Source of the DNA: Acidimicrobiia bacterium
Lineage (GTDB): Bacteria; Acidobacteriota; Vicinamibacteria; Vicinamibacterales; CAVVIG01
DNA: 55,314 nt
NCBI GenBank assembly: GCA_016871175.1
Contig: VFZL01000027.1
Span: 1 to 55,314 of the forward strand
Direction of reading: 5' to 3'
The notes under the pieces were generated by a model. The model saw nothing but the letters and a program-made list of their open reading frames with translations. It had not been told where the DNA came from and searched no databases. The translations under genes were made by a program, and so were the position numbers. Shown here one piece after another: positions 1-55,314 of the stretch (positions within the stretch are counted from its first letter, which is position 1; each line of letters starts with the position of its first letter).

Positions 1-71
1 TGACACCCGTCTCGTATGCGAAACAGTTGACGGCGCAGATGAAAACGGCGACAGTAACCGCCGGGCTCTAA
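1..71 (+). pseudogene. IS3-family transposase OrfB, C-terminal end (cut by window edge)
   Basis: Reading frame from base 3 encodes TPVSYAKQLTAQMKTATVTA and stops with TAA at 69-71. The same peptide ends the larger fragment at the right end of the window, where the preceding residues (REYNEERPKKGLGGLTP) show the rve_3 tail of an IS3-family integrase. The gene is incomplete only because the window begins here; whether the full copy is intact is unknown. Confidence 0.8.
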
Positions 72-105
72 ACGACGTCGCTACTCAAACAGGGGGGGGA
101 CGTCA
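1..105 (+). mobile_element. IS3-family insertion sequence, 3' end (left copy)
   Basis: Positions 1-105 are the reverse complement of the last part of the window (55127 onward), apart from one extra A beside the run of eight G. The segment holds the last codons of a transposase and then a terminus ending GGGGACGTCA; on the other strand it begins TGACGTCC, which fits the TG...CA ends of IS3-family elements. Only the 3' end of the element is inside the window. The boundary at 105 is judged from where the two copies stop matching. No target duplication can be tested. Confidence 0.8.
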
Positions 106-183
106 CTCCACCAGATCCGCACGGACAAGCAGCCCGGCCCACTCGTCGAACGAAGTACCTCAGTCCCGGAGGACGATGAGGGC

Positions 184-1719
184 TTGACCCGGCTGCGCCA
201 TCTCTTCGACGCCGGAGGCTGGGTATTGCTCGAATCTGTCATTGCCGATCTTCCGGCCGATCTTCGCTGGCTCTTCGAGGCCGAGGTGGTCACGCTCGAC
301 CAACTCGCGACGCTCCACGAGGCGACTGGGGCGACTGCGATCGCCGATTTCGCAGACCTCGTGAGGCGCGGTCATCTTCGCTCGCTTCCAGGGTTCACGG
401 AAGAGTCTGAGACCGACGTGGCGCAGGTCCTGCCACGCTTGCGGCAGACGCGCCGACGGATCCCACTTGGTCGCGCAACGGCAATCGCGGAGGCCATTCT
501 GAGTCCGCTACGAGCCCATCCGGCCGTGCGCTGGGCGGAGCCGGCGGGCTCCCTGCGCCGTGCACAAGACACGGTGGGCGATATTGAGATCGTCGCCGCG
601 ACCGACGACCCGGAGGGGGTGTTCTCAGACGTATTGGCGGCCATCGACGTCTCGCGTTTCCTCCATCGCAGCGCGCGCCGGATGTACATCCTCACCGACG
701 GCACACAGGTGGGCATTCGTTGCCCGGCGCCCGCGACGGCGGGGGCTGAGCTCCTCATCCAGACGGGATCACATCGTCACCTCGACGCCCTGCACCGCCG
801 GGCCGTCCGTAGCGGCTGGTCGCTTGGCCCCGCTGGCCTGACCAGACCAGACCGTGACCAACCCGTGGGCGAGAACGAGGAGAAAATCTACGAGGCCCTC
901 GACTTGCAATGGGTGCCGCCAGAAGTTCGAGAGGGAGACGCCGAGGTCCGTGCGGCCGAAACGCGCACATTACCGACGTTACTGTCGCGAGCCGCGATTC
1001 GGGGCGATCTCCACATGCACACGTCGTACTCGGACGGCCGTGATTCGGTCGAGGCCATGGTCCGGACCTGCGTGGCACTTGGCTATGAGTACATGGCCAT
1101 CACGGACCATTCGCCGCGGTCTTCTGCCGCCGCGAGCCTGAGCCTAGAGACGCTTGGGAAGCAGGCAGACGACATCGCGGCCGCACGGGCGCGTTATCCG
1201 CAAATCGCCATCCTCCACGGATGCGAGGTCGACATCTTGCCGGACGGGCGACTCGACTTCGGCGATCGCGTGCTCGAGCGCTTCGACATCGTGTTGGCCT
1301 CGCTCCACGACCGCGCTGGCCACGGGCCGGAGCAACTGATGGACCGCTACCGAGCCGCGATGCGGCATCCTCTGGTGTCGCTCATCACGCACCCGACCAA
1401 CCGCGTCATCCCCGGCCGGCCGGGCTATGAGATCGACTACGACCGCCTGTTCGCGGTAGCCGTCGAAACCAGCACGATGATCGAAATCGACGGCGGGCCC
1501 TCTCATCTCGACCTGGACGGCGTGCTTGCCCGCCGCGCCGTTGCCGCCGGCGCCATGCTGGCGGTTGACAGCGACAGCCATCGCGCCGACATGCTCGACC
1601 GACAGATGGAGTTCGGCGTGAAGACCGCGCGCCGCGGCTGGGTCGAGGCGCGGCACGTGATGAACACGCATTCCTTTGCGGCGATCCGCACGCTCATCGC
1701 CGGGAAGCGCTCGGGTTGA
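184..1719 (+). CDS. polX: PolX-family protein, polymerase site degenerate, PHP domain intact
   Basis: About 511 residues from a TTG start; PolX is usually about 570-580, so the N-terminal 8-kDa/first helix-hairpin-helix part is missing or very divergent, and the IS end lies just upstream (1-105). The frame stays open back to base 58, so the start is uncertain. Order seen: second HhH-like region (residues 30-85), Pol X nucleotidyltransferase core (95-230), PHP phosphoesterase (275-505). The polymerase Asp triad is not conserved: GDIEI has D133 and E135 instead of D-x-D, and QVGIR has Gly177 where QVDLR is usual. The PHP metal ligands look intact: HMHTSYSDG, GCEVDI, HDRAGH, THPTNR and DSDSH. 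In known PolX proteins the PHP domain gives 3'-5' exonuclease or AP-endonuclease activity, so I infer a repair nuclease rather than a polymerase. It overlaps or abuts lolA downstream. Confidence 0.85.
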   Translation: MTRLRHLFDAGGWVLLESVIADLPADLRWLFEAEVVTLDQLATLHEATGATAIADFADLVRRGHLRSLPGFTEESETDVAQVLPRLRQTRRRIPLGRATAIAEAILSPLRAHPAVRWAEPAGSLRRAQDTVGDIEIVAATDDPEGVFSDVLAAIDVSRFLHRSARRMYILTDGTQVGIRCPAPATAGAELLIQTGSHRHLDALHRRAVRSGWSLGPAGLTRPDRDQPVGENEEKIYEALDLQWVPPEVREGDAEVRAAETRTLPTLLSRAAIRGDLHMHTSYSDGRDSVEAMVRTCVALGYEYMAITDHSPRSSAAASLSLETLGKQADDIAAARARYPQIAILHGCEVDILPDGRLDFGDRVLERFDIVLASLHDRAGHGPEQLMDRYRAAMRHPLVSLITHPTNRVIPGRPGYEIDYDRLFAVAVETSTMIEIDGGPSHLDLDGVLARRAVAAGAMLAVDSDSHRADMLDRQMEFGVKTARRGWVEARHVMNTHSFAAIRTLIAGKRSG

Positions 1720-1757
1720 CCCGGCTCCTGTTTCCGCTGGCGTGCTATCGTGGATTC

Positions 1758-2468
1758 GTGACCGGTCACCGACGCATGGCGTACTGCCTCGCGCTCAGCC
1801 TCATCACCGTCATGGGATGGGGTCATGCGCTCGGCGCGCAGTCAGCGGCCGAGCTTGTGGCGGCTCTGCAGAGGAAATATGACGCAGTGCGCGACTTCTC
1901 GGCGGACTTCGAGCACGTGTACACGGGCGGTGTGCTGCGCCGCCAGCTCACCGAACGCGGTCGGCTGCAGGTGAAAAAGCCGGGAAGGATGCGGTGGGAA
2001 TACACGGCACCGGAGAAGAAGACCTTCGTTTCGGACAGCGTGAAGCTCTACGCCTACATCCCCGCTGACAGGCAGGTCATGGTCTCGAGCGTCCCCCAAG
2101 GGGATCAGGCCACGACTCCGGCCCTCTTCCTCGCTGGCCAGGGGAACCTGGCGCGGGACTTCATTACCACCGAGGTCGTGCCACCGAAAGGCGCCTCCGG
2201 CGGCACTCGGGCGCTCAAGCTCGTGCCCAAGACGCCACAAGCGGAGTTCCAGTCGCTAGTGTTGACGGTCGATGCCAAGACGCTCGGGCTCCGAGGGCTC
2301 GAGTCAACGGACGCCCAGAGCAGCACCTCGAGTTTCTTGTTCATAAACCTCAAGGAAAACGTAGGATTGTCCGACAAGGACTTTGTGTTTGCGATACCAC
2401 GCGGGGTTGACGTCATCAGCGAGGGAGGCGCGGCGAACCGCGGAGCAGGCGGTGGCTCCATTCGTTAG
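1758..2468 (+). CDS. lolA: outer-membrane lipoprotein carrier protein LolA
   Basis: LolA shuttles lipoproteins across the periplasm from LolCDE to the outer membrane. The 236-residue product from GTG 1758 has a basic n-region (TGHRR), a hydrophobic core and a cleavage site near ALGA-QSA, then the LolA fold with the typical start LVAALQRKYDAVRDFSADFE and the pattern GRLQVKKPGRMRWEYTAPE. ATG 1776 is an alternative start. The gene follows polX with 38 bases between and its end overlaps the proposed start of the secretin gene by 17 bases, suggesting coupled translation. The product is somewhat longer than E. coli LolA because of a Gly-rich C-terminus. Confidence 0.9.
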   Translation: MTGHRRMAYCLALSLITVMGWGHALGAQSAAELVAALQRKYDAVRDFSADFEHVYTGGVLRRQLTERGRLQVKKPGRMRWEYTAPEKKTFVSDSVKLYAYIPADRQVMVSSVPQGDQATTPALFLAGQGNLARDFITTEVVPPKGASGGTRALKLVPKTPQAEFQSLVLTVDAKTLGLRGLESTDAQSSTSSFLFINLKENVGLSDKDFVFAIPRGVDVISEGGAANRGAGGGSIR

Positions 2469-4371
2469 CACCCACCAGTCCGCCGGGCGCCCCCTGCGGA
2501 CTAGCGTCCACGCCAAGGCGCGACGCATCGTCTTTCTCGCCGCGCTGAGTCTGACGGTCTGGGCGTGCGCGGCCGGCTCGGCCCTGCGTGACGGCCAGCG
2601 GGCCGAACAGGCGCAGGACCACGACCGCGCCGTTGTTGAGTACACAAAGGCCGTCCGACTGAAGCCGAACGACACCAACGCCCGCCTCGCGCTGGAGCGG
2701 GCCAAGCTCCGAGCCTCCGCCGATCACTTTGCTAACGGCCGTCGCCTATCGAGTGTCGGGAAGTACGACGAGGCCCTTGTCGAGTACCAGCTCGCCGCTG
2801 AGCTGAATCCAACCAGCAGCGAAGTCGATGAGGCGCTGCGTACCACCCGTCTACAGTTGCGCACACGCGTGGCCGTCGCCCGCGAAGGCAAGACCGAGCT
2901 CGAGGCGCTCATCGAGCGTGCCCGCGATCTTCCACCGCCTAGTCTCGACCTCCCGTCCGACGTGAAGATGCCCGCGTCGCTCATCTTCCGATCGGCGAGC
3001 AGTCGGGACGTGTTCCTTTCCGTCGCCAAGTTCGCGGAACTGAGTGTGGCCTTCGACTCGACGTTCCGCGAGACGCCGGTCACGATCGACCTACGGAATG
3101 CCACGCTCGAAACGGCGCTGCGATCGCTCTCAAACGCCACGCGCTCGTTCTATCGTGTCACGGGGCCGCGCACGGTGCTCGTCATCCCGGACACGCCGGC
3201 GAAGCGCCGCGAGTACGAAGACGAGGTCGTTCGCACCTTCTACTTGAGCAACGTCGACCTGAAGGAAACGATGGATCTCCTGCGGCTGGTCCTGGACGCA
3301 CGGCGCCTGTCTCCAATCACGGCGACGAACGCGCTCACGGTGAAGGACTCGCCGGAGCGGGTGGCGGCCGCGGCCCGTGTGATCTCGGCTATCGACAAGG
3401 CGCGCCCAGAGGTGATCATCGACGTCGAGCTGCTCGAGGTCGATCGGACGCGACTGTCGGAATGGGGTCTCCAGGTCGCCTCGCCTGGTTCGGACGGCAT
3501 CAGCGGGTCGGCAAACGTCGCATCTGGCAGCAACAGCCCACTGAGCCTTCGATCGCTTCGAAACCTCTCCCAGTCCGACGTCTTGCTCGCGAACCTGCCG
3601 GGCCTGTACTACCGCCTCCTCAAGAGCGATGCCGCCACCCGTACGCTCGCGAACCCGCAACTGCGAACTTCCGAGGGACTGACAGCCCAAGCACGATTTG
3701 GCGAACGCGTGCCCATCCCCGTCACGACTTTTGCACCGATCGCCCAGGGCGGCGTCCCGCAACAGCCACTCACCTCCTTCAACTACGAGAACATCGGCGT
3801 CAACATCGACATCACGCCCCGCACCCACCACAACAACGATGTGTCATTGACCCTCCGGATCGCGGTGCAGAGCATCTCAGGCACCGCGGCCACGGGATTC
3901 GGGAATCTGCCGACGTTCGGGAACCGCGAGATCAACACGGTGATCCGCCTTCGCGACGGCGAGACGAACATGCTCGCGGGCCTGATTCGGGACGACGAAC
4001 GGCGATCGCTGTCGGGCGTGCCCGGACTCAGCGACCTGCCGCTGGTCGGCCGTCTGTTCGCGCACAACCGCACGGAGACGAAGCAGACCGATATCATCCT
4101 GACGCTTACGCCGCATATCATCCGCGTTCTCGACGTCAGCGAATCCGACTTGCGCGCGTTCCGCGTCGGCCGTGACTCGGTATCGCCAATTGCAGAGCTG
4201 CCCGCGATCGAGATCCCTCGTCCGAACGCCCCGCCGTCCGCTGGGGACCCTGGTGCCCCTGCGCCAACGACCCCACCAACCGGCGGCGCTGTGCCCATCC
4301 GTCCGCCCCCGCCGTCGCCAGGGCAGAGCGACCCGCCTCCGCAGACGCCACGGCTCCCGAGCCAGCGCTGA
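2452..4371 (+). CDS. secretin (GspD/PilQ-type) lipoprotein with TPR repeats
   Basis: Secretins form outer-membrane channels for type II secretion or type IV pili. The 639-residue product (GTG 2452) has a lipoprotein-like signal ending TVWAC, two TPR-like units (about residues 45-130: YTKAVRLKPNDTNARLALER and YQLAAELNPTSSEVDEAL), an STN/N0-type domain (about 160-250: PVTIDLRNATLETALRSLS), a secretin N domain, and the secretin core ending GVPGLSDLPLVGRLF then ILTLTPHIIR. A Pro-rich tail follows. No in-frame ATG fits; the open frame extends upstream inside lolA. No GspE, GspC or pilin genes lie nearby, so the partner machine is unknown. The TPR plus secretin layout is like acidobacterial secretins annotated as GspD. 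Confidence 0.85.
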   Translation: MAPFVSTHQSAGRPLRTSVHAKARRIVFLAALSLTVWACAAGSALRDGQRAEQAQDHDRAVVEYTKAVRLKPNDTNARLALERAKLRASADHFANGRRLSSVGKYDEALVEYQLAAELNPTSSEVDEALRTTRLQLRTRVAVAREGKTELEALIERARDLPPPSLDLPSDVKMPASLIFRSASSRDVFLSVAKFAELSVAFDSTFRETPVTIDLRNATLETALRSLSNATRSFYRVTGPRTVLVIPDTPAKRREYEDEVVRTFYLSNVDLKETMDLLRLVLDARRLSPITATNALTVKDSPERVAAAARVISAIDKARPEVIIDVELLEVDRTRLSEWGLQVASPGSDGISGSANVASGSNSPLSLRSLRNLSQSDVLLANLPGLYYRLLKSDAATRTLANPQLRTSEGLTAQARFGERVPIPVTTFAPIAQGGVPQQPLTSFNYENIGVNIDITPRTHHNNDVSLTLRIAVQSISGTAATGFGNLPTFGNREINTVIRLRDGETNMLAGLIRDDERRSLSGVPGLSDLPLVGRLFAHNRTETKQTDIILTLTPHIIRVLDVSESDLRAFRVGRDSVSPIAELPAIEIPRPNAPPSAGDPGAPAPTTPPTGGAVPIRPPPPSPGQSDPPPQTPRLPSQR

Positions 4372-4414
4372 GCGCGATCGCACCATCAGGCGAACGCGCC
4401 ATCGTTTGTTGGAC

Positions 4415-4915
4415 TCAATCCGCAAGCGGCTTCAGCGCGAGCGGCCCGGCAGACCGCGAGTCGCCCGTGATGAGCCGTCGCACGTAGCCCGCCTGGCCAA
4501 GGTGAAACGCCAGGTGCGCGGCCAGGTGGGTCAGAAACAGTCCGGTGGGGAGGGTCACACCACCGACCGCCTCCGGGAATGGTCGCGCCATCTGCTCTTC
4601 CGTCAGGCGCTTCAGCGTCTGATCGACCACCGTCGCCGCTCTACTGATCTCCTCCACCAGCTGGGCACGAGGAACGCCGGTGCGGGTGAACTCTGCGTCG
4701 CGGTCACGCACATAGCTCGTGCCGCCCAGCAGATGACCCACGAAGTGCTGCAGATTGCCGCACACGTGCAGCACGAGGTTGCCAAGCGAGTTCGTCACCC
4801 CTGGCGCGACGCGCCAGACGGCAGCGTCTGGACACAGCGCGAGCTCCCGCTCGAATGCGTCGAGTTCGCGCGTCATCAGCTTCCCGATCCAGCCGAGCGT
4901 CGATGCCGTGGCCAT
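4415..4915 (-). CDS. DinB-family protein
   Basis: The 166-residue product fits the DinB/YfiT four-helix metal-binding family. Putative ligand histidines are seen in NLVLHVCGNLQHFVGHLLGG and in FLTHLAAHLAFHLGQAGYVR. Family members are thiol transferases or of unknown role; the name reflects damage induction of B. subtilis DinB. It is the last gene of the minus-strand operon and starts 9 bases after the end of the RNA methyltransferase gene. Its substrate cannot be told from sequence. It converges on the secretin gene with 43 bases between. Confidence 0.85.
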   Translation of the reverse strand: MATASTLGWIGKLMTRELDAFERELALCPDAAVWRVAPGVTNSLGNLVLHVCGNLQHFVGHLLGGTSYVRDRDAEFTRTGVPRAQLVEEISRAATVVDQTLKRLTEEQMARPFPEAVGGVTLPTGLFLTHLAAHLAFHLGQAGYVRRLITGDSRSAGPLALKPLAD

Positions 4916-4924
4916 GGCGGTGGT

Positions 4925-6151
4925 TCAGTCCTTTCTGTCGTGAACATCGCCTCGACGTGCAACGCGTTTCAAGCACAACACCGCCTCGATGTGCTCGGTG
5001 TGTGGAAACATATCCACGGCGCGAACCTCGTCTACGACGTACCCTTGCGCGAGGATGACTGGGAGCTCGACGGCCAGCGCGTCCGGGTTACACGACACAT
5101 AGACCACCACTGGAGCCGCGATCCGTCCGAAGACCTTGTCGATGACGGCTGGCGTGCATCCCGACCGAGGGGGATCAAGCACGATCGCGTCCCAGCGCTC
5201 GTGGGTGAGACGCGTCAGCGCGTGCTCCACCCGGTCCGCGAGGAAACGCAACCGGCCCGTGGGCACGTGGTTCAGCCGCCGATTCGCCTCAGCGTCTTTC
5301 ACGGCCGCGCGATTTTCCTCGACGCCTACGACGTGCGCGCCCGCGGCGGCCAGCGGAAGCGAGAACAGTCCGCTGCCGGCATAGAGGTCCAGCACACGAG
5401 CCCCCGCTCCCCCGACCCAGCCCAGCACCATCGCTTGTAGCGCTCCCGCGGCTCGCACATTGGTCTGAAAGAAGGCTGTCGGCGACACGAGATAGCTCAC
5501 GCGACCCACACGTTCGCGCACGTGCGAACGGCCGGCGATTCTGATGGTCTCCTCGCCCACCATGTACGGCCCTGGATCCTTGTGGATGTTCAGATAGAAG
5601 CCGTCCGGTCGGTTCGGCGACGCGAGCAGCGCGCGAATCGGCTTCCTCAGCCGCCTGTCGTTGTCACTGACAACCAGCATCGCGATCGCTTCGCTGTCGT
5701 CTTCGGTGGTGCGGACGAGGAGATACCGTAACACTCCCGCGGAGGAATCGACGGCGCCGACGTGTGCGCGCTTCATCTCGTCCCTCAGAGCGAACGCGAT
5801 GCGATTCCCGCGGGCGCTGTGAACCGGACACTCCTCCACGGCCACCACTCGCTGTGATCCGCTGGCGTAGTGTCCCATGACGAGATCCCGACCCATGGTT
5901 CCGAACACGAAAGCGACTTTCTGTCTGAAGTGCCAGGGTCCGTCGCGCGTGGGGGGAAAGACGGGAACGAACAAGGAGGCCGGTGCTCCCGCCGGACGTA
6001 CGTCGCGAGGCAAGCGGTCGAGCAAGGCTCGGGCTTTCCGCTGGATCTGCTCTACGTAAGGCAGGTGCTGGAGACCGCAGCCGCCACAGTCTCGTTCATG
6101 ACGGCAGATTCGCGCGATGATTTCGTCCGCCGGAGCAGCCCCGCCTCCCAT
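4925..6151 (-). CDS. class I SAM-dependent RNA uracil-C5 methyltransferase (TrmA/RlmD family)
   Basis: Methylates uracil C5 in tRNA or 23S rRNA. The 408-residue product starts at ATG 6151, 11 bases after the stop of the 5' nuclease gene; the frame stays open upstream but that part lies within the nuclease gene. An N-terminal 4Fe-4S cluster is indicated by CRHERDCGGC with a fourth Cys in EECPVH, as in RlmD and RlmCD. The methyltransferase domain has FFQTNVRAAG, the SAM motif VLDLYAGSGLFSLPLA, LDPPRSG, the nucleophilic Cys in YVSCNPDAL, and the C-terminal HIEAVLCLKR with the general-base Glu. There is no obvious TRAM domain, so the exact target position is not assigned. Confidence 0.9.
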   Translation of the reverse strand: MGGGAAPADEIIARICRHERDCGGCGLQHLPYVEQIQRKARALLDRLPRDVRPAGAPASLFVPVFPPTRDGPWHFRQKVAFVFGTMGRDLVMGHYASGSQRVVAVEECPVHSARGNRIAFALRDEMKRAHVGAVDSSAGVLRYLLVRTTEDDSEAIAMLVVSDNDRRLRKPIRALLASPNRPDGFYLNIHKDPGPYMVGEETIRIAGRSHVRERVGRVSYLVSPTAFFQTNVRAAGALQAMVLGWVGGAGARVLDLYAGSGLFSLPLAAAGAHVVGVEENRAAVKDAEANRRLNHVPTGRLRFLADRVEHALTRLTHERWDAIVLDPPRSGCTPAVIDKVFGRIAAPVVVYVSCNPDALAVELPVILAQGYVVDEVRAVDMFPHTEHIEAVLCLKRVARRGDVHDRKD

Positions 6152-6162
6152 CTCCTGTACCC

Positions 6163-7062
6163 CTACACGCGGACCCGAGCTGCCCGGCGCTTCGCCTGGG
6201 CGCGCAGGCCACCGCCCGTCGTCTCCCCGGACGCATCGAGACGAGCCGCGAGCGGTTCGAAGGCTGGGGTAGGACCCTTCCACTGTAGCTGGTCGACATC
6301 CACGAAGACATCGATGTCGGTTCTGAGCGTCGCCAGCGTCCGAAACAAGAAAGCCCGCTCGCGATCTCTCGCCAGCGTCGCCGCGAGCGAACTCGGTCGA
6401 TTCACGTTCACGTGCCACTCACTCCAATCGCTGGGAATCGCCTCCAGCCTCTCGAACCGAGCCAGCACCGCGGCCGCCGATCGCGCCCCCCACCCCTGCA
6501 GCCCGGGGTAGCCGTCCGAGGCATCTCCCACCAGGGCGAGGTAATCAGGGATCGAGGCCGGCGCCACCCCGAACTTGGCGATGACGCCTTGTTCGTCTCG
6601 CGTCTCGCGGGTGCGCCGATTGACCTGGACGATCCGCGTACCCCGCACGGATTGGGCCAGATCCTTGTCCGGCGTACAGATGAGGACCTGCTCCACACGT
6701 GGATCTGCGGCCGCGCGCGTTGCGCCGGCCGCCAGGGCATCGTCGGCCTCGAACTCCACCATGGGCCACACGGCGATGCCGAGCGCCGCGATCGCCTCCT
6801 CGAGCAGCGGAAACTGCGCCAACAGCTCCGGCTGCACGCCTGCGCTCGTCTTGTATCCGCGCCAGAGGTCGTTGCGAAACGACTCGATGACGTGATCGGT
6901 GGCGACCGCGAGATGTGTCACGCCGTGCTGAAGCATGCCCAGCAGCGAGCCGACCACACCGCGGACGGCCGCCACCTCTCGACCGTCGGTGTCCTTGGCG
7001 GACGGCAGCGCGTGGTAATGTCGGAACAGCTCGTACGTGCCGTCAACGAGGTAGACCTGCAT
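6163..7062 (-). CDS. stand-alone 5'-3' exonuclease / flap endonuclease-like protein
   Basis: The 299-residue product matches the 5'-nuclease domain of DNA polymerase I and Xni/ExoIX without a polymerase part. Metal-binding and active-site motifs are intact: VDGTYELFRHY, FRNDLWRGYK, EFEADDALA, TPDKDLAQSV and VGDASDGYPGLQGWG (the H3TH region). Such enzymes remove 5' flaps or RNA primers. I chose ATG 7062; a GTG at 7074 overlaps the stop of the AddA-like gene by four bases and would add MKAR. Either start means translational coupling to the AddA-like gene. The neighbours point to a role in recombination repair. Confidence 0.9.
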   Translation of the reverse strand: MQVYLVDGTYELFRHYHALPSAKDTDGREVAAVRGVVGSLLGMLQHGVTHLAVATDHVIESFRNDLWRGYKTSAGVQPELLAQFPLLEEAIAALGIAVWPMVEFEADDALAAGATRAAADPRVEQVLICTPDKDLAQSVRGTRIVQVNRRTRETRDEQGVIAKFGVAPASIPDYLALVGDASDGYPGLQGWGARSAAAVLARFERLEAIPSDWSEWHVNVNRPSSLAATLARDRERAFLFRTLATLRTDIDVFVDVDQLQWKGPTPAFEPLAARLDASGETTGGGLRAQAKRRAARVRV

Positions 7063-7070
7063 GCGCGCCT

Positions 7071-10000
7071 TCACGTCCGGACGAGGAAGGCGGAAGCGGG
7101 CGCACCCGTTGCGGCAGACACGGCGGCCGCGTAGGCAGCCACTTGCCTCCGATACTGCGGCTCTGCGCCTGTCAGCTCGCGGTCGGTCTTGTAGTCGACG
7201 ATCACCCAGCGGGCGTCCTCCTCGAACGCGAGATCGACGACACCCTCCATCACGGTCCCGTCGTCCAACCGGAGCGTCACCGGCGTCTCGCGACGGCAGG
7301 CTCCCCGTGCCGCCGCCCGCCTGGCCCGTGCGAGCAACTCGTGTTTCCAGACCCGCGCCACTTTGCGAGCGGCAATCGCCGCGTCGACGGCAGGAAGTCC
7401 GAGCAGGCGAGCTTCGACGTCGGCGATCTGCTGGAGGCGCTCGTCCGACGCCTCGAACGGCGCCTGCGCGAGCACAGCATGAATCAGCGTCCCGAAGGTC
7501 GCGCCGCCCGCGGACCACGAGGCGTCAGCGTCCGGCCCAGCCAGATCACGGACCTCCACGATGCTCACGGGGATGGTCGAGGCACCGGGCGCTTCGATCG
7601 GCCCGCTCTCTCGCTTCGGATCGCTCAGCTCCCGCACCGTCATCACCTTTAGCGAAGGCACCGCCCCTCGCGCCCGCGCGTCCGCACGCGCGAGCCGCCA
7701 TCGATCGTAGTGCGTCCGCCCATCGGCGATCACATGCCTGGGCACATCCTTGACCACGAGATCCGCGCGCCGAACACCGAGCGGTGGTGCAGCCTCCAGC
7801 GCGAGCGCGGTGGGATCCCACCAGACCACCGAGTACCCGCCTTCCCCTGCGAACTGATGCAATCCCGGTGCGACGGTCGCCGGCGACGCCGGCTCATCAC
7901 GCGGCCGGGCGAGCACGGTGTCCTTCGACTTGAATACCGGGCAGGCTGGTGCGCGGGCGGCAGAGCGGCGAGCCGCCACGGGCGGATAGAGCGCACGATT
8001 GAGCGGCGAGACCCAGCCACCCTCGAACGGTTCGTCTCCCACGGCAGGGACCACGAGCAGGTCGCGCGCGCGAGTGGCGGCCACATACGCCAGCCGGACG
8101 CCCTCGGCCTCATCGCGCGCCACCTCCTCCGCTTCGTGATCGTGCAGCTCGTGCGGTGCCCACCCCGCAAGCTTCACAGCGCACAGGCCGCGGTTCGCAT
8201 CCACGTAGCGGGAGGCGTCGGCGCGACTCTGTCGGCACGTCACGTCGGCCAGAATCACCACCGGGAACTCGAGACCCTTCGCCTTGTGGACCGTCATCAA
8301 CCGCACACCGTCGCTCGAGTCCTCAAGAATCGGGGCCTCCGCGGCCTCACGCTCGGTGGCCGACCGCAGCTCCTCGATGAACCCTCGGAACGAAATGCCG
8401 CCTGCCGTTTCGTACTGCCGGGCGAGCTCGGCCACGTGCAGCACATTCGCCAAGGCCTGTTCCCCAGCTGGTCTGAGGATGAATCCAACGTGCGCGCGTG
8501 TCTCGGTCAGGAGCCGACTCACCGTATCCGCCACCGGTCGGTAGTTACGCCGGCGATGGAGGTCCTGGAGCAGACGCAGCGCGTCGGCGACGGACACCAA
8601 GTGCGATGTCTCCTCGGCCGAGAGTGCGAGCTCGTGCCCGGAGCTCCCGCCCAACTCTCTGGGGATTCGGAACGGATGAAACGCTCCAAACCTGGCCTTG
8701 TACTCCAACAGGTGCGCATCTTCGATCGCGAAGAGCGAGCCGCGCAGCGTAGCGAACACCGACAGCTCATCGTCGGGCCACTCAATGGCGGCGAGGGCCG
8801 CTCGAATCACCTCCACCTCTTCACGGTTGTGAAACGCCTTGCCTCCAACGAGCAGGTGTGGGATGCCCCGAGCCTCAATGGCTTCGACGTAGGGCCGCGT
8901 CACGTCTTTGCCAAAGCTGTTCAAGCGTCGGAACAGGATCGCCACGTGTTTCGCCTGCAGCGGAACCCACTGCTCGCCATCGATCCCATTCCGATCACAC
9001 ACCTCCCAACCGTTCTTCGGATCGATGAGCCAGTCTACGAACGCCGCAACGGCGTGTGGAAGAGACCGTTCGACAGCCCACGGTGAGATCCTTCGCCCCG
9101 CACCACGATCCGAGTACGGCCTTGGCACCGGCAGCGCGACAACCGATGGTTGCGTCTTGTGTGCTTGGCGCCCCTCGGAAAGAGCGACGTAGTCCGGTTG
9201 AAGCGCCCGGTCGTCAGCGACCATCTCGCCCCTAAACGCCGCGTTGACGAACCGCTGAATGCCGGGCACGCTCCGGAAGCTCGTCGTCAGTTGGACACGG
9301 CGACCGCCATGTTGCTCGATGTGCCGGCTGACGCGCCAGTACGTCTCCACGTCGGTTCCTCGGAACCGATAGATCGATTGCTTCGGATCGCCGACGATGA
9401 AGAGCTTGCCCGGCTTGGGCTTGGCTTCCCGATAGTCCGAAATCGATTCATCCTCGGCAGCGAGCAGCAGCAGGATCTCGGCCTGCAGCGGATCCGTGTC
9501 CTGGAACTCGTCAACGAAGATGCGCCGGAACTTCCCCTGCAAATGTCGGCGAACGGCGGGCGTGTCGCGAAGGAGGTCTCGCGCACGAGCCAGCAGGTCG
9601 GTGAAGTCGAGCACGCCCGTCGCGAACTTCAGCGTTTCGTAGCGCTCAGTCGCGCTCTTCAGCTCACGCTGGAGCAGCGCCGCGAGGTCTGCATCGGCGG
9701 CCTTCTTGAACTGCTGCAGATCGCTGAAGAGCGCGTCTCTCGTCGAGAGGACTTCCGTCCTGGTCACCTTGGCGCTGTACTTGTACCCGCTGCCCTTCCG
9801 TGTCCGCGAGAAGCCCTTGTCTCGAACGAGGTCCACCAGGCGCGCTTCCCAGCCGTCGATGTCGTGATTGCCGAAGTCCTGCTCCAACTGAATCTGGCCA
9901 CTCAGCCGACGCACGGCGTCCAGGTCCTGGTATAGGTTGTCGCGTGTATTCAAGGGCTGTGCGGAGAGCGCAGCCAGCGCGTGCAGTGCCTCGACCAGGC

Positions 10001-10694
10001 GTCGGACTTCGGTCTCCCGATGGAACGTCGGGATCCGTCGCCACAGCGCCGGGTAGTCTCGCGTCTCGAGCAGCGCACGACCGGCGCTCCGCAGCCGCCC
10101 GATTGGGCCCTCATCGATCGTCCCAGTCGGTCCCAGCGTGCCTCCACCAAAGGCGACTCCCGCCGCGCGGCGCAGGGCGCGACGCACCCCCTCGGGCGGC
10201 TCCCGCAGGGTGTCCTGCAGCCAGGCGCGAAACGCTCGATCGTAGAGGCGCACGGCTTGCGGTTCGGTCAGCACGGCGAAGAGGGGATCCACGCGCGCCT
10301 CGACCGGGCGCTCCCGCAGGAGGTCCGCGCAGAAGCCGTGGATCGTATTGACGTACGCCTCCTCGAGTCTGCCGAGCGCGGCCTCCAGTCGCTGCCGCAC
10401 CTCGTCGTCCGCGGCTGCGGCCCTGCGGAGCTCGAGCGCCTCTCGCATCCGGAGCTTCAGTTCGCCAGCCGCCTTCTCCGTGAACGTCACCGCCACGATC
10501 TCGTCGATCGCCGCGGCGCCGGTCTCGAGCACCCTCAGCATCCGATTCACCAGCTCGGTCGTCTTGCCGGTGCCGGCCGCAGCCTCTACGACCAGCGTCA
10601 CGTCGAGATCGCCCGCGATCGCCTCGCGTGCCGCCTGGTCATCGGGCTTCCGAGCGTCTGCCCCACCGGGTCGGACGATGGGCAACACCGTCAT
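7071..10694 (-). CDS. addA: AddA-like UvrD-type helicase with PD-(D/E)XK nuclease domain
   Basis: The 1207-residue product has the layout of AddA, the ATP-driven subunit of AddAB that resects double-strand ends. Walker A is AAAGTGKTTELVNR (about residues 38-51), motif II is RIFVDEFQDTDPLQAE, motif III region is FIVGDPKQSIYRFRG, and the later motif VMTVHKAKGLEFPVV is present. The C-terminal nuclease shows GVVDLAFEEDARWVIVDYKTD and QVAAYA, the PD-(D/E)XK core. Its ATG overlaps the stop of the AddB-like gene by four bases. The family could also be annotated as RecB-like, but the paired cysteine-cluster nuclease upstream favours AddAB. Confidence 0.9.
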   Translation of the reverse strand: MTVLPIVRPGGADARKPDDQAAREAIAGDLDVTLVVEAAAGTGKTTELVNRMLRVLETGAAAIDEIVAVTFTEKAAGELKLRMREALELRRAAAADDEVRQRLEAALGRLEEAYVNTIHGFCADLLRERPVEARVDPLFAVLTEPQAVRLYDRAFRAWLQDTLREPPEGVRRALRRAAGVAFGGGTLGPTGTIDEGPIGRLRSAGRALLETRDYPALWRRIPTFHRETEVRRLVEALHALAALSAQPLNTRDNLYQDLDAVRRLSGQIQLEQDFGNHDIDGWEARLVDLVRDKGFSRTRKGSGYKYSAKVTRTEVLSTRDALFSDLQQFKKAADADLAALLQRELKSATERYETLKFATGVLDFTDLLARARDLLRDTPAVRRHLQGKFRRIFVDEFQDTDPLQAEILLLLAAEDESISDYREAKPKPGKLFIVGDPKQSIYRFRGTDVETYWRVSRHIEQHGGRRVQLTTSFRSVPGIQRFVNAAFRGEMVADDRALQPDYVALSEGRQAHKTQPSVVALPVPRPYSDRGAGRRISPWAVERSLPHAVAAFVDWLIDPKNGWEVCDRNGIDGEQWVPLQAKHVAILFRRLNSFGKDVTRPYVEAIEARGIPHLLVGGKAFHNREEVEVIRAALAAIEWPDDELSVFATLRGSLFAIEDAHLLEYKARFGAFHPFRIPRELGGSSGHELALSAEETSHLVSVADALRLLQDLHRRRNYRPVADTVSRLLTETRAHVGFILRPAGEQALANVLHVAELARQYETAGGISFRGFIEELRSATEREAAEAPILEDSSDGVRLMTVHKAKGLEFPVVILADVTCRQSRADASRYVDANRGLCAVKLAGWAPHELHDHEAEEVARDEAEGVRLAYVAATRARDLLVVPAVGDEPFEGGWVSPLNRALYPPVAARRSAARAPACPVFKSKDTVLARPRDEPASPATVAPGLHQFAGEGGYSVVWWDPTALALEAAPPLGVRRADLVVKDVPRHVIADGRTHYDRWRLARADARARGAVPSLKVMTVRELSDPKRESGPIEAPGASTIPVSIVEVRDLAGPDADASWSAGGATFGTLIHAVLAQAPFEASDERLQQIADVEARLLGLPAVDAAIAARKVARVWKHELLARARRAAARGACRRETPVTLRLDDGTVMEGVVDLAFEEDARWVIVDYKTDRELTGAEPQYRRQVAAYAAAVSAATGAPASAFLVRT

Positions 10695-13600
10695 CGCATC
10701 GACCTCAGCGTCTCGAGATCAGCCAACCGTTCGGACGCCTTGCGGCCCGCACGCGCCTCCTCGTGCGGTCCACAGACGGGTTTGAAATCGCACCAGGTGC
10801 ACGCGCGCTGGGCGGGCGCCGCGACGAGGAACCCCTGCTCGATCGCGCGATCGACGATCGTCAGGACGTCGAGCCCCTGGCGGCGCGTGTAGTCGTTGAG
10901 GTCGATACTCTTGGTCGCGAAGCCGCCGACTGTGGTGCTGTAGTACAGGCGTCCCGCCACGACCTTCTTCCCAAGTGCCTGCTCGGCCACCATGCTGTAC
11001 AGGACCGGTTGCAGCATGGTCCCACCGCCAACGATCAGGTCCGGCGTGGATCGGTTGCGACCGGTCTTGTGGTCGGTCACACGAAGCACGTCGACCGTCG
11101 CGTGGTGTTCGATTAAATCCACCGATCCTCGCAGGGTGAATCGACCGTCGATACGGACCGGCTCGGTCAAGCTCCGTGGATCGCGGCTCGCATCGCTGAG
11201 GCCAAAGCTCCACTCGAAGTACTCGGGAATCCACTCCTGCTCGTCGGCCATGCGGCGGACCCAGATGGACAAGTCTCGCCGCAGGTCGTCGATCTCGTCG
11301 CGCCACACGCGAGGAATGGCCGGCGCCAGACGTTCCTCGTACTCGGCGGCCACCCGCTCGAGGATCCCCTCCAGCCTGGTGACTGCGTCAGCCACGCGAT
11401 CGGGCGCGATCGGCAGACTTCCGCTGCCGCGCATCTCGCGCTGGAACTCCGTCTGCACGGCGTGGAACAACGAGCCTCGCGTGAGCGGATCGAGTCGCAC
11501 CAGTGGCTCTGGTTCGATCCATGGCTCGAGGCGATGGATCGCCGCGAGGAGGAACTGATACGGGCAGGTCGCAAACCGTTGCAGCGCCGAGAGCGAGTAC
11601 GGCCGGGCGCCGAGCCGCTGCTTCGCGAGGTACGGGGTCAACGCAGGCGAGTCCGACACCAGTCCGTCGCTTTTCGACCAGGCCGGCTTGTCGCGGAGCC
11701 ACCGGCCCGTGATGGAGCGCCTGAGCGAATCGTTGAGATCGAGCATGTAGTGGGCGCGGCCCTTCACCGGCCCTTGATCCCGCGCGTCGAGCAACGGACG
11801 CAGGACGGCAAGGTCGTGCTCGAGATCGTCGACCGCTCGGTCCGGATCCTCGGGCGCCGGCCACCCGAGACTGGCCCCCGATTCCTTCGCAGCGTGTTGG
11901 GCCAGCACGCGGTGGTCCGGCACTCGCCCGGTGATCGCCCGCACGACGTCGAGCGCGTAGAACGACGGCACGCGCGCGCGCCCTTCGGCGTTGCTGTCCA
12001 GCCGGGGATAGGACAGGTAGAGCCGCTCGCCCGCCGCGCCCACCGCGATCCGAAGGAGCAACCGCTCAGCTGCCGCCCTTTCATCCTGCTGGAACAGACC
12101 CAACGAGCCGTCACCGCGTCCTGCGGCATCGAGCGTTGCCCGACTTTCATCCAGCAACAGGGGATCCTCTCGCGGTCGCTGCGGCATGATGCGCTCGGCC
12201 AGTCCCGGCACGAACACGACGCGAAACGTCCGCCCGCGCGCCTGCTGTGGCGTCCCGACGAACACGCGACCGTAACGACGTGGGGGCGGATCCCACTCCA
12301 GCGTCGTCAGTCGGTCATGGAGCACGCGCGACGCTTCTTCGAGCGACACCTCGGTAATGGTCGCCAGCGGACGGAGCTCGGCGAGCAGACGCTGCACGCG
12401 CTCGGGTCGCTTGAGCGAGCAGGCCGCGAGGCGCGTGAATCGCTCGAGCCACGCACTCCACGATGCGGTGTCTGGCCACTCGGCCAACAGATCGATCACC
12501 GGTAGCGCAAACGACGTCAGATGCGCCAGGTTCGTCAGGTCGCGCCGGAGGTGGCGCGCGCGGCCGGCCTCCGGATCGTCGCGGCACGCCTCCACGAGCT
12601 GGGCCTCGAACTCGGCCCGTAGCCCCTTCAGCCGCCGACGCCACCGCGCTGAGCCGTCGGCGCGATCGCGACCGCCAATCACGGCGGACTCGACCACCAG
12701 CTCCTCCCACTTCCATGGCGCACGAAGGGTCCCGAAGACGACGGCGTCCTCGTCGTGGTCCGCCCCGGGCTCTCCTGCAGCCGGCAGCAGCGCATCCGCC
12801 GCCTCCGACACGGCCGCGTCGCCAACATCGGTCGGTGGCAGCTCTCCGAAGACCTCGTCGCGAGCCGGCACGGGATCTGCCAGCGCGGCGTCGTTGGCGG
12901 CCTGCTCACCGACCCGCGGCACCTGACCGAGTGACAGGTATTCGTCGAATCGGCGGGCGGACAAGCCCTCGAGCGCGCATGCGAGCAGCGCCAGAAACGC
13001 GCGGCCCGATGGGTCGGGGCGACGCGTGCCTCGGTCGAAGTACGCCGGGACGTCCGCGCGTGCGCAGGCGTGCTCCAGCAGTCCCAGGTACTGCTGTGGC
13101 GTGCGCAGCAGGACAGCCATGTCGTCGAACCGCGTGCCCCGCTCGGCTTCGTCGAGCATCCGCCGAGTGATTTCGAGGACCTCGCGCCCCTCGCCTGGCG
13201 CAGAAAACACGCGCACATCGCCCGTCGGCGTGCGCACCTCGGGACGGTCAGCGGTGAAGACGTACCGGCGCAAGTGCCACAGGTCGGACACCTGCGGCGC
13301 TGGATCGACCAGCGTGACGTGACGGCTACCATCTGGGTCGATCGCGGCTCGCGCACGCTCGTCGCCCGTCGGGAGCGTGACGAGGGCCTCTGGCGCGCGG
13401 TCCAGAAGAGCCCGCGCAAACGCAGCCTCGGCGTTCGAGTCGAGGGGGATATCGACCAGAGCTACCGGCAAGCCAATCCAGCACACCGGCGATCCGTTCG
13501 GGGCGCACGCCCGCGCCGCAAGCGTGAACAGGCGAGCCCGGTCGACCACTCCCGCCATGGCAAGCTGTTGGTCGATGCGCTCCAGGAGGCGGCCCAGATC

Positions 13601-14038
13601 CGCTGCGGCCGAGGAGCCGTCGGACAGCGTGCCGGCGTCCACGCCCGCCAAACGCAACTCGTGCAAGGTGCGCGCGAGAGCCAGGGGGAACCCCGGCAGC
13701 CGCGCGACGGGAGCGAAGTACGAGAGCTCGTCGGCACCCAGGGCATCGAACGTCGCCCGCGTCGAGACCGCCTGAACACCCGCCGTCGTACCGAACAGGA
13801 GCGGAGACCCACCGCTCACCATCGACGCGAGGCGCGCTGCCAACTCGGTGAAGCTGAAACGTGTCAGGCCGAACGTCGCGCCAAGGCGACTGGCGACAAC
13901 GCGAGCGAGATCGTCCGCGGCGCCGCGGGTGGCCGCGACGATCAGTCCCTCCGACCCGGGCTGACGGGCACTGAGGAACGAGACAACGGCGTCGAGGCGG
14001 GCCGCTGCTGACGTGGACGTGACCACACGCTGACTCAT
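10691..14038 (-). CDS. addB: AddB-like PD-(D/E)XK nuclease subunit
   Basis: The 1115-residue product from ATG 14038 is the expected AddB partner. The N-terminal half resembles a UvrD-like fold (LIVAATRGAADDLAR) without a classic Walker A, as in inactivated AddB helicase domains. The C-terminal nuclease has the pattern VTDHKTGR. Four cysteines for the AddB iron-sulfur staple are visible: one in QRFATCPYQFL and three in ACTWCDFKPVCG. The stop overlaps the addA start by four bases. It is the first gene of a five-gene minus-strand run reaching to 4415. Symbol by similarity of architecture. Confidence 0.85.
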   Translation of the reverse strand: MSQRVVTSTSAAARLDAVVSFLSARQPGSEGLIVAATRGAADDLARVVASRLGATFGLTRFSFTELAARLASMVSGGSPLLFGTTAGVQAVSTRATFDALGADELSYFAPVARLPGFPLALARTLHELRLAGVDAGTLSDGSSAAADLGRLLERIDQQLAMAGVVDRARLFTLAARACAPNGSPVCWIGLPVALVDIPLDSNAEAAFARALLDRAPEALVTLPTGDERARAAIDPDGSRHVTLVDPAPQVSDLWHLRRYVFTADRPEVRTPTGDVRVFSAPGEGREVLEITRRMLDEAERGTRFDDMAVLLRTPQQYLGLLEHACARADVPAYFDRGTRRPDPSGRAFLALLACALEGLSARRFDEYLSLGQVPRVGEQAANDAALADPVPARDEVFGELPPTDVGDAAVSEAADALLPAAGEPGADHDEDAVVFGTLRAPWKWEELVVESAVIGGRDRADGSARWRRRLKGLRAEFEAQLVEACRDDPEAGRARHLRRDLTNLAHLTSFALPVIDLLAEWPDTASWSAWLERFTRLAACSLKRPERVQRLLAELRPLATITEVSLEEASRVLHDRLTTLEWDPPPRRYGRVFVGTPQQARGRTFRVVFVPGLAERIMPQRPREDPLLLDESRATLDAAGRGDGSLGLFQQDERAAAERLLLRIAVGAAGERLYLSYPRLDSNAEGRARVPSFYALDVVRAITGRVPDHRVLAQHAAKESGASLGWPAPEDPDRAVDDLEHDLAVLRPLLDARDQGPVKGRAHYMLDLNDSLRRSITGRWLRDKPAWSKSDGLVSDSPALTPYLAKQRLGARPYSLSALQRFATCPYQFLLAAIHRLEPWIEPEPLVRLDPLTRGSLFHAVQTEFQREMRGSGSLPIAPDRVADAVTRLEGILERVAAEYEERLAPAIPRVWRDEIDDLRRDLSIWVRRMADEQEWIPEYFEWSFGLSDASRDPRSLTEPVRIDGRFTLRGSVDLIEHHATVDVLRVTDHKTGRNRSTPDLIVGGGTMLQPVLYSMVAEQALGKKVVAGRLYYSTTVGGFATKSIDLNDYTRRQGLDVLTIVDRAIEQGFLVAAPAQRACTWCDFKPVCGPHEEARAGRKASERLADLETLRSMR

Positions 14039-14217
14039 GACACCTCCGGTGGCCGTACCGGGACATCGGGACATCGCCGCGCTCGCGGCGATTGGTCCGT
14101 CATGCGGCGCGGGATGATGACTCCGAGCCCGTTCGAGCGCATAACGGTGGCGCGCAGAGGCAGCCCGCGAAGAAACCAAGCGGGCGTCGGACCCACGCGC
14201 GGCGACTGAGCCGTGTT

Positions 14218-14232
14218 CGGGGCGGCGCCCCG
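14218..14232. repeat. GC-rich palindrome, family member A
   Basis: CGGGGCGGCGCCCCG is a near-perfect palindrome flanked by TT on the left and ACCAGG on the right. It closely resembles the elements at 30532, 32064 and 38680. It lies in the 266-base gap between addB and the receptor fragment, where no gene was recognised. It may act as a REP-like element or a hairpin in transcripts. Confidence 0.6.
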
Positions 14233-14304
14233 ACCAGGCAAGAGCGTAGCACGAGTGTCGCTGCCGCGCCGGCGCGTTCGGACCGCCGGCGGTGCCCCAC
14301 CTTG

Positions 14305-14800
14305 CTAGCGCTGAAACCGGAACTGAATGCGGAACTGTCGATATTCGGAGTTGTAGAACGTCCCGAACAGTGGCGAGGTGACGTTCGCCTGCACATCCGA
14401 TGGGAGCCAGGCATGGATTGCGTTGTCCACGCGAATGCCGACCCAAGGCCGAAGGGTTCGAATCCGCACGCGATGCTCGATGCCGAGCTCCGTGCGAACG
14501 TACTGGGGAAATCGACGCGCCTGACGTGGACCGACGAAGTCGAGCATCTCGTTCACTGTCGAGTACGGTAGTCCCGTCCGCCAGTCCACGACTGCGACGA
14601 GCAGCCACGTCGGGGTCGGCAGCACGCGGCTCCGTACGAGCAACCGATGTGGCACATCCGCGCGCGAGGGCGCGTATGCGTTCTCTGCCACGATCGGCCA
14701 CCGCACGGCGTCGAAATAGTGCGTGAACGCGTTGGTCGAGGCACGGGACCGCGACCGCACGTAGGTCACGTTCACATCAGCGCGGGTGCCTTTCGTGTAC
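14305..14800 (-). pseudogene. TonB-dependent receptor-like, C-terminal barrel remnant
   Basis: The last about 160 residues read as the C-terminal strands of a large TonB-type outer-membrane receptor of the acidobacterial style: ADVNVTYVRSRSRAST, AYAPSRADVPHRLLVRSRV, DWRTGLPYSTVNE, RPWVGIRVDNAIHAWLPSDV, and a final YNSEYRQFRIQFRFQR. Barrel homology fades near 14800, where third-position GC bias switches to a plus-strand frame. Full receptors of this type are around 1000 residues, so the plug and most of the barrel are missing. The frame continues open to 15267 but that part does not look like receptor. Confidence 0.7.
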
Positions 14801-15184
14801 CGCACGCCGGGCTTGCTGCTCTGGGCGATGGCCCTGGTCCGCCGCGCGCGCTCGATGGACCAGTTCTTCGTGCCGACCAAACCGATTGAGGTGGCGATCG
14901 TGAAAGCGGCCAAGGAGACACGGGCTTGGGGCCTGCGGACGACAGCCGCGGTGTTCGTCCTGTTTCGTCGAGAAGCATTCTCGTTGACGTTCTTCCTGCT
15001 GGCCCTGGTCACCGGGCGTCGATCCGCGATTCCCGCTGCCCTCGCGATCAGCCTGCTCGTGGTCGCCGTGACGTTCATCGTGTACCGCCGGACGCTGACC
15101 CACGTGCTGCGAGAAACCGTCGGTCCGCGGCCCGCTGATACCACCACAGCGTCAGCAGCACGAGGTTCAGCGATCCCAACGTGA
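14786..15184 (+). pseudogene. fragment of an unrecognised membrane protein
   Basis: The plus-strand frame has strong third-position GC bias and encodes a basic amphipathic part (RRARSMDQFFVPTKPIEVAI) followed by two hydrophobic spans (FSLTFFLLALV and IPAALAISLLVVAVTFIV). There is no ribosome-binding site before the GTG at 14786, and the coding bias begins where the receptor remnant ends, so this is probably the 3' part of a gene cut off at its 5' side. It overlaps the tail of the minus-strand CDP-alcohol phosphatidyltransferase pseudogene. The last 25 residues are low complexity. I do not recognise the family. Confidence 0.45.
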
Positions 15185-16080
15185 ACGGGATGAACCACTC
15201 CGGGTGCCGCGCCAAAACGCACGCCGTAATCGCGAAGCGCCGTACGTTGTCTCCAAGCAGGTTCCAACCGCTCTCGACCAGTCGAGGAGGCGAAAGTGTG
15301 GACAGAAACCGGCTGATTACGGCACCCTGAGGACCGTCACCACGCGGTCAGGCGATGGAACACCTCAGGGGGGAAACGTTTTGAAAAGGCAGGGTCCCTT
15401 CCTGCTGAAAACCGACACGGGGGGCGATAAAAGCACTCGCGATATAAGTGTCGAACGCTGTCGGGCACTCGGCCATCGCACACGTCGCGCGCGATGTCCT
15501 GCTCGACCATTCGGTGCAGGCCGACGAGCGCGCGTTGCATCGCGGCGTATCCTCGCACGACAGGTCGCAGCACGCCGCTCACGCTGGGCGTCATCAGTTC
15601 GGTCGGAACCCGTCCGTGAATCGCGAAGCCCGCGTACGCGGTCCGATGGTAGTCGTACATCTGCGCGTGGATGGCCGTGCAGAATCCGGCGACGGCCGCC
15701 AAGGCGAAGGCCGTGCCCCACCCCCACACTGGACCGCTGGCGGCGACCAGCCCTAGGTACAAGGCGAGGTGCGTCGCGTAGCCAGCGAGACCGTCCAGCA
15801 CACGGCCGAACTCCGACGTTCGCCCGGTCATGCGCGCCAACTGCCCATCCGCCGAATCAATGACGCCGTGGGCGACCAGCAGTCCCACGCCCACCAGCGC
15901 CCACCGCGGGCGTCCCACGAGCGCTCCACCGATCGCGCCGACTACGCCGGCCAGAATCGAGACCGCGTTCGGGGAGAGCCGGGCCACCACGTACCCTGCC
16001 CGTCGGTAGAAATAGATGTCGACGAGCTCTTCGATTTCGTATGCCTTGTAGGCCAGCCTATCGTTAGGAACCTCGGACAC
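15075..16080 (-). pseudogene. CDP-alcohol phosphatidyltransferase, split by insertion and frameshift
   Basis: The first frame (16080 to a TGA at 15337) begins MSEVPNDRLAYKAYEIEELV and has the CDP-alcohol motif DSADGQLARMTGRTSEFG. Sense stops at about VRHLYRE. The C-terminal part is found in a different frame from about 15290 to a stop at 15075: LVESGWNLLGDNVRRFAI, then a membrane span FIPFTLGSLNLVLLTLWWYQ. The two halves are separated by about 150 bases that encode nothing recognisable and hold an inverted repeat (15325-15370). The last Asp of the motif (G-x3-D-x3-D) is Gly in GRVLDGLAGY. An enzyme of lipid head-group transfer originally, now probably inactive. Confidence 0.7.
15325..15370. 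repeat. inverted repeat inside the inserted segment
   Basis: CCCTGAGG (15325-15332) and CCTCAGGG (15363-15370) are perfect 8-base complements with 30 bases between. The pair lies in the stretch that interrupts the CDP-alcohol phosphatidyltransferase gene. It could be part of a small non-coding mobile element. No copy of this segment was noticed elsewhere in the window. Confidence 0.45.
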
Positions 16081-16197
16081 GAGCTACCTGGCACGCGGGA
16101 TCGCGCCGCAAAAGGCGGGAGGCATCGCGTAAGATAGTACCGTAGCCATCAACGAAGCCGGAGTTCGGGGCGGAACCACACACATGGGGTTTGCGTC

Positions 16198-17091
16198 GTG
16201 ACAGCCTGGCTGTTCACTCGGCGAACGTTCCTACGCGGCTTCGTGCTTGCTGCGGCGATCGGCATCGCCTCGCCCGGTCAGGCGCAGCCACGCAATTTCC
16301 TGTGGAAGGCCACCGGTCCGAAGGGATCCCTGTACCTGGTCGGCTCCGTCCACATGCTCACGAAGGACTACTACCCGCTCAGTCCGGCGCTCGAGGCCGC
16401 GTTCAAAGAGTGCGATCTCCTGGTCGAAGAGCTCGACCTCGGAGAGATGCGCGCGCCCGATTCGCAGATGGCGATGCTCTCGCGCGGGCTCCTCCCGTCG
16501 GGGCAGACTCTCGACGGCGTCGTCTCTAAGGAGACGCTGGACCTGGTCGCGAAGCACGCCGCAGCGCTCGGGTTGCCGCTCGAACCGTTGAAGCGCTTCA
16601 AGCCGTGGTCGCTCGCGCTCACGCTGCTCGGCATGGCGTGGCAGAAGGCTGGCTTCGACGCGGATCTCGGGCTGGACAAGCACTTCTACGATCGAGCGCG
16701 CGCGGAAAACAAGCCCGTACAGGGGCTGGAAACGGTGGGGTTTCAGATCTCTCGCTTCGACGAGATGTCGATGTCAGACCAAGACCGGCTCCTGCAGCAG
16801 TCCATCCGCGAAATCGACAACGAGACCGCCGCCGTCGCCACGCTGGCGAATGCCTGGAAGGTCGGCGACACGGCGACGATCGAGCGGATCGTCTTGGAGG
16901 ACGTCAAGAGCGACCCGGTGATGTACCGGCGTCTCATCGTCGAGCGAAACCAGAGCTGGCTGCCCATCATTGAGGGTCTCGCCGCCCGGCCCCGCCAGGT
17001 GTTCGTCGTCGTGGGCGCGGCACACCTCATCGGGCCTGACGGCATCTTGGCCAGCCTGCGTGCCAAGGGCTACACCCTCGAACAACGGTGA
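16198..17091 (+). CDS. TraB/GumN family protein
   Basis: The 297-residue product has a signal peptide of Tat/Sec type (RRTFLRGFVLAAAIGIASPG, cleavage near GQA-QPR) and the TraB/PrgY/GumN fold. The two conserved His motifs are present: LVGSVHMLTKDYYPL near the start and VVVGAAHLIGPDG near the end, with an internal ELDLGEM. Members are thought to be metal-dependent proteins acting on peptides or pheromones; the substrate here is unknown. The start is GTG 16198. The 117 bases to the divergent pseudogene hold an AT-richer patch (TAAGATAGTA near 16130) that may be promoter. Confidence 0.85.
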   Translation: MTAWLFTRRTFLRGFVLAAAIGIASPGQAQPRNFLWKATGPKGSLYLVGSVHMLTKDYYPLSPALEAAFKECDLLVEELDLGEMRAPDSQMAMLSRGLLPSGQTLDGVVSKETLDLVAKHAAALGLPLEPLKRFKPWSLALTLLGMAWQKAGFDADLGLDKHFYDRARAENKPVQGLETVGFQISRFDEMSMSDQDRLLQQSIREIDNETAAVATLANAWKVGDTATIERIVLEDVKSDPVMYRRLIVERNQSWLPIIEGLAARPRQVFVVVGAAHLIGPDGILASLRAKGYTLEQR

Positions 17092-17155
17092 TAGCCGCTC
17101 CAGAGAGGTCGGCCGGGCGACGTCGGATTCCAATACAGTAACGGACGGAGACGCA

Positions 17156-18523
17156 GTGCTGGAAGGAGTGTCGGTTCTGGTTGCGGGCGCTGGTCTGGCG
17201 GGACTTGCCGCGGCGCGAGACCTGGACGCCATGGGCGCCACCGTGACGGTCGTCGAGGCCCGCAACCGTGTCGGTGGGCGGGTGTGGACGGCACGCAGCG
17301 GTTTCGCGGACGGACAACATGCGGAGGCTGGCGGCGACTTCATCGACGAGAATCACGACGCACTACGCGCCCTGATCCAATCTCTTCGCCTCGAGCTCGT
17401 CCAGGTCCTCCGCCAGGGCTGGACGTTCGCACGACGGGAAGATGACGGAAGGATCCGAGCGGTGCCAGTCACGCCCGGCGCTGGCTGGGACCGGCTCGCC
17501 GAGGCGCTCGATCCGCTCGGCGAACCCTATCGCTTGTCCGAGCGCCGGTGGGACACGCCGATCGCGGCGTTGCTTGCCCGACGCTCGGTGCTCCGCTGGC
17601 TGGATGATATTCAAGCCGACCCTGACTTCCGAGAGATCACCATCGGCCTTCGGGGCTTCTTTCTCGCCGAGCCGGAGGAACTCTCCCTCCTCGCGCTCGT
17701 CGATCAATTCGCGTCCGGGGATCCCGTGGGCCCGTCTCGCACATATCGGGTGGCCGGCGGCATGGACCGGATCGCGACAACCCTTGCTTCTGGGCTCGCT
17801 GACCGACTGAAACTGAATACCGAGCTGGTGGCGATCTCGCAACATGGCGCCCGCGTGCGGGCGAGCCTGCGCCACCAGCGTCATGTGCATCAGTTTGCCT
17901 GCGACTATCTCGTGTGCACGCTGCCGGCCTCGATTCTCCGTCGCGTGCCCATCACCCCCGCACTTCCGGGGCAACAGCACGAAGCGATCGCGACGCTGAA
18001 GTACGGGCGCGCCACCAAGAGCTTGCTCCAGTTCTCGAGTCGGTTTTGGCGCATCCCGCGGAAGCCATCCGCGTACGGCTCCGCGCTGCCCTTCGGCGCG
18101 GTCTGGGATGCCAACGAGGAGCAGCGAGGGAAGCCGGCGATTCTATCGCTGATGGCGGGCGGGGCTGCGAGCGACTGGATGATTGATCTGCTCGGCCGCG
18201 AGGGATCGGCCGGCCTCGCGAAGCAGTTGGAGTGGCTCGGGTCCCGTCGGGCGGAGCTGCTGCACGCGCACCATGTATCGTGGGAGCTCGACCCGTTCGC
18301 GCGCGGCGGCTATGCGTACTTCGATCCAACCTTCCCGCCAGATCGCCGACACTGGCTCGCGCGGCCGAGCGGCCGGCTGTTCTTCGCCGGTGAGCACACG
18401 AGCCTCAGGTGGCAGGGCTACATGAACGGCGCCGTCGAGAGCGGTCGGCGGGCAGCGGCCGAGGTGGCCGCCACTCACGCCCTGGCACGCTCAGCCGGCC
18501 CCGCGTCAACGGCGCGCCGCTGA
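17156..18523 (+). CDS. flavin-containing amine oxidase (FAD-dependent)
   Basis: The 455-residue product has an N-terminal Rossmann motif VLVAGAGLAGLAAARDLDAM, the RVGGRVWTAR motif of monoamine oxidase-type flavoproteins, and a C-terminal FAD-binding stretch FFAGEHTSLRWQGYMNGAVE. Enzymes of this family oxidise amines or desaturate similar substrates; no substrate can be named. GTG 17156 is preceded at five bases by GGAG, which favours this start over the open frame upstream. It lies 64 bases after the TraB gene. Its last 18 bases overlap the 3' end of the convergent transporter gene. Confidence 0.9.
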   Translation: MLEGVSVLVAGAGLAGLAAARDLDAMGATVTVVEARNRVGGRVWTARSGFADGQHAEAGGDFIDENHDALRALIQSLRLELVQVLRQGWTFARREDDGRIRAVPVTPGAGWDRLAEALDPLGEPYRLSERRWDTPIAALLARRSVLRWLDDIQADPDFREITIGLRGFFLAEPEELSLLALVDQFASGDPVGPSRTYRVAGGMDRIATTLASGLADRLKLNTELVAISQHGARVRASLRHQRHVHQFACDYLVCTLPASILRRVPITPALPGQQHEAIATLKYGRATKSLLQFSSRFWRIPRKPSAYGSALPFGAVWDANEEQRGKPAILSLMAGGAASDWMIDLLGREGSAGLAKQLEWLGSRRAELLHAHHVSWELDPFARGGYAYFDPTFPPDRRHWLARPSGRLFFAGEHTSLRWQGYMNGAVESGRRAAAEVAATHALARSAGPASTARR

Positions 18524-19408
18524 CGTGGCCACCGCGCTGGGCGTCGCCGGCCGAGTCACGCGCCCAGTCGAGATGATCGCGACGGCGGCGAGCACCAGCA
18601 GCGTGCCGCCCCACTGAACTGGGGACAGCTGTTCCGCAAAGAGCAATCGACCCCAGAGGAGCGCAAAGACCGGCTGCACCAGCAGCAGAATGGACGTCTC
18701 CAGCGCCGGGAGCCGCGCCAGCGCGTGGACGATGAGGAGCCACCCAACGACCTGGCCGCCGATCGCCAACGCCAGCAACCATTCGTGCGCCGGCCACTGC
18801 GGGACCAGCGAGAAGCCGACGTCGAACACCGACACACACACGGCGCCCGCCGCCAAACCGAATGTCGAATCGAGTAGCGGGCCTACAGGAGGAACAGCGC
18901 GCTGGCTCGCGGCCCGGAACATCAGCAGATACGCGGCGTACGACGCCCCGGCCATCACGCCGAAGACGACGCCCAGGACGGGCGCCTCCCCATACGCGCC
19001 CTGGCGCGCGAGGCCCGACGTCAGCACGATGCCAACCAGAACCAGGGCGAGCAGTGCGAGGGTCCGCCCGGTCGGGCGCTCGTCGTACAGCATCCACCCC
19101 GCCAGCGCGATGAACGCCACTTGAACGTTCGCGATGACGGTGCCAAGCCCCGCGCCGACAAACGCGATCGACTCGTGCCAGAACGCTAGGTCGACCGCCA
19201 GGATGACACCACTGGCGAACGCCAACCATCGAGCCCGTCGATCGCGTGAGTCGACCGACCGGCGCCACTGCCTGATCACGAGCAGGACGGGCACCGCGTA
19301 GAGGGCGCGGAAGAAGACGGCCGTGACCGGCGAGACGGCGGCCAGCCGAATGAACACCGCGGAGAACGAGATGCTCAGCACGCCCGCCAGACCGAGCAGA
19401 TGCGTCAT
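18506..19408 (-). CDS. DMT/EamA-family transporter
   Basis: The 300-residue product is almost wholly hydrophobic with about ten predicted membrane spans in two EamA repeats; the second ends in the typical LETSILLLVQPVFALLWGRL then WGGTLLVLAAV. Such inner-membrane proteins export metabolites, amino acids or nucleosides; the substrate is not predictable. It is alone on this strand between the amine oxidase (convergent overlap) and pepF, which ends 40 bases upstream, so the two may be transcribed together from the pepF side. Confidence 0.9.
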   Translation of the reverse strand: MTHLLGLAGVLSISFSAVFIRLAAVSPVTAVFFRALYAVPVLLVIRQWRRSVDSRDRRARWLAFASGVILAVDLAFWHESIAFVGAGLGTVIANVQVAFIALAGWMLYDERPTGRTLALLALVLVGIVLTSGLARQGAYGEAPVLGVVFGVMAGASYAAYLLMFRAASQRAVPPVGPLLDSTFGLAAGAVCVSVFDVGFSLVPQWPAHEWLLALAIGGQVVGWLLIVHALARLPALETSILLLVQPVFALLWGRLLFAEQLSPVQWGGTLLVLAAVAIISTGRVTRPATPSAVATSAARR

Positions 19409-19448
19409 CGTCTCCCGAGCGCGATTCGACGCCGCCTCGCCATTCCCG

Positions 19449-21293
19449 TTAGGTGACCGCTGACTCGAGCCGCGTCACCAGCGTATCGAGCTGCTGCACG
19501 ACCGCACGGACGGCCTCGGGACGCCCGAGGTCCACCCCGGCGCGCTGCAACAGTGTCATCGGGTGGTCGCTGCCGCCCGACCTGAGCAGCGTCAGGTAGC
19601 GGTCGAGCGCCTCGGCGCGAGACGCGTCCGTCGCTTGCGTCAACTGAGCCATCAACTGCGCGCTGGACGCGAAGCAGGTCGCGTACTGGTAGACGTAGAA
19701 CGGCGTGCTGTAGAAGTGGGGGATACGCGCCCACGTGATGCGAGACTCGTCGTCGTAGTCCAGGGCATCGCCGTGATACGACTTGAACAGCCCCATGTAG
19801 ATGTCGCTCAAGACGTCGGCCGTGATCGGCTTGCCCTCTTCGACGAGCCGATGGGCTTGCAACTCGTAGTCGGCGAACATCACTTGTGTGTAGAACGTCG
19901 AGACGATGCCGTCGATCGCGTGCTGGAGCAGCACACTCCGCTCCCGCTCATCCCCGGCCTGGGCGAGCATGAACTCGAGACACAACGCCTCGCTCAGCGT
20001 CGAGGGCACCTCGGCGACAAAGATCGTGTAGCCCGCATAGACGAACGGTTGATGGGCATGCGACAAAACGGTGTGCATCGAATGCCCCATCTCGTGGGCG
20101 AGCGTGAACACCGCGTCGAGCGTGTCGTTGTAGTTCAACAGCATGTACGGGCGCGCGCCGTAGACGGGCGCTGAGTACGCGCCGCTGCGCTTGCCAGGGT
20201 TCTCGTAGACGTCGATGCAGTGGCCGTGCAAGGCCTCGCGCATCTGACGCTGGTACTCGGGCCCCAGTGTAGCCACTGATGCCGGCAGCCACTCGAGCAC
20301 TCGATCGTAAGGGTACTTTCGGTCGACGTCCGCGATGGGAAGCGTCGTATCGTAGGCATGGTACCTGTCGAGCCCGAGGGTCTTCTTCCGCAGTCGGTGA
20401 TACCGACGCAACGGTTCGGTGCCCGCCTTGGCCTCCGCAATCAGGTTCTCCACGACGGCGGCCGGGATGTTGTTGCCATGCAGTGCGCCTTCCAGTGTCG
20501 AGGCGTACCCGCGCGCCCGAGCGTAGAACCAGTCCCGTTGCAGCACTGCGTTGTAGATCGACGCGTAGGTGTTGGCGGCCGCCCGAAACACGCTGTGGTA
20601 GGCCTTGAACGCCGCAGCGCGATCTGCTTGAGAGCGATTGGTCGCCAGAATGGCGCGGTACTGACCGTAGGTGATCGTCACGTCGTCACCCGACGTCAGC
20701 CGAATGGTCGGGTGTTTCATGTCCGCGGTGGACAGCGCAGCATACGCGTCATTCGGCGCCGACGAGAAACGGCTGGAGAGCGAGAGCAACCGCTCACCCT
20801 GATCGTCCAGCACATGATCCTGCTGACGATAGAGATCCTCGATGGCGAAGCGGTAGATCGCCAACGCAGGGGATTCCGCCATCCACGTTTGCACCGTCGT
20901 CAGCGGAATGCGCAGCAGCTCCGGGTCGAACCACGCGTCGGCCTGCGTCGCCTTCGCGAACAGGATCTGCACCTGCTGGCGTCGCGCGTTGATCTCGTTA
21001 TCCCGTTGGTCCTCGTCGTACCGGAGTGACGCGAAATACCACACCTTGTACTCGAGCTGTCCAACCGCGTCCCGCTGCTGCAGCGCCAGCAGAAGCGCGT
21101 GCGCGCCGGACGAGAGGGTCCCTCTGAGGGCCGCGAAGGCGTCAATGCGGCGATCGAGCTCCGCATACGCCGCCTCCCACGCCGCCCAGTCCGGAAAGAT
21201 GGAGGTGAGATCCCACTTGTAACGGCCGTCGATCGCTCCCCGATCGCGGGGTGTCGCCGTGGCGAGGGTGTCTGGAGAGTACGACGGGCGCAT
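19449..21293 (-). CDS. pepF: oligoendopeptidase F (M3B zinc metallopeptidase)
   Basis: The 614-residue product from ATG 21293 is full length for PepF. It starts with the family-typical WDLTSIFPDWAAWEAAYAEL region and has the zinc site TLAHEMGHSMHTVLSHAHQP with the downstream Glu ligand in VAEVPSTLSEALC. The enzyme cleaves short peptides in the cytoplasm. No signal peptide is seen. The open frame upstream to 21425 has no homology and was left out. Confidence 0.95.
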   Translation of the reverse strand: MRPSYSPDTLATATPRDRGAIDGRYKWDLTSIFPDWAAWEAAYAELDRRIDAFAALRGTLSSGAHALLLALQQRDAVGQLEYKVWYFASLRYDEDQRDNEINARRQQVQILFAKATQADAWFDPELLRIPLTTVQTWMAESPALAIYRFAIEDLYRQQDHVLDDQGERLLSLSSRFSSAPNDAYAALSTADMKHPTIRLTSGDDVTITYGQYRAILATNRSQADRAAAFKAYHSVFRAAANTYASIYNAVLQRDWFYARARGYASTLEGALHGNNIPAAVVENLIAEAKAGTEPLRRYHRLRKKTLGLDRYHAYDTTLPIADVDRKYPYDRVLEWLPASVATLGPEYQRQMREALHGHCIDVYENPGKRSGAYSAPVYGARPYMLLNYNDTLDAVFTLAHEMGHSMHTVLSHAHQPFVYAGYTIFVAEVPSTLSEALCLEFMLAQAGDERERSVLLQHAIDGIVSTFYTQVMFADYELQAHRLVEEGKPITADVLSDIYMGLFKSYHGDALDYDDESRITWARIPHFYSTPFYVYQYATCFASSAQLMAQLTQATDASRAEALDRYLTLLRSGGSDHPMTLLQRAGVDLGRPEAVRAVVQQLDTLVTRLESAVT

Positions 21294-21542
21294 GCCGCAT
21301 GATACTCGACGGCCCTTGACGGAACGCCAGCGCGGCAGGCCAAGGCCGGGACCAGCGCCGCAAGCTGAGTTGGCGTATGCACGCGGGGAACGAACGTCGA
21401 TTCGGGTTGTCCTGGATCTGACCATTTGCTACACCGCCTCGTCGCTGGCCACCGGGTCTCGTGCGACCGCGCCGCCTCAGCGCTGCGCCGGCGCATGTTC
21501 AACGCCAACGCTCCCAAGCAGCGACTGACGGGAGAGCCCCCG

Positions 21543-22226
21543 ATGCCCAGATCGCTCGGCCGATCCTCATTCATTGCCATCGCCGCGGTGCTGCAGTTCG
21601 CGTGCGGCACGCCCACGTCGGAGTCCACGAGCGCACCTCGGGACGGCCAAGGCGCTTCGACATCCGGCCAGGCCACGACGCAGCGCGGTTCCCGCTCAGA
21701 CCGACCGGCGGGCACCGCGGGGACGACAGCGGCGGACCCGATTCCGTCGCGCTGCGGCGACGAGCGCGATGTCCTCCTGCACGCCTACGACACGCAGGGT
21801 ATTCCCATCGACCTCGATTGCGCCGACTTCACGAAGAGCCGCGGCACACGCTCTCTCACGTTCGAGGCAATCTTTCGTGTCACGACGCAACCGTGGGCTC
21901 TCCTTCGCGATCCCCTGCTCGCGCCGAGCGACAAGTGGTACGGCTTGGACCTGCTGATCGAGGCGTATGGCGCTCCGCGCGTCGTCAACAGCAGCTATCG
22001 CGACCCCGTCCGCAACAAACGGGCAGGTGGTGCGCGCCGCAGCCGACACAGTTTCGGCGATGCCGCCGACCTCGACAACGCGACGAAGTCGTTGGAGGAA
22101 TGGCAGCGCATGTGGACCGCTGCCGAGAAGGCTAGCGCGGACTACATCGAGCCGCTCAGCGGCCCATGCAAGCTCAACTGCCTCCACGCCGACTGGCGGA
22201 ACCACGATGGCGGGTATCGACCATGA
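21543..22226 (+). CDS. M15-like peptidase lipoprotein
   Basis: The 227-residue product has a lipoprotein signal (FIAIAAVLQFACG), a low-complexity linker, then a domain with RRSRHSFGDAADLD, matching S-x-H-x2-G-x-A-x-D of D-Ala-D-Ala carboxypeptidases of family M15, and a later His in NCLHADWRNHDGG like the HVDLR ending of M15_3 enzymes. SSYRDPVRNKRAG resembles the substrate-site stretch SSGYRSPxxN. I infer a peptidoglycan-acting zinc enzyme at the outer membrane. Start chosen at ATG 21543. Its stop overlaps ATG 22223 of the next gene by four bases. Confidence 0.7.
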   Translation: MPRSLGRSSFIAIAAVLQFACGTPTSESTSAPRDGQGASTSGQATTQRGSRSDRPAGTAGTTAADPIPSRCGDERDVLLHAYDTQGIPIDLDCADFTKSRGTRSLTFEAIFRVTTQPWALLRDPLLAPSDKWYGLDLLIEAYGAPRVVNSSYRDPVRNKRAGGARRSRHSFGDAADLDNATKSLEEWQRMWTAAEKASADYIEPLSGPCKLNCLHADWRNHDGGYRP

Positions 22227-22929
22227 CCAGCGTGGAGGCTGACTGCAGGTCCCAGCCTGACGAGGGCTCGCTTCGGCGTCTGCGTGCCCTGCGCGCACAA
22301 TTGCGACGATCGCCCTCTGTGCTGCATGGCTGCTCGCCGCGCCGGTTGCCGCGGCTGTCATCAGCGCTGCACCTGACCTGGCCGAGTCGATCACACAGCT
22401 GAAGAGTGAAACCTGGCAGAAGCGCAGCGCCGCGTTCTCGAATCTGGTCGCGCTCGGCGCCGCCGAGGCGCAGCGCAAGGCGGTGAAGCCCGCGCTTACG
22501 GCCTTGCTCGCCGCGAAGCCGCAGCAGGCGGACGCGCTGAAATTGGGATTGATCGGCGCGCTCGATCTCGAGAACGCGGTCGTCCGTAAGGGTGGGTCGC
22601 TCTCAGAGACCTTCAGCGATTACTACGGCGACCTGATCCTCGCCGTGAGCACGCTGAACGACGCGCGAGCGGTGAAAGCCCTCACGGGTGCGCTCGGGAC
22701 TGAGAACATGGCGACATCCTCTCTCGTGGCGTTTGGCGACTCAGCGGTGGACGCGGTGCTCGAGCACATCGCGCAGGGCCCGGACGGTCCGGGTCGCCGA
22801 AGCGGTTGTCTGGTGCTCCAACGATGGGCGGAGCCCTCCGCGGCTGTGACCGTCAAGGATCCTCCGCCGCTGCGAAGGTCCACGTCGGCACCTGCCTCCT
22901 TTCATTTTGAAAGCGGGTCATTCCGATGA
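22223..22929 (+). pseudogene. HEAT-repeat-like secreted protein, frameshifted and truncated
   Basis: The ATG at 22223 overlaps the upstream stop as ATGA, but after about 25 codons coding sense moves to another frame, near 22300. That frame encodes a signal peptide-like TIALCAAWLLAAPVAAAVIS and then helical repeat sequence (SAAFSNLVALGAAEAQRKAV, DARAVKALTGALG, SSLVAFGDSAVDAVLEHIA) of HEAT/armadillo type. That frame has no start codon of its own after the stop at 22258. At the 3' end the repeats stop abruptly near 22860 and the rest (PPPLRRSTSAPASFHF) looks unrelated. A one-base indel plus 3' truncation explains this. Confidence 0.55.
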
Positions 22930-23013
22930 ACGCCGCCGTGAGGGCACCGAAGTTGGGTGCGGTGTCAGGCCAGGTCCCGGCCGGAAACCGGGCTGGGCAG
23001 AAGCCGGACTGAC

Positions 23014-24156
23014 TCAGGAGGTGCCCAAGAGCCGGCCCGCGATGATGAGGCGCTGTGCCTCGGACGTGCCTTGGTAAATCTCTGTCGCCAGAACGTCGCG
23101 AAATAGCCGTTCGACCACCGAGCCCCGTCTGTAGCCTGCCGACGCCAGAATCTGCATGGCTCGATCGGCGGCGTGGTGGGCAGCTTCCGACGCCGCGAGC
23201 TTGGCCATCGAGGCCTCCAGCGTGCTGCGCTCCTGACGGTCCTTTGCCGTAGCGGCCTTCCAGGTGAGCATGCGCGCGGCTTCGAGCTCGGTCGCCCGAT
23301 CCGCCAACATCCATTTGATCGCTTGATAGTTGGCGATCGGTTGCCCGAACGCCTGACGTTCTTTGGCGTAGGCGATTGCCTCGGCCAGTGCCGCTTCCCC
23401 AATACCGAGTGCCTGTGCGGCGATCGCCACGCGGCCACCCTGCAACGCCCACATCGCAAGCGGGAACCCCTGGTCAATGGAGCCGAGCACCTGTTCGTCG
23501 GCGACATCCATGTCGAACTCGAGGTCCATACATCCGAGCCCGCGGACGCCCAACGAGTCCGCACGCGCGGTCTTGGTGATACCCGGACTGTCCATGGGAA
23601 TGAGAAACGCCGTCACGCCCTTGTCCCTCAATCCCGGACGCGTGCTTGCGAACACCACCACCACCGATGCCACCTCGGCGTTGGCAACCCACACCTTTCG
23701 ACCGGTGAGGTGGAACCCAGCGGCGGTCTTCACGGCGCGAGTCTTCTGGTTCGCGGCATCGGTCCCGGCTTCGGGCTCGGACAGAGCGAAAGCGCCGATA
23801 ACCTCGCCCGACGTGAGCCGACGCAGCCACCTGTCCTGGTGTTGCGCGCCACCGGCATGCGCGATAAGCTCGGCGACCAGGGAGTTGGTCACGGTGAGCG
23901 CCACGGCGACCGTCGCGCTCGCGCGGGCGATCGACTCGATCGCGAGCACGTAGCTCAGATAGTCGAGGCCACCGCCACCCCAGTGCTTCGGCACCGTCGC
24001 GCCGAGCAGACCGTGGCGACCGGCCGCCCGCACGACATCGAGTGGAAATGCGCCGGACTCGTCGATCGCGGCCGCGTGCGGTGCGACTTCCGCTCGTGCG
24101 AACGCGTCAATCGCCGCGCGAAACGCCGCCTGCTCGGGAGACAGCTCGAGGTGCAT
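23014..24156 (-). CDS. acyl-CoA dehydrogenase family protein with Gln at the catalytic Glu position
   Basis: The 380-residue product has the full acyl-CoA dehydrogenase fold: N-terminal helices, the FAD/substrate strand region FALSEPEAGTDAANQKTRA and TGRKVWVANAEVASVVVVFA, and the C-terminal four-helix domain with KERQAFGQPIANYQAIKWML. In most short- and medium-chain enzymes the base that abstracts the alpha proton is the Glu of YEGT; here the sequence is IYQGTSEAQRLIIA, with Gln362 (CAA at 23071-23073). No Glu is visible at the alternative isovaleryl-type position (WALQGGRVAIAAQ). It may use another base, act on another substrate, or be inactive. The HIT gene lies 31 bases upstream in the same direction. 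Confidence 0.9.
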   Translation of the reverse strand: MHLELSPEQAAFRAAIDAFARAEVAPHAAAIDESGAFPLDVVRAAGRHGLLGATVPKHWGGGGLDYLSYVLAIESIARASATVAVALTVTNSLVAELIAHAGGAQHQDRWLRRLTSGEVIGAFALSEPEAGTDAANQKTRAVKTAAGFHLTGRKVWVANAEVASVVVVFASTRPGLRDKGVTAFLIPMDSPGITKTARADSLGVRGLGCMDLEFDMDVADEQVLGSIDQGFPLAMWALQGGRVAIAAQALGIGEAALAEAIAYAKERQAFGQPIANYQAIKWMLADRATELEAARMLTWKAATAKDRQERSTLEASMAKLAASEAAHHAADRAMQILASAGYRRGSVVERLFRDVLATEIYQGTSEAQRLIIAGRLLGTS

Positions 24157-24187
24157 CCTTGCACTCTACCGCTGACGCGCGTCGACG

Positions 24188-24688
24188 TCAGCTCCAGTCG
24201 CGTTTGAGCCGCGCGAACACCGGACGCAGCCGCTGGGCCGTCTGTGCGAGATCCTCGGGCAGGACCCGGACGTCGCCGACGACGGACATGAAGTTCGTGT
24301 CGCCGCTCCAGCGGGGAACGAGGTGCACGTGCACGTGATCAACAATGCCGGCTCCGGCCGCCCGACCCAGATTCACGCCGACGTTGATGCCCTGTGGTTG
24401 ATACGCTTCCATGAGGGCGCGCTCGGAGTCCTGCGTGAGCCGCATCACCTCCGCGGCCTCGGTTGCCGTCAGCGCTGCCAGGCCCGCGACGTGCCGGGTC
24501 GGAACAACCATCAGATGCCCATTGTTATACGGATAGAGATTGAGGATGACGAAGGCGAGCGTACTTCGAATCAGAACGAGTTCCTCACGCCCCGCGGTGC
24601 TTGCCTCGCAGAACACGCATGCCGACGACTTGTCACCAGACGCGCCGGTCACGTACTCGAGTCTCCAGGGGGACCAAAGACGATCCAT
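24188..24688 (-). CDS. HIT-family nucleotide hydrolase/phosphorylase
   Basis: The 166-residue product starts MDRLWSPWRLEYV, typical of diadenosine-tetraphosphate phosphorylase-like HIT proteins. It carries the catalytic histidine triad HVHVHLVPRW and an N-terminal CVFC pair that may bind zinc. Substrates in the family are dinucleoside polyphosphates or nucleoside phosphoramidates. It lies 26 bases after the HU/IHF-like gene on the same strand. Confidence 0.9.
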   Translation of the reverse strand: MDRLWSPWRLEYVTGASGDKSSACVFCEASTAGREELVLIRSTLAFVILNLYPYNNGHLMVVPTRHVAGLAALTATEAAEVMRLTQDSERALMEAYQPQGINVGVNLGRAAGAGIVDHVHVHLVPRWSGDTNFMSVVGDVRVLPEDLAQTAQRLRPVFARLKRDWS

Positions 24689-24714
24689 GGTCGCTGGTTG
24701 TTGGTCGATGGTTG

Positions 24715-25047
24715 TCAGACGGCGACGAAGTCCGGCGGTGTCGCGCTGTCGCCGGGTTCCTCGCCGTCGGACTCCCGGTTGATCAGCTCCTTGAGTTCTT
24801 TGCCGGGCTTGAAGTACGGCACCTTCTTCGGCGGGACGTCCACTTTGTCGCCGGTCTTCGGATTGCGACCCTTGCGCGGCTCGCGCTTGCGAAGCCGGAA
24901 GCTGCCGAACCCGCGGAGCTCAATCTTCTCACCGCGGTGCAACGCGTCGATGATCGCCTTGAATACCGTGTCGACGATGACTTCGGAGTGCTTCTTCGTG
25001 AGATCGGAGACCCGAGACACTTCCTCGACGAGCTCCGCCTTGGTCAT
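24715..25047 (-). CDS. HU/IHF-family DNA-bending protein
   Basis: The 110-residue product from ATG 25047 has the bacterial histone-like fold: MTKAELVEEVSRVSDLTKKH, the IELRGFGSFRLRKREPRKGR saddle region, the arm Pro in NPKTGDKVDVPP and VPYFKPGKELKELIN. An acidic C-terminal tail of about 16 residues is added. The arm resembles the IHF-beta type. It follows rpsA by 104 bases, the same order as rpsA-ihfB in proteobacteria. Confidence 0.93.
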   Translation of the reverse strand: MTKAELVEEVSRVSDLTKKHSEVIVDTVFKAIIDALHRGEKIELRGFGSFRLRKREPRKGRNPKTGDKVDVPPKKVPYFKPGKELKELINRESDGEEPGDSATPPDFVAV

Positions 25048-25151
25048 GCTGCCGCCAGTGGACGTCGGTATGGGCATGTCAGGCTCATCCCTCGCGGCCC
25101 AGACGAACGCCAGGCCACACCGCCTGGCACCCGTCCGAGGCACGAGCCGTC

Positions 25152-26933
<1,782 letters not shown>

Positions 26934-27121
26934 GTCGCGCAAGTCCTCCTGTCGTCCCTCGTCATCGCTCGGCCAGCACAGGCGGCTCCGCGCGACACCG
27001 AAGTGTCGATTGCCGGCTATTGGTGAGGGGACCGGCTCCCCGGCGTATTCGGCGCTCAGCCGCGCCAGGGCGCGGGCGAACACCCGCACTCCTGCGCGTC
27101 TTGCTTGCCGATAAGCAATAG

Positions 27122-27151
27122 ATAGTACGACACTTATCGAAAAACTGTCAA
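27122..27151 (-). promoter_or_regulatory. sigma70-type promoter for rpsA
   Basis: On the minus strand TTGACA (27151-27146) is followed after 18 bases by TACTAT (27127-27122): a perfect -35 and a good -10. It lies in an AT-rich stretch between the divergent H1-like gene and rpsA. Start of transcription is expected near 27115. Confidence 0.7.
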
Positions 27152-27171
27152 GGTCAGAAAGGACGTCGAGC

Positions 27172-27897
27172 ATGGCCAAACGGGCCGGACGCCGGGCGTC
27201 GCAGAAGCCCGCCCATCGCAACAGTTCCAAGAAGGCCGGTAAGCCGAAACGGCAGGCGACTCGGAAGTCGGCCGCAGCACGGCGACGGTCGGCCTCCACC
27301 CGGGCCGCCAAGAGGAAGGCGAGCCGGCGGCCCAAGGCCCGGATCGCGTCCAAGCCCGCGCCGCGACGATCAGGCGCCAGGGCCAAGGCCGACAAGCGGC
27401 CGGCAAAGGTGCGTTCGGCGCCGTCAAACCGACCTGCTCGGCGCCGAGTCGCCACCGCGCCGACGTCATCCCCGACGAAGGCGCCGAAGCCCCCGCGCCG
27501 CGTGCCCGTGGCGCTCGCTCGGGACCGCCGAATGCTGCCAGAGGACGAGCGAATTCCCACGCCACCGTCGTCGCTGGACATGGATCGGCGTGGTTCGGCG
27601 GTTCGGACGGGTCGGGCCGAGATGGCCCAGGAGCGCGAGAACCTGGGCAATCTGGGTGGTCTGACGGGCGGGGACGTCGACGCGGATGCTGAAAACGCAT
27701 ATTTCAGCGGCGAGGAGGCGGCTGGGGGCGATAACCCGACGCCCGATCAAGGGGTCGTCGATGACATCAGTCGGTCGCTTGGGGTGGAGTACCAGGACGC
27801 CGAAGAGCTTCGAGGCAGCGACAAAGTCGCCGACCGCGACAAGCACCGCTGGGAGCTGGACCCGGCGTCGTCAGAGGACTACAAGGATAGGCGCTGA
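27172..27897 (+). CDS. histone H1-like basic protein fused to a DUF6335-type domain
   Basis: The 241-residue product has two unlike halves. Residues 1-115 are rich in Lys, Arg, Ala and Pro without fold signals, like bacterial histone H1 homologues (KKAGKPKRQATRKSAAARRR). Residues 150-241 are acidic and match the DUF6335 pattern: ENLGNLGGLTGGDVDADAEN, TPDQGVVDDISRSLGVEYQD and DKHRWELDPASSEDY. ATG 27172 is preceded by AAAGGA. It starts 21 bases from the -35 box of the rpsA promoter and is divergent from rpsA. I infer DNA or nucleoid binding by the basic half; the role of DUF6335 is unknown. Confidence 0.75.
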   Translation: MAKRAGRRASQKPAHRNSSKKAGKPKRQATRKSAAARRRSASTRAAKRKASRRPKARIASKPAPRRSGARAKADKRPAKVRSAPSNRPARRRVATAPTSSPTKAPKPPRRVPVALARDRRMLPEDERIPTPPSSLDMDRRGSAVRTGRAEMAQERENLGNLGGLTGGDVDADAENAYFSGEEAAGGDNPTPDQGVVDDISRSLGVEYQDAEELRGSDKVADRDKHRWELDPASSEDYKDRR

Positions 27898-27966
27898 GCC
27901 CGTGTTGGCGACTGAGCCCTGCAAGCCGACGAGAGACAGTCGCAGGTGACTGGTCGCCACGAGCGA

Positions 27967-30086
27967 CTAGTCCGACACGGCTGCCTTCTCTTCGGTCGAC
28001 GCTGCGAAGCTAGTCCCCACCATGCGGCGGGCGGTGTCGGTCGCCACCGGACGCGAGAAATAGTAGCCTTGCTCCCGTTCGCAGCCCAGCTCGCGAAGCG
28101 CCTCGAACTAAGCCAGCGTCTCCACGCCTTCGGCGATCACGTCGAGCTTCAGGCGGTGCGCCAAGTCGATGACGGTCCGCACAATCTCATGATCGCTGCT
28201 GGCATCACCGATGCGGTCGATGAACGACTTGTCGATCTTGACCGTGTCGATTGGTAGACGATGCAAGTAGCTGAGCGACGAGTAGCCCGTGCCGAAGTCG
28301 TCCAGGCTGAGACGCAAGCCCATCACGCGCAAGCGATCCAAGGTCGCGCTCGCCATCTTGAGACTATCAATCGCCGCGCTCTCGGTAATCTCGATTTCGA
28401 CTCGGCCCGGCGCGGTCCCGGTATCGGCGAGCACCTGCTGAATGCGCTCGACGACGTCGGGCTGCTTCAACGATCGGCCCGAGAGATTGACCGCGAAGCG
28501 ATAGGGGGCGTCCGGCCAGCTCGCGAGCAACGTACAGGTATGCCGCAGGACCCACAGATCGAGGCTGAAGACGAGGCCGCACTCTTCTGCAACCTTCACG
28601 AACTCCTCGGCGCTGACCCACTGGCCTTCGCGCCGCCAGCGTACGAGCGCCTCGAATCCGGTGACGTGCTGGTCGGCCAAACGCACGATGGGCTGTAGCT
28701 CTACGTGCAGCTCGCTCAACTCCAAGGCCCGCCGGAGATCCGTCTCGAGTTGAAGCTTGCGCAACGCATATCCGCGGAGCGCGCTGTCGAACACCTGAAC
28801 GTGATTGCCGCCCAGGGTCTTCGCGCGGTACATGGCCATGCCCGCGTCCCGTACCAGTGATTCGGCCTCGCTGACGTCGGGCGTGCTCACGACAATCCCG
28901 ATACTGGCAGACACGAAGACTTCGTGGCCGTCGATGGTGAATGGCGCGCTCAGCACCCGCCGCACCCGCTCCACCACGATGATCGCGTCGTCGGCCGTCG
29001 TGACGTCGCTCAGCAGCATCGTGAACTCGTCGCCGCCCATACGGGCAACGGTATGGCCGAGACGCGGCGATTCGCCGTTGGTCGGCAGCCTCGCGACGAG
29101 GTCCAATGACCGGACGCTCTTCTCGAGCCGGCGCGCCACGGCCGCCAATAACTGATCGCCGGCGCTGTGCCCGAGGCTGTCGTTGATCGTCTTGATCCGA
29201 TCCAGATCGACGACGATGACGGCGAATGCACGCTCGGGATAGCGGCGCGCCCGCTCGATGAACCATCGCAGTCGGTCCATAAACAGCGCGCGGTTCGGCA
29301 GACCTGTCAGCGCGTCGACGACCTTTCCGTCGGTGATGTCGGTCAGCGATCCGGCCATCCGCGTGGGCTGCCCCTCGGGCGTTCGGACCACGGCCGCCCG
29401 GCTGAGGACCCACCGATACGATCCGGTGCGATGTCGCATCCGGTGCTGCGTCTCGAGGTGAGCCGCGCGCCCCTCGATGGCTTCGTCAATCTCGAGCTTC
29501 ACGCGGTCGACATCCTCGGAATAGATGCGACTGAACCACTCCTCCGGAGTGGGACGCAGCTCCGCAACGTCACAGCCCAAGATGCCCGCCCATCGCTCCG
29601 AGTAGTGGACGCTCCTGGCCTGGAGGTCCCAATCCCAGATGCCGTCATTGGAGCCTGCGACGGCCACACGGTAACGCTCCTCGCTCACGCGAAGCGCCAT
29701 CTGTGCGGACCGATGCGACAGCTGCGTCCGTATGCGCGCCTCGAGTACCGCCAGGTTGACGGGTTTGGTGACGTAGTCGTTCGCGCCTGCGTTCAGCGCC
29801 CGTACCAGTTGATCCGGCTCGTCGTTGCACGTCACGATGATGACCGGCAGCGCCTCCGGCGCCCATCTCTGGCAAATGCGTCCGAGGACCTCCATCCCGT
29901 CCATTTGCGGCATCTCGAGGTCAAGCAAGACCAGAGGGCAAGGCTCGGCGTGCAACCGCTCGAGCGCCGCCGGCCGTGCTCGGCCCCGGCGACGGCGAAG
30001 CCACGCCGTTCGAGCCGGCGCATCAGCATCTGGCGGTTTGCAGGGTTGTCGTCAACGACAAGGACGCGTCCAAGGGCGTCGGTCAT
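27967..30086 (-). pseudogene. REC-PAS-GGDEF-EAL cyclic di-GMP protein, frameshift and nonsense codon
   Basis: The start at ATG 30086 gives MTDALGRVLVVDDNPANRQM, the first half of a receiver domain; near 29965-29978 a missing base shifts the frame, and the receiver continues as PLVLLDLEMPQMDGMEVLG. Then follow PAS, GGDEF (ARMGGDEFTMLLSDV) and EAL (GFEALVRWRRE, DDFGTGYSSLSYL). At 28108-28110 an in-frame TAG interrupts EGVETLA and is followed in frame by FEALRELGCEREQGYYFSRP, a normal EAL ending, up to TAG 27967. The usual codon there is CAG for Gln. Domain motifs are otherwise intact, so decay looks recent. It would have turned cyclic di-GMP over in response to phosphorylation. Confidence 0.8.
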
Positions 30087-30099
30087 GAGACCCTCACTG

Positions 30100-30357
30100 T
30101 CAACTGGTGAATCTTCTCGACGAGGCGGTCGAAGTCGATCCGGCACCGCCGCCGGCTGAGCCACTTTGAAGCCGCGCATGGACACCGCCCCACTGTCTCG
30201 AGTCGATCCGGGTCACATCCTTGCCGGCATATTCACGCGACTGTGCGCTCGCACCGCCGGGGCTGATATTCGCAAGCGTCCACACCATGACCGCAGCGAT
30301 GCCGGTCGTCCATCGACGCACACAACACCTCCGGTCCGTATATCGGTCATCCGTCAT
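30100..30357 (-). CDS. small putative secreted protein
   Basis: The 85-residue ORF begins MTDDRYTDRRCCVRRWTTGI and has a hydrophobic stretch AAVMVWTLANISPGGASAQ that looks like a signal peptide. The remainder is short and low complexity, and its 3' part overlaps another frame ending IDFDRLVEKIHQLTVRVS at 30083, which reads like the last helix of a receiver domain and overlaps the next start as ATGA. The ORF may be the front of a gene joined to remains of a second one. No family recognised. Confidence 0.3.
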   Translation of the reverse strand: MTDDRYTDRRCCVRRWTTGIAAVMVWTLANISPGGASAQSREYAGKDVTRIDSRQWGGVHARLQSGSAGGGAGSTSTASSRRFTS

Positions 30358-30531
30358 GAAACTGTCCGGGTGGAAGAGTGTGCAATAAGGGATCGCGGGC
30401 GTCCTTGACAGACGTGGCGTGTCGAAACGTGAACCGGCGACCACACCGCCCCGCACACCGGCAGCGCGCGCCCGCGACCTTCGACGTTGCTCTTGGTCGT
30501 CCTGAGCCTGTCGAAGCTCGACTCCGGGCTT

Positions 30532-30546
30532 CGGGGCGGAGCCCCG
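30532..30546. repeat. GC-rich palindrome, family member B
   Basis: CGGGGCGGAGCCCCG lies just after the cmk stop, where it could form a hairpin in the transcript. With its flanks (TT before, ATTG after) it is identical over 21 bases to the reverse complement of the element at 38680-38694. Confidence 0.65.
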
Positions 30547-30552
30547 ATTGGT

Positions 30553-31221
30553 TTACGCCGTGGCGACGCGGGCCTGAATCCGCTCCAGCACGTCGCGCAC
30601 CACGTCGGCGATCGGGAGGCCTGTCGTGTCGATGACCAGCGCGTCTGGGGCTGCATAGAGCGGCGAGGCCTGGCGCGTACGGTCGCTGCGGTCGCGCTCG
30701 CTGAGCGCGGACGTCACCTCCGCGAGAGTCGCCGACCCGCTGTGGGCCGGGTCGTGCGCGCGGCGTCGCGCCCGTTCGTCCTCGTCGGCGTCGAGGTAAA
30801 CCTTCACGTCGGCGTGCGGGAACACCACAGTACCGATGTCGCGGCCCTCCATCACGACGCCCCCGTCAAAGGCGAGCGACCGGAGGCGCGCCACCAACAC
30901 CTCCCGGACGCGTGGGAGCCGGGCGATCGCCGTCGCGGCTCGATCGATCTCAGGCGTTCGGATCGCGCGAGACACGTCCACGTCATCGATGCGCACCGTC
31001 GAACCCTCGACCGCGATGCGAGACCGCTCGGCGAGGTCGTGAATCGCGGCCTCGTCGGTGAGAGGCACCGCGTCGCGCACGGCCTTCCAACCAACGGCGC
31101 GGTACAACGCGCCGCTATCGACGTGGCGGTAGCCGAGCTCGGCGGCGACCGCCTTGGCGATGGTCCCCTTACCGGCACCTGACGGACCGTCGATGGCGAT
31201 GATGAGACGTCTCGACACCAA
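30553..31221 (-). CDS. cmk: cytidylate kinase
   Basis: Phosphorylates CMP and dCMP with ATP. The 222-residue product has the P-loop IDGPSGAGKGTIAKAVA, the substrate stretch VDSGALYRAVGW, GGVVMEGRDIGTVVFPHADV and the lid DRSDRTRQASPL. Length is normal. It is divergent from rluB with only 40 bases between the starts. In many bacteria cmk directly precedes rpsA; here about 3.6 kb lie between. Confidence 0.95.
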   Translation of the reverse strand: MVSRRLIIAIDGPSGAGKGTIAKAVAAELGYRHVDSGALYRAVGWKAVRDAVPLTDEAAIHDLAERSRIAVEGSTVRIDDVDVSRAIRTPEIDRAATAIARLPRVREVLVARLRSLAFDGGVVMEGRDIGTVVFPHADVKVYLDADEDERARRRAHDPAHSGSATLAEVTSALSERDRSDRTRQASPLYAAPDALVIDTTGLPIADVVRDVLERIQARVATA

Positions 31222-31261
31222 TCGTCGAGTCTATCGTGACCGTTCCGAGTACGCTACTCGG

Positions 31262-32143
31262 ATGGAACGGCTGCAGAAGATCCTGTCGCGGGCGGGCGTC
31301 GCATCGCGGCGCGCGGCGGAGCGGTTGATGGCGGAAGGTCGGGTGAGCGTGAATCACGCCACCGTTCGCGAGCTCGGAACGAAGGCCGATCCGGCGAGGG
31401 ACGACATCCGCGTGGACGGCCGCCGCATCACTTTGCCCGATCGGCACGTCTACCTGCTCCTGAACAAGCCGGCCGGATACGTGACGACGCGGTCGGATCC
31501 GCAGCGGCGCCCAACGGTACTGGACCTGCTGGCCGACGTGCGCGAGTACGTCTACCCCGTCGGTCGGCTGGACTTCGACTCCGAAGGCCTGTTGCTGCTC
31601 ACCAACGACGGCACGCTCGCAGCGCAGCTGACGCATCCCCGCCACGGCGTGCCGCGAGTCTATGAAGCGCGCCTGCTCGGCGTCCCCGACGCGCGCGATC
31701 TGACGCGGCTGGCGCGAGGCATCCGGCTCGACGAGCACAAGACCGCCCCGTCCCACGTCGAACGGCTGCGGGTGGCCGGCGATCGGACGACCATACGCAT
31801 CACGCTGCGAGAAGGCCGCAATCGTCAGGTGCGTCGGATGTGCGATGCCATCGGCCATCCAGTCGAGCAACTGAGACGGGTGGCCATCGGACCCCTTCGC
31901 GATCCCGGCCTCAAGCTCGGACAGTATCGGCCCCTGACGGATGACGAGGTCACGCGGCTGCGACAGCACGTCGCGCGCCAGTCGACGGACCGGCCGTCGA
32001 CTGGTGCCGAGCAGAAGCACAGCGGGGCGCCGGGCGCCCGTGCAGTGGCCAAGCCGGGGTTCAGGGCGACGTCCCGACCAATCAGTGGACCGGCTCGGCG
32101 CTCGGCCCACCGCTCCCCTCGCCCGCGGCGGTCGAGCCGCTAG
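31262..32143 (+). CDS. rluB: 23S rRNA pseudouridine synthase, RsuA/RluB type
   Basis: Makes pseudouridine in 23S rRNA (RluB type). The 293-residue product starts with an S4 RNA-binding domain (MERLQKILSRAGVASRRAAE) followed by the catalytic domain with LLNKPAGYVTT, the catalytic Asp104 in VGRLDFDSEGLLLLTNDG and EGRNRQVRRMCDAIGHPV. Homology ends near position 31985; the last about 50 residues are low complexity, run through a palindromic repeat (32064-32075) and overlap the scpB 3' end by 62 bases on the opposite strand. RluE or RsuA-type specificity is possible. Confidence 0.92.
   Translation: MERLQKILSRAGVASRRAAERLMAEGRVSVNHATVRELGTKADPARDDIRVDGRRITLPDRHVYLLLNKPAGYVTTRSDPQRRPTVLDLLADVREYVYPVGRLDFDSEGLLLLTNDGTLAAQLTHPRHGVPRVYEARLLGVPDARDLTRLARGIRLDEHKTAPSHVERLRVAGDRTTIRITLREGRNRQVRRMCDAIGHPVEQLRRVAIGPLRDPGLKLGQYRPLTDDEVTRLRQHVARQSTDRPSTGAEQKHSGAPGARAVAKPGFRATSRPISGPARRSAHRSPRPRRSSR
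32064..32075. repeat. GC-rich imperfect palindrome, family member C
   Basis: GGGCGACGTCCC with flanks TTCA before and GACCAATCAG after resembles the other members at 14218, 30532 and 38680. It lies inside the 3' end of the rluB frame just before the scpB stop, so it has become coding sequence for the odd RluB tail. Confidence 0.5.
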
Positions 32144-32852
32144 GTGTCTCACCCTCCGCATCCGGTTCCTCGAGGGGAAGCTGGTCCTCTGGCAGCATCT
32201 GCTCGACGAGCAGCGGTGACTCGAGGCCGAGCGCTTCGATCATGTCCTGCACTCTCGGCAGATCGGAGATGTCGTTGAGACCAAAGCGGATCAGGAACTC
32301 ACGCGTCGTCGCGTAGAGAAACGGACGACCGACCACGGCCTTGCGACCGACGATCTTCACGAGGTGCCGCTCGAGGAGCGTGTTCAGCACACCCGAGGTG
32401 TTCACGCCCCGGATCTCGGCCACCTCCGCCGCGGTGATCGGCTGACGGTACGCAATCACCGCGAGCGTCTCGAGCGCCTGGACGGAAAGCCTCTGCGTAC
32501 TCCGCTCGTGGAACAGGCGCCGTACCCACTCGTGCAGCTCCGGCCGCGTGACGATCTGATAGCCGCCAGCGACCTCGACCAACTGGAGTCCCCCAGGCCG
32601 TTCGTAGTCCGCCTTCAGCGCCGCGAGCGCCGCCTCGACATCTTCGTTCGTTTCCGCATCCAGCAACTTACACATCGCCTTGAGCGACAGCGGCTCCGGT
32701 GAGGCGAAGACGAGCGCTTCGACGATGGCTTTTAGCTCTGCGGACCGAATCAGCGGGACGGTCTCATCCCTCAGCGGTTCCGTCGTGTGTTCCGTGCTCG
32801 CGGCCAGTTCGGCGTCTGGCGCCGGCGGGGTAGTGTCCTCAGCATCAGCCAC
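32082..32852 (-). CDS. scpB: segregation and condensation protein B
   Basis: ScpB is a winged-helix partner of ScpA and Smc in chromosome condensation. The 256-residue product has the typical LKAIVEALVFASPEPLSLKA, the conserved LSVQALETLAVIAYRQPIT and EIRGVNTSGVLNTLLERHLV, and VGRPFLYATTREFLIRFGL. Short acidic, low-complexity extensions are present at both ends. Its start overlaps the end of scpA by eight bases. Confidence 0.95.
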   Translation of the reverse strand: MADAEDTTPPAPDAELAASTEHTTEPLRDETVPLIRSAELKAIVEALVFASPEPLSLKAMCKLLDAETNEDVEAALAALKADYERPGGLQLVEVAGGYQIVTRPELHEWVRRLFHERSTQRLSVQALETLAVIAYRQPITAAEVAEIRGVNTSGVLNTLLERHLVKIVGRKAVVGRPFLYATTREFLIRFGLNDISDLPRVQDMIEALGLESPLLVEQMLPEDQLPLEEPDAEGETPSGSTAAGEGSGGPSAEPVH

Positions 32853-33648
32853 GATGGGCCTCCGGATCGCCGATGGGGTGCGGCGCGTCGGCCGGCCGCG
32901 GACGTTTGTAGACGCGGATCGGCCCGAAGCTGCCGGACTGGAACACCCTGACGAGCTTCAGGCGGATCATTTCCAGCAAGGCAAGAAACGTGACGATGAG
33001 GCCGGCGCGATCGTCGCAATCGGCGAACAACGCCTCGAACCCACACGCCTCGTGCTCGGACAATCGCTGCAGCAACTGCTCGATTCGCACCTCGATGGGC
33101 ACCTGCTCGGCCGGTAGCAGCGTCCGCGGCCGCCCCTTCAGGCGATTCAGCACCGACTGAAACGCGTTGAGCAGACTGAACAGGTCGACCTCGAGCTCGG
33201 GTTCGTAGTCGTCCCCCGCCAGCGCGGCGACGCGCTCGTCCGGGCGCTGCCACTGCGCCGCTCGAACCTGCTCGCGTTCGTGCAGCAGCTCCGCCGCCGC
33301 TTTGAACTTCTGATGCTCGACGAGACGCCGCACCAGAGCGTCGCGCGGGTCTTCCTCTTCCCCCTCGACAGTCGCGGCTGTCTCGGGTCGTGGCAGGAGC
33401 GTTCGGGACTTGATGTGGATGAGCGTGGCGGCCATGACGAGGAACTCACCGGCGACATCGAGGTTCAGCGCGTCCATCAACTCGATGACCTCCAGGTACT
33501 GCGCCGTAATCAACGCGATCGGAATGTCATGGATGTCCACCTCATGCTTCTTGATGAGGTGCAGCAGCAGATCGAGCGGACCTTCGAAGTGGTCCAGGCG
33601 GACTGGAAACGCATCAACGGACGACTCGAACTCGTGCGATTGCGTCAT
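32845..33648 (-). CDS. scpA: segregation and condensation protein A
   Basis: ScpA is the kleisin bridging the Smc heads. The 267-residue product begins with the family hallmark VRLDHFEGPLDLLLHLIKKH, followed by EVDIHDIPIALITAQYLEVI and LVMAATLIHIKSRTLLP, and ends with the C-terminal winged-helix stretch VTFLALLEMIRLKLVRVFQ. It starts two bases after trpS ends and overlaps scpB, so the three form one transcript. Confidence 0.95.
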   Translation of the reverse strand: MTQSHEFESSVDAFPVRLDHFEGPLDLLLHLIKKHEVDIHDIPIALITAQYLEVIELMDALNLDVAGEFLVMAATLIHIKSRTLLPRPETAATVEGEEEDPRDALVRRLVEHQKFKAAAELLHEREQVRAAQWQRPDERVAALAGDDYEPELEVDLFSLLNAFQSVLNRLKGRPRTLLPAEQVPIEVRIEQLLQRLSEHEACGFEALFADCDDRAGLIVTFLALLEMIRLKLVRVFQSGSFGPIRVYKRPRPADAPHPIGDPEAHRG

Positions 33649-33650
33649 GG

Positions 33651-34667
33651 TCAGCGGTACACGATCTTCATCGCATCACGCACACGGGCCATCGTCTCTT
33701 GGGCCTTCACGCGAGCCCGGCGCGACCCCTCGACCATGATCTCCTTCAGCTGATCTGGCCGCGCGAGCATCGCCGTGCGCCGTTCGCGGATGGGTTCGAG
33801 GTGCGCGTTGAGCGCTCTGGCCAGCTTCGTCTTTACCTCGACGTCGCCCACCTTCCCGGCACGATACCGAGCTTTGAGATCGTCCACTTCGGCCTGGTCC
33901 GGATTGAACGCGTCGTGATAGACGAAGACTGGATTCCCCTCCACGGTGCCCGGGATGTCGGCGCGCACGCGCTTGGGATCCGTATACATCTGCATCACCT
34001 TCTTCTTCACCTCGTCTGCGGTGTCGGCGAGGTGAATGGTGTTCCCTAAGCTCTTGCTCATCTTCTTGTCGCCGTCGAGCCCCGGCAGGCGCGCGAAGGT
34101 GGTCAGGAGCGGCTGCGGTTCGACGAGCACGTTCCCAAAGAAGTTGTTGAAGCGACGCACCACCTCGCGCGCGAGCTCGAGGTGCGCGACCTGATCCTCG
34201 CCCACGGGCACGAGGTTCGCGTCATAGATGGTGACGTCCGCACTCTGCAGCAGCGGGTACCCCAGGAAGCCGATCGAGGACAGGTCCTTGTCCTTCAAGT
34301 TCTCTTGCTGCTCCTTGTACGTCGGAACACGCTCGAGCCACGGGACCGGCACCACCATCGATAGCAAGAGGTAAAGCTCGGCGTGTTCCGGAACCAGCGA
34401 CTGCACGAAGAACGTGCTTGCGTCGGGATCGAGGCCAGCACCGATCCAGTCCGCCACGTTCTCATAGGCGAACGACGTCAGCTGCGTCGTGTCGCTGTAA
34501 TCGCTGGTGAGGGCGTGCCAATCGGCGACGAAATAAAAGCAGTCGTACTGCCCTTGAAGGGGCACCCAGTTGCCGAGTGCGCCCACCAAATGCCCGAGGT
34601 GCAGGCGTCCGGTCGGCCGCATACCGGATACGACCCGCTTGCGTTGAGATCGCGGCAGATGAGACAC
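33651..34667 (-). CDS. trpS: tryptophan-tRNA ligase
   Basis: Charges tRNA-Trp. The class I signatures are RPTGRLHLGHLVGALGNW (HIGH motif as HLGH) and GDKKMSKSLGNTI. The ATG in SGMRPTG is too far into the fold, so I chose GTG 34667 (VSHLPRSQRKRVVSGM), giving 338 residues, the normal size. The open frame runs further upstream to 34931 into uvrC and is not needed. It lies 85 bases after uvrC. Confidence 0.93.
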   Translation of the reverse strand: MSHLPRSQRKRVVSGMRPTGRLHLGHLVGALGNWVPLQGQYDCFYFVADWHALTSDYSDTTQLTSFAYENVADWIGAGLDPDASTFFVQSLVPEHAELYLLLSMVVPVPWLERVPTYKEQQENLKDKDLSSIGFLGYPLLQSADVTIYDANLVPVGEDQVAHLELAREVVRRFNNFFGNVLVEPQPLLTTFARLPGLDGDKKMSKSLGNTIHLADTADEVKKKVMQMYTDPKRVRADIPGTVEGNPVFVYHDAFNPDQAEVDDLKARYRAGKVGDVEVKTKLARALNAHLEPIRERRTAMLARPDQLKEIMVEGSRRARVKAQETMARVRDAMKIVYR

Positions 34668-34752
34668 GGCGGAGCTGGTGACAGTCGGATTCGGATCGGC
34701 CACAGGAGGCTTCGCGTACACGGACTCTAGAAGATAAGATCGACCCTTGAGG

Positions 34753-36570
34753 TTAAGGCCGGCTCGCGAAAAACGCAAGGACGGCGTCCGCCACTTTCCC
34801 ACCGACCGCAGCCGCAAGCTCCTCGCGCGAGGCGCGCCGCACGCCCGCCAGGCTCCCGAACGTCGTAAGAAGCGTGCGCCGACGCCGGGGGCCGATGCCT
34901 GGCACGCCGTCCAACTCCGAGTGGAGATCACGCTGCGTCCGCGCCTTGCGATGAAACGTCACCGCGAATCGATGCGCCTCGTCTCGCACGCGCTGCAGGA
35001 GCAGGAGCGCCGGATCGTCCGTCGCGAGCGCAATCGGCGCCGGAGTGGTCCGCGTGTGTACGAGCTCCTCCTTCTTCGCGAGACCGACGGCCACCAGGTT
35101 CGCCAGCCCGAGCGACTCAAGCGCGTCGTACGCCGCGGAGAGCTGGCCCTGTCCACCGTCGATCAAGAGAAGGTCCGGAAAGGGCCCACCCCGCTCGAGC
35201 ACGGCGCGATAGCGCCGGCCAACCACCTGTCGCATGGCGGCGAAGTCATCCAGGAAGGGCCCCTCGTGGTCAGCGCGGATGCGAAACTTCCGATAGTCGC
35301 TTCGCTTCATCCGACCGTCCTCGCACACCACCATCGAGGCCACGGTTTCGCGTCCCTGGATCGTCGAGATGTCAAAGCACTCAATGAGACGAGGCGACGC
35401 GGGCAATGCGAGGACACGTCGCAGCGTCTCCAGGGCGTCGTACTCCGCGACCGGGCCGCGATTGAATCGATGCTGATACGCCAGGCCGGCGTTGCGCGTC
35501 GCGAGGTCGACCAGCCCGCGCTTCTCACCACGTTGCGGTACGAGAATCCGGACCTTCCGTCCGGCGATCTCCGTCAACCACGTCTCGAGCGCGTCACGTT
35601 CCTCCGGCTCGTTGGGCACGTGGATCTCGGACGGGGGGTCTCGATCCTCATAGAACTGCTGAATCGCGGCCGCCAGCACGTCGGCCGGCCCCGACGCCGC
35701 AGTGGCGGCATCCGATCCGAGCTCAATCCGCTCAATCACACGACCCCGTCGTACCTCGAACACCTGCACCACGGCGCCGGCCGGGCCCATCTTGAGGCCA
35801 AAGACATCGCGATAGCCGAACTCAGTCGTGGCCATCTTCTGCTGCCGGTCTTGCAACGTTTGAATGGTCCGAATCGCATCACGCATCTGCGCGGCTTCCT
35901 CGAACCGCTCGGTCGCCGCCGCCGCCCGCATCCGCCCGTGCAACGACTTCAGGAGCTCGTCGTTCTTCCCTTCCAGGAAGAGCCGTGTCAGACCAACCGC
36001 CCCGGCGTACGTCTCCGCCGAGCAGATCGTGCCGACGCACGGGGCAATGCACCGCTTGATGTCGTATTCCAAACAGGGCCGATCGCGTTTGCCCGTAATG
36101 ACTTCATTGCACGAGCGGATACCGAACAGACGATGGGTCAGCCCCATGGTGCGGCGGGCTAGCCGGGCCGGCATGAATGGACCTGCGTAGTAGGCGCCGT
36201 CGCGCTCCACCCGCCGAGCGACAAGAACGCGCGGAAACGCTTCGTTAGTCGTGAGTTGCAGGTACGGATAGTTCTTGTCGTCGCGAAGCAGGATGTTGTA
36301 TTTCGGGCTGCGCTGCTTGATCAGGTTGTTCTCGAGCGCCAGAGCCTCCACCACCGAGTCGGTGACGATCACCTCGAGGCGAACGATGTCGTCGAGGAGA
36401 GCGTCAGTTTTTGGGCTGTTGCCATACGCGCCGAGGTACGCGCGGACGCGGTCGCGCAGCGACCGCGCCTTCCCCACGTAGATGGTGTCGCCCGCCGCGT
36501 TGAGATAGAGATAGACCCCCGGCTGTTCCGGCAACCGGGCTATCTGATCCTTGAGTTGGCGGATGGCCAT
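34753..36570 (-). CDS. uvrC: UvrABC excinuclease subunit C
   Basis: UvrC makes both incisions in nucleotide excision repair. The 605-residue product has the GIY-YIG nuclease domain at the start (PGVYLYLNAAGDTIYVGKAR), a UvrB-binding helical pair (ERFEEAAQMRDAIRTIQTLQ), the RNase H-like C-terminal nuclease (IECFDISTIQGRETVASMVV, DLLLIDGGQGQL, DEAHRFAVTFHRK) and tandem HhH (LDGVPGIGPRRRRTLLTTFG). Full length. Promoter-like TATAAT lies 42 bases upstream. Confidence 0.96.
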   Translation of the reverse strand: MAIRQLKDQIARLPEQPGVYLYLNAAGDTIYVGKARSLRDRVRAYLGAYGNSPKTDALLDDIVRLEVIVTDSVVEALALENNLIKQRSPKYNILLRDDKNYPYLQLTTNEAFPRVLVARRVERDGAYYAGPFMPARLARRTMGLTHRLFGIRSCNEVITGKRDRPCLEYDIKRCIAPCVGTICSAETYAGAVGLTRLFLEGKNDELLKSLHGRMRAAAATERFEEAAQMRDAIRTIQTLQDRQQKMATTEFGYRDVFGLKMGPAGAVVQVFEVRRGRVIERIELGSDAATAASGPADVLAAAIQQFYEDRDPPSEIHVPNEPEERDALETWLTEIAGRKVRILVPQRGEKRGLVDLATRNAGLAYQHRFNRGPVAEYDALETLRRVLALPASPRLIECFDISTIQGRETVASMVVCEDGRMKRSDYRKFRIRADHEGPFLDDFAAMRQVVGRRYRAVLERGGPFPDLLLIDGGQGQLSAAYDALESLGLANLVAVGLAKKEELVHTRTTPAPIALATDDPALLLLQRVRDEAHRFAVTFHRKARTQRDLHSELDGVPGIGPRRRRTLLTTFGSLAGVRRASREELAAAVGGKVADAVLAFFASRP

Positions 36571-36611
36571 ACGGTACTATGCCGGAGTTACCGGACGCGT
36601 CTGAACCCTCC

Positions 36612-36617
36612 ATTATA
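36612..36617 (-). promoter_or_regulatory. probable -10 box for uvrC
   Basis: TATAAT reads on the minus strand at 36617-36612, 42 bases before the uvrC ATG. No convincing -35 is seen at 16-18 bases. It lies in the 127-base gap divergent to the next gene. Confidence 0.4.
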
Positions 36618-36697
36618 GCTGCCACGTGCGCACGAAAGCCTCTGTCGCTCAGTCGGTTCCAGCGACCACAACCTCGCCGCGCGGGGACCGCCCGCGG

Positions 36698-37468
36698 ATG
36701 ACGGTTACTGGCATCATCGGCACGATCTGCTGGTTCCCGCTCCGGGCCATCATCTTGGTCTGCGTCGCCCTGCGCATCCATCCCAATATCCTCACCTTGG
36801 TCGGGGTCGTCATCAACATCCTGGCCGCTTGGGCGCTGGTCGCGCAACGGTTCGTCCTGGCCGGGTTCGTGATGATTTGCGCCAACATCTTCGACTTCAT
36901 CGACGGCAAGGTCGCACACGAGCTCAAGCTGGAGTCGAAGTTCGGCGCCTTCTGGGATTCCACGCTCGACCGATTCTCGGACCTCGCGTTGATTGTCGGG
37001 CTCATCTATCTGTACTCGTCGCTCGGACGGAGCGACTACGTGCTGGTGGCGGCGCTCACCCTGACGTTCTCGGTCATGACGAGCTATGCGCGCGCCCGTG
37101 CGGAGTCGCTCATCGAGAAGTGCAAGGTCGGCTTCATGGAACGGCCCGAACGGATCGTGCTCTTCATGATCGGCGCGTTCACGAACCGGATGGCAGCGGT
37201 CCTGTGGGTGATTCTCTTACTGTCGGTGCTCACGGTCGCCAACCGCATCTACTACACATACTTGGCGCTGAACGCCCTGCCGATGCCAACGCACCGCGGC
37301 CTGCGCGGCGCCTTCAACCGCGCGTTCTTCTGGACCGACGAACGCACGACGATCCCGTACGATCTGTGGGTCATCGCCATCCTCACCTTCGTGTGGCTGA
37401 CTCCGCCCGATTGGCTCGGCGATCCAATGGCTCACGGGATGGGGCTGCTCGGCGGCTTGCTCGGCTGA
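36698..37468 (+). CDS. CDP-alcohol phosphatidyltransferase
   Basis: Transfers a phosphatidyl group from CDP-diacylglycerol or a similar donor to an alcohol in the inner membrane. The 256-residue product has about six hydrophobic spans and the family motif: DFIDGKVAH, then KFGAFWDSTLDRFSD, in which the four Asp of the D-x2-DG...G-x3-D-x3-D pattern are intact (the Arg of the usual AR is His). Chosen start ATG 36698. Product lipid (phosphatidylinositol phosphate, glycerol phosphate or other) cannot be decided. Unlike the broken copy at 15075-16080, this one looks functional. Confidence 0.88.
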   Translation: MTVTGIIGTICWFPLRAIILVCVALRIHPNILTLVGVVINILAAWALVAQRFVLAGFVMICANIFDFIDGKVAHELKLESKFGAFWDSTLDRFSDLALIVGLIYLYSSLGRSDYVLVAALTLTFSVMTSYARARAESLIEKCKVGFMERPERIVLFMIGAFTNRMAAVLWVILLLSVLTVANRIYYTYLALNALPMPTHRGLRGAFNRAFFWTDERTTIPYDLWVIAILTFVWLTPPDWLGDPMAHGMGLLGGLLG

Positions 37469-37521
37469 CACACGGCGGATAGTGGTTCGCGTCACGGAGT
37501 CGAGACGTGCAGCGTAAGTCG

Positions 37522-38070
37522 TCAGGTATCCTCGCGTTCATCGTGGCCACTGAGTTCCAGCCCCGTCCCGGCGAATTGGATCGCGTGTTCGCCGATCTTG
37601 TCGCGAAGGAGCCGACGGGCGGCACCGTAGTGCTCGATGGGCACAGGTAGGACGCGGGCAAAGTTCTTCAGGCGCGAGATGACCACGAGCGCCGCCGCGT
37701 GCGAACCTTCCCGCCACGTGATGCCTCCCACTTCATCCCAGCGAATGAATCCGGCATCAGCCCATATCCCGTCCTGATAGAACCCCCGCCCGATGCGTTG
37801 ACTGAGCGGAAGCAAGTACGCGTAGTACAGGAACATCATGCTCTCGCCGAACGCCGGTTGGTGAGAGAGCACGAGCTTGTAGAACACGATGAACCCGAGC
37901 AGGACACCGATCGCGAGGGCCATGCCGTAATGAGGCGGCTTCGGGTTGGGCCACACGAGCAGCGCCGCCTTTTGGCGCTTCCGGAATCGGACGCACTGGA
38001 GCAGCAGCCGCGCGTTGGCCACGAGAAAGCCAACCCCCAGCACGGTGAGCACCGTCGTGAGGATGTTCAC
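37522..38070 (-). CDS. two-span membrane protein of unknown function
   Basis: The 182-residue product has an N-terminal span (TTVLTVLGVGFLVANARLLL), a second span (MALAIGVLLGFIVFYKLVL) and a cytoplasmic-looking part with GRGFYQDGIWADAGFIRWDE followed by VGGITW, which resembles DUF5673-type proteins where a PH-like fold follows membrane helices. It sits 19 bases after tdk on the same strand. No function is assigned. Confidence 0.6.
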   Translation of the reverse strand: MNILTTVLTVLGVGFLVANARLLLQCVRFRKRQKAALLVWPNPKPPHYGMALAIGVLLGFIVFYKLVLSHQPAFGESMMFLYYAYLLPLSQRIGRGFYQDGIWADAGFIRWDEVGGITWREGSHAAALVVISRLKNFARVLPVPIEHYGAARRLLRDKIGEHAIQFAGTGLELSGHDEREDT

Positions 38071-38089
38071 GAGCAGATTCTACTGTCGG

Positions 38090-38671
38090 TCAACGCGGCG
38101 CTTCGGCAGAAAGGTTCGGGTCGAAGCAGTGGCGACAGCGGGCTTCGTACAGGCCGGATGCCCCGACGAGCACGCGATCGGCGTTGGCCACCAGCCGCTG
38201 CGTATGATTGGCTGGCCCGCCACACACGACACAAATGGCCAGTGTCTTGGTGATGTACTCGGCGATCGCCAACAGCTGAGGCATCGGCTCGAAGGGACGG
38301 CCCAGGTAATCCTGGTCCAGGCCAGCCACGATGACGCGCCTGCCCTGCCCTGCGAGCGTATTGCACGCGGCCGGCAAGCCGGCATCGAAGAACTGGCCCT
38401 CGTCTATGCCGATCACCTCGACGTTCGGGCGCACCCGAGCCAGGAGCTCGGTCGAATTCGTCACGTTCTCTGACGCCAGCCGCATGTCGCTGTGCGACAC
38501 GATGTGGTCTTCGCCGAAGCGGTCGTCAACGAGCGGCTTGAAGATCTGCACCTGCTGGCGGGCAATCTGGGCGCGGCGGAGCCTGCGAATCAGCTCCTCG
38601 CTCTTGCCGCTGAACATACTTCCGGTGATGACCTCGATCCAGCCGTGCGGAGACCTTCGCAGGACATCCAT
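38090..38671 (-). CDS. tdk: thymidine kinase (type II)
   Basis: Salvages thymidine. The 193-residue product has the P-loop [20 protein letters not shown], the Asp-Glu pair in [11 protein letters not shown], the lasso-type [11 protein letters not shown], and four zinc-binding Cys (CVVC and CRHC). Length and order fit the small bacterial TK1-like family. A 154-base gap upstream holds palindrome D and no gene. Confidence 0.95.
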
Positions 38672-38679
38672 TGATCAAT

Positions 38680-38694
38680 CGGGGCTCCGCCCCG
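38680..38694. repeat. GC-rich palindrome, family member D
   Basis: CGGGGCTCCGCCCCG with flanks CAAT before and AA after; it is the exact reverse complement of member B at 30532-30546 and shares 21 bases with it. It lies eight bases upstream of the tdk start. About 70 bases further is CCTTGCTAG, also found 69 bases after member A, which hints at a longer unit. Confidence 0.65.
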
Positions 38695-38825
38695 AACGCC
38701 GGCTCAGCGGCTGATCGGGCCCCCGCCCACCGATCCGCTCCGTCGCCGGCGCGCGGTGCGCCTTGCTAGGCCGCCATGGTCCAGAGGGGGAGGCTCTTTT
38801 CGCACGCAGCATCGCGGCCCAAACA

Positions 38826-39392
38826 TTACGCTCGCGCCTGATATTCGCCTGACTCGGTATTGACGCGAATCCGGTCGCCTTCGTTGATGAACGAAGGCAC
38901 GCTGATGACCAGGCCGGTCTCGAGCGTGGCGGGTTTGACCTGGGCGCTCGCCGTGGCGCCCTTGATGCCAGGAACCGTTTCTTTCACCACGAGCTCGACC
39001 ACCTGTGGCAGCTCGATGCCAACAGGTTCCTCGCCGTAAAACTCCACTCTGATGAGGGCCTCCGCGACGAGGTAGTCCTTCGCATCGCCCATTGCCTCGG
39101 CCGAGATGTGGATCTGCTCGTATGTCGACGTGTCCATGAAGTAGTAGAGGTCGCCGTCGTTGTAGAGATACTGCATCTCGCGCTCGTCGAGCGTGGCGCG
39201 CTCGATGTCGTCCTCGGACCGCCACTTCGTGTCGGCGAGGGTCAAAGTGCGAATGTTTCGCATCTTGCACTGCACATGCGCGCGCAGGTTGCCCGGCGTG
39301 AGGTGGTGGAGCTCCAGGATCCGGAAGAGGTCGTTACCGACCTTGACGAGCTGTCCCTTCCGGAGACGCTTGGCTTGAACGGTCTGTGGCAT
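38826..39392 (-). CDS. efp: translation elongation factor P
   Basis: EF-P relieves ribosome stalling at polyproline. The 188-residue product from ATG 39392 has all three OB-like domains, with the middle QYLYNDGDLYYFMDTSTYEQ and the C-terminal signature region (PATLETGLVISVPSFINEGD). At the loop tip, where Lys or Arg is modified in enterobacteria and pseudomonads, the sequence is LTPGNLRAHV, with Asn. Hence modification by EpmAB or EarP is unlikely. Divergent from hsp20. Confidence 0.95.
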   Translation of the reverse strand: MPQTVQAKRLRKGQLVKVGNDLFRILELHHLTPGNLRAHVQCKMRNIRTLTLADTKWRSEDDIERATLDEREMQYLYNDGDLYYFMDTSTYEQIHISAEAMGDAKDYLVAEALIRVEFYGEEPVGIELPQVVELVVKETVPGIKGATASAQVKPATLETGLVISVPSFINEGDRIRVNTESGEYQARA

Positions 39393-39462
39393 GGTGTATC
39401 CGTAGATCCTTGGAATCGTAGCACATATGGTCTGCACGCCTAGACCCGTGCTACACTGCGCC

Positions 39463-39867
39463 GTGGCTTTTACACACTGGGATCCGGTGCGCGATCTGCT
39501 CTCGCTGCACGAGCAAATCGGACAGTTGGTCGGCACGGATGCGCCAGGTTGGACTCCGCCCGTCGACCTCTATGAGACGGCGACCACGTTCGTTTTGACG
39601 GCCGAGCTCCCAGGCTTGAACCGTGAGGCCATCGAGATTCACGCCGAGGAGAGCCGCGTCACCATACGTGGAACGCGAGAAGTCGGGCTCGTTCCCTGTG
39701 AACAGTACCACCGTGTCGAGCGTGGACATGGGCGCTTCTCACGCGCCTTCGTTCTGCCCGAGCCGATCGACGTGGAAGGCGTGGCGGCGGACTTCAAGGA
39801 AGGCGTGCTCACCGTCACGCTCCCCAAGGCCGGTGGCCGAGGTGCCCGCCGGGTCGACGTCCGCTAG
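39463..39867 (+). CDS. Hsp20/alpha-crystallin small heat-shock protein
   Basis: A holdase chaperone. The 134-residue product from GTG 39463 has the alpha-crystallin domain: PPVDLYETATTFVLTAELPG, EESRVTIRGTRE, HGRFSRAFVLPEPIDVEGV and the closing FKEGVLTVTLPKAG. An upstream start at 39427 is possible, but a -10-like TACACT at 39452-39457 lies inside that extension, which favours the shorter form with a very short leader. Confidence 0.93.
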   Translation: MAFTHWDPVRDLLSLHEQIGQLVGTDAPGWTPPVDLYETATTFVLTAELPGLNREAIEIHAEESRVTIRGTREVGLVPCEQYHRVERGHGRFSRAFVLPEPIDVEGVAADFKEGVLTVTLPKAGGRGARRVDVR

Positions 39868-39976
39868 GACGCTCTTCTCGACAGCAGGCTACTCCGTCTC
39901 ATCCGGCCCGGTTGGGCAATTGATCCTCCGGTCGCCTTCTGGCAATCTGTGACGAGCGCAGAGTCAACGTCAACCT

Positions 39977-41185
39977 ATGAGACGCTTCCTCCTCTCTACC
40001 CTTCTTGTCGTTGCTGGTTTCGCCGCCGGGCTCGTCGTCACTGGCCGCCTGAACGGCGTGAGTGAGTCGTTTGGCCGAACCGCCCCGGCCGAAACGCAGC
40101 CCGCTCCGAGCACACCCCGTTCGGCGCCAGCTCCCCCCGCGCAAGCGGTCGCAGCGCTGACGACGACACCGATGGGTGGCCCCGACTTTACGAGAGTGGC
40201 CAGTGCTGGGGTGCGGGGCGTTGCGAACATCTCTTCGACGCAGCTCGTTCGGCAATCGAATTCGCCCTTTGCCAGCGATCCCTTCTTTCGGTACTTCTTT
40301 GGCGATCAAGACGACATGTTCGGCGCGAGAACACGCCGCTCCCAGAGCCTTGGCTCCGGCGTCATCATCTCGGCCGACGGCTACGTGGTCACCAACAATC
40401 ATGTCGTCGGGGAGAACACGCGGTCGCGGGAAGTCACCGTCGCGCTGTCCGACAAGCGCGAGATCAAGGGTCGCATCATCGGCACCGATCCGGCGACCGA
40501 TATCGCGCTGCTGAAGATCGATGTGAGGGGGCTTCCGTATGTTTCGTGGGGCGACTCGAGCAGGCTTCAGGTCGGCGAGTGGGTTTTGGCGATCGGGAGC
40601 CCCTTTCAACTCAGCCAGACGGTCACCGCCGGCATCATCAGCGCGACGGGCCGCGCGAACGTCGGATTCGCTGACTACGAAGACTTCATCCAGACCGATG
40701 CGGCCATCAATCCCGGTAACTCCGGGGGCGCGCTCATCAACAACCGCGGGGAGCTCATCGGCATCAACACGGGCATCTTCAGCCAAAGCGGTGGCTATCA
40801 AGGCATCGGGTTCGCGGTACCGAGCAACCTCGCGCGCCACATCATCGACGACTTGATCAAATTCGGTGCGGTCCGACGCGGCACGATCGGCGGGATCTCG
40901 ATCGAGCCGCTCTCGCCCCAGCACGCCGCCGAGTTCGGAGTACCCAACACCAAAGGCGTCGTCGTCTCTCGCATGTTGCGGAACTCCGAGGCGTACAGCG
41001 CGGGTCTCCGGCCGGGTGACATCATCACCGGCTTCAACGGTAAGCCGGTCGACGATCCCTCCTCGCTGTATCGGTTGGTCGCCGATGCGGCGGTCGGATC
41101 CACCGCAACGGTGCGCGTGCTGAGGGACGGCCGCTCGGTCGATCTGCGCATCCCAGTCGTGGCGGACCCGCGCAGCCAACAGTGA
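39977..41185 (+). CDS. HtrA/Deg-type periplasmic serine protease
   Basis: The 402-residue product has an N-terminal signal anchor (LLSTLLVVAGFAAGLVV), a Pro/Ala linker, a trypsin-like domain and one PDZ domain (residues about 295-390, GLRPGDIITGFNGKPV). The catalytic triad is His in VTNNHVVG, Asp in DPATDIALLKID and Ser in NPGNSGGALINN. One PDZ makes it DegS-like in layout. It degrades or senses misfolded envelope proteins. Its stop overlaps the next GTG by four bases. Confidence 0.95.
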   Translation: MRRFLLSTLLVVAGFAAGLVVTGRLNGVSESFGRTAPAETQPAPSTPRSAPAPPAQAVAALTTTPMGGPDFTRVASAGVRGVANISSTQLVRQSNSPFASDPFFRYFFGDQDDMFGARTRRSQSLGSGVIISADGYVVTNNHVVGENTRSREVTVALSDKREIKGRIIGTDPATDIALLKIDVRGLPYVSWGDSSRLQVGEWVLAIGSPFQLSQTVTAGIISATGRANVGFADYEDFIQTDAAINPGNSGGALINNRGELIGINTGIFSQSGGYQGIGFAVPSNLARHIIDDLIKFGAVRRGTIGGISIEPLSPQHAAEFGVPNTKGVVVSRMLRNSEAYSAGLRPGDIITGFNGKPVDDPSSLYRLVADAAVGSTATVRVLRDGRSVDLRIPVVADPRSQQ

Positions 41186-41769
41186 CGAGGCCCTCAGACG
41201 TGCGGGCGAATCGGATGCGACTCGGCACGCTGGTCGTTCTGGTCGCGGTCCTCGCTGGACCGATTCAGGGTTTCGACGAGCAGCTGACGCCCGCCCCGCC
41301 CGCCGGCGGTCAGATTTCGTCGGCTACCGCTGCCCAGCCCGGGCCCTTGCCGGCTCCTCCCGTCGTGCGAGGTCGCTACCTCGATGCCGTGCCGTCTATG
41401 ATCCGCGGTCCTGGCGCGGGATGGAACCGGCTCACCCTCGTCGCCGACATCACGCCAAAGCCCGGCATGCGCGTCTATGCTCCCGGCAACAGGGGCTACA
41501 CGCCGATCCAGTTGACCCTTGACGAGGCACGCGATCGCAACACTGGTCCTACGCAGTATCCCAAAGCCAATGTCTATCTGTTTGCCCCGTTGAACGAACG
41601 CGTTCAGGTGTTCGACGCCCCGTTCCGCCTGTCACGCGACGTGACGGCGCGATCGGGCTGGCCGTCTGGCGGCACGATAACGGGTCGACTCGAGTACCAA
41701 GCCTGCGATGACAAGGTCTGCTACCTGCCACAAGCTCTTTCGCTCACGTGGGCGCTCACGCCACCCTAG
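41182..41769 (+). CDS. secreted protein with DsbD N-terminal-like domain
   Basis: The 195-residue product has a signal peptide (LGTLVVLVAVLAGPIQG) and an immunoglobulin-like domain ending GRLEYQACDDKVCYLPQALS, the paired-cysteine motif of the DsbD alpha domain, which receives electrons from the membrane part of DsbD. No transmembrane or thioredoxin-like DsbD part follows. GTG 41182 overlaps the protease stop, so the two are co-translated; this suggests envelope redox or folding work beside HtrA. Confidence 0.7.
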   Translation: MTRPSDVRANRMRLGTLVVLVAVLAGPIQGFDEQLTPAPPAGGQISSATAAQPGPLPAPPVVRGRYLDAVPSMIRGPGAGWNRLTLVADITPKPGMRVYAPGNRGYTPIQLTLDEARDRNTGPTQYPKANVYLFAPLNERVQVFDAPFRLSRDVTARSGWPSGGTITGRLEYQACDDKVCYLPQALSLTWALTPP

Positions 41770-41865
41770 CCGTCTTGAACGGTCGACATGTGACGGTGCG
41801 GGCCCAAGCTCAGGTCGAGAAGGCGGGTTCCCCGCGAAGCCAGGTCCGTGAGACGTCGCGGCGCG

Positions 41866-42819
41866 TTATTGCGCAAGGAGGGGCGCGAGTGCCGCCTGGA
41901 AGAAGTTCACGACGCCGTCCTTGTTCAGATGGTCCGTGTCGTAGAACAGCTTCTCATCGTTCCCGGCGTGCGTGAAGTCGTGTAGTGGAATGTCGAGCCG
42001 AGCCAACAGCTCCTTCAGTCGCCCGTCGAACTCCTGTTCCCCTGGGATCCACCTGACGATCCGCTCCGGGATGGGCGGCTTGACCACAAGGACACGGATC
42101 CCGCGTGATTGCACGTCGCGCAGGAAGTCCTCGAACTCCGCCATGTAGCGGGCGAACACCGCTTGATCGATTGGCTGTGCGTACAGGTACGTCAGGCGCT
42201 GATCGTCGATCTGCTGCACCGGCCGATACGACCGGTTGAATCGCGTACTCTCCTCCGGAGAGACGTCGCTGGCGAAGCGATCCTTGTTGTTGATCTTCGA
42301 GAACCCGGTCAAGACATCGACGCCGACCGAGCGCGTGGACGGATCGGACAGCAGCTCACGCGCCAGCGATAGATCGAATGGCGCCCGCAGGAACAACCGA
42401 GTGTCTTGAAGACGATCCTCATTCCACGTCCTGGCGTAGAAGGCGAACGAGTCAATGACATACACCACCCCTTCTGTCCGATGTCTCGTCAGGAAATACT
42501 CGAAGATCAATCGGCTGACACGCACACCACCACCCACCAGGGCCAGATTCACGATCTTCTTCTGTGTCAGCGCCTCGAGACGAGGGGTCATGTCCTGGTA
42601 GCCGAGCGCGGCCGCGTGCGACGCGCCCAGGATGACGTAGTCGTACTGCGTCGGCGGCGCCGACTTGACGAGAAAGAACTTGTTCGTCTGCGCGTGCCGC
42701 CACACCAGCCGCTCTGACCACGCGTACAGCGCGCCGTAGGGGAGCACCCCGATCGCCGCAAAGACAAGCGCACGTGTCAGGAAATGACGCCCCTCAGTGA
42801 TGTTGCGGATGGCAGCCAT
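41866..42819 (-). CDS. SGNH-like O-acetylation partner protein
   Basis: The 317-residue product has one N-terminal membrane span (ALVFAAIGVLPYGALYAW) and a periplasmic part with YDYVILGASHAAALGYQDMT, resembling the GDS-type Ser block of SGNH hydrolases, and a C-terminal YDTDHLNKDGVVNFF holding a D-x2-H block. This matches AlgJ/AlgX/DltD-type proteins that pair with MBOAT transferases. Its start is one base past the MBOAT stop. Inferred role: moving acyl groups onto a surface polysaccharide. Confidence 0.75.
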   Translation of the reverse strand: MAAIRNITEGRHFLTRALVFAAIGVLPYGALYAWSERLVWRHAQTNKFFLVKSAPPTQYDYVILGASHAAALGYQDMTPRLEALTQKKIVNLALVGGGVRVSRLIFEYFLTRHRTEGVVYVIDSFAFYARTWNEDRLQDTRLFLRAPFDLSLARELLSDPSTRSVGVDVLTGFSKINNKDRFASDVSPEESTRFNRSYRPVQQIDDQRLTYLYAQPIDQAVFARYMAEFEDFLRDVQSRGIRVLVVKPPIPERIVRWIPGEQEFDGRLKELLARLDIPLHDFTHAGNDEKLFYDTDHLNKDGVVNFFQAALAPLLAQ

Positions 42820-42820
42820 G

Positions 42821-44254
42821 TCAGAACTGCATGTACACGAACTGCGTGAGGTTCCAGTTTCCCAACACCAGCAGCATCGCAAGCAAGGCGTAATACGCGG
42901 CCCAGCGCACGTAGATCGGCCTTGCATCGAGCCGCGCCCACATCGACTGGAGATCGTCGAAGGCCTCGACGATCAGCAGGATGCAGATGAGAGCGACCAC
43001 CAGCTGCACCGCGGGGTCGTACAGCCGCGCGACCAGGAGACGCGGCAGGGACCCGCCGGCCGCGCCGACGCGCGAGATAACCGTGATCGCGTCACCAAGA
43101 GAGCTGGCCCGGAAGAACACCCAGGTCACCAGGACCAAGTGAAACGTAACCAGGATGCCCACCAAGCGGCCCGGCCTCGCCTTATGTGGGCGTCGGCCCA
43201 TCCCCCCACGGAGACGACTCAAGGCGCCGCCCCCCACCTGATAGAGTCCGTTCAGACCGCCCCAGACGACGAAGGTCCAGTTGGCTCCGTGCCACAGGCC
43301 GGAAACGAGAAACACGATCAGGACGTTGAGATGAGCGCGCCACACCGACACGCGGCTGCCGCCCAGCGGGATGTAGAGGTAGTCCCGAAACCAGGCCGAA
43401 AGCGAGATGTGCCATCGTTCCGACCAGAATTCCCGCACCGACGTGGAGAGATACGGGCGTCGGAAGTTTTCGAGCAAATCGACGCCGAGCATGCGCGACG
43501 TGCCGATCGCGATGTCCGAATAGCCCGAGAAATCGCAGTACAGCTGGAACGCAAAGAAGTACGTGGCCAGCAAGAGATCGGCTGGGGAGGCAAAGGCGGG
43601 TGACCGATAGGCGGCGTCGACGAGCGGGGCCAGTCGATCCGCGATGACGACCTTCTTGAACAGCCCCCATAGCACCAGTTGCAAGCCGCCGGTCACGCGG
43701 GGCGCGTCGAAGCGCAGCGGTGACTCGAGCTGGCTCAAAAACGGCCTCGCCCGCTCAATCGGCCCAGCGAGCAGCTTCGGGAAGAACGCAATGTAGAGTG
43801 CGAACTTGCCGAAATGCCCCACGGCCTCCAGCCTGCCCCGGAACACGTTGACGAGATAGCTGACACACGAGAAGGCGTAGAAAGACAACCCGGCGGCGAC
43901 AGCCAGATCGAGCCGCGGCAGCGCGGTGCGCCCGAGTATCGCGTTGACACTGTCGATGGTGAAGTCTGCGTACTTGTTGACGAAGAGCAGGCCGAGCACC
44001 AGCACGACCGAGAACATCAGCCGTCGACGACGCGTCGTCGATCTGGCCTCGTCAACGCGGCCTATCGCAAGCGCCCCGATGTAGCCCACGAGCGTCACCG
44101 CCAGCAACAGCAGCACGTACTCGACGCGAAACAGGGCGTAGTTCAGGAAGCTGGCTGCGAGCAGCAGCATCCAGCGAGATCGATGGGGACTCGCGTAGAA
44201 CGCGATGACGAGAACAGCGAGGAAGCCGAGGAAAGAGAACGAATTGAACAGCAT
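42821..44254 (-). CDS. MBOAT family O-acyltransferase (AlgI-like)
   Basis: The 477-residue integral membrane protein has about ten spans and the AlgI signatures: FDAPRVTGGLQLVLWGLFKK, YCDFSGYSDIAIGTSRMLG, RPYLSTSVREFWSERWHISL, FRDYLYIPLGGSR and GLWHGANWTFVVWGGLNG with the catalytic His. Such proteins move acetyl groups across the inner membrane for polysaccharide acetylation. No polysaccharide synthase genes are in the window, so the acceptor is unknown. Confidence 0.92.
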   Translation of the reverse strand: MLFNSFSFLGFLAVLVIAFYASPHRSRWMLLLAASFLNYALFRVEYVLLLLAVTLVGYIGALAIGRVDEARSTTRRRRLMFSVVLVLGLLFVNKYADFTIDSVNAILGRTALPRLDLAVAAGLSFYAFSCVSYLVNVFRGRLEAVGHFGKFALYIAFFPKLLAGPIERARPFLSQLESPLRFDAPRVTGGLQLVLWGLFKKVVIADRLAPLVDAAYRSPAFASPADLLLATYFFAFQLYCDFSGYSDIAIGTSRMLGVDLLENFRRPYLSTSVREFWSERWHISLSAWFRDYLYIPLGGSRVSVWRAHLNVLIVFLVSGLWHGANWTFVVWGGLNGLYQVGGGALSRLRGGMGRRPHKARPGRLVGILVTFHLVLVTWVFFRASSLGDAITVISRVGAAGGSLPRLLVARLYDPAVQLVVALICILLIVEAFDDLQSMWARLDARPIYVRWAAYYALLAMLLVLGNWNLTQFVYMQF

Positions 44255-44285
44255 CGCCGCTGTCTCGGCCGCGCGGGCCGTTCGG

Positions 44286-44735
44286 TCAGTAGGTCGTCCA
44301 GGATTCCAGGAGCTCCTTCGGGAGCTTGGGCACTGGCCGACTCGGATTGAAGTTCGCCTTCAAATACGTGTACAGCGTCGTGAACTCATCGTCTGATAGG
44401 CCGGTGACACGCGGTCGGTGATCGAGGCTGCTCCGCGTCCAGGCGTCTTCGTCCATCTGCAGGATCACGATGGGCACGAACGTGTGGCAGTTCTGACAGT
44501 TGTTGAGCACCAGGTCACGACCCGCACCCTGCGGGAAGATCTCGTCCATGTTGACCTTGGTGACGCTCGCCGCGGCGGCTGAATTGTTGTCGCCGCGCGC
44601 ACCGGCTGGAGTCGTGCCGTGGGCGCTGGGCGTCCCCTGATCACTCGATTGCGGGGCCGACCCACCGCCACAGGCCGCCAGCGCAGCTGCCCCGGCGATT
44701 GACAGCAGCCTACGCCATTGGACACATCTCCTCAT
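44286..44735 (-). CDS. monohaem cytochrome c lipoprotein
   Basis: The 149-residue product from ATG 44735 has a lipoprotein signal with lipobox LAAC (Cys22), a low-complexity linker, and a single haem site CQNCH (Cys80-His84) followed by LSDDEFTTLYTYLKANF. A possible axial Met lies in QMDEDAW. It is a small periplasmic electron carrier tethered to a membrane. The downstream neighbour at 44818 has the same layout. Confidence 0.8.
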   Translation of the reverse strand: MRRCVQWRRLLSIAGAAALAACGGGSAPQSSDQGTPSAHGTTPAGARGDNNSAAAASVTKVNMDEIFPQGAGRDLVLNNCQNCHTFVPIVILQMDEDAWTRSSLDHRPRVTGLSDDEFTTLYTYLKANFNPSRPVPKLPKELLESWTTY

Positions 44736-44817
44736 GAACCCGTGAATCCCCCAGCCCGAGAACCGTCGCCGCCTGAACCCCTGCACCTTTGAACCTGCGT
44801 TGCCGCCGAGCCACACC

Positions 44818-45234
44818 TCAGAACGGTGTGCACCCGCCCTCGAGGAACGCGGGCGGCATCTTCGGTTCGGGCTTGCTCGCGCCGAAGTGGGTCTTCAGGT
44901 AGGTGAAGATGGCCTCGACGTCGGCACCCAACACGCGATCTTTGTGCGAGTCCCTGAGGGCGTCCCACCGCTCGGCACTCCGCTGGCCAATCGCCGAACA
45001 CGCGACGTTGTGGCACGACGCACAGCTGTTCATCACCAGCGCTTTCTCGGGCGCCTCAGGGAACACGTCGGCGACGGTCCTGTACTCCGCCGCTGGAGGT
45101 GTGGCTGGCGCGGGTGCAGGCTCGGCAGCGGGAGTGTCGCCGGATCCGCCCTCGCGGACCGGTTCCGACGTGCCGCCACAGGCGGCGATCACCACGCCGA
45201 AGACAAGCAGAAAAACGAACGCGAGCCAGCGCAT
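44818..45234 (-). CDS. monohaem cytochrome c lipoprotein
   Basis: The 138-residue product from ATG 45234 (GGAGG seven bases before) has lipobox IAAC (Cys19), a Pro/Ala-rich linker and a haem site CASCH (Cys71-His75), with ERWDALRDSHKDRV and EAIFTYLKTHFGASKPEPKM at the end. It is a divergent paralogue of the gene at 44286. Two extra Cys, in NVACSAIG and near the C-terminus (GGCTPF), could form a disulfide. Electron partner unknown. Confidence 0.8.
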   Translation of the reverse strand: MRWLAFVFLLVFGVVIAACGGTSEPVREGGSGDTPAAEPAPAPATPPAAEYRTVADVFPEAPEKALVMNSCASCHNVACSAIGQRSAERWDALRDSHKDRVLGADVEAIFTYLKTHFGASKPEPKMPPAFLEGGCTPF

Positions 45235-45255
45235 GCGACGGCCTCCAGTAGACAA

Positions 45256-45570
45256 TCAATCCAGATACGTGTCTTCGGACACGGCTGCCCGTTTTCGAAC
45301 GCGACCCTCGAGCGAGAAGACCGGCACGGAGATGAGCTTCTTCGCTTCGGTTGACGGGAACCCGCGTTCCATCAGCACGCGGAGCGCGTCGCTGACATCC
45401 TCGTCGTAGAACTGCTCCATGCACTGGTTGCAGACGCGCGCCGGGATGTCCTCGACCACGACCAACGAATCGTCCGTTGGCCAGATGGCCGTGCGGACGG
45501 TGGTCGCGATCGCCGCTCCCTCGCACCGTGGACAAGGCATCGGCGGGATGGGCGGAGTATCCGTTGTCAT
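45256..45570 (-). CDS. YgiT-type zinc finger protein
   Basis: The 104-residue product has CPRC near the N-terminus and CNQCMEQFYDEDVSDAL, the two CxxC pairs of YgiT/MqsA N-terminal zinc fingers. The helix-turn-helix half of MqsA antitoxin is absent and no MqsR- or RelE-like toxin gene is adjacent. It lies 21 bases upstream of the cytochrome gene on the same strand, so it may be read with the two cytochromes. Confidence 0.75.
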   Translation of the reverse strand: MTTDTPPIPPMPCPRCEGAAIATTVRTAIWPTDDSLVVVEDIPARVCNQCMEQFYDEDVSDALRVLMERGFPSTEAKKLISVPVFSLEGRVRKRAAVSEDTYLD

Positions 45571-45685
45571 GGGCTCTGTGAATCCTGAGAAAACATCGTC
45601 AACGTCGGCAGCACTCCCGGCCTCTGGGCCTTTCGCGTGGAAGTGCGGCCGAGAATATCACGAACCCGCAGACGGATGAACACGC

Positions 45686-45955
45686 GTGCCTCTGAACCTG
45701 TACAATGTTGCTGTGCAGGACCGCCCGACACCCCTCTGGATCGTGCAGCGCGACGGGAAGGAAGTGACCTGTGCGGCGCGGCTCGTCCCCTACGGCATCG
45801 AGCTCGACATCGCGCACGACGGCACTGTCGTACTGACTCGAGTGTTCGAACGAGAGACTGACGCTCTGGCCTGGGCTGAAGAGAAGCGGGCAGCGCGGAC
45901 CTCCCTGGGGTGGAACGACGTCAGGCTCGACCAGTCGCCGGGACTGGTGTCGTAG
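45686..45955 (+). CDS. small conserved-looking protein of unknown function
   Basis: The 89-residue product (GTG 45686) has no signal peptide or membrane span: LYNVAVQDRPTPLWIVQRDG, then GIELDIAHDGTVVLTRVFER and a short helix TDALAWAEEKRAA. Codon usage shows third-position GC bias, supporting expression. No family recognised. It is convergent with the ABC-F gene, 11 bases apart. Confidence 0.55.
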   Translation: MPLNLYNVAVQDRPTPLWIVQRDGKEVTCAARLVPYGIELDIAHDGTVVLTRVFERETDALAWAEEKRAARTSLGWNDVRLDQSPGLVS

Positions 45956-45966
45956 CCGCTTCGGCC

Positions 45967-47799
45967 TCATGCTTTCTCTCGCGCACGGCGCGACTCCAAT
46001 TGGTCCCAACGTGCGAGCGCGGCAAGCAGGTCCGCTTCGATCGCGTCAGCGCGCGCGAGCGTCTGCCGAATCTCCTCGGCACCGTCCCGATAGAACTCGG
46101 GACCGTGAATCGTTGCCTGCACCGACGCGTGCTCGGCCTCGAGAGCCTCGATCCGCCCCGGCAACGCCTCGAACTCGCGCTGCTCGTTGTAGGACAGTTT
46201 AAGTGACGGCCTGAGGAGCGTGCCTTCGACCTTGGGAGACCGTTCGGCGGAAGCGGGATTCCCGGCGCCAGGCTCAACGGCCGCGGCCGGCGTGGGCCGC
46301 GACCGCTGGCGCAGCCAGTCCTCGTACCCGCCGACGTATTCCTCCACCTGACCCTCGCCTTCGAAGACCAGCGTGCTGGTCACGACGTGATCCAGGAATA
46401 CGCGGTCGTGGCTCACCAGCAAGAGCGTACCGGTCCACTCGACGAGCTGCGATTCAAGCATCTCCAGTGTTTCGAGGTCGAGATCATTCGTCGGCTCGTC
46501 CAGGACGAGTACGTTCGCCGGACGCGTGAAGAGTCTGGCCAGCAGCAACCGGTTTCGCTCGCCGCCAGACAACGCCTTCACCGGTGAACGCGCGCGCTCG
46601 TCGGTGAACAGGAAATCACGAAGATAGCCGTGGACGTGGCGACTGCGGCCGTTCACCGTGATGGTGTCGTTGCCGTCTCCGATGGTGTCGACGACGGTGC
46701 GCTCGGGATCGAGCTGTTCGCGTTGCTGGTCGTAGTACGCCACCTGCACGTTCGCTCCGCGCCGCACTGTGCCGGTATCTGGAAGCAGCTCACCCAGCAA
46801 TAGTCGCAACAACGTTGTCTTACCGGAACCGTTGGGTCCAATGAGCCCCACACGGTCTCCGCGGAGGATGCGCGTCGTGCAGTCGCGCACGACGGTCGTG
46901 TCTCCGAAGGCCAAGGTCACATGCTCGGCCTCGAACACGAGTCGGCCGGACGCGTCGACGCGCTCGATCTGCATGCGGACGCTTCCCTGAACGGCCCGAC
47001 GCTCTGCACGCTCCGCGCGCATGGCCATCAACGCGCGTACGCGCCCTTCGTCTCGCGTCCGACGAGCCTTGATGCCCCGTCGCAGCCAGGCTTCCTCCTG
47101 CGAGAGCTTCTTGTCGAATCGCTCCAGCGCCAACGCCTCCGCCTCCAGGCGTTCCTCCTGTCGGCGCAGAAACATCTCATAGTCTCCGGGCCACGATGAG
47201 AGCTCGCCCCGGTCGAGTTCCACGATGCGCGTGGCCAGACGTTGAAGGAACGCGCGGTCGTGGGTGACGAACACGAGGGCATTGCGGTACTCAGAGAGGA
47301 AGGCCTCCAGCCACGTGATGGCCTCGATGTCCAGGTGGTTGGTGGGTTCGTCGAGCAGCAGCACGTCGGGCTCCGAGACGAGCGCCTTGGCCAGCAGGAC
47401 GCGCCGACGCCACCCACCCGACAGGGCGTCGACACGAGCCTTCGCCGGCAGCGACAGGCGCGACAGAATCAGGTCGACTTGACGCTCGCGCCGCCAGGTC
47501 TCGCCCTCGGCGCTGTCCGTTGCCTGGAGACCATCCGCCACGACGTCCCACACCGAGCGCGTGTCGGTCAGCGGGACATCCTGCACCAGGCGCGCGGTAC
47601 GCAACCCGGGTTGACGCCACACAGCGCCCTCGTCTGGATCGAACTCGCCCGAGATGATCTGCAGGAGCGTCGACTTCCCGGTGCCGTTGCGTCCGATGAC
47701 AGCTACACGCTCACCACGGTCCAGCTGCAGCGACACACCGTCGAGCAGCGGTAGATGGCCGAACGCGTGCCTCACTCGGTCGACGGTCAGCAGCGCCAT
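45967..47799 (-). CDS. uup: ABC-F family ATPase, Uup type
   Basis: The 610-residue soluble protein has two ABC domains: IGRNGTGKSTLLQIISG with LSGGWRRRVLLAKAL and LLLDEPTNHLD, then IGPNGSGKTTLLRLLLG with LSGGERNRLLLARLF and LVLDEPTNDLD. The P-site linker lies between (FDKKLSQEEAWLRRGIKARR). The C-terminal coiled coil (LPGRIEALEAEHASVQATI) is the Uup DNA/RNA-binding extension. These proteins act on ribosomes or on DNA; no membrane part exists. Confidence 0.9.
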   Translation of the reverse strand: MALLTVDRVRHAFGHLPLLDGVSLQLDRGERVAVIGRNGTGKSTLLQIISGEFDPDEGAVWRQPGLRTARLVQDVPLTDTRSVWDVVADGLQATDSAEGETWRRERQVDLILSRLSLPAKARVDALSGGWRRRVLLAKALVSEPDVLLLDEPTNHLDIEAITWLEAFLSEYRNALVFVTHDRAFLQRLATRIVELDRGELSSWPGDYEMFLRRQEERLEAEALALERFDKKLSQEEAWLRRGIKARRTRDEGRVRALMAMRAERAERRAVQGSVRMQIERVDASGRLVFEAEHVTLAFGDTTVVRDCTTRILRGDRVGLIGPNGSGKTTLLRLLLGELLPDTGTVRRGANVQVAYYDQQREQLDPERTVVDTIGDGNDTITVNGRSRHVHGYLRDFLFTDERARSPVKALSGGERNRLLLARLFTRPANVLVLDEPTNDLDLETLEMLESQLVEWTGTLLLVSHDRVFLDHVVTSTLVFEGEGQVEEYVGGYEDWLRQRSRPTPAAAVEPGAGNPASAERSPKVEGTLLRPSLKLSYNEQREFEALPGRIEALEAEHASVQATIHGPEFYRDGAEEIRQTLARADAIEADLLAALARWDQLESRRAREKA

Positions 47800-47806
47800 C
47801 GGCAGC

Positions 47807-49606
47807 CTACAGTCGACCGAGCGAGCGCAACAGGCCGAGCGTGAGCCATGGGACGTAGGTGATGACCAACACGCCGACGCCGAGGATGGCGAGCATGGGA
47901 AGCGACGCCCGCGCCACCTCGAGGAGCGATCGCTTGAATCGGTACGACGCCAGGAACAGGTTCAGGCCCACCGGGGGCGTGAGGTACCCGAGCTCGAGGT
48001 TGGCAATGAAGATGATCCCGAGATGCACGGGGTGGATGTCGTAGGCGGCCCCGAGCGGCACGAGGAGCGGAGCGACAACCACCGTCGCCGAGAAGATATC
48101 CATCAGGCAACCCACCGCGAGCAGGAACACGTTCAGTGCCAACAAGAACGTCAGACGGCTGCCGATATACGACGTCGTCCACTCCAGGAGTCGCGCGGGC
48201 ACCTGCGCGCCGATCAGGTAGTTCGTCAACCCGACCGCAACGCCGAGGATGATGAGCACGCCGCCGACAACTGTGACGCACTCCACGAGGACCCGGAGCA
48301 CCGCCCTGGCAGATGTGATGTCGCGATGGATCATGGTCTGCACGACGAAGGCATAGAAAGCCACGAGCGCGGCCGACTCGATAGCGGTGGCCCATCCGCT
48401 GAAGAGCGAGACCAGCACAACAATCGGCATAGCCAGCTCCCACTTCGCCGCCCAGAGCGCCCGCACGCCCTCGCGAAGGTTGAAGGTCGTCCGTGTCGCA
48501 CCGCTGGCGAGTCCCTGTCTGACGCCCCACGCCGCGATCATGCCGGTCAGAAGCAACCCGGGCAGGATGCCGCCCACGAACAAGTCCTCGATCGGAAGCT
48601 GCGCCACGATGCCGTAGAGAATGAGCGGGAGGGCCGGAGGGAGCAGGAGACCAAGCGAGCCCGAGGCGGTCAGCAGGCCAATGGAGAAGCGCTCAGCGTA
48701 TCCGTCTCGGAGGAGTGCAGGCAGCAGCAGGCCCCCGAGCGCAAGAATTGTCACCCCGGATCCGCCCGTAAACACGGTGAAGAACGAGCATAACAGCGCG
48801 CAGACCACAGCGGTGCCGCCCGGAATCCAGCCGAACCATGCCCGAAACACACCGAGTAATCGGGACGATGCGTGGCCTTCTGCGAGCAGAAACCCCGCGA
48901 GGGTAAACAGCGGGATCGCCGGCAGCGTGGCCGACGTGTTCAATGCGTAGGTCTCAATCAGCACCGCGGCGGGTGTCACGCCGTCCATCATAAACAGCAA
49001 CACGGCCGCGCCACCGAGGACCGCGAAGATAGGAGCGCCGAACGCCGCAGCAATGACGAGCACCGCCAACCACGGCAGGAACGATCCGCCCTCGAGTGCC
49101 GTCGGGGCCTGCGCCAGCCATCCACCGACGGCGAGCCCGGTTGCGGTGGCGACACGTCCCCACCAGCCGTCGTCCGCGTACCACGCGAGACGGACGGCGA
49201 TGAGCGCGAAGCCCGCTGGGAGCGCGAGCTGAGTCACCCACACGGGGATGTTGGCACCGATGGACGTCGCCGCCTCGCGCTCGTTCGACACGAGCTGCAC
49301 GGCGCCCGATGCGAGAAGCACCGTCATCGCCGACGCGATCGCAGAGGCGATGATACTTGCCACCCGCCGCGCGGTGCCCTTCGGCAGGAGGCTGCCCGTG
49401 GCGAGCGCGAGCAGCTTGCGATCGCGCGCGGCAATCGCAGCCCCAAGAAAGCCAACCCACAGCACCAGATGCTGGACGATCGGACCCTCGGCGGGGATCC
49501 CAACGCCCACCAGGCGACGCATGGCAATCTCGAGGAGCGGGAGCAGCACCATCGCCGCGAGCGCGCACGCGGCGACGAGGTCCTCGAGCATGGCGAGGAC
49601 CGCCAT
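47807..49606 (-). CDS. TRAP transporter fused permease, DctQ-DctM
   Basis: The 599-residue product joins a small DctQ-like four-span part (residues 1-170, LLEIAMRRLVG, IVQHLVLWVGFLGAAIAARD) to a DctM-type large permease (about 200-599, FTLAGFLLAEGHASSRL, FTGGSGVTILALGGLLLPAL, IANLELGYLTPPVGLNLFLA). It imports organic acids with a sodium or proton gradient. The start ATG overlaps the DctP stop by one base (TAATG). Substrate not predicted. Confidence 0.9.
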   Translation of the reverse strand: MAVLAMLEDLVAACALAAMVLLPLLEIAMRRLVGVGIPAEGPIVQHLVLWVGFLGAAIAARDRKLLALATGSLLPKGTARRVASIIASAIASAMTVLLASGAVQLVSNEREAATSIGANIPVWVTQLALPAGFALIAVRLAWYADDGWWGRVATATGLAVGGWLAQAPTALEGGSFLPWLAVLVIAAAFGAPIFAVLGGAAVLLFMMDGVTPAAVLIETYALNTSATLPAIPLFTLAGFLLAEGHASSRLLGVFRAWFGWIPGGTAVVCALLCSFFTVFTGGSGVTILALGGLLLPALLRDGYAERFSIGLLTASGSLGLLLPPALPLILYGIVAQLPIEDLFVGGILPGLLLTGMIAAWGVRQGLASGATRTTFNLREGVRALWAAKWELAMPIVVLVSLFSGWATAIESAALVAFYAFVVQTMIHRDITSARAVLRVLVECVTVVGGVLIILGVAVGLTNYLIGAQVPARLLEWTTSYIGSRLTFLLALNVFLLAVGCLMDIFSATVVVAPLLVPLGAAYDIHPVHLGIIFIANLELGYLTPPVGLNLFLASYRFKRSLLEVARASLPMLAILGVGVLVITYVPWLTLGLLRSLGRL

Positions 49607-50649
49607 TACCTGGCGGCAGGCGCAGCAGGGGGAGATCCGGGAGCAGCAGACGGGGCGCGTTGACGAAACGCGTCGCGCTCCTTGGTGGCGAGGTCGAAGA
49701 TGTCCTTCGGCACCATCTCGCCGCGCATCGTCGTGCCGAGCTTGTCCGCCTCGGCGCGCCACTCCGGACCCGACGCCTTGATCACCGTCAGCCCTTGCTG
49801 CTGCATCAGCAAGACGGCGAGCGCATCCTGTTTGGGCACATCCACCTGCAGGCGCTTCTCCACACCGGCCGCGGACTCCACGAGCTTGGCGCGGTCAGCC
49901 TCGGGGATGCGCGTCCACGTCTTGCGGGTGATGACAGTGGCGCCGACGACCGGCGCCAGCCCGATATCGAGCATGTACGGCGTCTGACGATTCCACTGAA
50001 ACGCGAGCGCGGCCACGGGTGGTGTCGGCAGCCCCTCGATCATGCCGGTGCTGAGACCGGTCAGCACGTCAGTCATGGCCATCGCGCGGGGCGTGTACCC
50101 GTTGGCTTTGTAGAACTGCGTCATCCGGTCGTCGCCCGCCGAGGTGTAGAGCTTGAGCGTCTTGAGGTCCGCGATGCTCTTCACCGGGCGCTTCGAGAAC
50201 ACCTGGAGCCATCCGCCGTGTCCCCAGTTCAGAAGAACAAAGCCTTTCGCCTCGACGCGCTGCCGCAACGTCGGCGTCAACCGCTCGACAACGGCGTTGA
50301 GCTCGTCGTACGAATTGAAGAAGAACGGCACGTTGAAGACGTTGAAGGCCGGATCGATCTGGGCCAGACCAATGACGGTGAGCGAGGCCGCTTGCAGCGC
50401 ATCGAGGCGCATCTTGCGCAAGACGCTGGTTTCGTCGCCTTGAGACCCTCCGTTGAACACGGTGACCGTGACGCGATCCCAGGTGGCCTGCTTCCACTCC
50501 GCAGCCATCTGCTTCAACTGTTTGTCCCAGACCGAGCTGTCCGGCACCACCGTCGCAAGCTTGATCGCGACGCTCTGCGCACTGAGCGTGGCCAGGCAAA
50601 CGAGGATGCCTGTCAGGACGAACACGCTCTGAATCTGGAGGCGCCGCAT
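49606..50649 (-). CDS. TRAP transporter substrate-binding protein DctP
   Basis: The 347-residue product has a signal peptide (SVFVLTGILVCLATLSAQ) and the DctP fold: IKLATVVPDSSVWDKQLKQM, FNVPFFFNSYDELNAVV, DLKTLKLYTSAGDDRMTQFY and the ligand-site stretch MIEGLPTPPVAALAFQW. The usual Arg that holds a carboxylate is not clear in the last region. A Pro/Ala tail is added. Translationally coupled to the permease. Confidence 0.92.
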   Translation of the reverse strand: MRRLQIQSVFVLTGILVCLATLSAQSVAIKLATVVPDSSVWDKQLKQMAAEWKQATWDRVTVTVFNGGSQGDETSVLRKMRLDALQAASLTVIGLAQIDPAFNVFNVPFFFNSYDELNAVVERLTPTLRQRVEAKGFVLLNWGHGGWLQVFSKRPVKSIADLKTLKLYTSAGDDRMTQFYKANGYTPRAMAMTDVLTGLSTGMIEGLPTPPVAALAFQWNRQTPYMLDIGLAPVVGATVITRKTWTRIPEADRAKLVESAAGVEKRLQVDVPKQDALAVLLMQQQGLTVIKASGPEWRAEADKLGTTMRGEMVPKDIFDLATKERDAFRQRAPSAAPGSPPAAPAAR

Positions 50650-50655
50650 GCCGGT

Positions 50656-51405
50656 CTAGTCAGCCGCGCGGGTGGCCGACCAGTCGGACTCGCCCATCCC
50701 CGCGATCGTGGCCTTTCCCGCCAACCCGTTGGACCCGAGCTGTCCATTCATCGTGACGTTCATCGGGCCTTGCGGCATCTGAGCGGTGAACTGCAGGGTC
50801 AGCGCGCTCCCAACCATCGTGCCGCTCGCCGGCAGGGGGCCAAAAGGCGTTTGAATCGACCCGGTCACCCCTTCACCGTCCTGGGTCAACGTCGCAGTGA
50901 GCGCGAGCGCGTTCGGACCCATCTGGACGGTCAGATTCCACTTGCCCGTGACGGACCCTGGCGCACCGGATGCGCTGGGCGCTCCGCCATTGGTGGCAAC
51001 GGCTGGAGCCACAGCCGAGGCAGCCGCAGCCGACGACGCCGGCTTCCGCTTCGCCGACCACGGCGCCTGCATGAGGCCGCCCAGATCGACGATGCCCGAC
51101 AGCGTCTCACCCTCGACGCTTCCGGTCATGCGAATGTCGATGACCTGGCCCTGAATCGGTACCGAATAGAGAATGGACAGCGCGTTCTTCGCGTACGAAC
51201 CCGTGAAGTCCACGGATCCCATCGGACTGGTGAGCTGCCCAGCAACCTTCTCACCATCCTGCTTGACGGTGGCTTCGAGCTCCATCTTGCCTTGGGGCGT
51301 TTCGAGGCTCACGAGCCACGTGCCGGAGATGTCGGTCTGCGCCGTGGCGAGCCACGGCACCGCCACCATCACCACCATTACGATGCCAAGCTTCAATCCG
51401 CGCAT
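50656..51405 (-). CDS. secreted protein with two similar beta-rich domains
   Basis: The 249-residue product has a signal peptide (GIVMVVMVAVPWLATA) and two about 100-residue units related to each other: SGTWLVSLETPQGKMELEAT with DGEKVAGQLTSPMGSVDFTG, and TGKWNLTVQMGPNALALTAT with DGEGVTGSIQTPFGPLPASG. A Ala-rich linker separates them. It is six bases before the DctP gene, so probably in the TRAP operon. No function recognised. Confidence 0.6.
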   Translation of the reverse strand: MRGLKLGIVMVVMVAVPWLATAQTDISGTWLVSLETPQGKMELEATVKQDGEKVAGQLTSPMGSVDFTGSYAKNALSILYSVPIQGQVIDIRMTGSVEGETLSGIVDLGGLMQAPWSAKRKPASSAAAASAVAPAVATNGGAPSASGAPGSVTGKWNLTVQMGPNALALTATLTQDGEGVTGSIQTPFGPLPASGTMVGSALTLQFTAQMPQGPMNVTMNGQLGSNGLAGKATIAGMGESDWSATRAAD

Positions 51406-51557
51406 CCGCGTTCTCCCGTCATCTCGTCCTCCCGGGCCATCGCCCGAGGAACGCCTTCAAGAGTGGCCGAAGCTTAAGAATATCATTATTATCAGTGGCA
51501 GACGGGCCATATGGCGGCCTCTGCCGGCCGCACGAGGGGACCCGGGGCGAGGTGTTC

Positions 51558-52748
51558 ATGTCACGGGGGCGAGTTGGTACAACCGTCGCGACAGCTATCG
51601 CTGCGCTCGCCGGCCTGACGGCGTTCGGCGCCGCGCAAGCGCCGTCGCCTGCTTCGTCGCCCTCGACCTCCCTCTCCTCGGGATCACCAGGGTCGGCATC
51701 CGCCACGACCGAGCGGGACTTCCTCTCACGCGTCCGACGGTTGACGATCGAGGGGAAGCGCGCTGGAGAAGGCTACTGGGCGCCTGACGGAAAGCGCCTC
51801 GTCTTCCAAAGCGAACGCGAACCGGGCAACCCCTTCTATCAAATCTACGTCCTTGATCTGGCGAACGGCGAGGCGAAACGCATCTCGCCCGGTGTCGGCA
51901 AGACCACCTGCGCTTTCTTCCGACCCAACAGTGACGAGATTCTGTTCGCCTCCACACACCACGATCCGAAATCCAAGCAGTATCAAGAGGAAGAGCTCTC
52001 GTTCCGCGCCTCGGGCAAGGAGCGCCGGTACTCGTGGGACTACGATCCCGAGATGGACATCTACGTCGCCAGCGACAAGACCGGTGCACTGAGGCGCCTG
52101 ACGACAGCGAAGGGATACGACGCCGAAGCGTCGTACTCGCCCGACGGGCAGTGGATCGTGCTCTCGTCCATGCGCGACGCGTACAACCGCACGCTCACTG
52201 ACAAGGAACACAAGCAGCTCGAAACGGATCCGAGCTACTTCGCCGAGATCTACATCATGAAGGCCGATGGCTCCGGGCAGAAGCGGTTGACGACGTCCCC
52301 CGGTTACGACGGCGGGCCGTTCTTCAACCACGACGGCTCTCGGATTGTGTGGAGGCGATTCGACGAGAACGGTTTGATCGCCAACGTCTGGACGATGAAG
52401 CCGGATGGAACGGATCAGAGACAGATCACCGATTTCGGCTCCATGAGCTGGGCACCGTACGAGCATCCGTCGGGCCAGTACATCCTCTTCGCCTCGAACA
52501 AGCTCGGATTCGAGAACTTCGAGGTCTTCATGGTCGACTCGGCCGGCACCAAGGAGCCCGTTCGCGTGACGTACTCAGACGGCTTCGATGGGCTGCCGGT
52601 GCCTTCACCGGACGGCCGGCAGCTCGCATGGACGTCCGCACGGTCGGGCGGTTCGGCGGGACAACTCTTCCTCGCGCAGTGGAACCACGAGAAGGCGCTG
52701 GACGCGATCAGGAACGCGCCGCCGCGCCAAGGTCCGAAGAAGCCGTAG
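51558..52748 (+). CDS. TolB-like beta-propeller (PD40/WD40-like) secreted protein
   Basis: The 396-residue product has a signal peptide (MSRGRVGTTVATAIAALAGL, cleavage near AQA) and repeats typical of PD40 blades: WAPDGKRLVFQSEREPGNPF, YSPDGQWIVLSSMRDAYN, FNHDGSRIVWRRFDENGL and PSPDGRQLAWTSARSGG. Such periplasmic propellers bind partners in envelope complexes. It is divergent from the TRAP cluster; the gap of 152 bases is AT-richer (51477-51493) and likely holds promoters both ways. The M28 peptidase follows 26 bases downstream. Confidence 0.85.
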   Translation: MSRGRVGTTVATAIAALAGLTAFGAAQAPSPASSPSTSLSSGSPGSASATTERDFLSRVRRLTIEGKRAGEGYWAPDGKRLVFQSEREPGNPFYQIYVLDLANGEAKRISPGVGKTTCAFFRPNSDEILFASTHHDPKSKQYQEEELSFRASGKERRYSWDYDPEMDIYVASDKTGALRRLTTAKGYDAEASYSPDGQWIVLSSMRDAYNRTLTDKEHKQLETDPSYFAEIYIMKADGSGQKRLTTSPGYDGGPFFNHDGSRIVWRRFDENGLIANVWTMKPDGTDQRQITDFGSMSWAPYEHPSGQYILFASNKLGFENFEVFMVDSAGTKEPVRVTYSDGFDGLPVPSPDGRQLAWTSARSGGSAGQLFLAQWNHEKALDAIRNAPPRQGPKKP

Positions 52749-52774
52749 CCCGGTCACACGAAAGAGATCCGCAT

Positions 52775-54664
52775 ATGAAGCTCGAGACCTGCTCGTCCGC
52801 GCGTTCCGCCCTCACAGCCGTCCGGGCGTCCCTCTTCGCCTCCGCCTGCACGTTGGCGATCGCGTTCACGACAGCACCGGCCGCGGCGCAAACCGCCACC
52901 GCGTCACGGGCGAAAGCGCATGTCGATGCGCTTGCCTCGGACCGCACCGAAGGGCGCCTCTCGGGCTCGCCGGGTGAACGCGCGGCGAGCGACTACATCA
53001 TCGCCGAGCTGAAACGCATCGGCGCGAAGCCGCTGCCAGGTCTGAACGAATTCCGCATTCCGTTCGACTTCACCGCCGGTACAAAGGATGGCGGAACCAC
53101 CGTGGCCCTGTCGTGCGCGACACCGGCACCAAGCTGCTCGCCCCGTACCTTCAGCGGCGAACGCGACGTCCGCGCCTTGTCCTTCTCCGACAACACGGAG
53201 GTCAGCGGCGATCTCGTCTTCGCCGGATACGGGATCGTCGTCCCGGACGCCCAGGACTTCGGCTACGACAGTTATGCCACGCTCGACGTCAAGGACAAGA
53301 TCGTCCTTGTTCTTCGGTACTTCCCCGAGGACGCGGATCCGAAGGCCAAATCGATCCTCACGCGGTACTCGGGTCTCCGCTACAAGGCGATGGCCGCACG
53401 CCAGCGCGGCGCGAAGGGCCTCATCGTGGCTACTGGTCCTCACTCACCCAATGCCGGCGAAACGATTCCCATGAGCTTCGACACCGCGCTGGCCGGTTCC
53501 GGCGTTTCCGCAGCGAGTATCAGCGCGTCTGTGGCCGACGCGATCTTTGCGACTCTGAACGATCGCGAGAAGACACTCGCTGCCGCACAGAAAGGCCTCG
53601 ACTCAGCGAACCCGCACATCGCCGGGTTCGCGATTCCCACGGTTCGGGTGACGCTCAAACCATCGGTGCTTCGCGAGAGCCGACAGGGGAACAACGTGTT
53701 CGGGTACCTGCCGGCGACGACTCGTGCCGTGTCCACGAGCAAGCCGTGGGTGGCGCTCGGAGCGCACTACGACCACCTCGGCCGCGGCGATCATGGCAAC
53801 TCGCTCGCGACGAAGGAAGACGCGGGCCAGATCCACCACGGCGCCGACGACAACGCGTCGGGCTCGGCCGCCGTGCTGGCCGTGGGAGAGCTACTGGCCA
53901 AGGCTCCCAGAAAGCGGAACGTGCTGCTCCAGTTCTGGTCGGGTGAGGAAATCGGTCTTTTGGGGTCCGCCGCGTTCGTGAACAAGCCCAATGTGCCGCT
54001 AGACCAATTGGCGGCCTACCTCAATTTTGACATGGTGGGCCGCATGCAGGACAACAAACTGATCCTGCAAGCCACTGGAACAAGCGACGTGTGGGGCCGG
54101 CTCGTCGAACAAGCCAACGTGGCCGCCGGTTTCGATCTGCTTCTGCAGTCAGACCCCTACCAGCCAACCGACGTCGCCAGCTTCAATCAAGCCAGCGTCC
54201 CGTGCCTCAACTTCTTCACCGGCACGCACGTTGACTACCATAAACCGTCAGACACCGCGGACAAGATCAACTACGAGGATCTCGATCGGATTGTGGAGTT
54301 CGCCGCGGCGATCGCGCGCCGAGTCATCGACCTCGAGACGGTGCCGATATTCACCAAGGTCGAGCAGAGAGCGGATCCAGGCGGTGGGCGCGCCGGCGTC
54401 CGCGTGTTCACCGGCACGATTCCGGACTACTCCACCGAAGTCAAAGGGCTCTTGCTGAGCGGCGTGATTGGCGGAGGACCAGCCGACGCGGCGGGCTTGC
54501 AGAAGGGCGACGTCGTCATCGAGATCGGCGGTCAGACAATCGCCAACATCTACGACTACACCTATGTGCTCGAGACGCTGAAGGTCGGACAGGGTGTAAA
54601 GGTGGTCTACACGAGAAACGGAGAACGGCGGGAGACGACGCTTACGCCCAGCGCTCGGAAGTAG
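52775..54664 (+). CDS. M28-family zinc aminopeptidase with PA and PDZ domains
   Basis: The 629-residue product has a signal peptide (SACTLAIAFTTAPAAAQ), a PA-like inserted domain, the M28 catalytic domain and a C-terminal PDZ domain (ADAAGLQKGDVVIEIGGQTI). Zinc ligands and catalytic residues: ALGAHYDHLGRG, HHGADDNASGSAAVLAVGEL, FWSGEEIGLLGSAAFV, YLNFDMVGRM and the last His in GTHVDYHKPSD. It probably trims peptides outside the inner membrane. Adjacent to the TolB-like gene. Confidence 0.93.
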   Translation: MKLETCSSARSALTAVRASLFASACTLAIAFTTAPAAAQTATASRAKAHVDALASDRTEGRLSGSPGERAASDYIIAELKRIGAKPLPGLNEFRIPFDFTAGTKDGGTTVALSCATPAPSCSPRTFSGERDVRALSFSDNTEVSGDLVFAGYGIVVPDAQDFGYDSYATLDVKDKIVLVLRYFPEDADPKAKSILTRYSGLRYKAMAARQRGAKGLIVATGPHSPNAGETIPMSFDTALAGSGVSAASISASVADAIFATLNDREKTLAAAQKGLDSANPHIAGFAIPTVRVTLKPSVLRESRQGNNVFGYLPATTRAVSTSKPWVALGAHYDHLGRGDHGNSLATKEDAGQIHHGADDNASGSAAVLAVGELLAKAPRKRNVLLQFWSGEEIGLLGSAAFVNKPNVPLDQLAAYLNFDMVGRMQDNKLILQATGTSDVWGRLVEQANVAAGFDLLLQSDPYQPTDVASFNQASVPCLNFFTGTHVDYHKPSDTADKINYEDLDRIVEFAAAIARRVIDLETVPIFTKVEQRADPGGGRAGVRVFTGTIPDYSTEVKGLLLSGVIGGGPADAAGLQKGDVVIEIGGQTIANIYDYTYVLETLKVGQGVKVVYTRNGERRETTLTPSARK

Positions 54665-54691
54665 TCCAGCCGTCGGCCAGTCGGCGAATTG

Positions 54692-54798
54692 CCAAGTCGC
54701 AAGTCACATCGTCAGGCGCGCGCACAGCGCTTGCGCCGAACGACGGCGCTCAGACACCGATGCGCGGGAGCGCACCAGCCATGTGACTTGGGACTTGG
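54692..54798. repeat. 18-base inverted repeat in the M28-csp gap
   Basis: CCAAGTCGCAAGTCACAT (54692-54709) pairs at 17 of 18 bases with ATGTGACTTGGGACTTGG (54781-54798), with a 71-base loop. It lies between the convergent M28 and cold-shock genes and may be a transcription stop or the edges of a small element. The tail direct repeat GACTTGGGACT extends on the right arm. Confidence 0.6.
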
Positions 54799-54814
54799 GA
54801 CTCGTGACTCTGTG

Positions 54815-55012
54815 CTATTCGGGTCTCACGCTGCCCGCGCGAGGGCCTTTCGGTGACTGTTCCTCTTCGAAGCTCACGCGCTGCCCCTCTCGCAGGTCGT
54901 CGAAGCTCCCCTGGACCGCACTACGGTGAAAGAAGTACTCCTGTCCCGCGCCATCGCGGATGAAACCGAAGCCCTTGTCACGGGCAATGCGCTTAATCGT
55001 ACCGCTCGCCAT
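54815..55012 (-). CDS. cold-shock domain protein
   Basis: The 65-residue product is a single cold-shock domain with RNP1 KGFGFI and RNP2-like EYFFHRSAV. It binds single-stranded RNA or DNA. The tail QSPKGPRAGSVRPE is usual. The leader from the promoter at 55087-55115 is about 70 bases. Confidence 0.95.
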   Translation of the reverse strand: MASGTIKRIARDKGFGFIRDGAGQEYFFHRSAVQGSFDDLREGQRVSFEEEQSPKGPRAGSVRPE

Positions 55013-55086
55013 ACGAGTCTCCCTTGTCAGTCGAGCGCTCGTAAGACGACGGGCGCGCGTGTCCTTTCGAGAAAAGGACTAAGTGC

Positions 55087-55115
55087 ATTCTACAACGGCC
55101 GTCCCGCTCGGTCAT
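55087..55115 (-). promoter_or_regulatory. probable promoter of the cold-shock gene
   Basis: On the minus strand ATGACC (55115-55110) and TAGAAT (55092-55087) are 17 bases apart, a fair sigma70 match. The insertion sequence ends at 55127, only 11 bases upstream of the -35, so the IS sits directly behind this promoter without breaking it. Confidence 0.5.
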
Positions 55116-55126
55116 CGCGGTAGAGC

Positions 55127-55314
55127 TGACGTCCCCCCCCGTTTGAGTAGCGACGTCGTTTAGAGCCCGGCGGTTACTGTCGCCGTTTTCATCTGCGCCG
55201 TCAACTGTTTCGCATACGAGACGGGTGTCAGCCCGCCCAGTCCCTTCTTCGGCCGTTCTTCGTTGTACTCCCGACGCCAGGCCTCGATCACGACCTGGGC
55301 ATGCGCCAGACTCG
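55127..55314 (-). mobile_element. IS3-family insertion sequence, 3' end (right copy)
   Basis: The element begins TGACGTCCCC at 55127 (its right end, reading inward) and runs out of the window. The part to about 55231 is the reverse complement of 1-105 with one base difference at the C/G run. It is inserted upstream of the cold-shock gene. Opposite orientation to the left copy means both 3' ends face the 55-kb interior. Confidence 0.85.
55160..55314 (-). pseudogene. IS3-family transposase OrfB, C-terminal part (cut by window edge)
   Basis: The last about 50 codons read AHAQVVIEAWRREYNEERPK and GLGGLTPVSYAKQLTAQ, ending in TAA at 55162-55160. The YNEERP...LGGLTP pattern is the C-terminal integrase tail of IS3-family OrfB. 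It is incomplete because the window ends, not necessarily because the gene is broken. Confidence 0.85.

Follow-up and report, generated by a model that had tools for sequence, protein, structure and literature searches.

An old PolX paralogue of one bacterial order, predicted to be polymerase-dead, keeps its PHP metal site and probably handles its substrate differently

The window analyzed here is a stretch of 55,314 nucleotides that begins at base 1 of contig C27 of the genome of a soil acidobacterium (4.44 Mb in 85 contigs, estimated to be 96.8% complete). Its left end carries the remains of a PolX-type gene that abuts an insertion sequence (IS), followed by two genes for predicted envelope proteins. 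The features to which we refer throughout are as follows, with residues of the window protein numbered from the TTG codon at 184 and the Thermus thermophilus PolX chain serving as the reference in our alignment.

1 to 105, forward strand: right end of a probable IS3-like element, comprising the tail of a transposase ORF (stop codon at 69-71) and terminal sequence ending in ACGTCA; identified from repeat copies with different flanks
106 to 183, forward strand: what is left of the gene's N-terminal region ahead of the first usable start (26 codons); identified by translation and a match to a sister protein
184 to 1719, forward strand: PolX paralogue, predicted to be polymerase-dead, 511 residues from TTG184; identified by NF006375, Pfam and an orthologue
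580 to 588, forward strand: palm motif GDIEI with Asp133 and Glu135, aligned with T. thermophilus D198 and D200
712 to 714, forward strand: Gly177 of QVGIR, aligned with D243, the last Asp of the T. thermophilus triad
772 to 783, forward strand: aligned dNTP-binding positions, His197 and Leu200
1012 to 1581, forward strand: PHP domain, with nine metal-ligand codons at 1012, 1018, 1033, 1108, 1225, 1306, 1390, 1573 and 1579
1399 to 1401, forward strand: Asn406, which replaces the Gly of HPTGR (Asn in 31/31 paralogue rows, Gly in 125/131 canonical rows)
1489 to 1506, forward strand: Asp436 and His441, at the positions of Bacillus subtilis PolX N498 and R503 (29/30 and 30/30 readable rows)
1716 to 2468, forward strand: next gene, LolA-like lipoprotein carrier (PF03548, E 1.5e-23)
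2383 to 4371, forward strand: secretin-domain protein with TPRs (PF00263, E 1.5e-37)
55,127 to 55,314, reverse strand: further copy of the IS end seen at 1 to 105, located at the far end of C27; identified by repeat match and rve_3

The sequence of positions 1 to 105 recurs at the right end of C27 and on C32 and C60, in each case ending in ACGTCA and bordered by different flanks. The ORF tail in the right-end copy of the window matches rve_3 (E 2.7e-10), which points to an IS3-like element; as the contig starts where the window starts, the element is visible here by its end alone, and C19, C55 and C57 each begin with a related opposite end that carries an ORF start. Because the IS ends are 96 to 99% alike, the insertion into the PolX paralogue is probably recent. 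The missing 5' portion of the gene is absent beside the three opposite ends, a search of the genome using part of the sister protein's N-terminus returns the window as its sole convincing match, and the rhodanese gene that lies upstream in the sister has just a weak match elsewhere in this genome (C11, E 1.6e-4).

The reading frame of the gene runs from stop to stop over positions 58 to 1719, its PolX portion (106-1719) begins directly after the IS end at 105, and the first ATG, GTG or TTG is TTG184, from which 511 codons follow without a stop. Positions 103-225 of C27 match residues 32-69 of the sister N-terminus piece (50% identity, E 3.2e-5), and comparison with the sister protein indicates that the first ~30 to 45 residues have been replaced by the IS end. 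An earlier note on this DNA had proposed truncation at an IS junction, which the repeated IS end bears out; its estimate of 60 to 80 missing residues is too high, the figure being ~30 to 45, with 26 of the gene's own codons still preceding TTG184. Such a truncation is seen in this genome only, and a protein made here from TTG184 would be an accident of the insertion. Fourteen of the 18 other family members span 571 to 588 residues from stop to stop.

The window protein scores below the cut-off of the NCBIfam PolX model NF006375 (E 5e-100; 335.7 versus 426 bits), gives Pfam matches to the PHP and thumb domains, and matches the palm at just E 0.038. An orthologue from the same genus is 72% identical to it. 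Its own genome encodes one other full-length PolX, which has a canonical triad and is 36% identical to it (C1:167578-169035), and one further PHP protein (C7). Among 60 genomes, this one included, 33 carry the paralogue and 43 a canonical-type PolX, with both in 30, the paralogue alone in three, the canonical type alone in 13 and neither in 14; this tally is classed by search identities, with triads checked for the aligned rows only. The two genes share a contig in 15 of the 33 genomes. A wider search of 106 genomes of the order, which we take to be Vicinamibacterales, finds the paralogue in 41, two of them with fragments. A pattern-based contig scan, considering the best 80 of 135 confirmed loci, recovers at least seven clear members at 46 to 72% identity, all titled Acidobacteria and two of them "gp6," and the next match among the loci kept is a Chloroflexi PolX with a canonical triad. 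As far as sampled, the paralogue is confined to this one order.

For comparison of individual positions we aligned 167 rows: 31 paralogues (from 29 of the 33 genomes plus two scan contigs, four fragmentary genomes being left out), 131 canonical PolXs and five noncanonical comparison rows, namely four plasmid-borne alphaproteobacterial sequences and the partial Deinococcus radiodurans sequence 2w9m. A held-out set consists of 17 of the 19 not-yet-aligned genomes from the 106-genome search, without the fragmentary G048 and G053. In a FastTree phylogeny of all 167 rows the 31 paralogue rows form one clade with a support of 1.0; in a more careful tree of 59 rows, 14 paralogues and 11 canonical PolXs from the order fall into two separate clades, each with 100/100 support. 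A joint clade with the canonical PolX of the order is rejected (p 0.0002), which rules out a recent duplicate of the local canonical gene. Some members of the window's family also carry a third PolX lineage with a canonical triad (G026 C110, G003 C56, G014 C130 and G002 C35), which clusters (100/100) with a sequence belonging to a different family in the phylum and was possibly transferred.

The polymerase site of the window protein lacks two of the three catalytic aspartates, as the earlier note had claimed: Asp133, Glu135 and Gly177 stand at the positions of D198, D200 and D243. The alignment with related PolXs establishes that this alteration is common to relatives. An intact Asp triad is found in 0/31 paralogue rows (the window included) and in 131/131 canonical rows; 16 of the 31 paralogues have the same D-E-G arrangement as the window, and the alteration is uneven, with D200 kept in 2/31 and D243 in 3/31. 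All 16 readable held-out sequences have an altered triad as well. At the dNTP-binding positions K263 and S266 of T. thermophilus the window has His197 and Leu200, the canonical rows having Lys in 125/131 and Asn in 126/131; the dNTP-site Asn is missing from all 31 paralogue rows, its place being taken by Val (16), Leu (7), Phe (7) or Thr (1). A scan of alignment columns finds no clade-wide substitute acid adjoining the lost third Asp; an acid at position 238 occurs in 16 of 19 sequences of the family versus 9% of the canonical rows. The palm spans 80 to 84 residues in the 31 rows, compared with 77 to 92 (median 83) in canonical PolXs and 57 to 70 in the five comparison rows, and the fingers span 62 residues in the window, 61 to 63 in 27/31 rows and 45 to 51 in the other four. 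Given these substitutions, the paralogue would not be expected to carry out the usual polymerase chemistry.

We considered whether the window gene is a lone damaged copy that has been decaying since the IS arrived, a scenario that would fit the IS end within the gene and the fact that the genome's own canonical PolX, Ku and LigD-like genes also carry unusual changes. It is almost certainly wrong, and for the polymerase site it is refuted by the relatives, which are free of the IS, share the polymerase-site changes and are under purifying selection (see below); the 511 codons that remain in the window are also free of stops. Because IS-free relatives share the loss, the loss of the polymerase site predates the IS. 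The earlier note had suggested that, in that event, the gene would represent a PolX subfamily that keeps only the PHP nuclease; the IS-free relatives support this, as they have altered triads together with all nine PHP ligands (31/31), and the 17 held-out sequences agree. Relatives with a full triad and a full N-terminus, named there as evidence to the contrary, do not occur within the clade, and such proteins, present in many of the same genomes, belong to a different clade.

Several other genes of this genome merit separate mention. Its only Ku match (L203, C44:20644-21144) holds two in-frame stops, and among the Ku matches of the other 43 Ku-bearing genomes a stop is seen only in a fragment from G025. 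Of three LigD polymerase-domain matches (C3:137080-137805, C40:5653-6386 and C40:11453-12211), one holds an in-frame stop, one is split over two frames and one is open; a fifth such match, on C58, is partial. The canonical PolX of the genome (L002) carries G187E and T260M (T. thermophilus numbering), each unique among the 131 canonical rows, which are otherwise invariant at these positions. The broken Ku and LigD-like genes may, together with the broken PolX paralogue, mean that selection on end joining has relaxed in this lineage. Within the window, a probable AddAB-like pair (7071-14701) consists of a UvrD helicase with a PD-(D/E)XK domain and an adjoining second PD-(D/E)XK protein.

The DNA-binding part of the N-terminal half has also changed across the clade. 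Fourteen family members have an N-terminal region homologous to the canonical PolX N-terminus (HHalign probability 97 to 98%), and homology over the 8-kDa/thumb region is retained in family f1. In family f2, all ten paralogues examined, from 11 such genomes, start near the palm and do not have the 8-kDa/thumb region; nine are 428 to 466 residues long and one, which has no early start codon, is 507. Lax searches upstream of these f2 genes with two N-terminal queries gave nothing convincing, the best matches (E 0.015 and 0.12) being canonical PolX genes. Since the f2 proteins start near the palm, loss of the 8-kDa and thumb domains has occurred naturally within the clade. The GxG signature of the first helix-hairpin-helix motif (HhH1) is found in none of 25 readable paralogue rows, versus 118/131 canonical and 4/4 noncanonical comparison rows, and that of the second (HhH2) in none of 24, versus 114/131 and 1/5, indicating at the sequence level that both DNA-binding motifs were lost in the clade. 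As a separate observation, eight genomes (G091, G083, G130, G137, G140, G187, G231 and G241) give separate matches to the first ~120 to 160 positions of the PolX model (8-kDa/HhH) in short open frames of these Acidobacteriota; two of the matches hold a stop.

The PHP domain is a different matter at its metal site. All nine ligands (HHDHEHHDH) are present in the window, and the full set is found in 31/31 aligned and 17/17 held-out paralogues (48/48 in all); among canonical PolXs the set is complete in 121/131, the other ten having Gln in place of the first His. This pattern weighs heavily against a fully inert pseudoenzyme kept for its structure or for binding a partner, a reading that would accommodate the loss of the polymerase site and HhH motifs but that we regard as very unlikely, since the metal ligands are universal and the PHP domain is on average the most conserved part of the protein. 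A partition of domains between a PHP-less polymerase and this PHP gene, considered for G271 and G276, was also rejected: the G271 gene is cut short at the end of its contig, and G276 is a single case of internal deletion or assembly join. The G276 gene in question (L207, C5:22111-23163) is a canonical PolX with its PHP part broken in this way.

Part of the rim of the PHP active site has changed across the clade. In B. subtilis PolX, mutants of F440, R469, R474, N498, R503 and K545 are reported in a 2019 study (PMC6616362) to have all nuclease activities severely affected; we anchored this numbering on the Arg of HPTGR, taken as R469 in a close Bacillus sequence, whereupon all six residue types match those named in that report. 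The R503 position is His in 30/30 readable paralogue rows, whereas every canonical (131/131) and comparison (5/5) row has Arg. The N498 position is Asp in 29/30 readable paralogue rows and Asn in 127/131 canonical and 5/5 comparison rows; the change is a tolerated one, as Asp is also the residue of T. thermophilus PolX at this point. At F440, the paralogue rows have Ala in 22/31 and Phe in 1/31, the comparison rows have Phe in 5/5, and Leu or Met occurs in 19/131 canonical rows. A scan for clade-diagnostic columns adds Gly471, replaced by Asn in 31/31, and Gly383, which is lost; both glycines are present in 5/5 comparison rows. The held-out sequences have His506, Asp501 and Asn471 in 17/17 each, giving pooled counts of 47/47 readable rows for Arg to His, 46/47 for Asn to Asp and 48/48 for Gly to Asn. 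The statement in the earlier note that all PHP motifs are intact therefore stands for the nine metal ligands and falls for the residues around them, which have been replaced clade-wide. Because the new rim residues are fixed throughout the clade, they suggest a changed function and not decay. R469 is kept in 29/31 paralogue rows and R474 in 21/31, and K545 is represented by Arg in 30/31, so that this evidence does not point to a loss of DNA binding.

Among eight paralogues of the family, the mean identity of the PHP domain is 0.718, versus 0.731 for canonical PolX, and the corresponding values are 0.560 versus 0.670 for the palm, 0.559 versus 0.747 for the fingers, and 0.606 versus 0.766 for the N-terminus and thumb. 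Individual pairs depart from this average: in L006/L009 the N-terminal part lies slightly above the PHP domain (0.901 versus 0.881), and in L016/L020 PHP identity is the lowest (0.709), with unreadable residues in that part of L020. dN is smaller than dS in every domain in 7/7 pairs, four of them paralogue pairs, with many dS values near or above 1 and thus saturated. These comparisons indicate that the whole protein is under purifying selection and that, on average, the PHP domain is its most conserved part. An AlphaFold model of residues 2-511 (mean pLDDT 90.3, pTM 0.84) is PolX-like, and its best matches among solved structures are, in order, T. thermophilus PolX, D. radiodurans PolX and YcdX.

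Taken together, we favor, at a probability of about 0.72, an old PolX paralogue that is polymerase-dead, in which the PHP phosphoesterase/nuclease is the working half and substrate handling has probably changed. The polymerase half would have become a noncatalytic shell around a working PHP enzyme, presumably a Mn-dependent phosphoesterase or nuclease that hydrolyzes phosphate ends without any step of synthesis. Retention of a nuclease is predicted from the conserved metal site, in a domain in which part of the DNA-binding rim has changed. Because residues on the approach to the active site have been replaced clade-wide by equally invariant ones, the enzyme probably acts on a substrate, or on a form of DNA end, other than that used by classic PolX; ordinary DNA exonuclease action is possible, because the basic residues are retained. 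A bolder version, which we hold tentatively and on the doubtful side, is that a polymerase was turned into a new-substrate phosphoesterase in one bacterial order, its polymerase, dNTP and hairpin sites dismantled and its rim rebuilt on invariant His, Asp and Asn, such that it would no longer be a DNA exonuclease.

Other PHP proteins act as phosphatases or as oligonucleotide or RNA phosphoesterases, and a PHP domain that has left DNA altogether for such a role, with the polymerase shell as a scaffold, is an appreciable minority possibility here. The disappearance of both HhH motifs, the absence of the 8-kDa/thumb region from family f2, and the loss of the Arg503 and Phe440 equivalents alongside invariant new rim residues all speak for it, as does the envelope nature of the nearest neighbors with Pfam matches, LolA and the secretin. 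Against this, the equivalents of R469, R474 and K545 are largely retained, the palm and thumb are under purifying selection, and the genomic context points to no substrate. LolA is the immediate downstream neighbor of the paralogue in G011, G026 and G039, in G015 and G001 a stretch of sequence or another gene separates the two, no LolA match was found near the paralogue in G029, and a homologue of the secretin comes next in all six genomes. Beyond the secretin lie cell-wall genes, recognized by eye, with Pfam calls made only for LolA, the secretin and rhodanese. A canonical PolX lies ~10 to 16 kb downstream of the paralogue in all of these but G001; in the window, LolA and the secretin follow, gene order is disrupted beyond them, and the canonical PolX lies on a different contig.

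The role ascribed to polymerase-dead PolXs is that of DNA exonucleases in break repair, and the paralogue could be an ordinary member of this kind in another phylum, a Deinococcus-like 3'-5' exonuclease acting in double-strand break repair. Consistent with this, Ku is more common in paralogue-bearing genomes (29/33 versus 15/27, Fisher p 0.008, kinship ignored); the link is equally strong for canonical PolX (36/43 versus 8/17, p 0.008, kinship likewise ignored), and we therefore reject a paralogue-specific association with Ku. The published marks of noncanonical PolX described by Prostova and co-workers (PMC9226535, 2022) are present, namely an altered triad, a mostly hydrophobic residue at the dNTP Asn and intact PHP ligands. 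However, one clade uniting the paralogue with the four noncanonical comparison rows used, one of them partial and with long branches, is rejected in AU tests (p 0.008; p 0.006 with PHP columns alone), and the comparison rows keep the rim Arg, Asn, Gly and Phe in 5/5 and HhH1 in 4/4 readable cases, which the clade does not. We consider this explanation less likely than not, and retain that of a polymerase-dead paralogue with probably altered substrate handling. The invariant changes at the PHP site translate the latter into a concrete, testable prediction of substrate change, and the clade offers a natural experiment on why bacteria drop the polymerase half of PolX and keep the PHP half, in a phylum for which two noncanonical sequences are mentioned in the main text of PMC9226535.

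In that paper, both acidobacterial sequences belong to the main noncanonical cluster, and independent origins are allowed for; the present clade may already be sampled among them, and no title or abstract on it appears among the best-ranked literature matches listed. As characterized in PMC9226535, polymerase-dead noncanonical PolX has substituted triad and dNTP residues, an intact PHP metal site and conserved 8-kDa and thumb domains, with palm deletions in many but not all members and fingers deletions that are characteristic but not universal; such proteins are reported to have no polymerase activity and a strong Mn2+-dependent 3'-5' exonuclease. The paralogue resembles these proteins in its triad, dNTP site and PHP ligands. 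It differs from the comparison rows in forming a separate clade, in its normal palm length, in the loss of HhH1 and in the replaced rim residues, and from the published description in that the fingers show no deletion in 27/31 rows and the 8-kDa/thumb part is not conserved (HhH GxG in 0/25 and 0/24; region absent from 10/10 f2 proteins); loss of HhH2 is not unique to the clade, the motif being kept in just 1/5 comparison rows. Relative to canonical PolX (T. thermophilus 3au2/3auo), the fold (TMq 0.78) and domain order are the same, and the catalytic triad, the dNTP Asn and the HhH motifs are gone, with 36% identity to the copy in its own genome. The actinobacterial PolX-like proteins described in PMC12926913, where the name "PolX2" denotes another group, likewise keep PHP and have lost polymerase function, but there the polymerase region is wholly absent, whereas here a palm is still present; four actinobacterial rows, taken to belong to this group, retain the rim Arg and Asn, unlike the clade. 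A rim signature common to those proteins or to the genome's own C7 PHP protein was rejected, as His and Asn are not shared, C7 having the Asp in common. YcdX-type stand-alone PHP proteins (1m65) share the PHP fold (TMt 0.81), YcdX being a lone domain at 23% identity. The kind of protein is already known, as noncanonical PolX, and the clade described here looks like a separate case of it.
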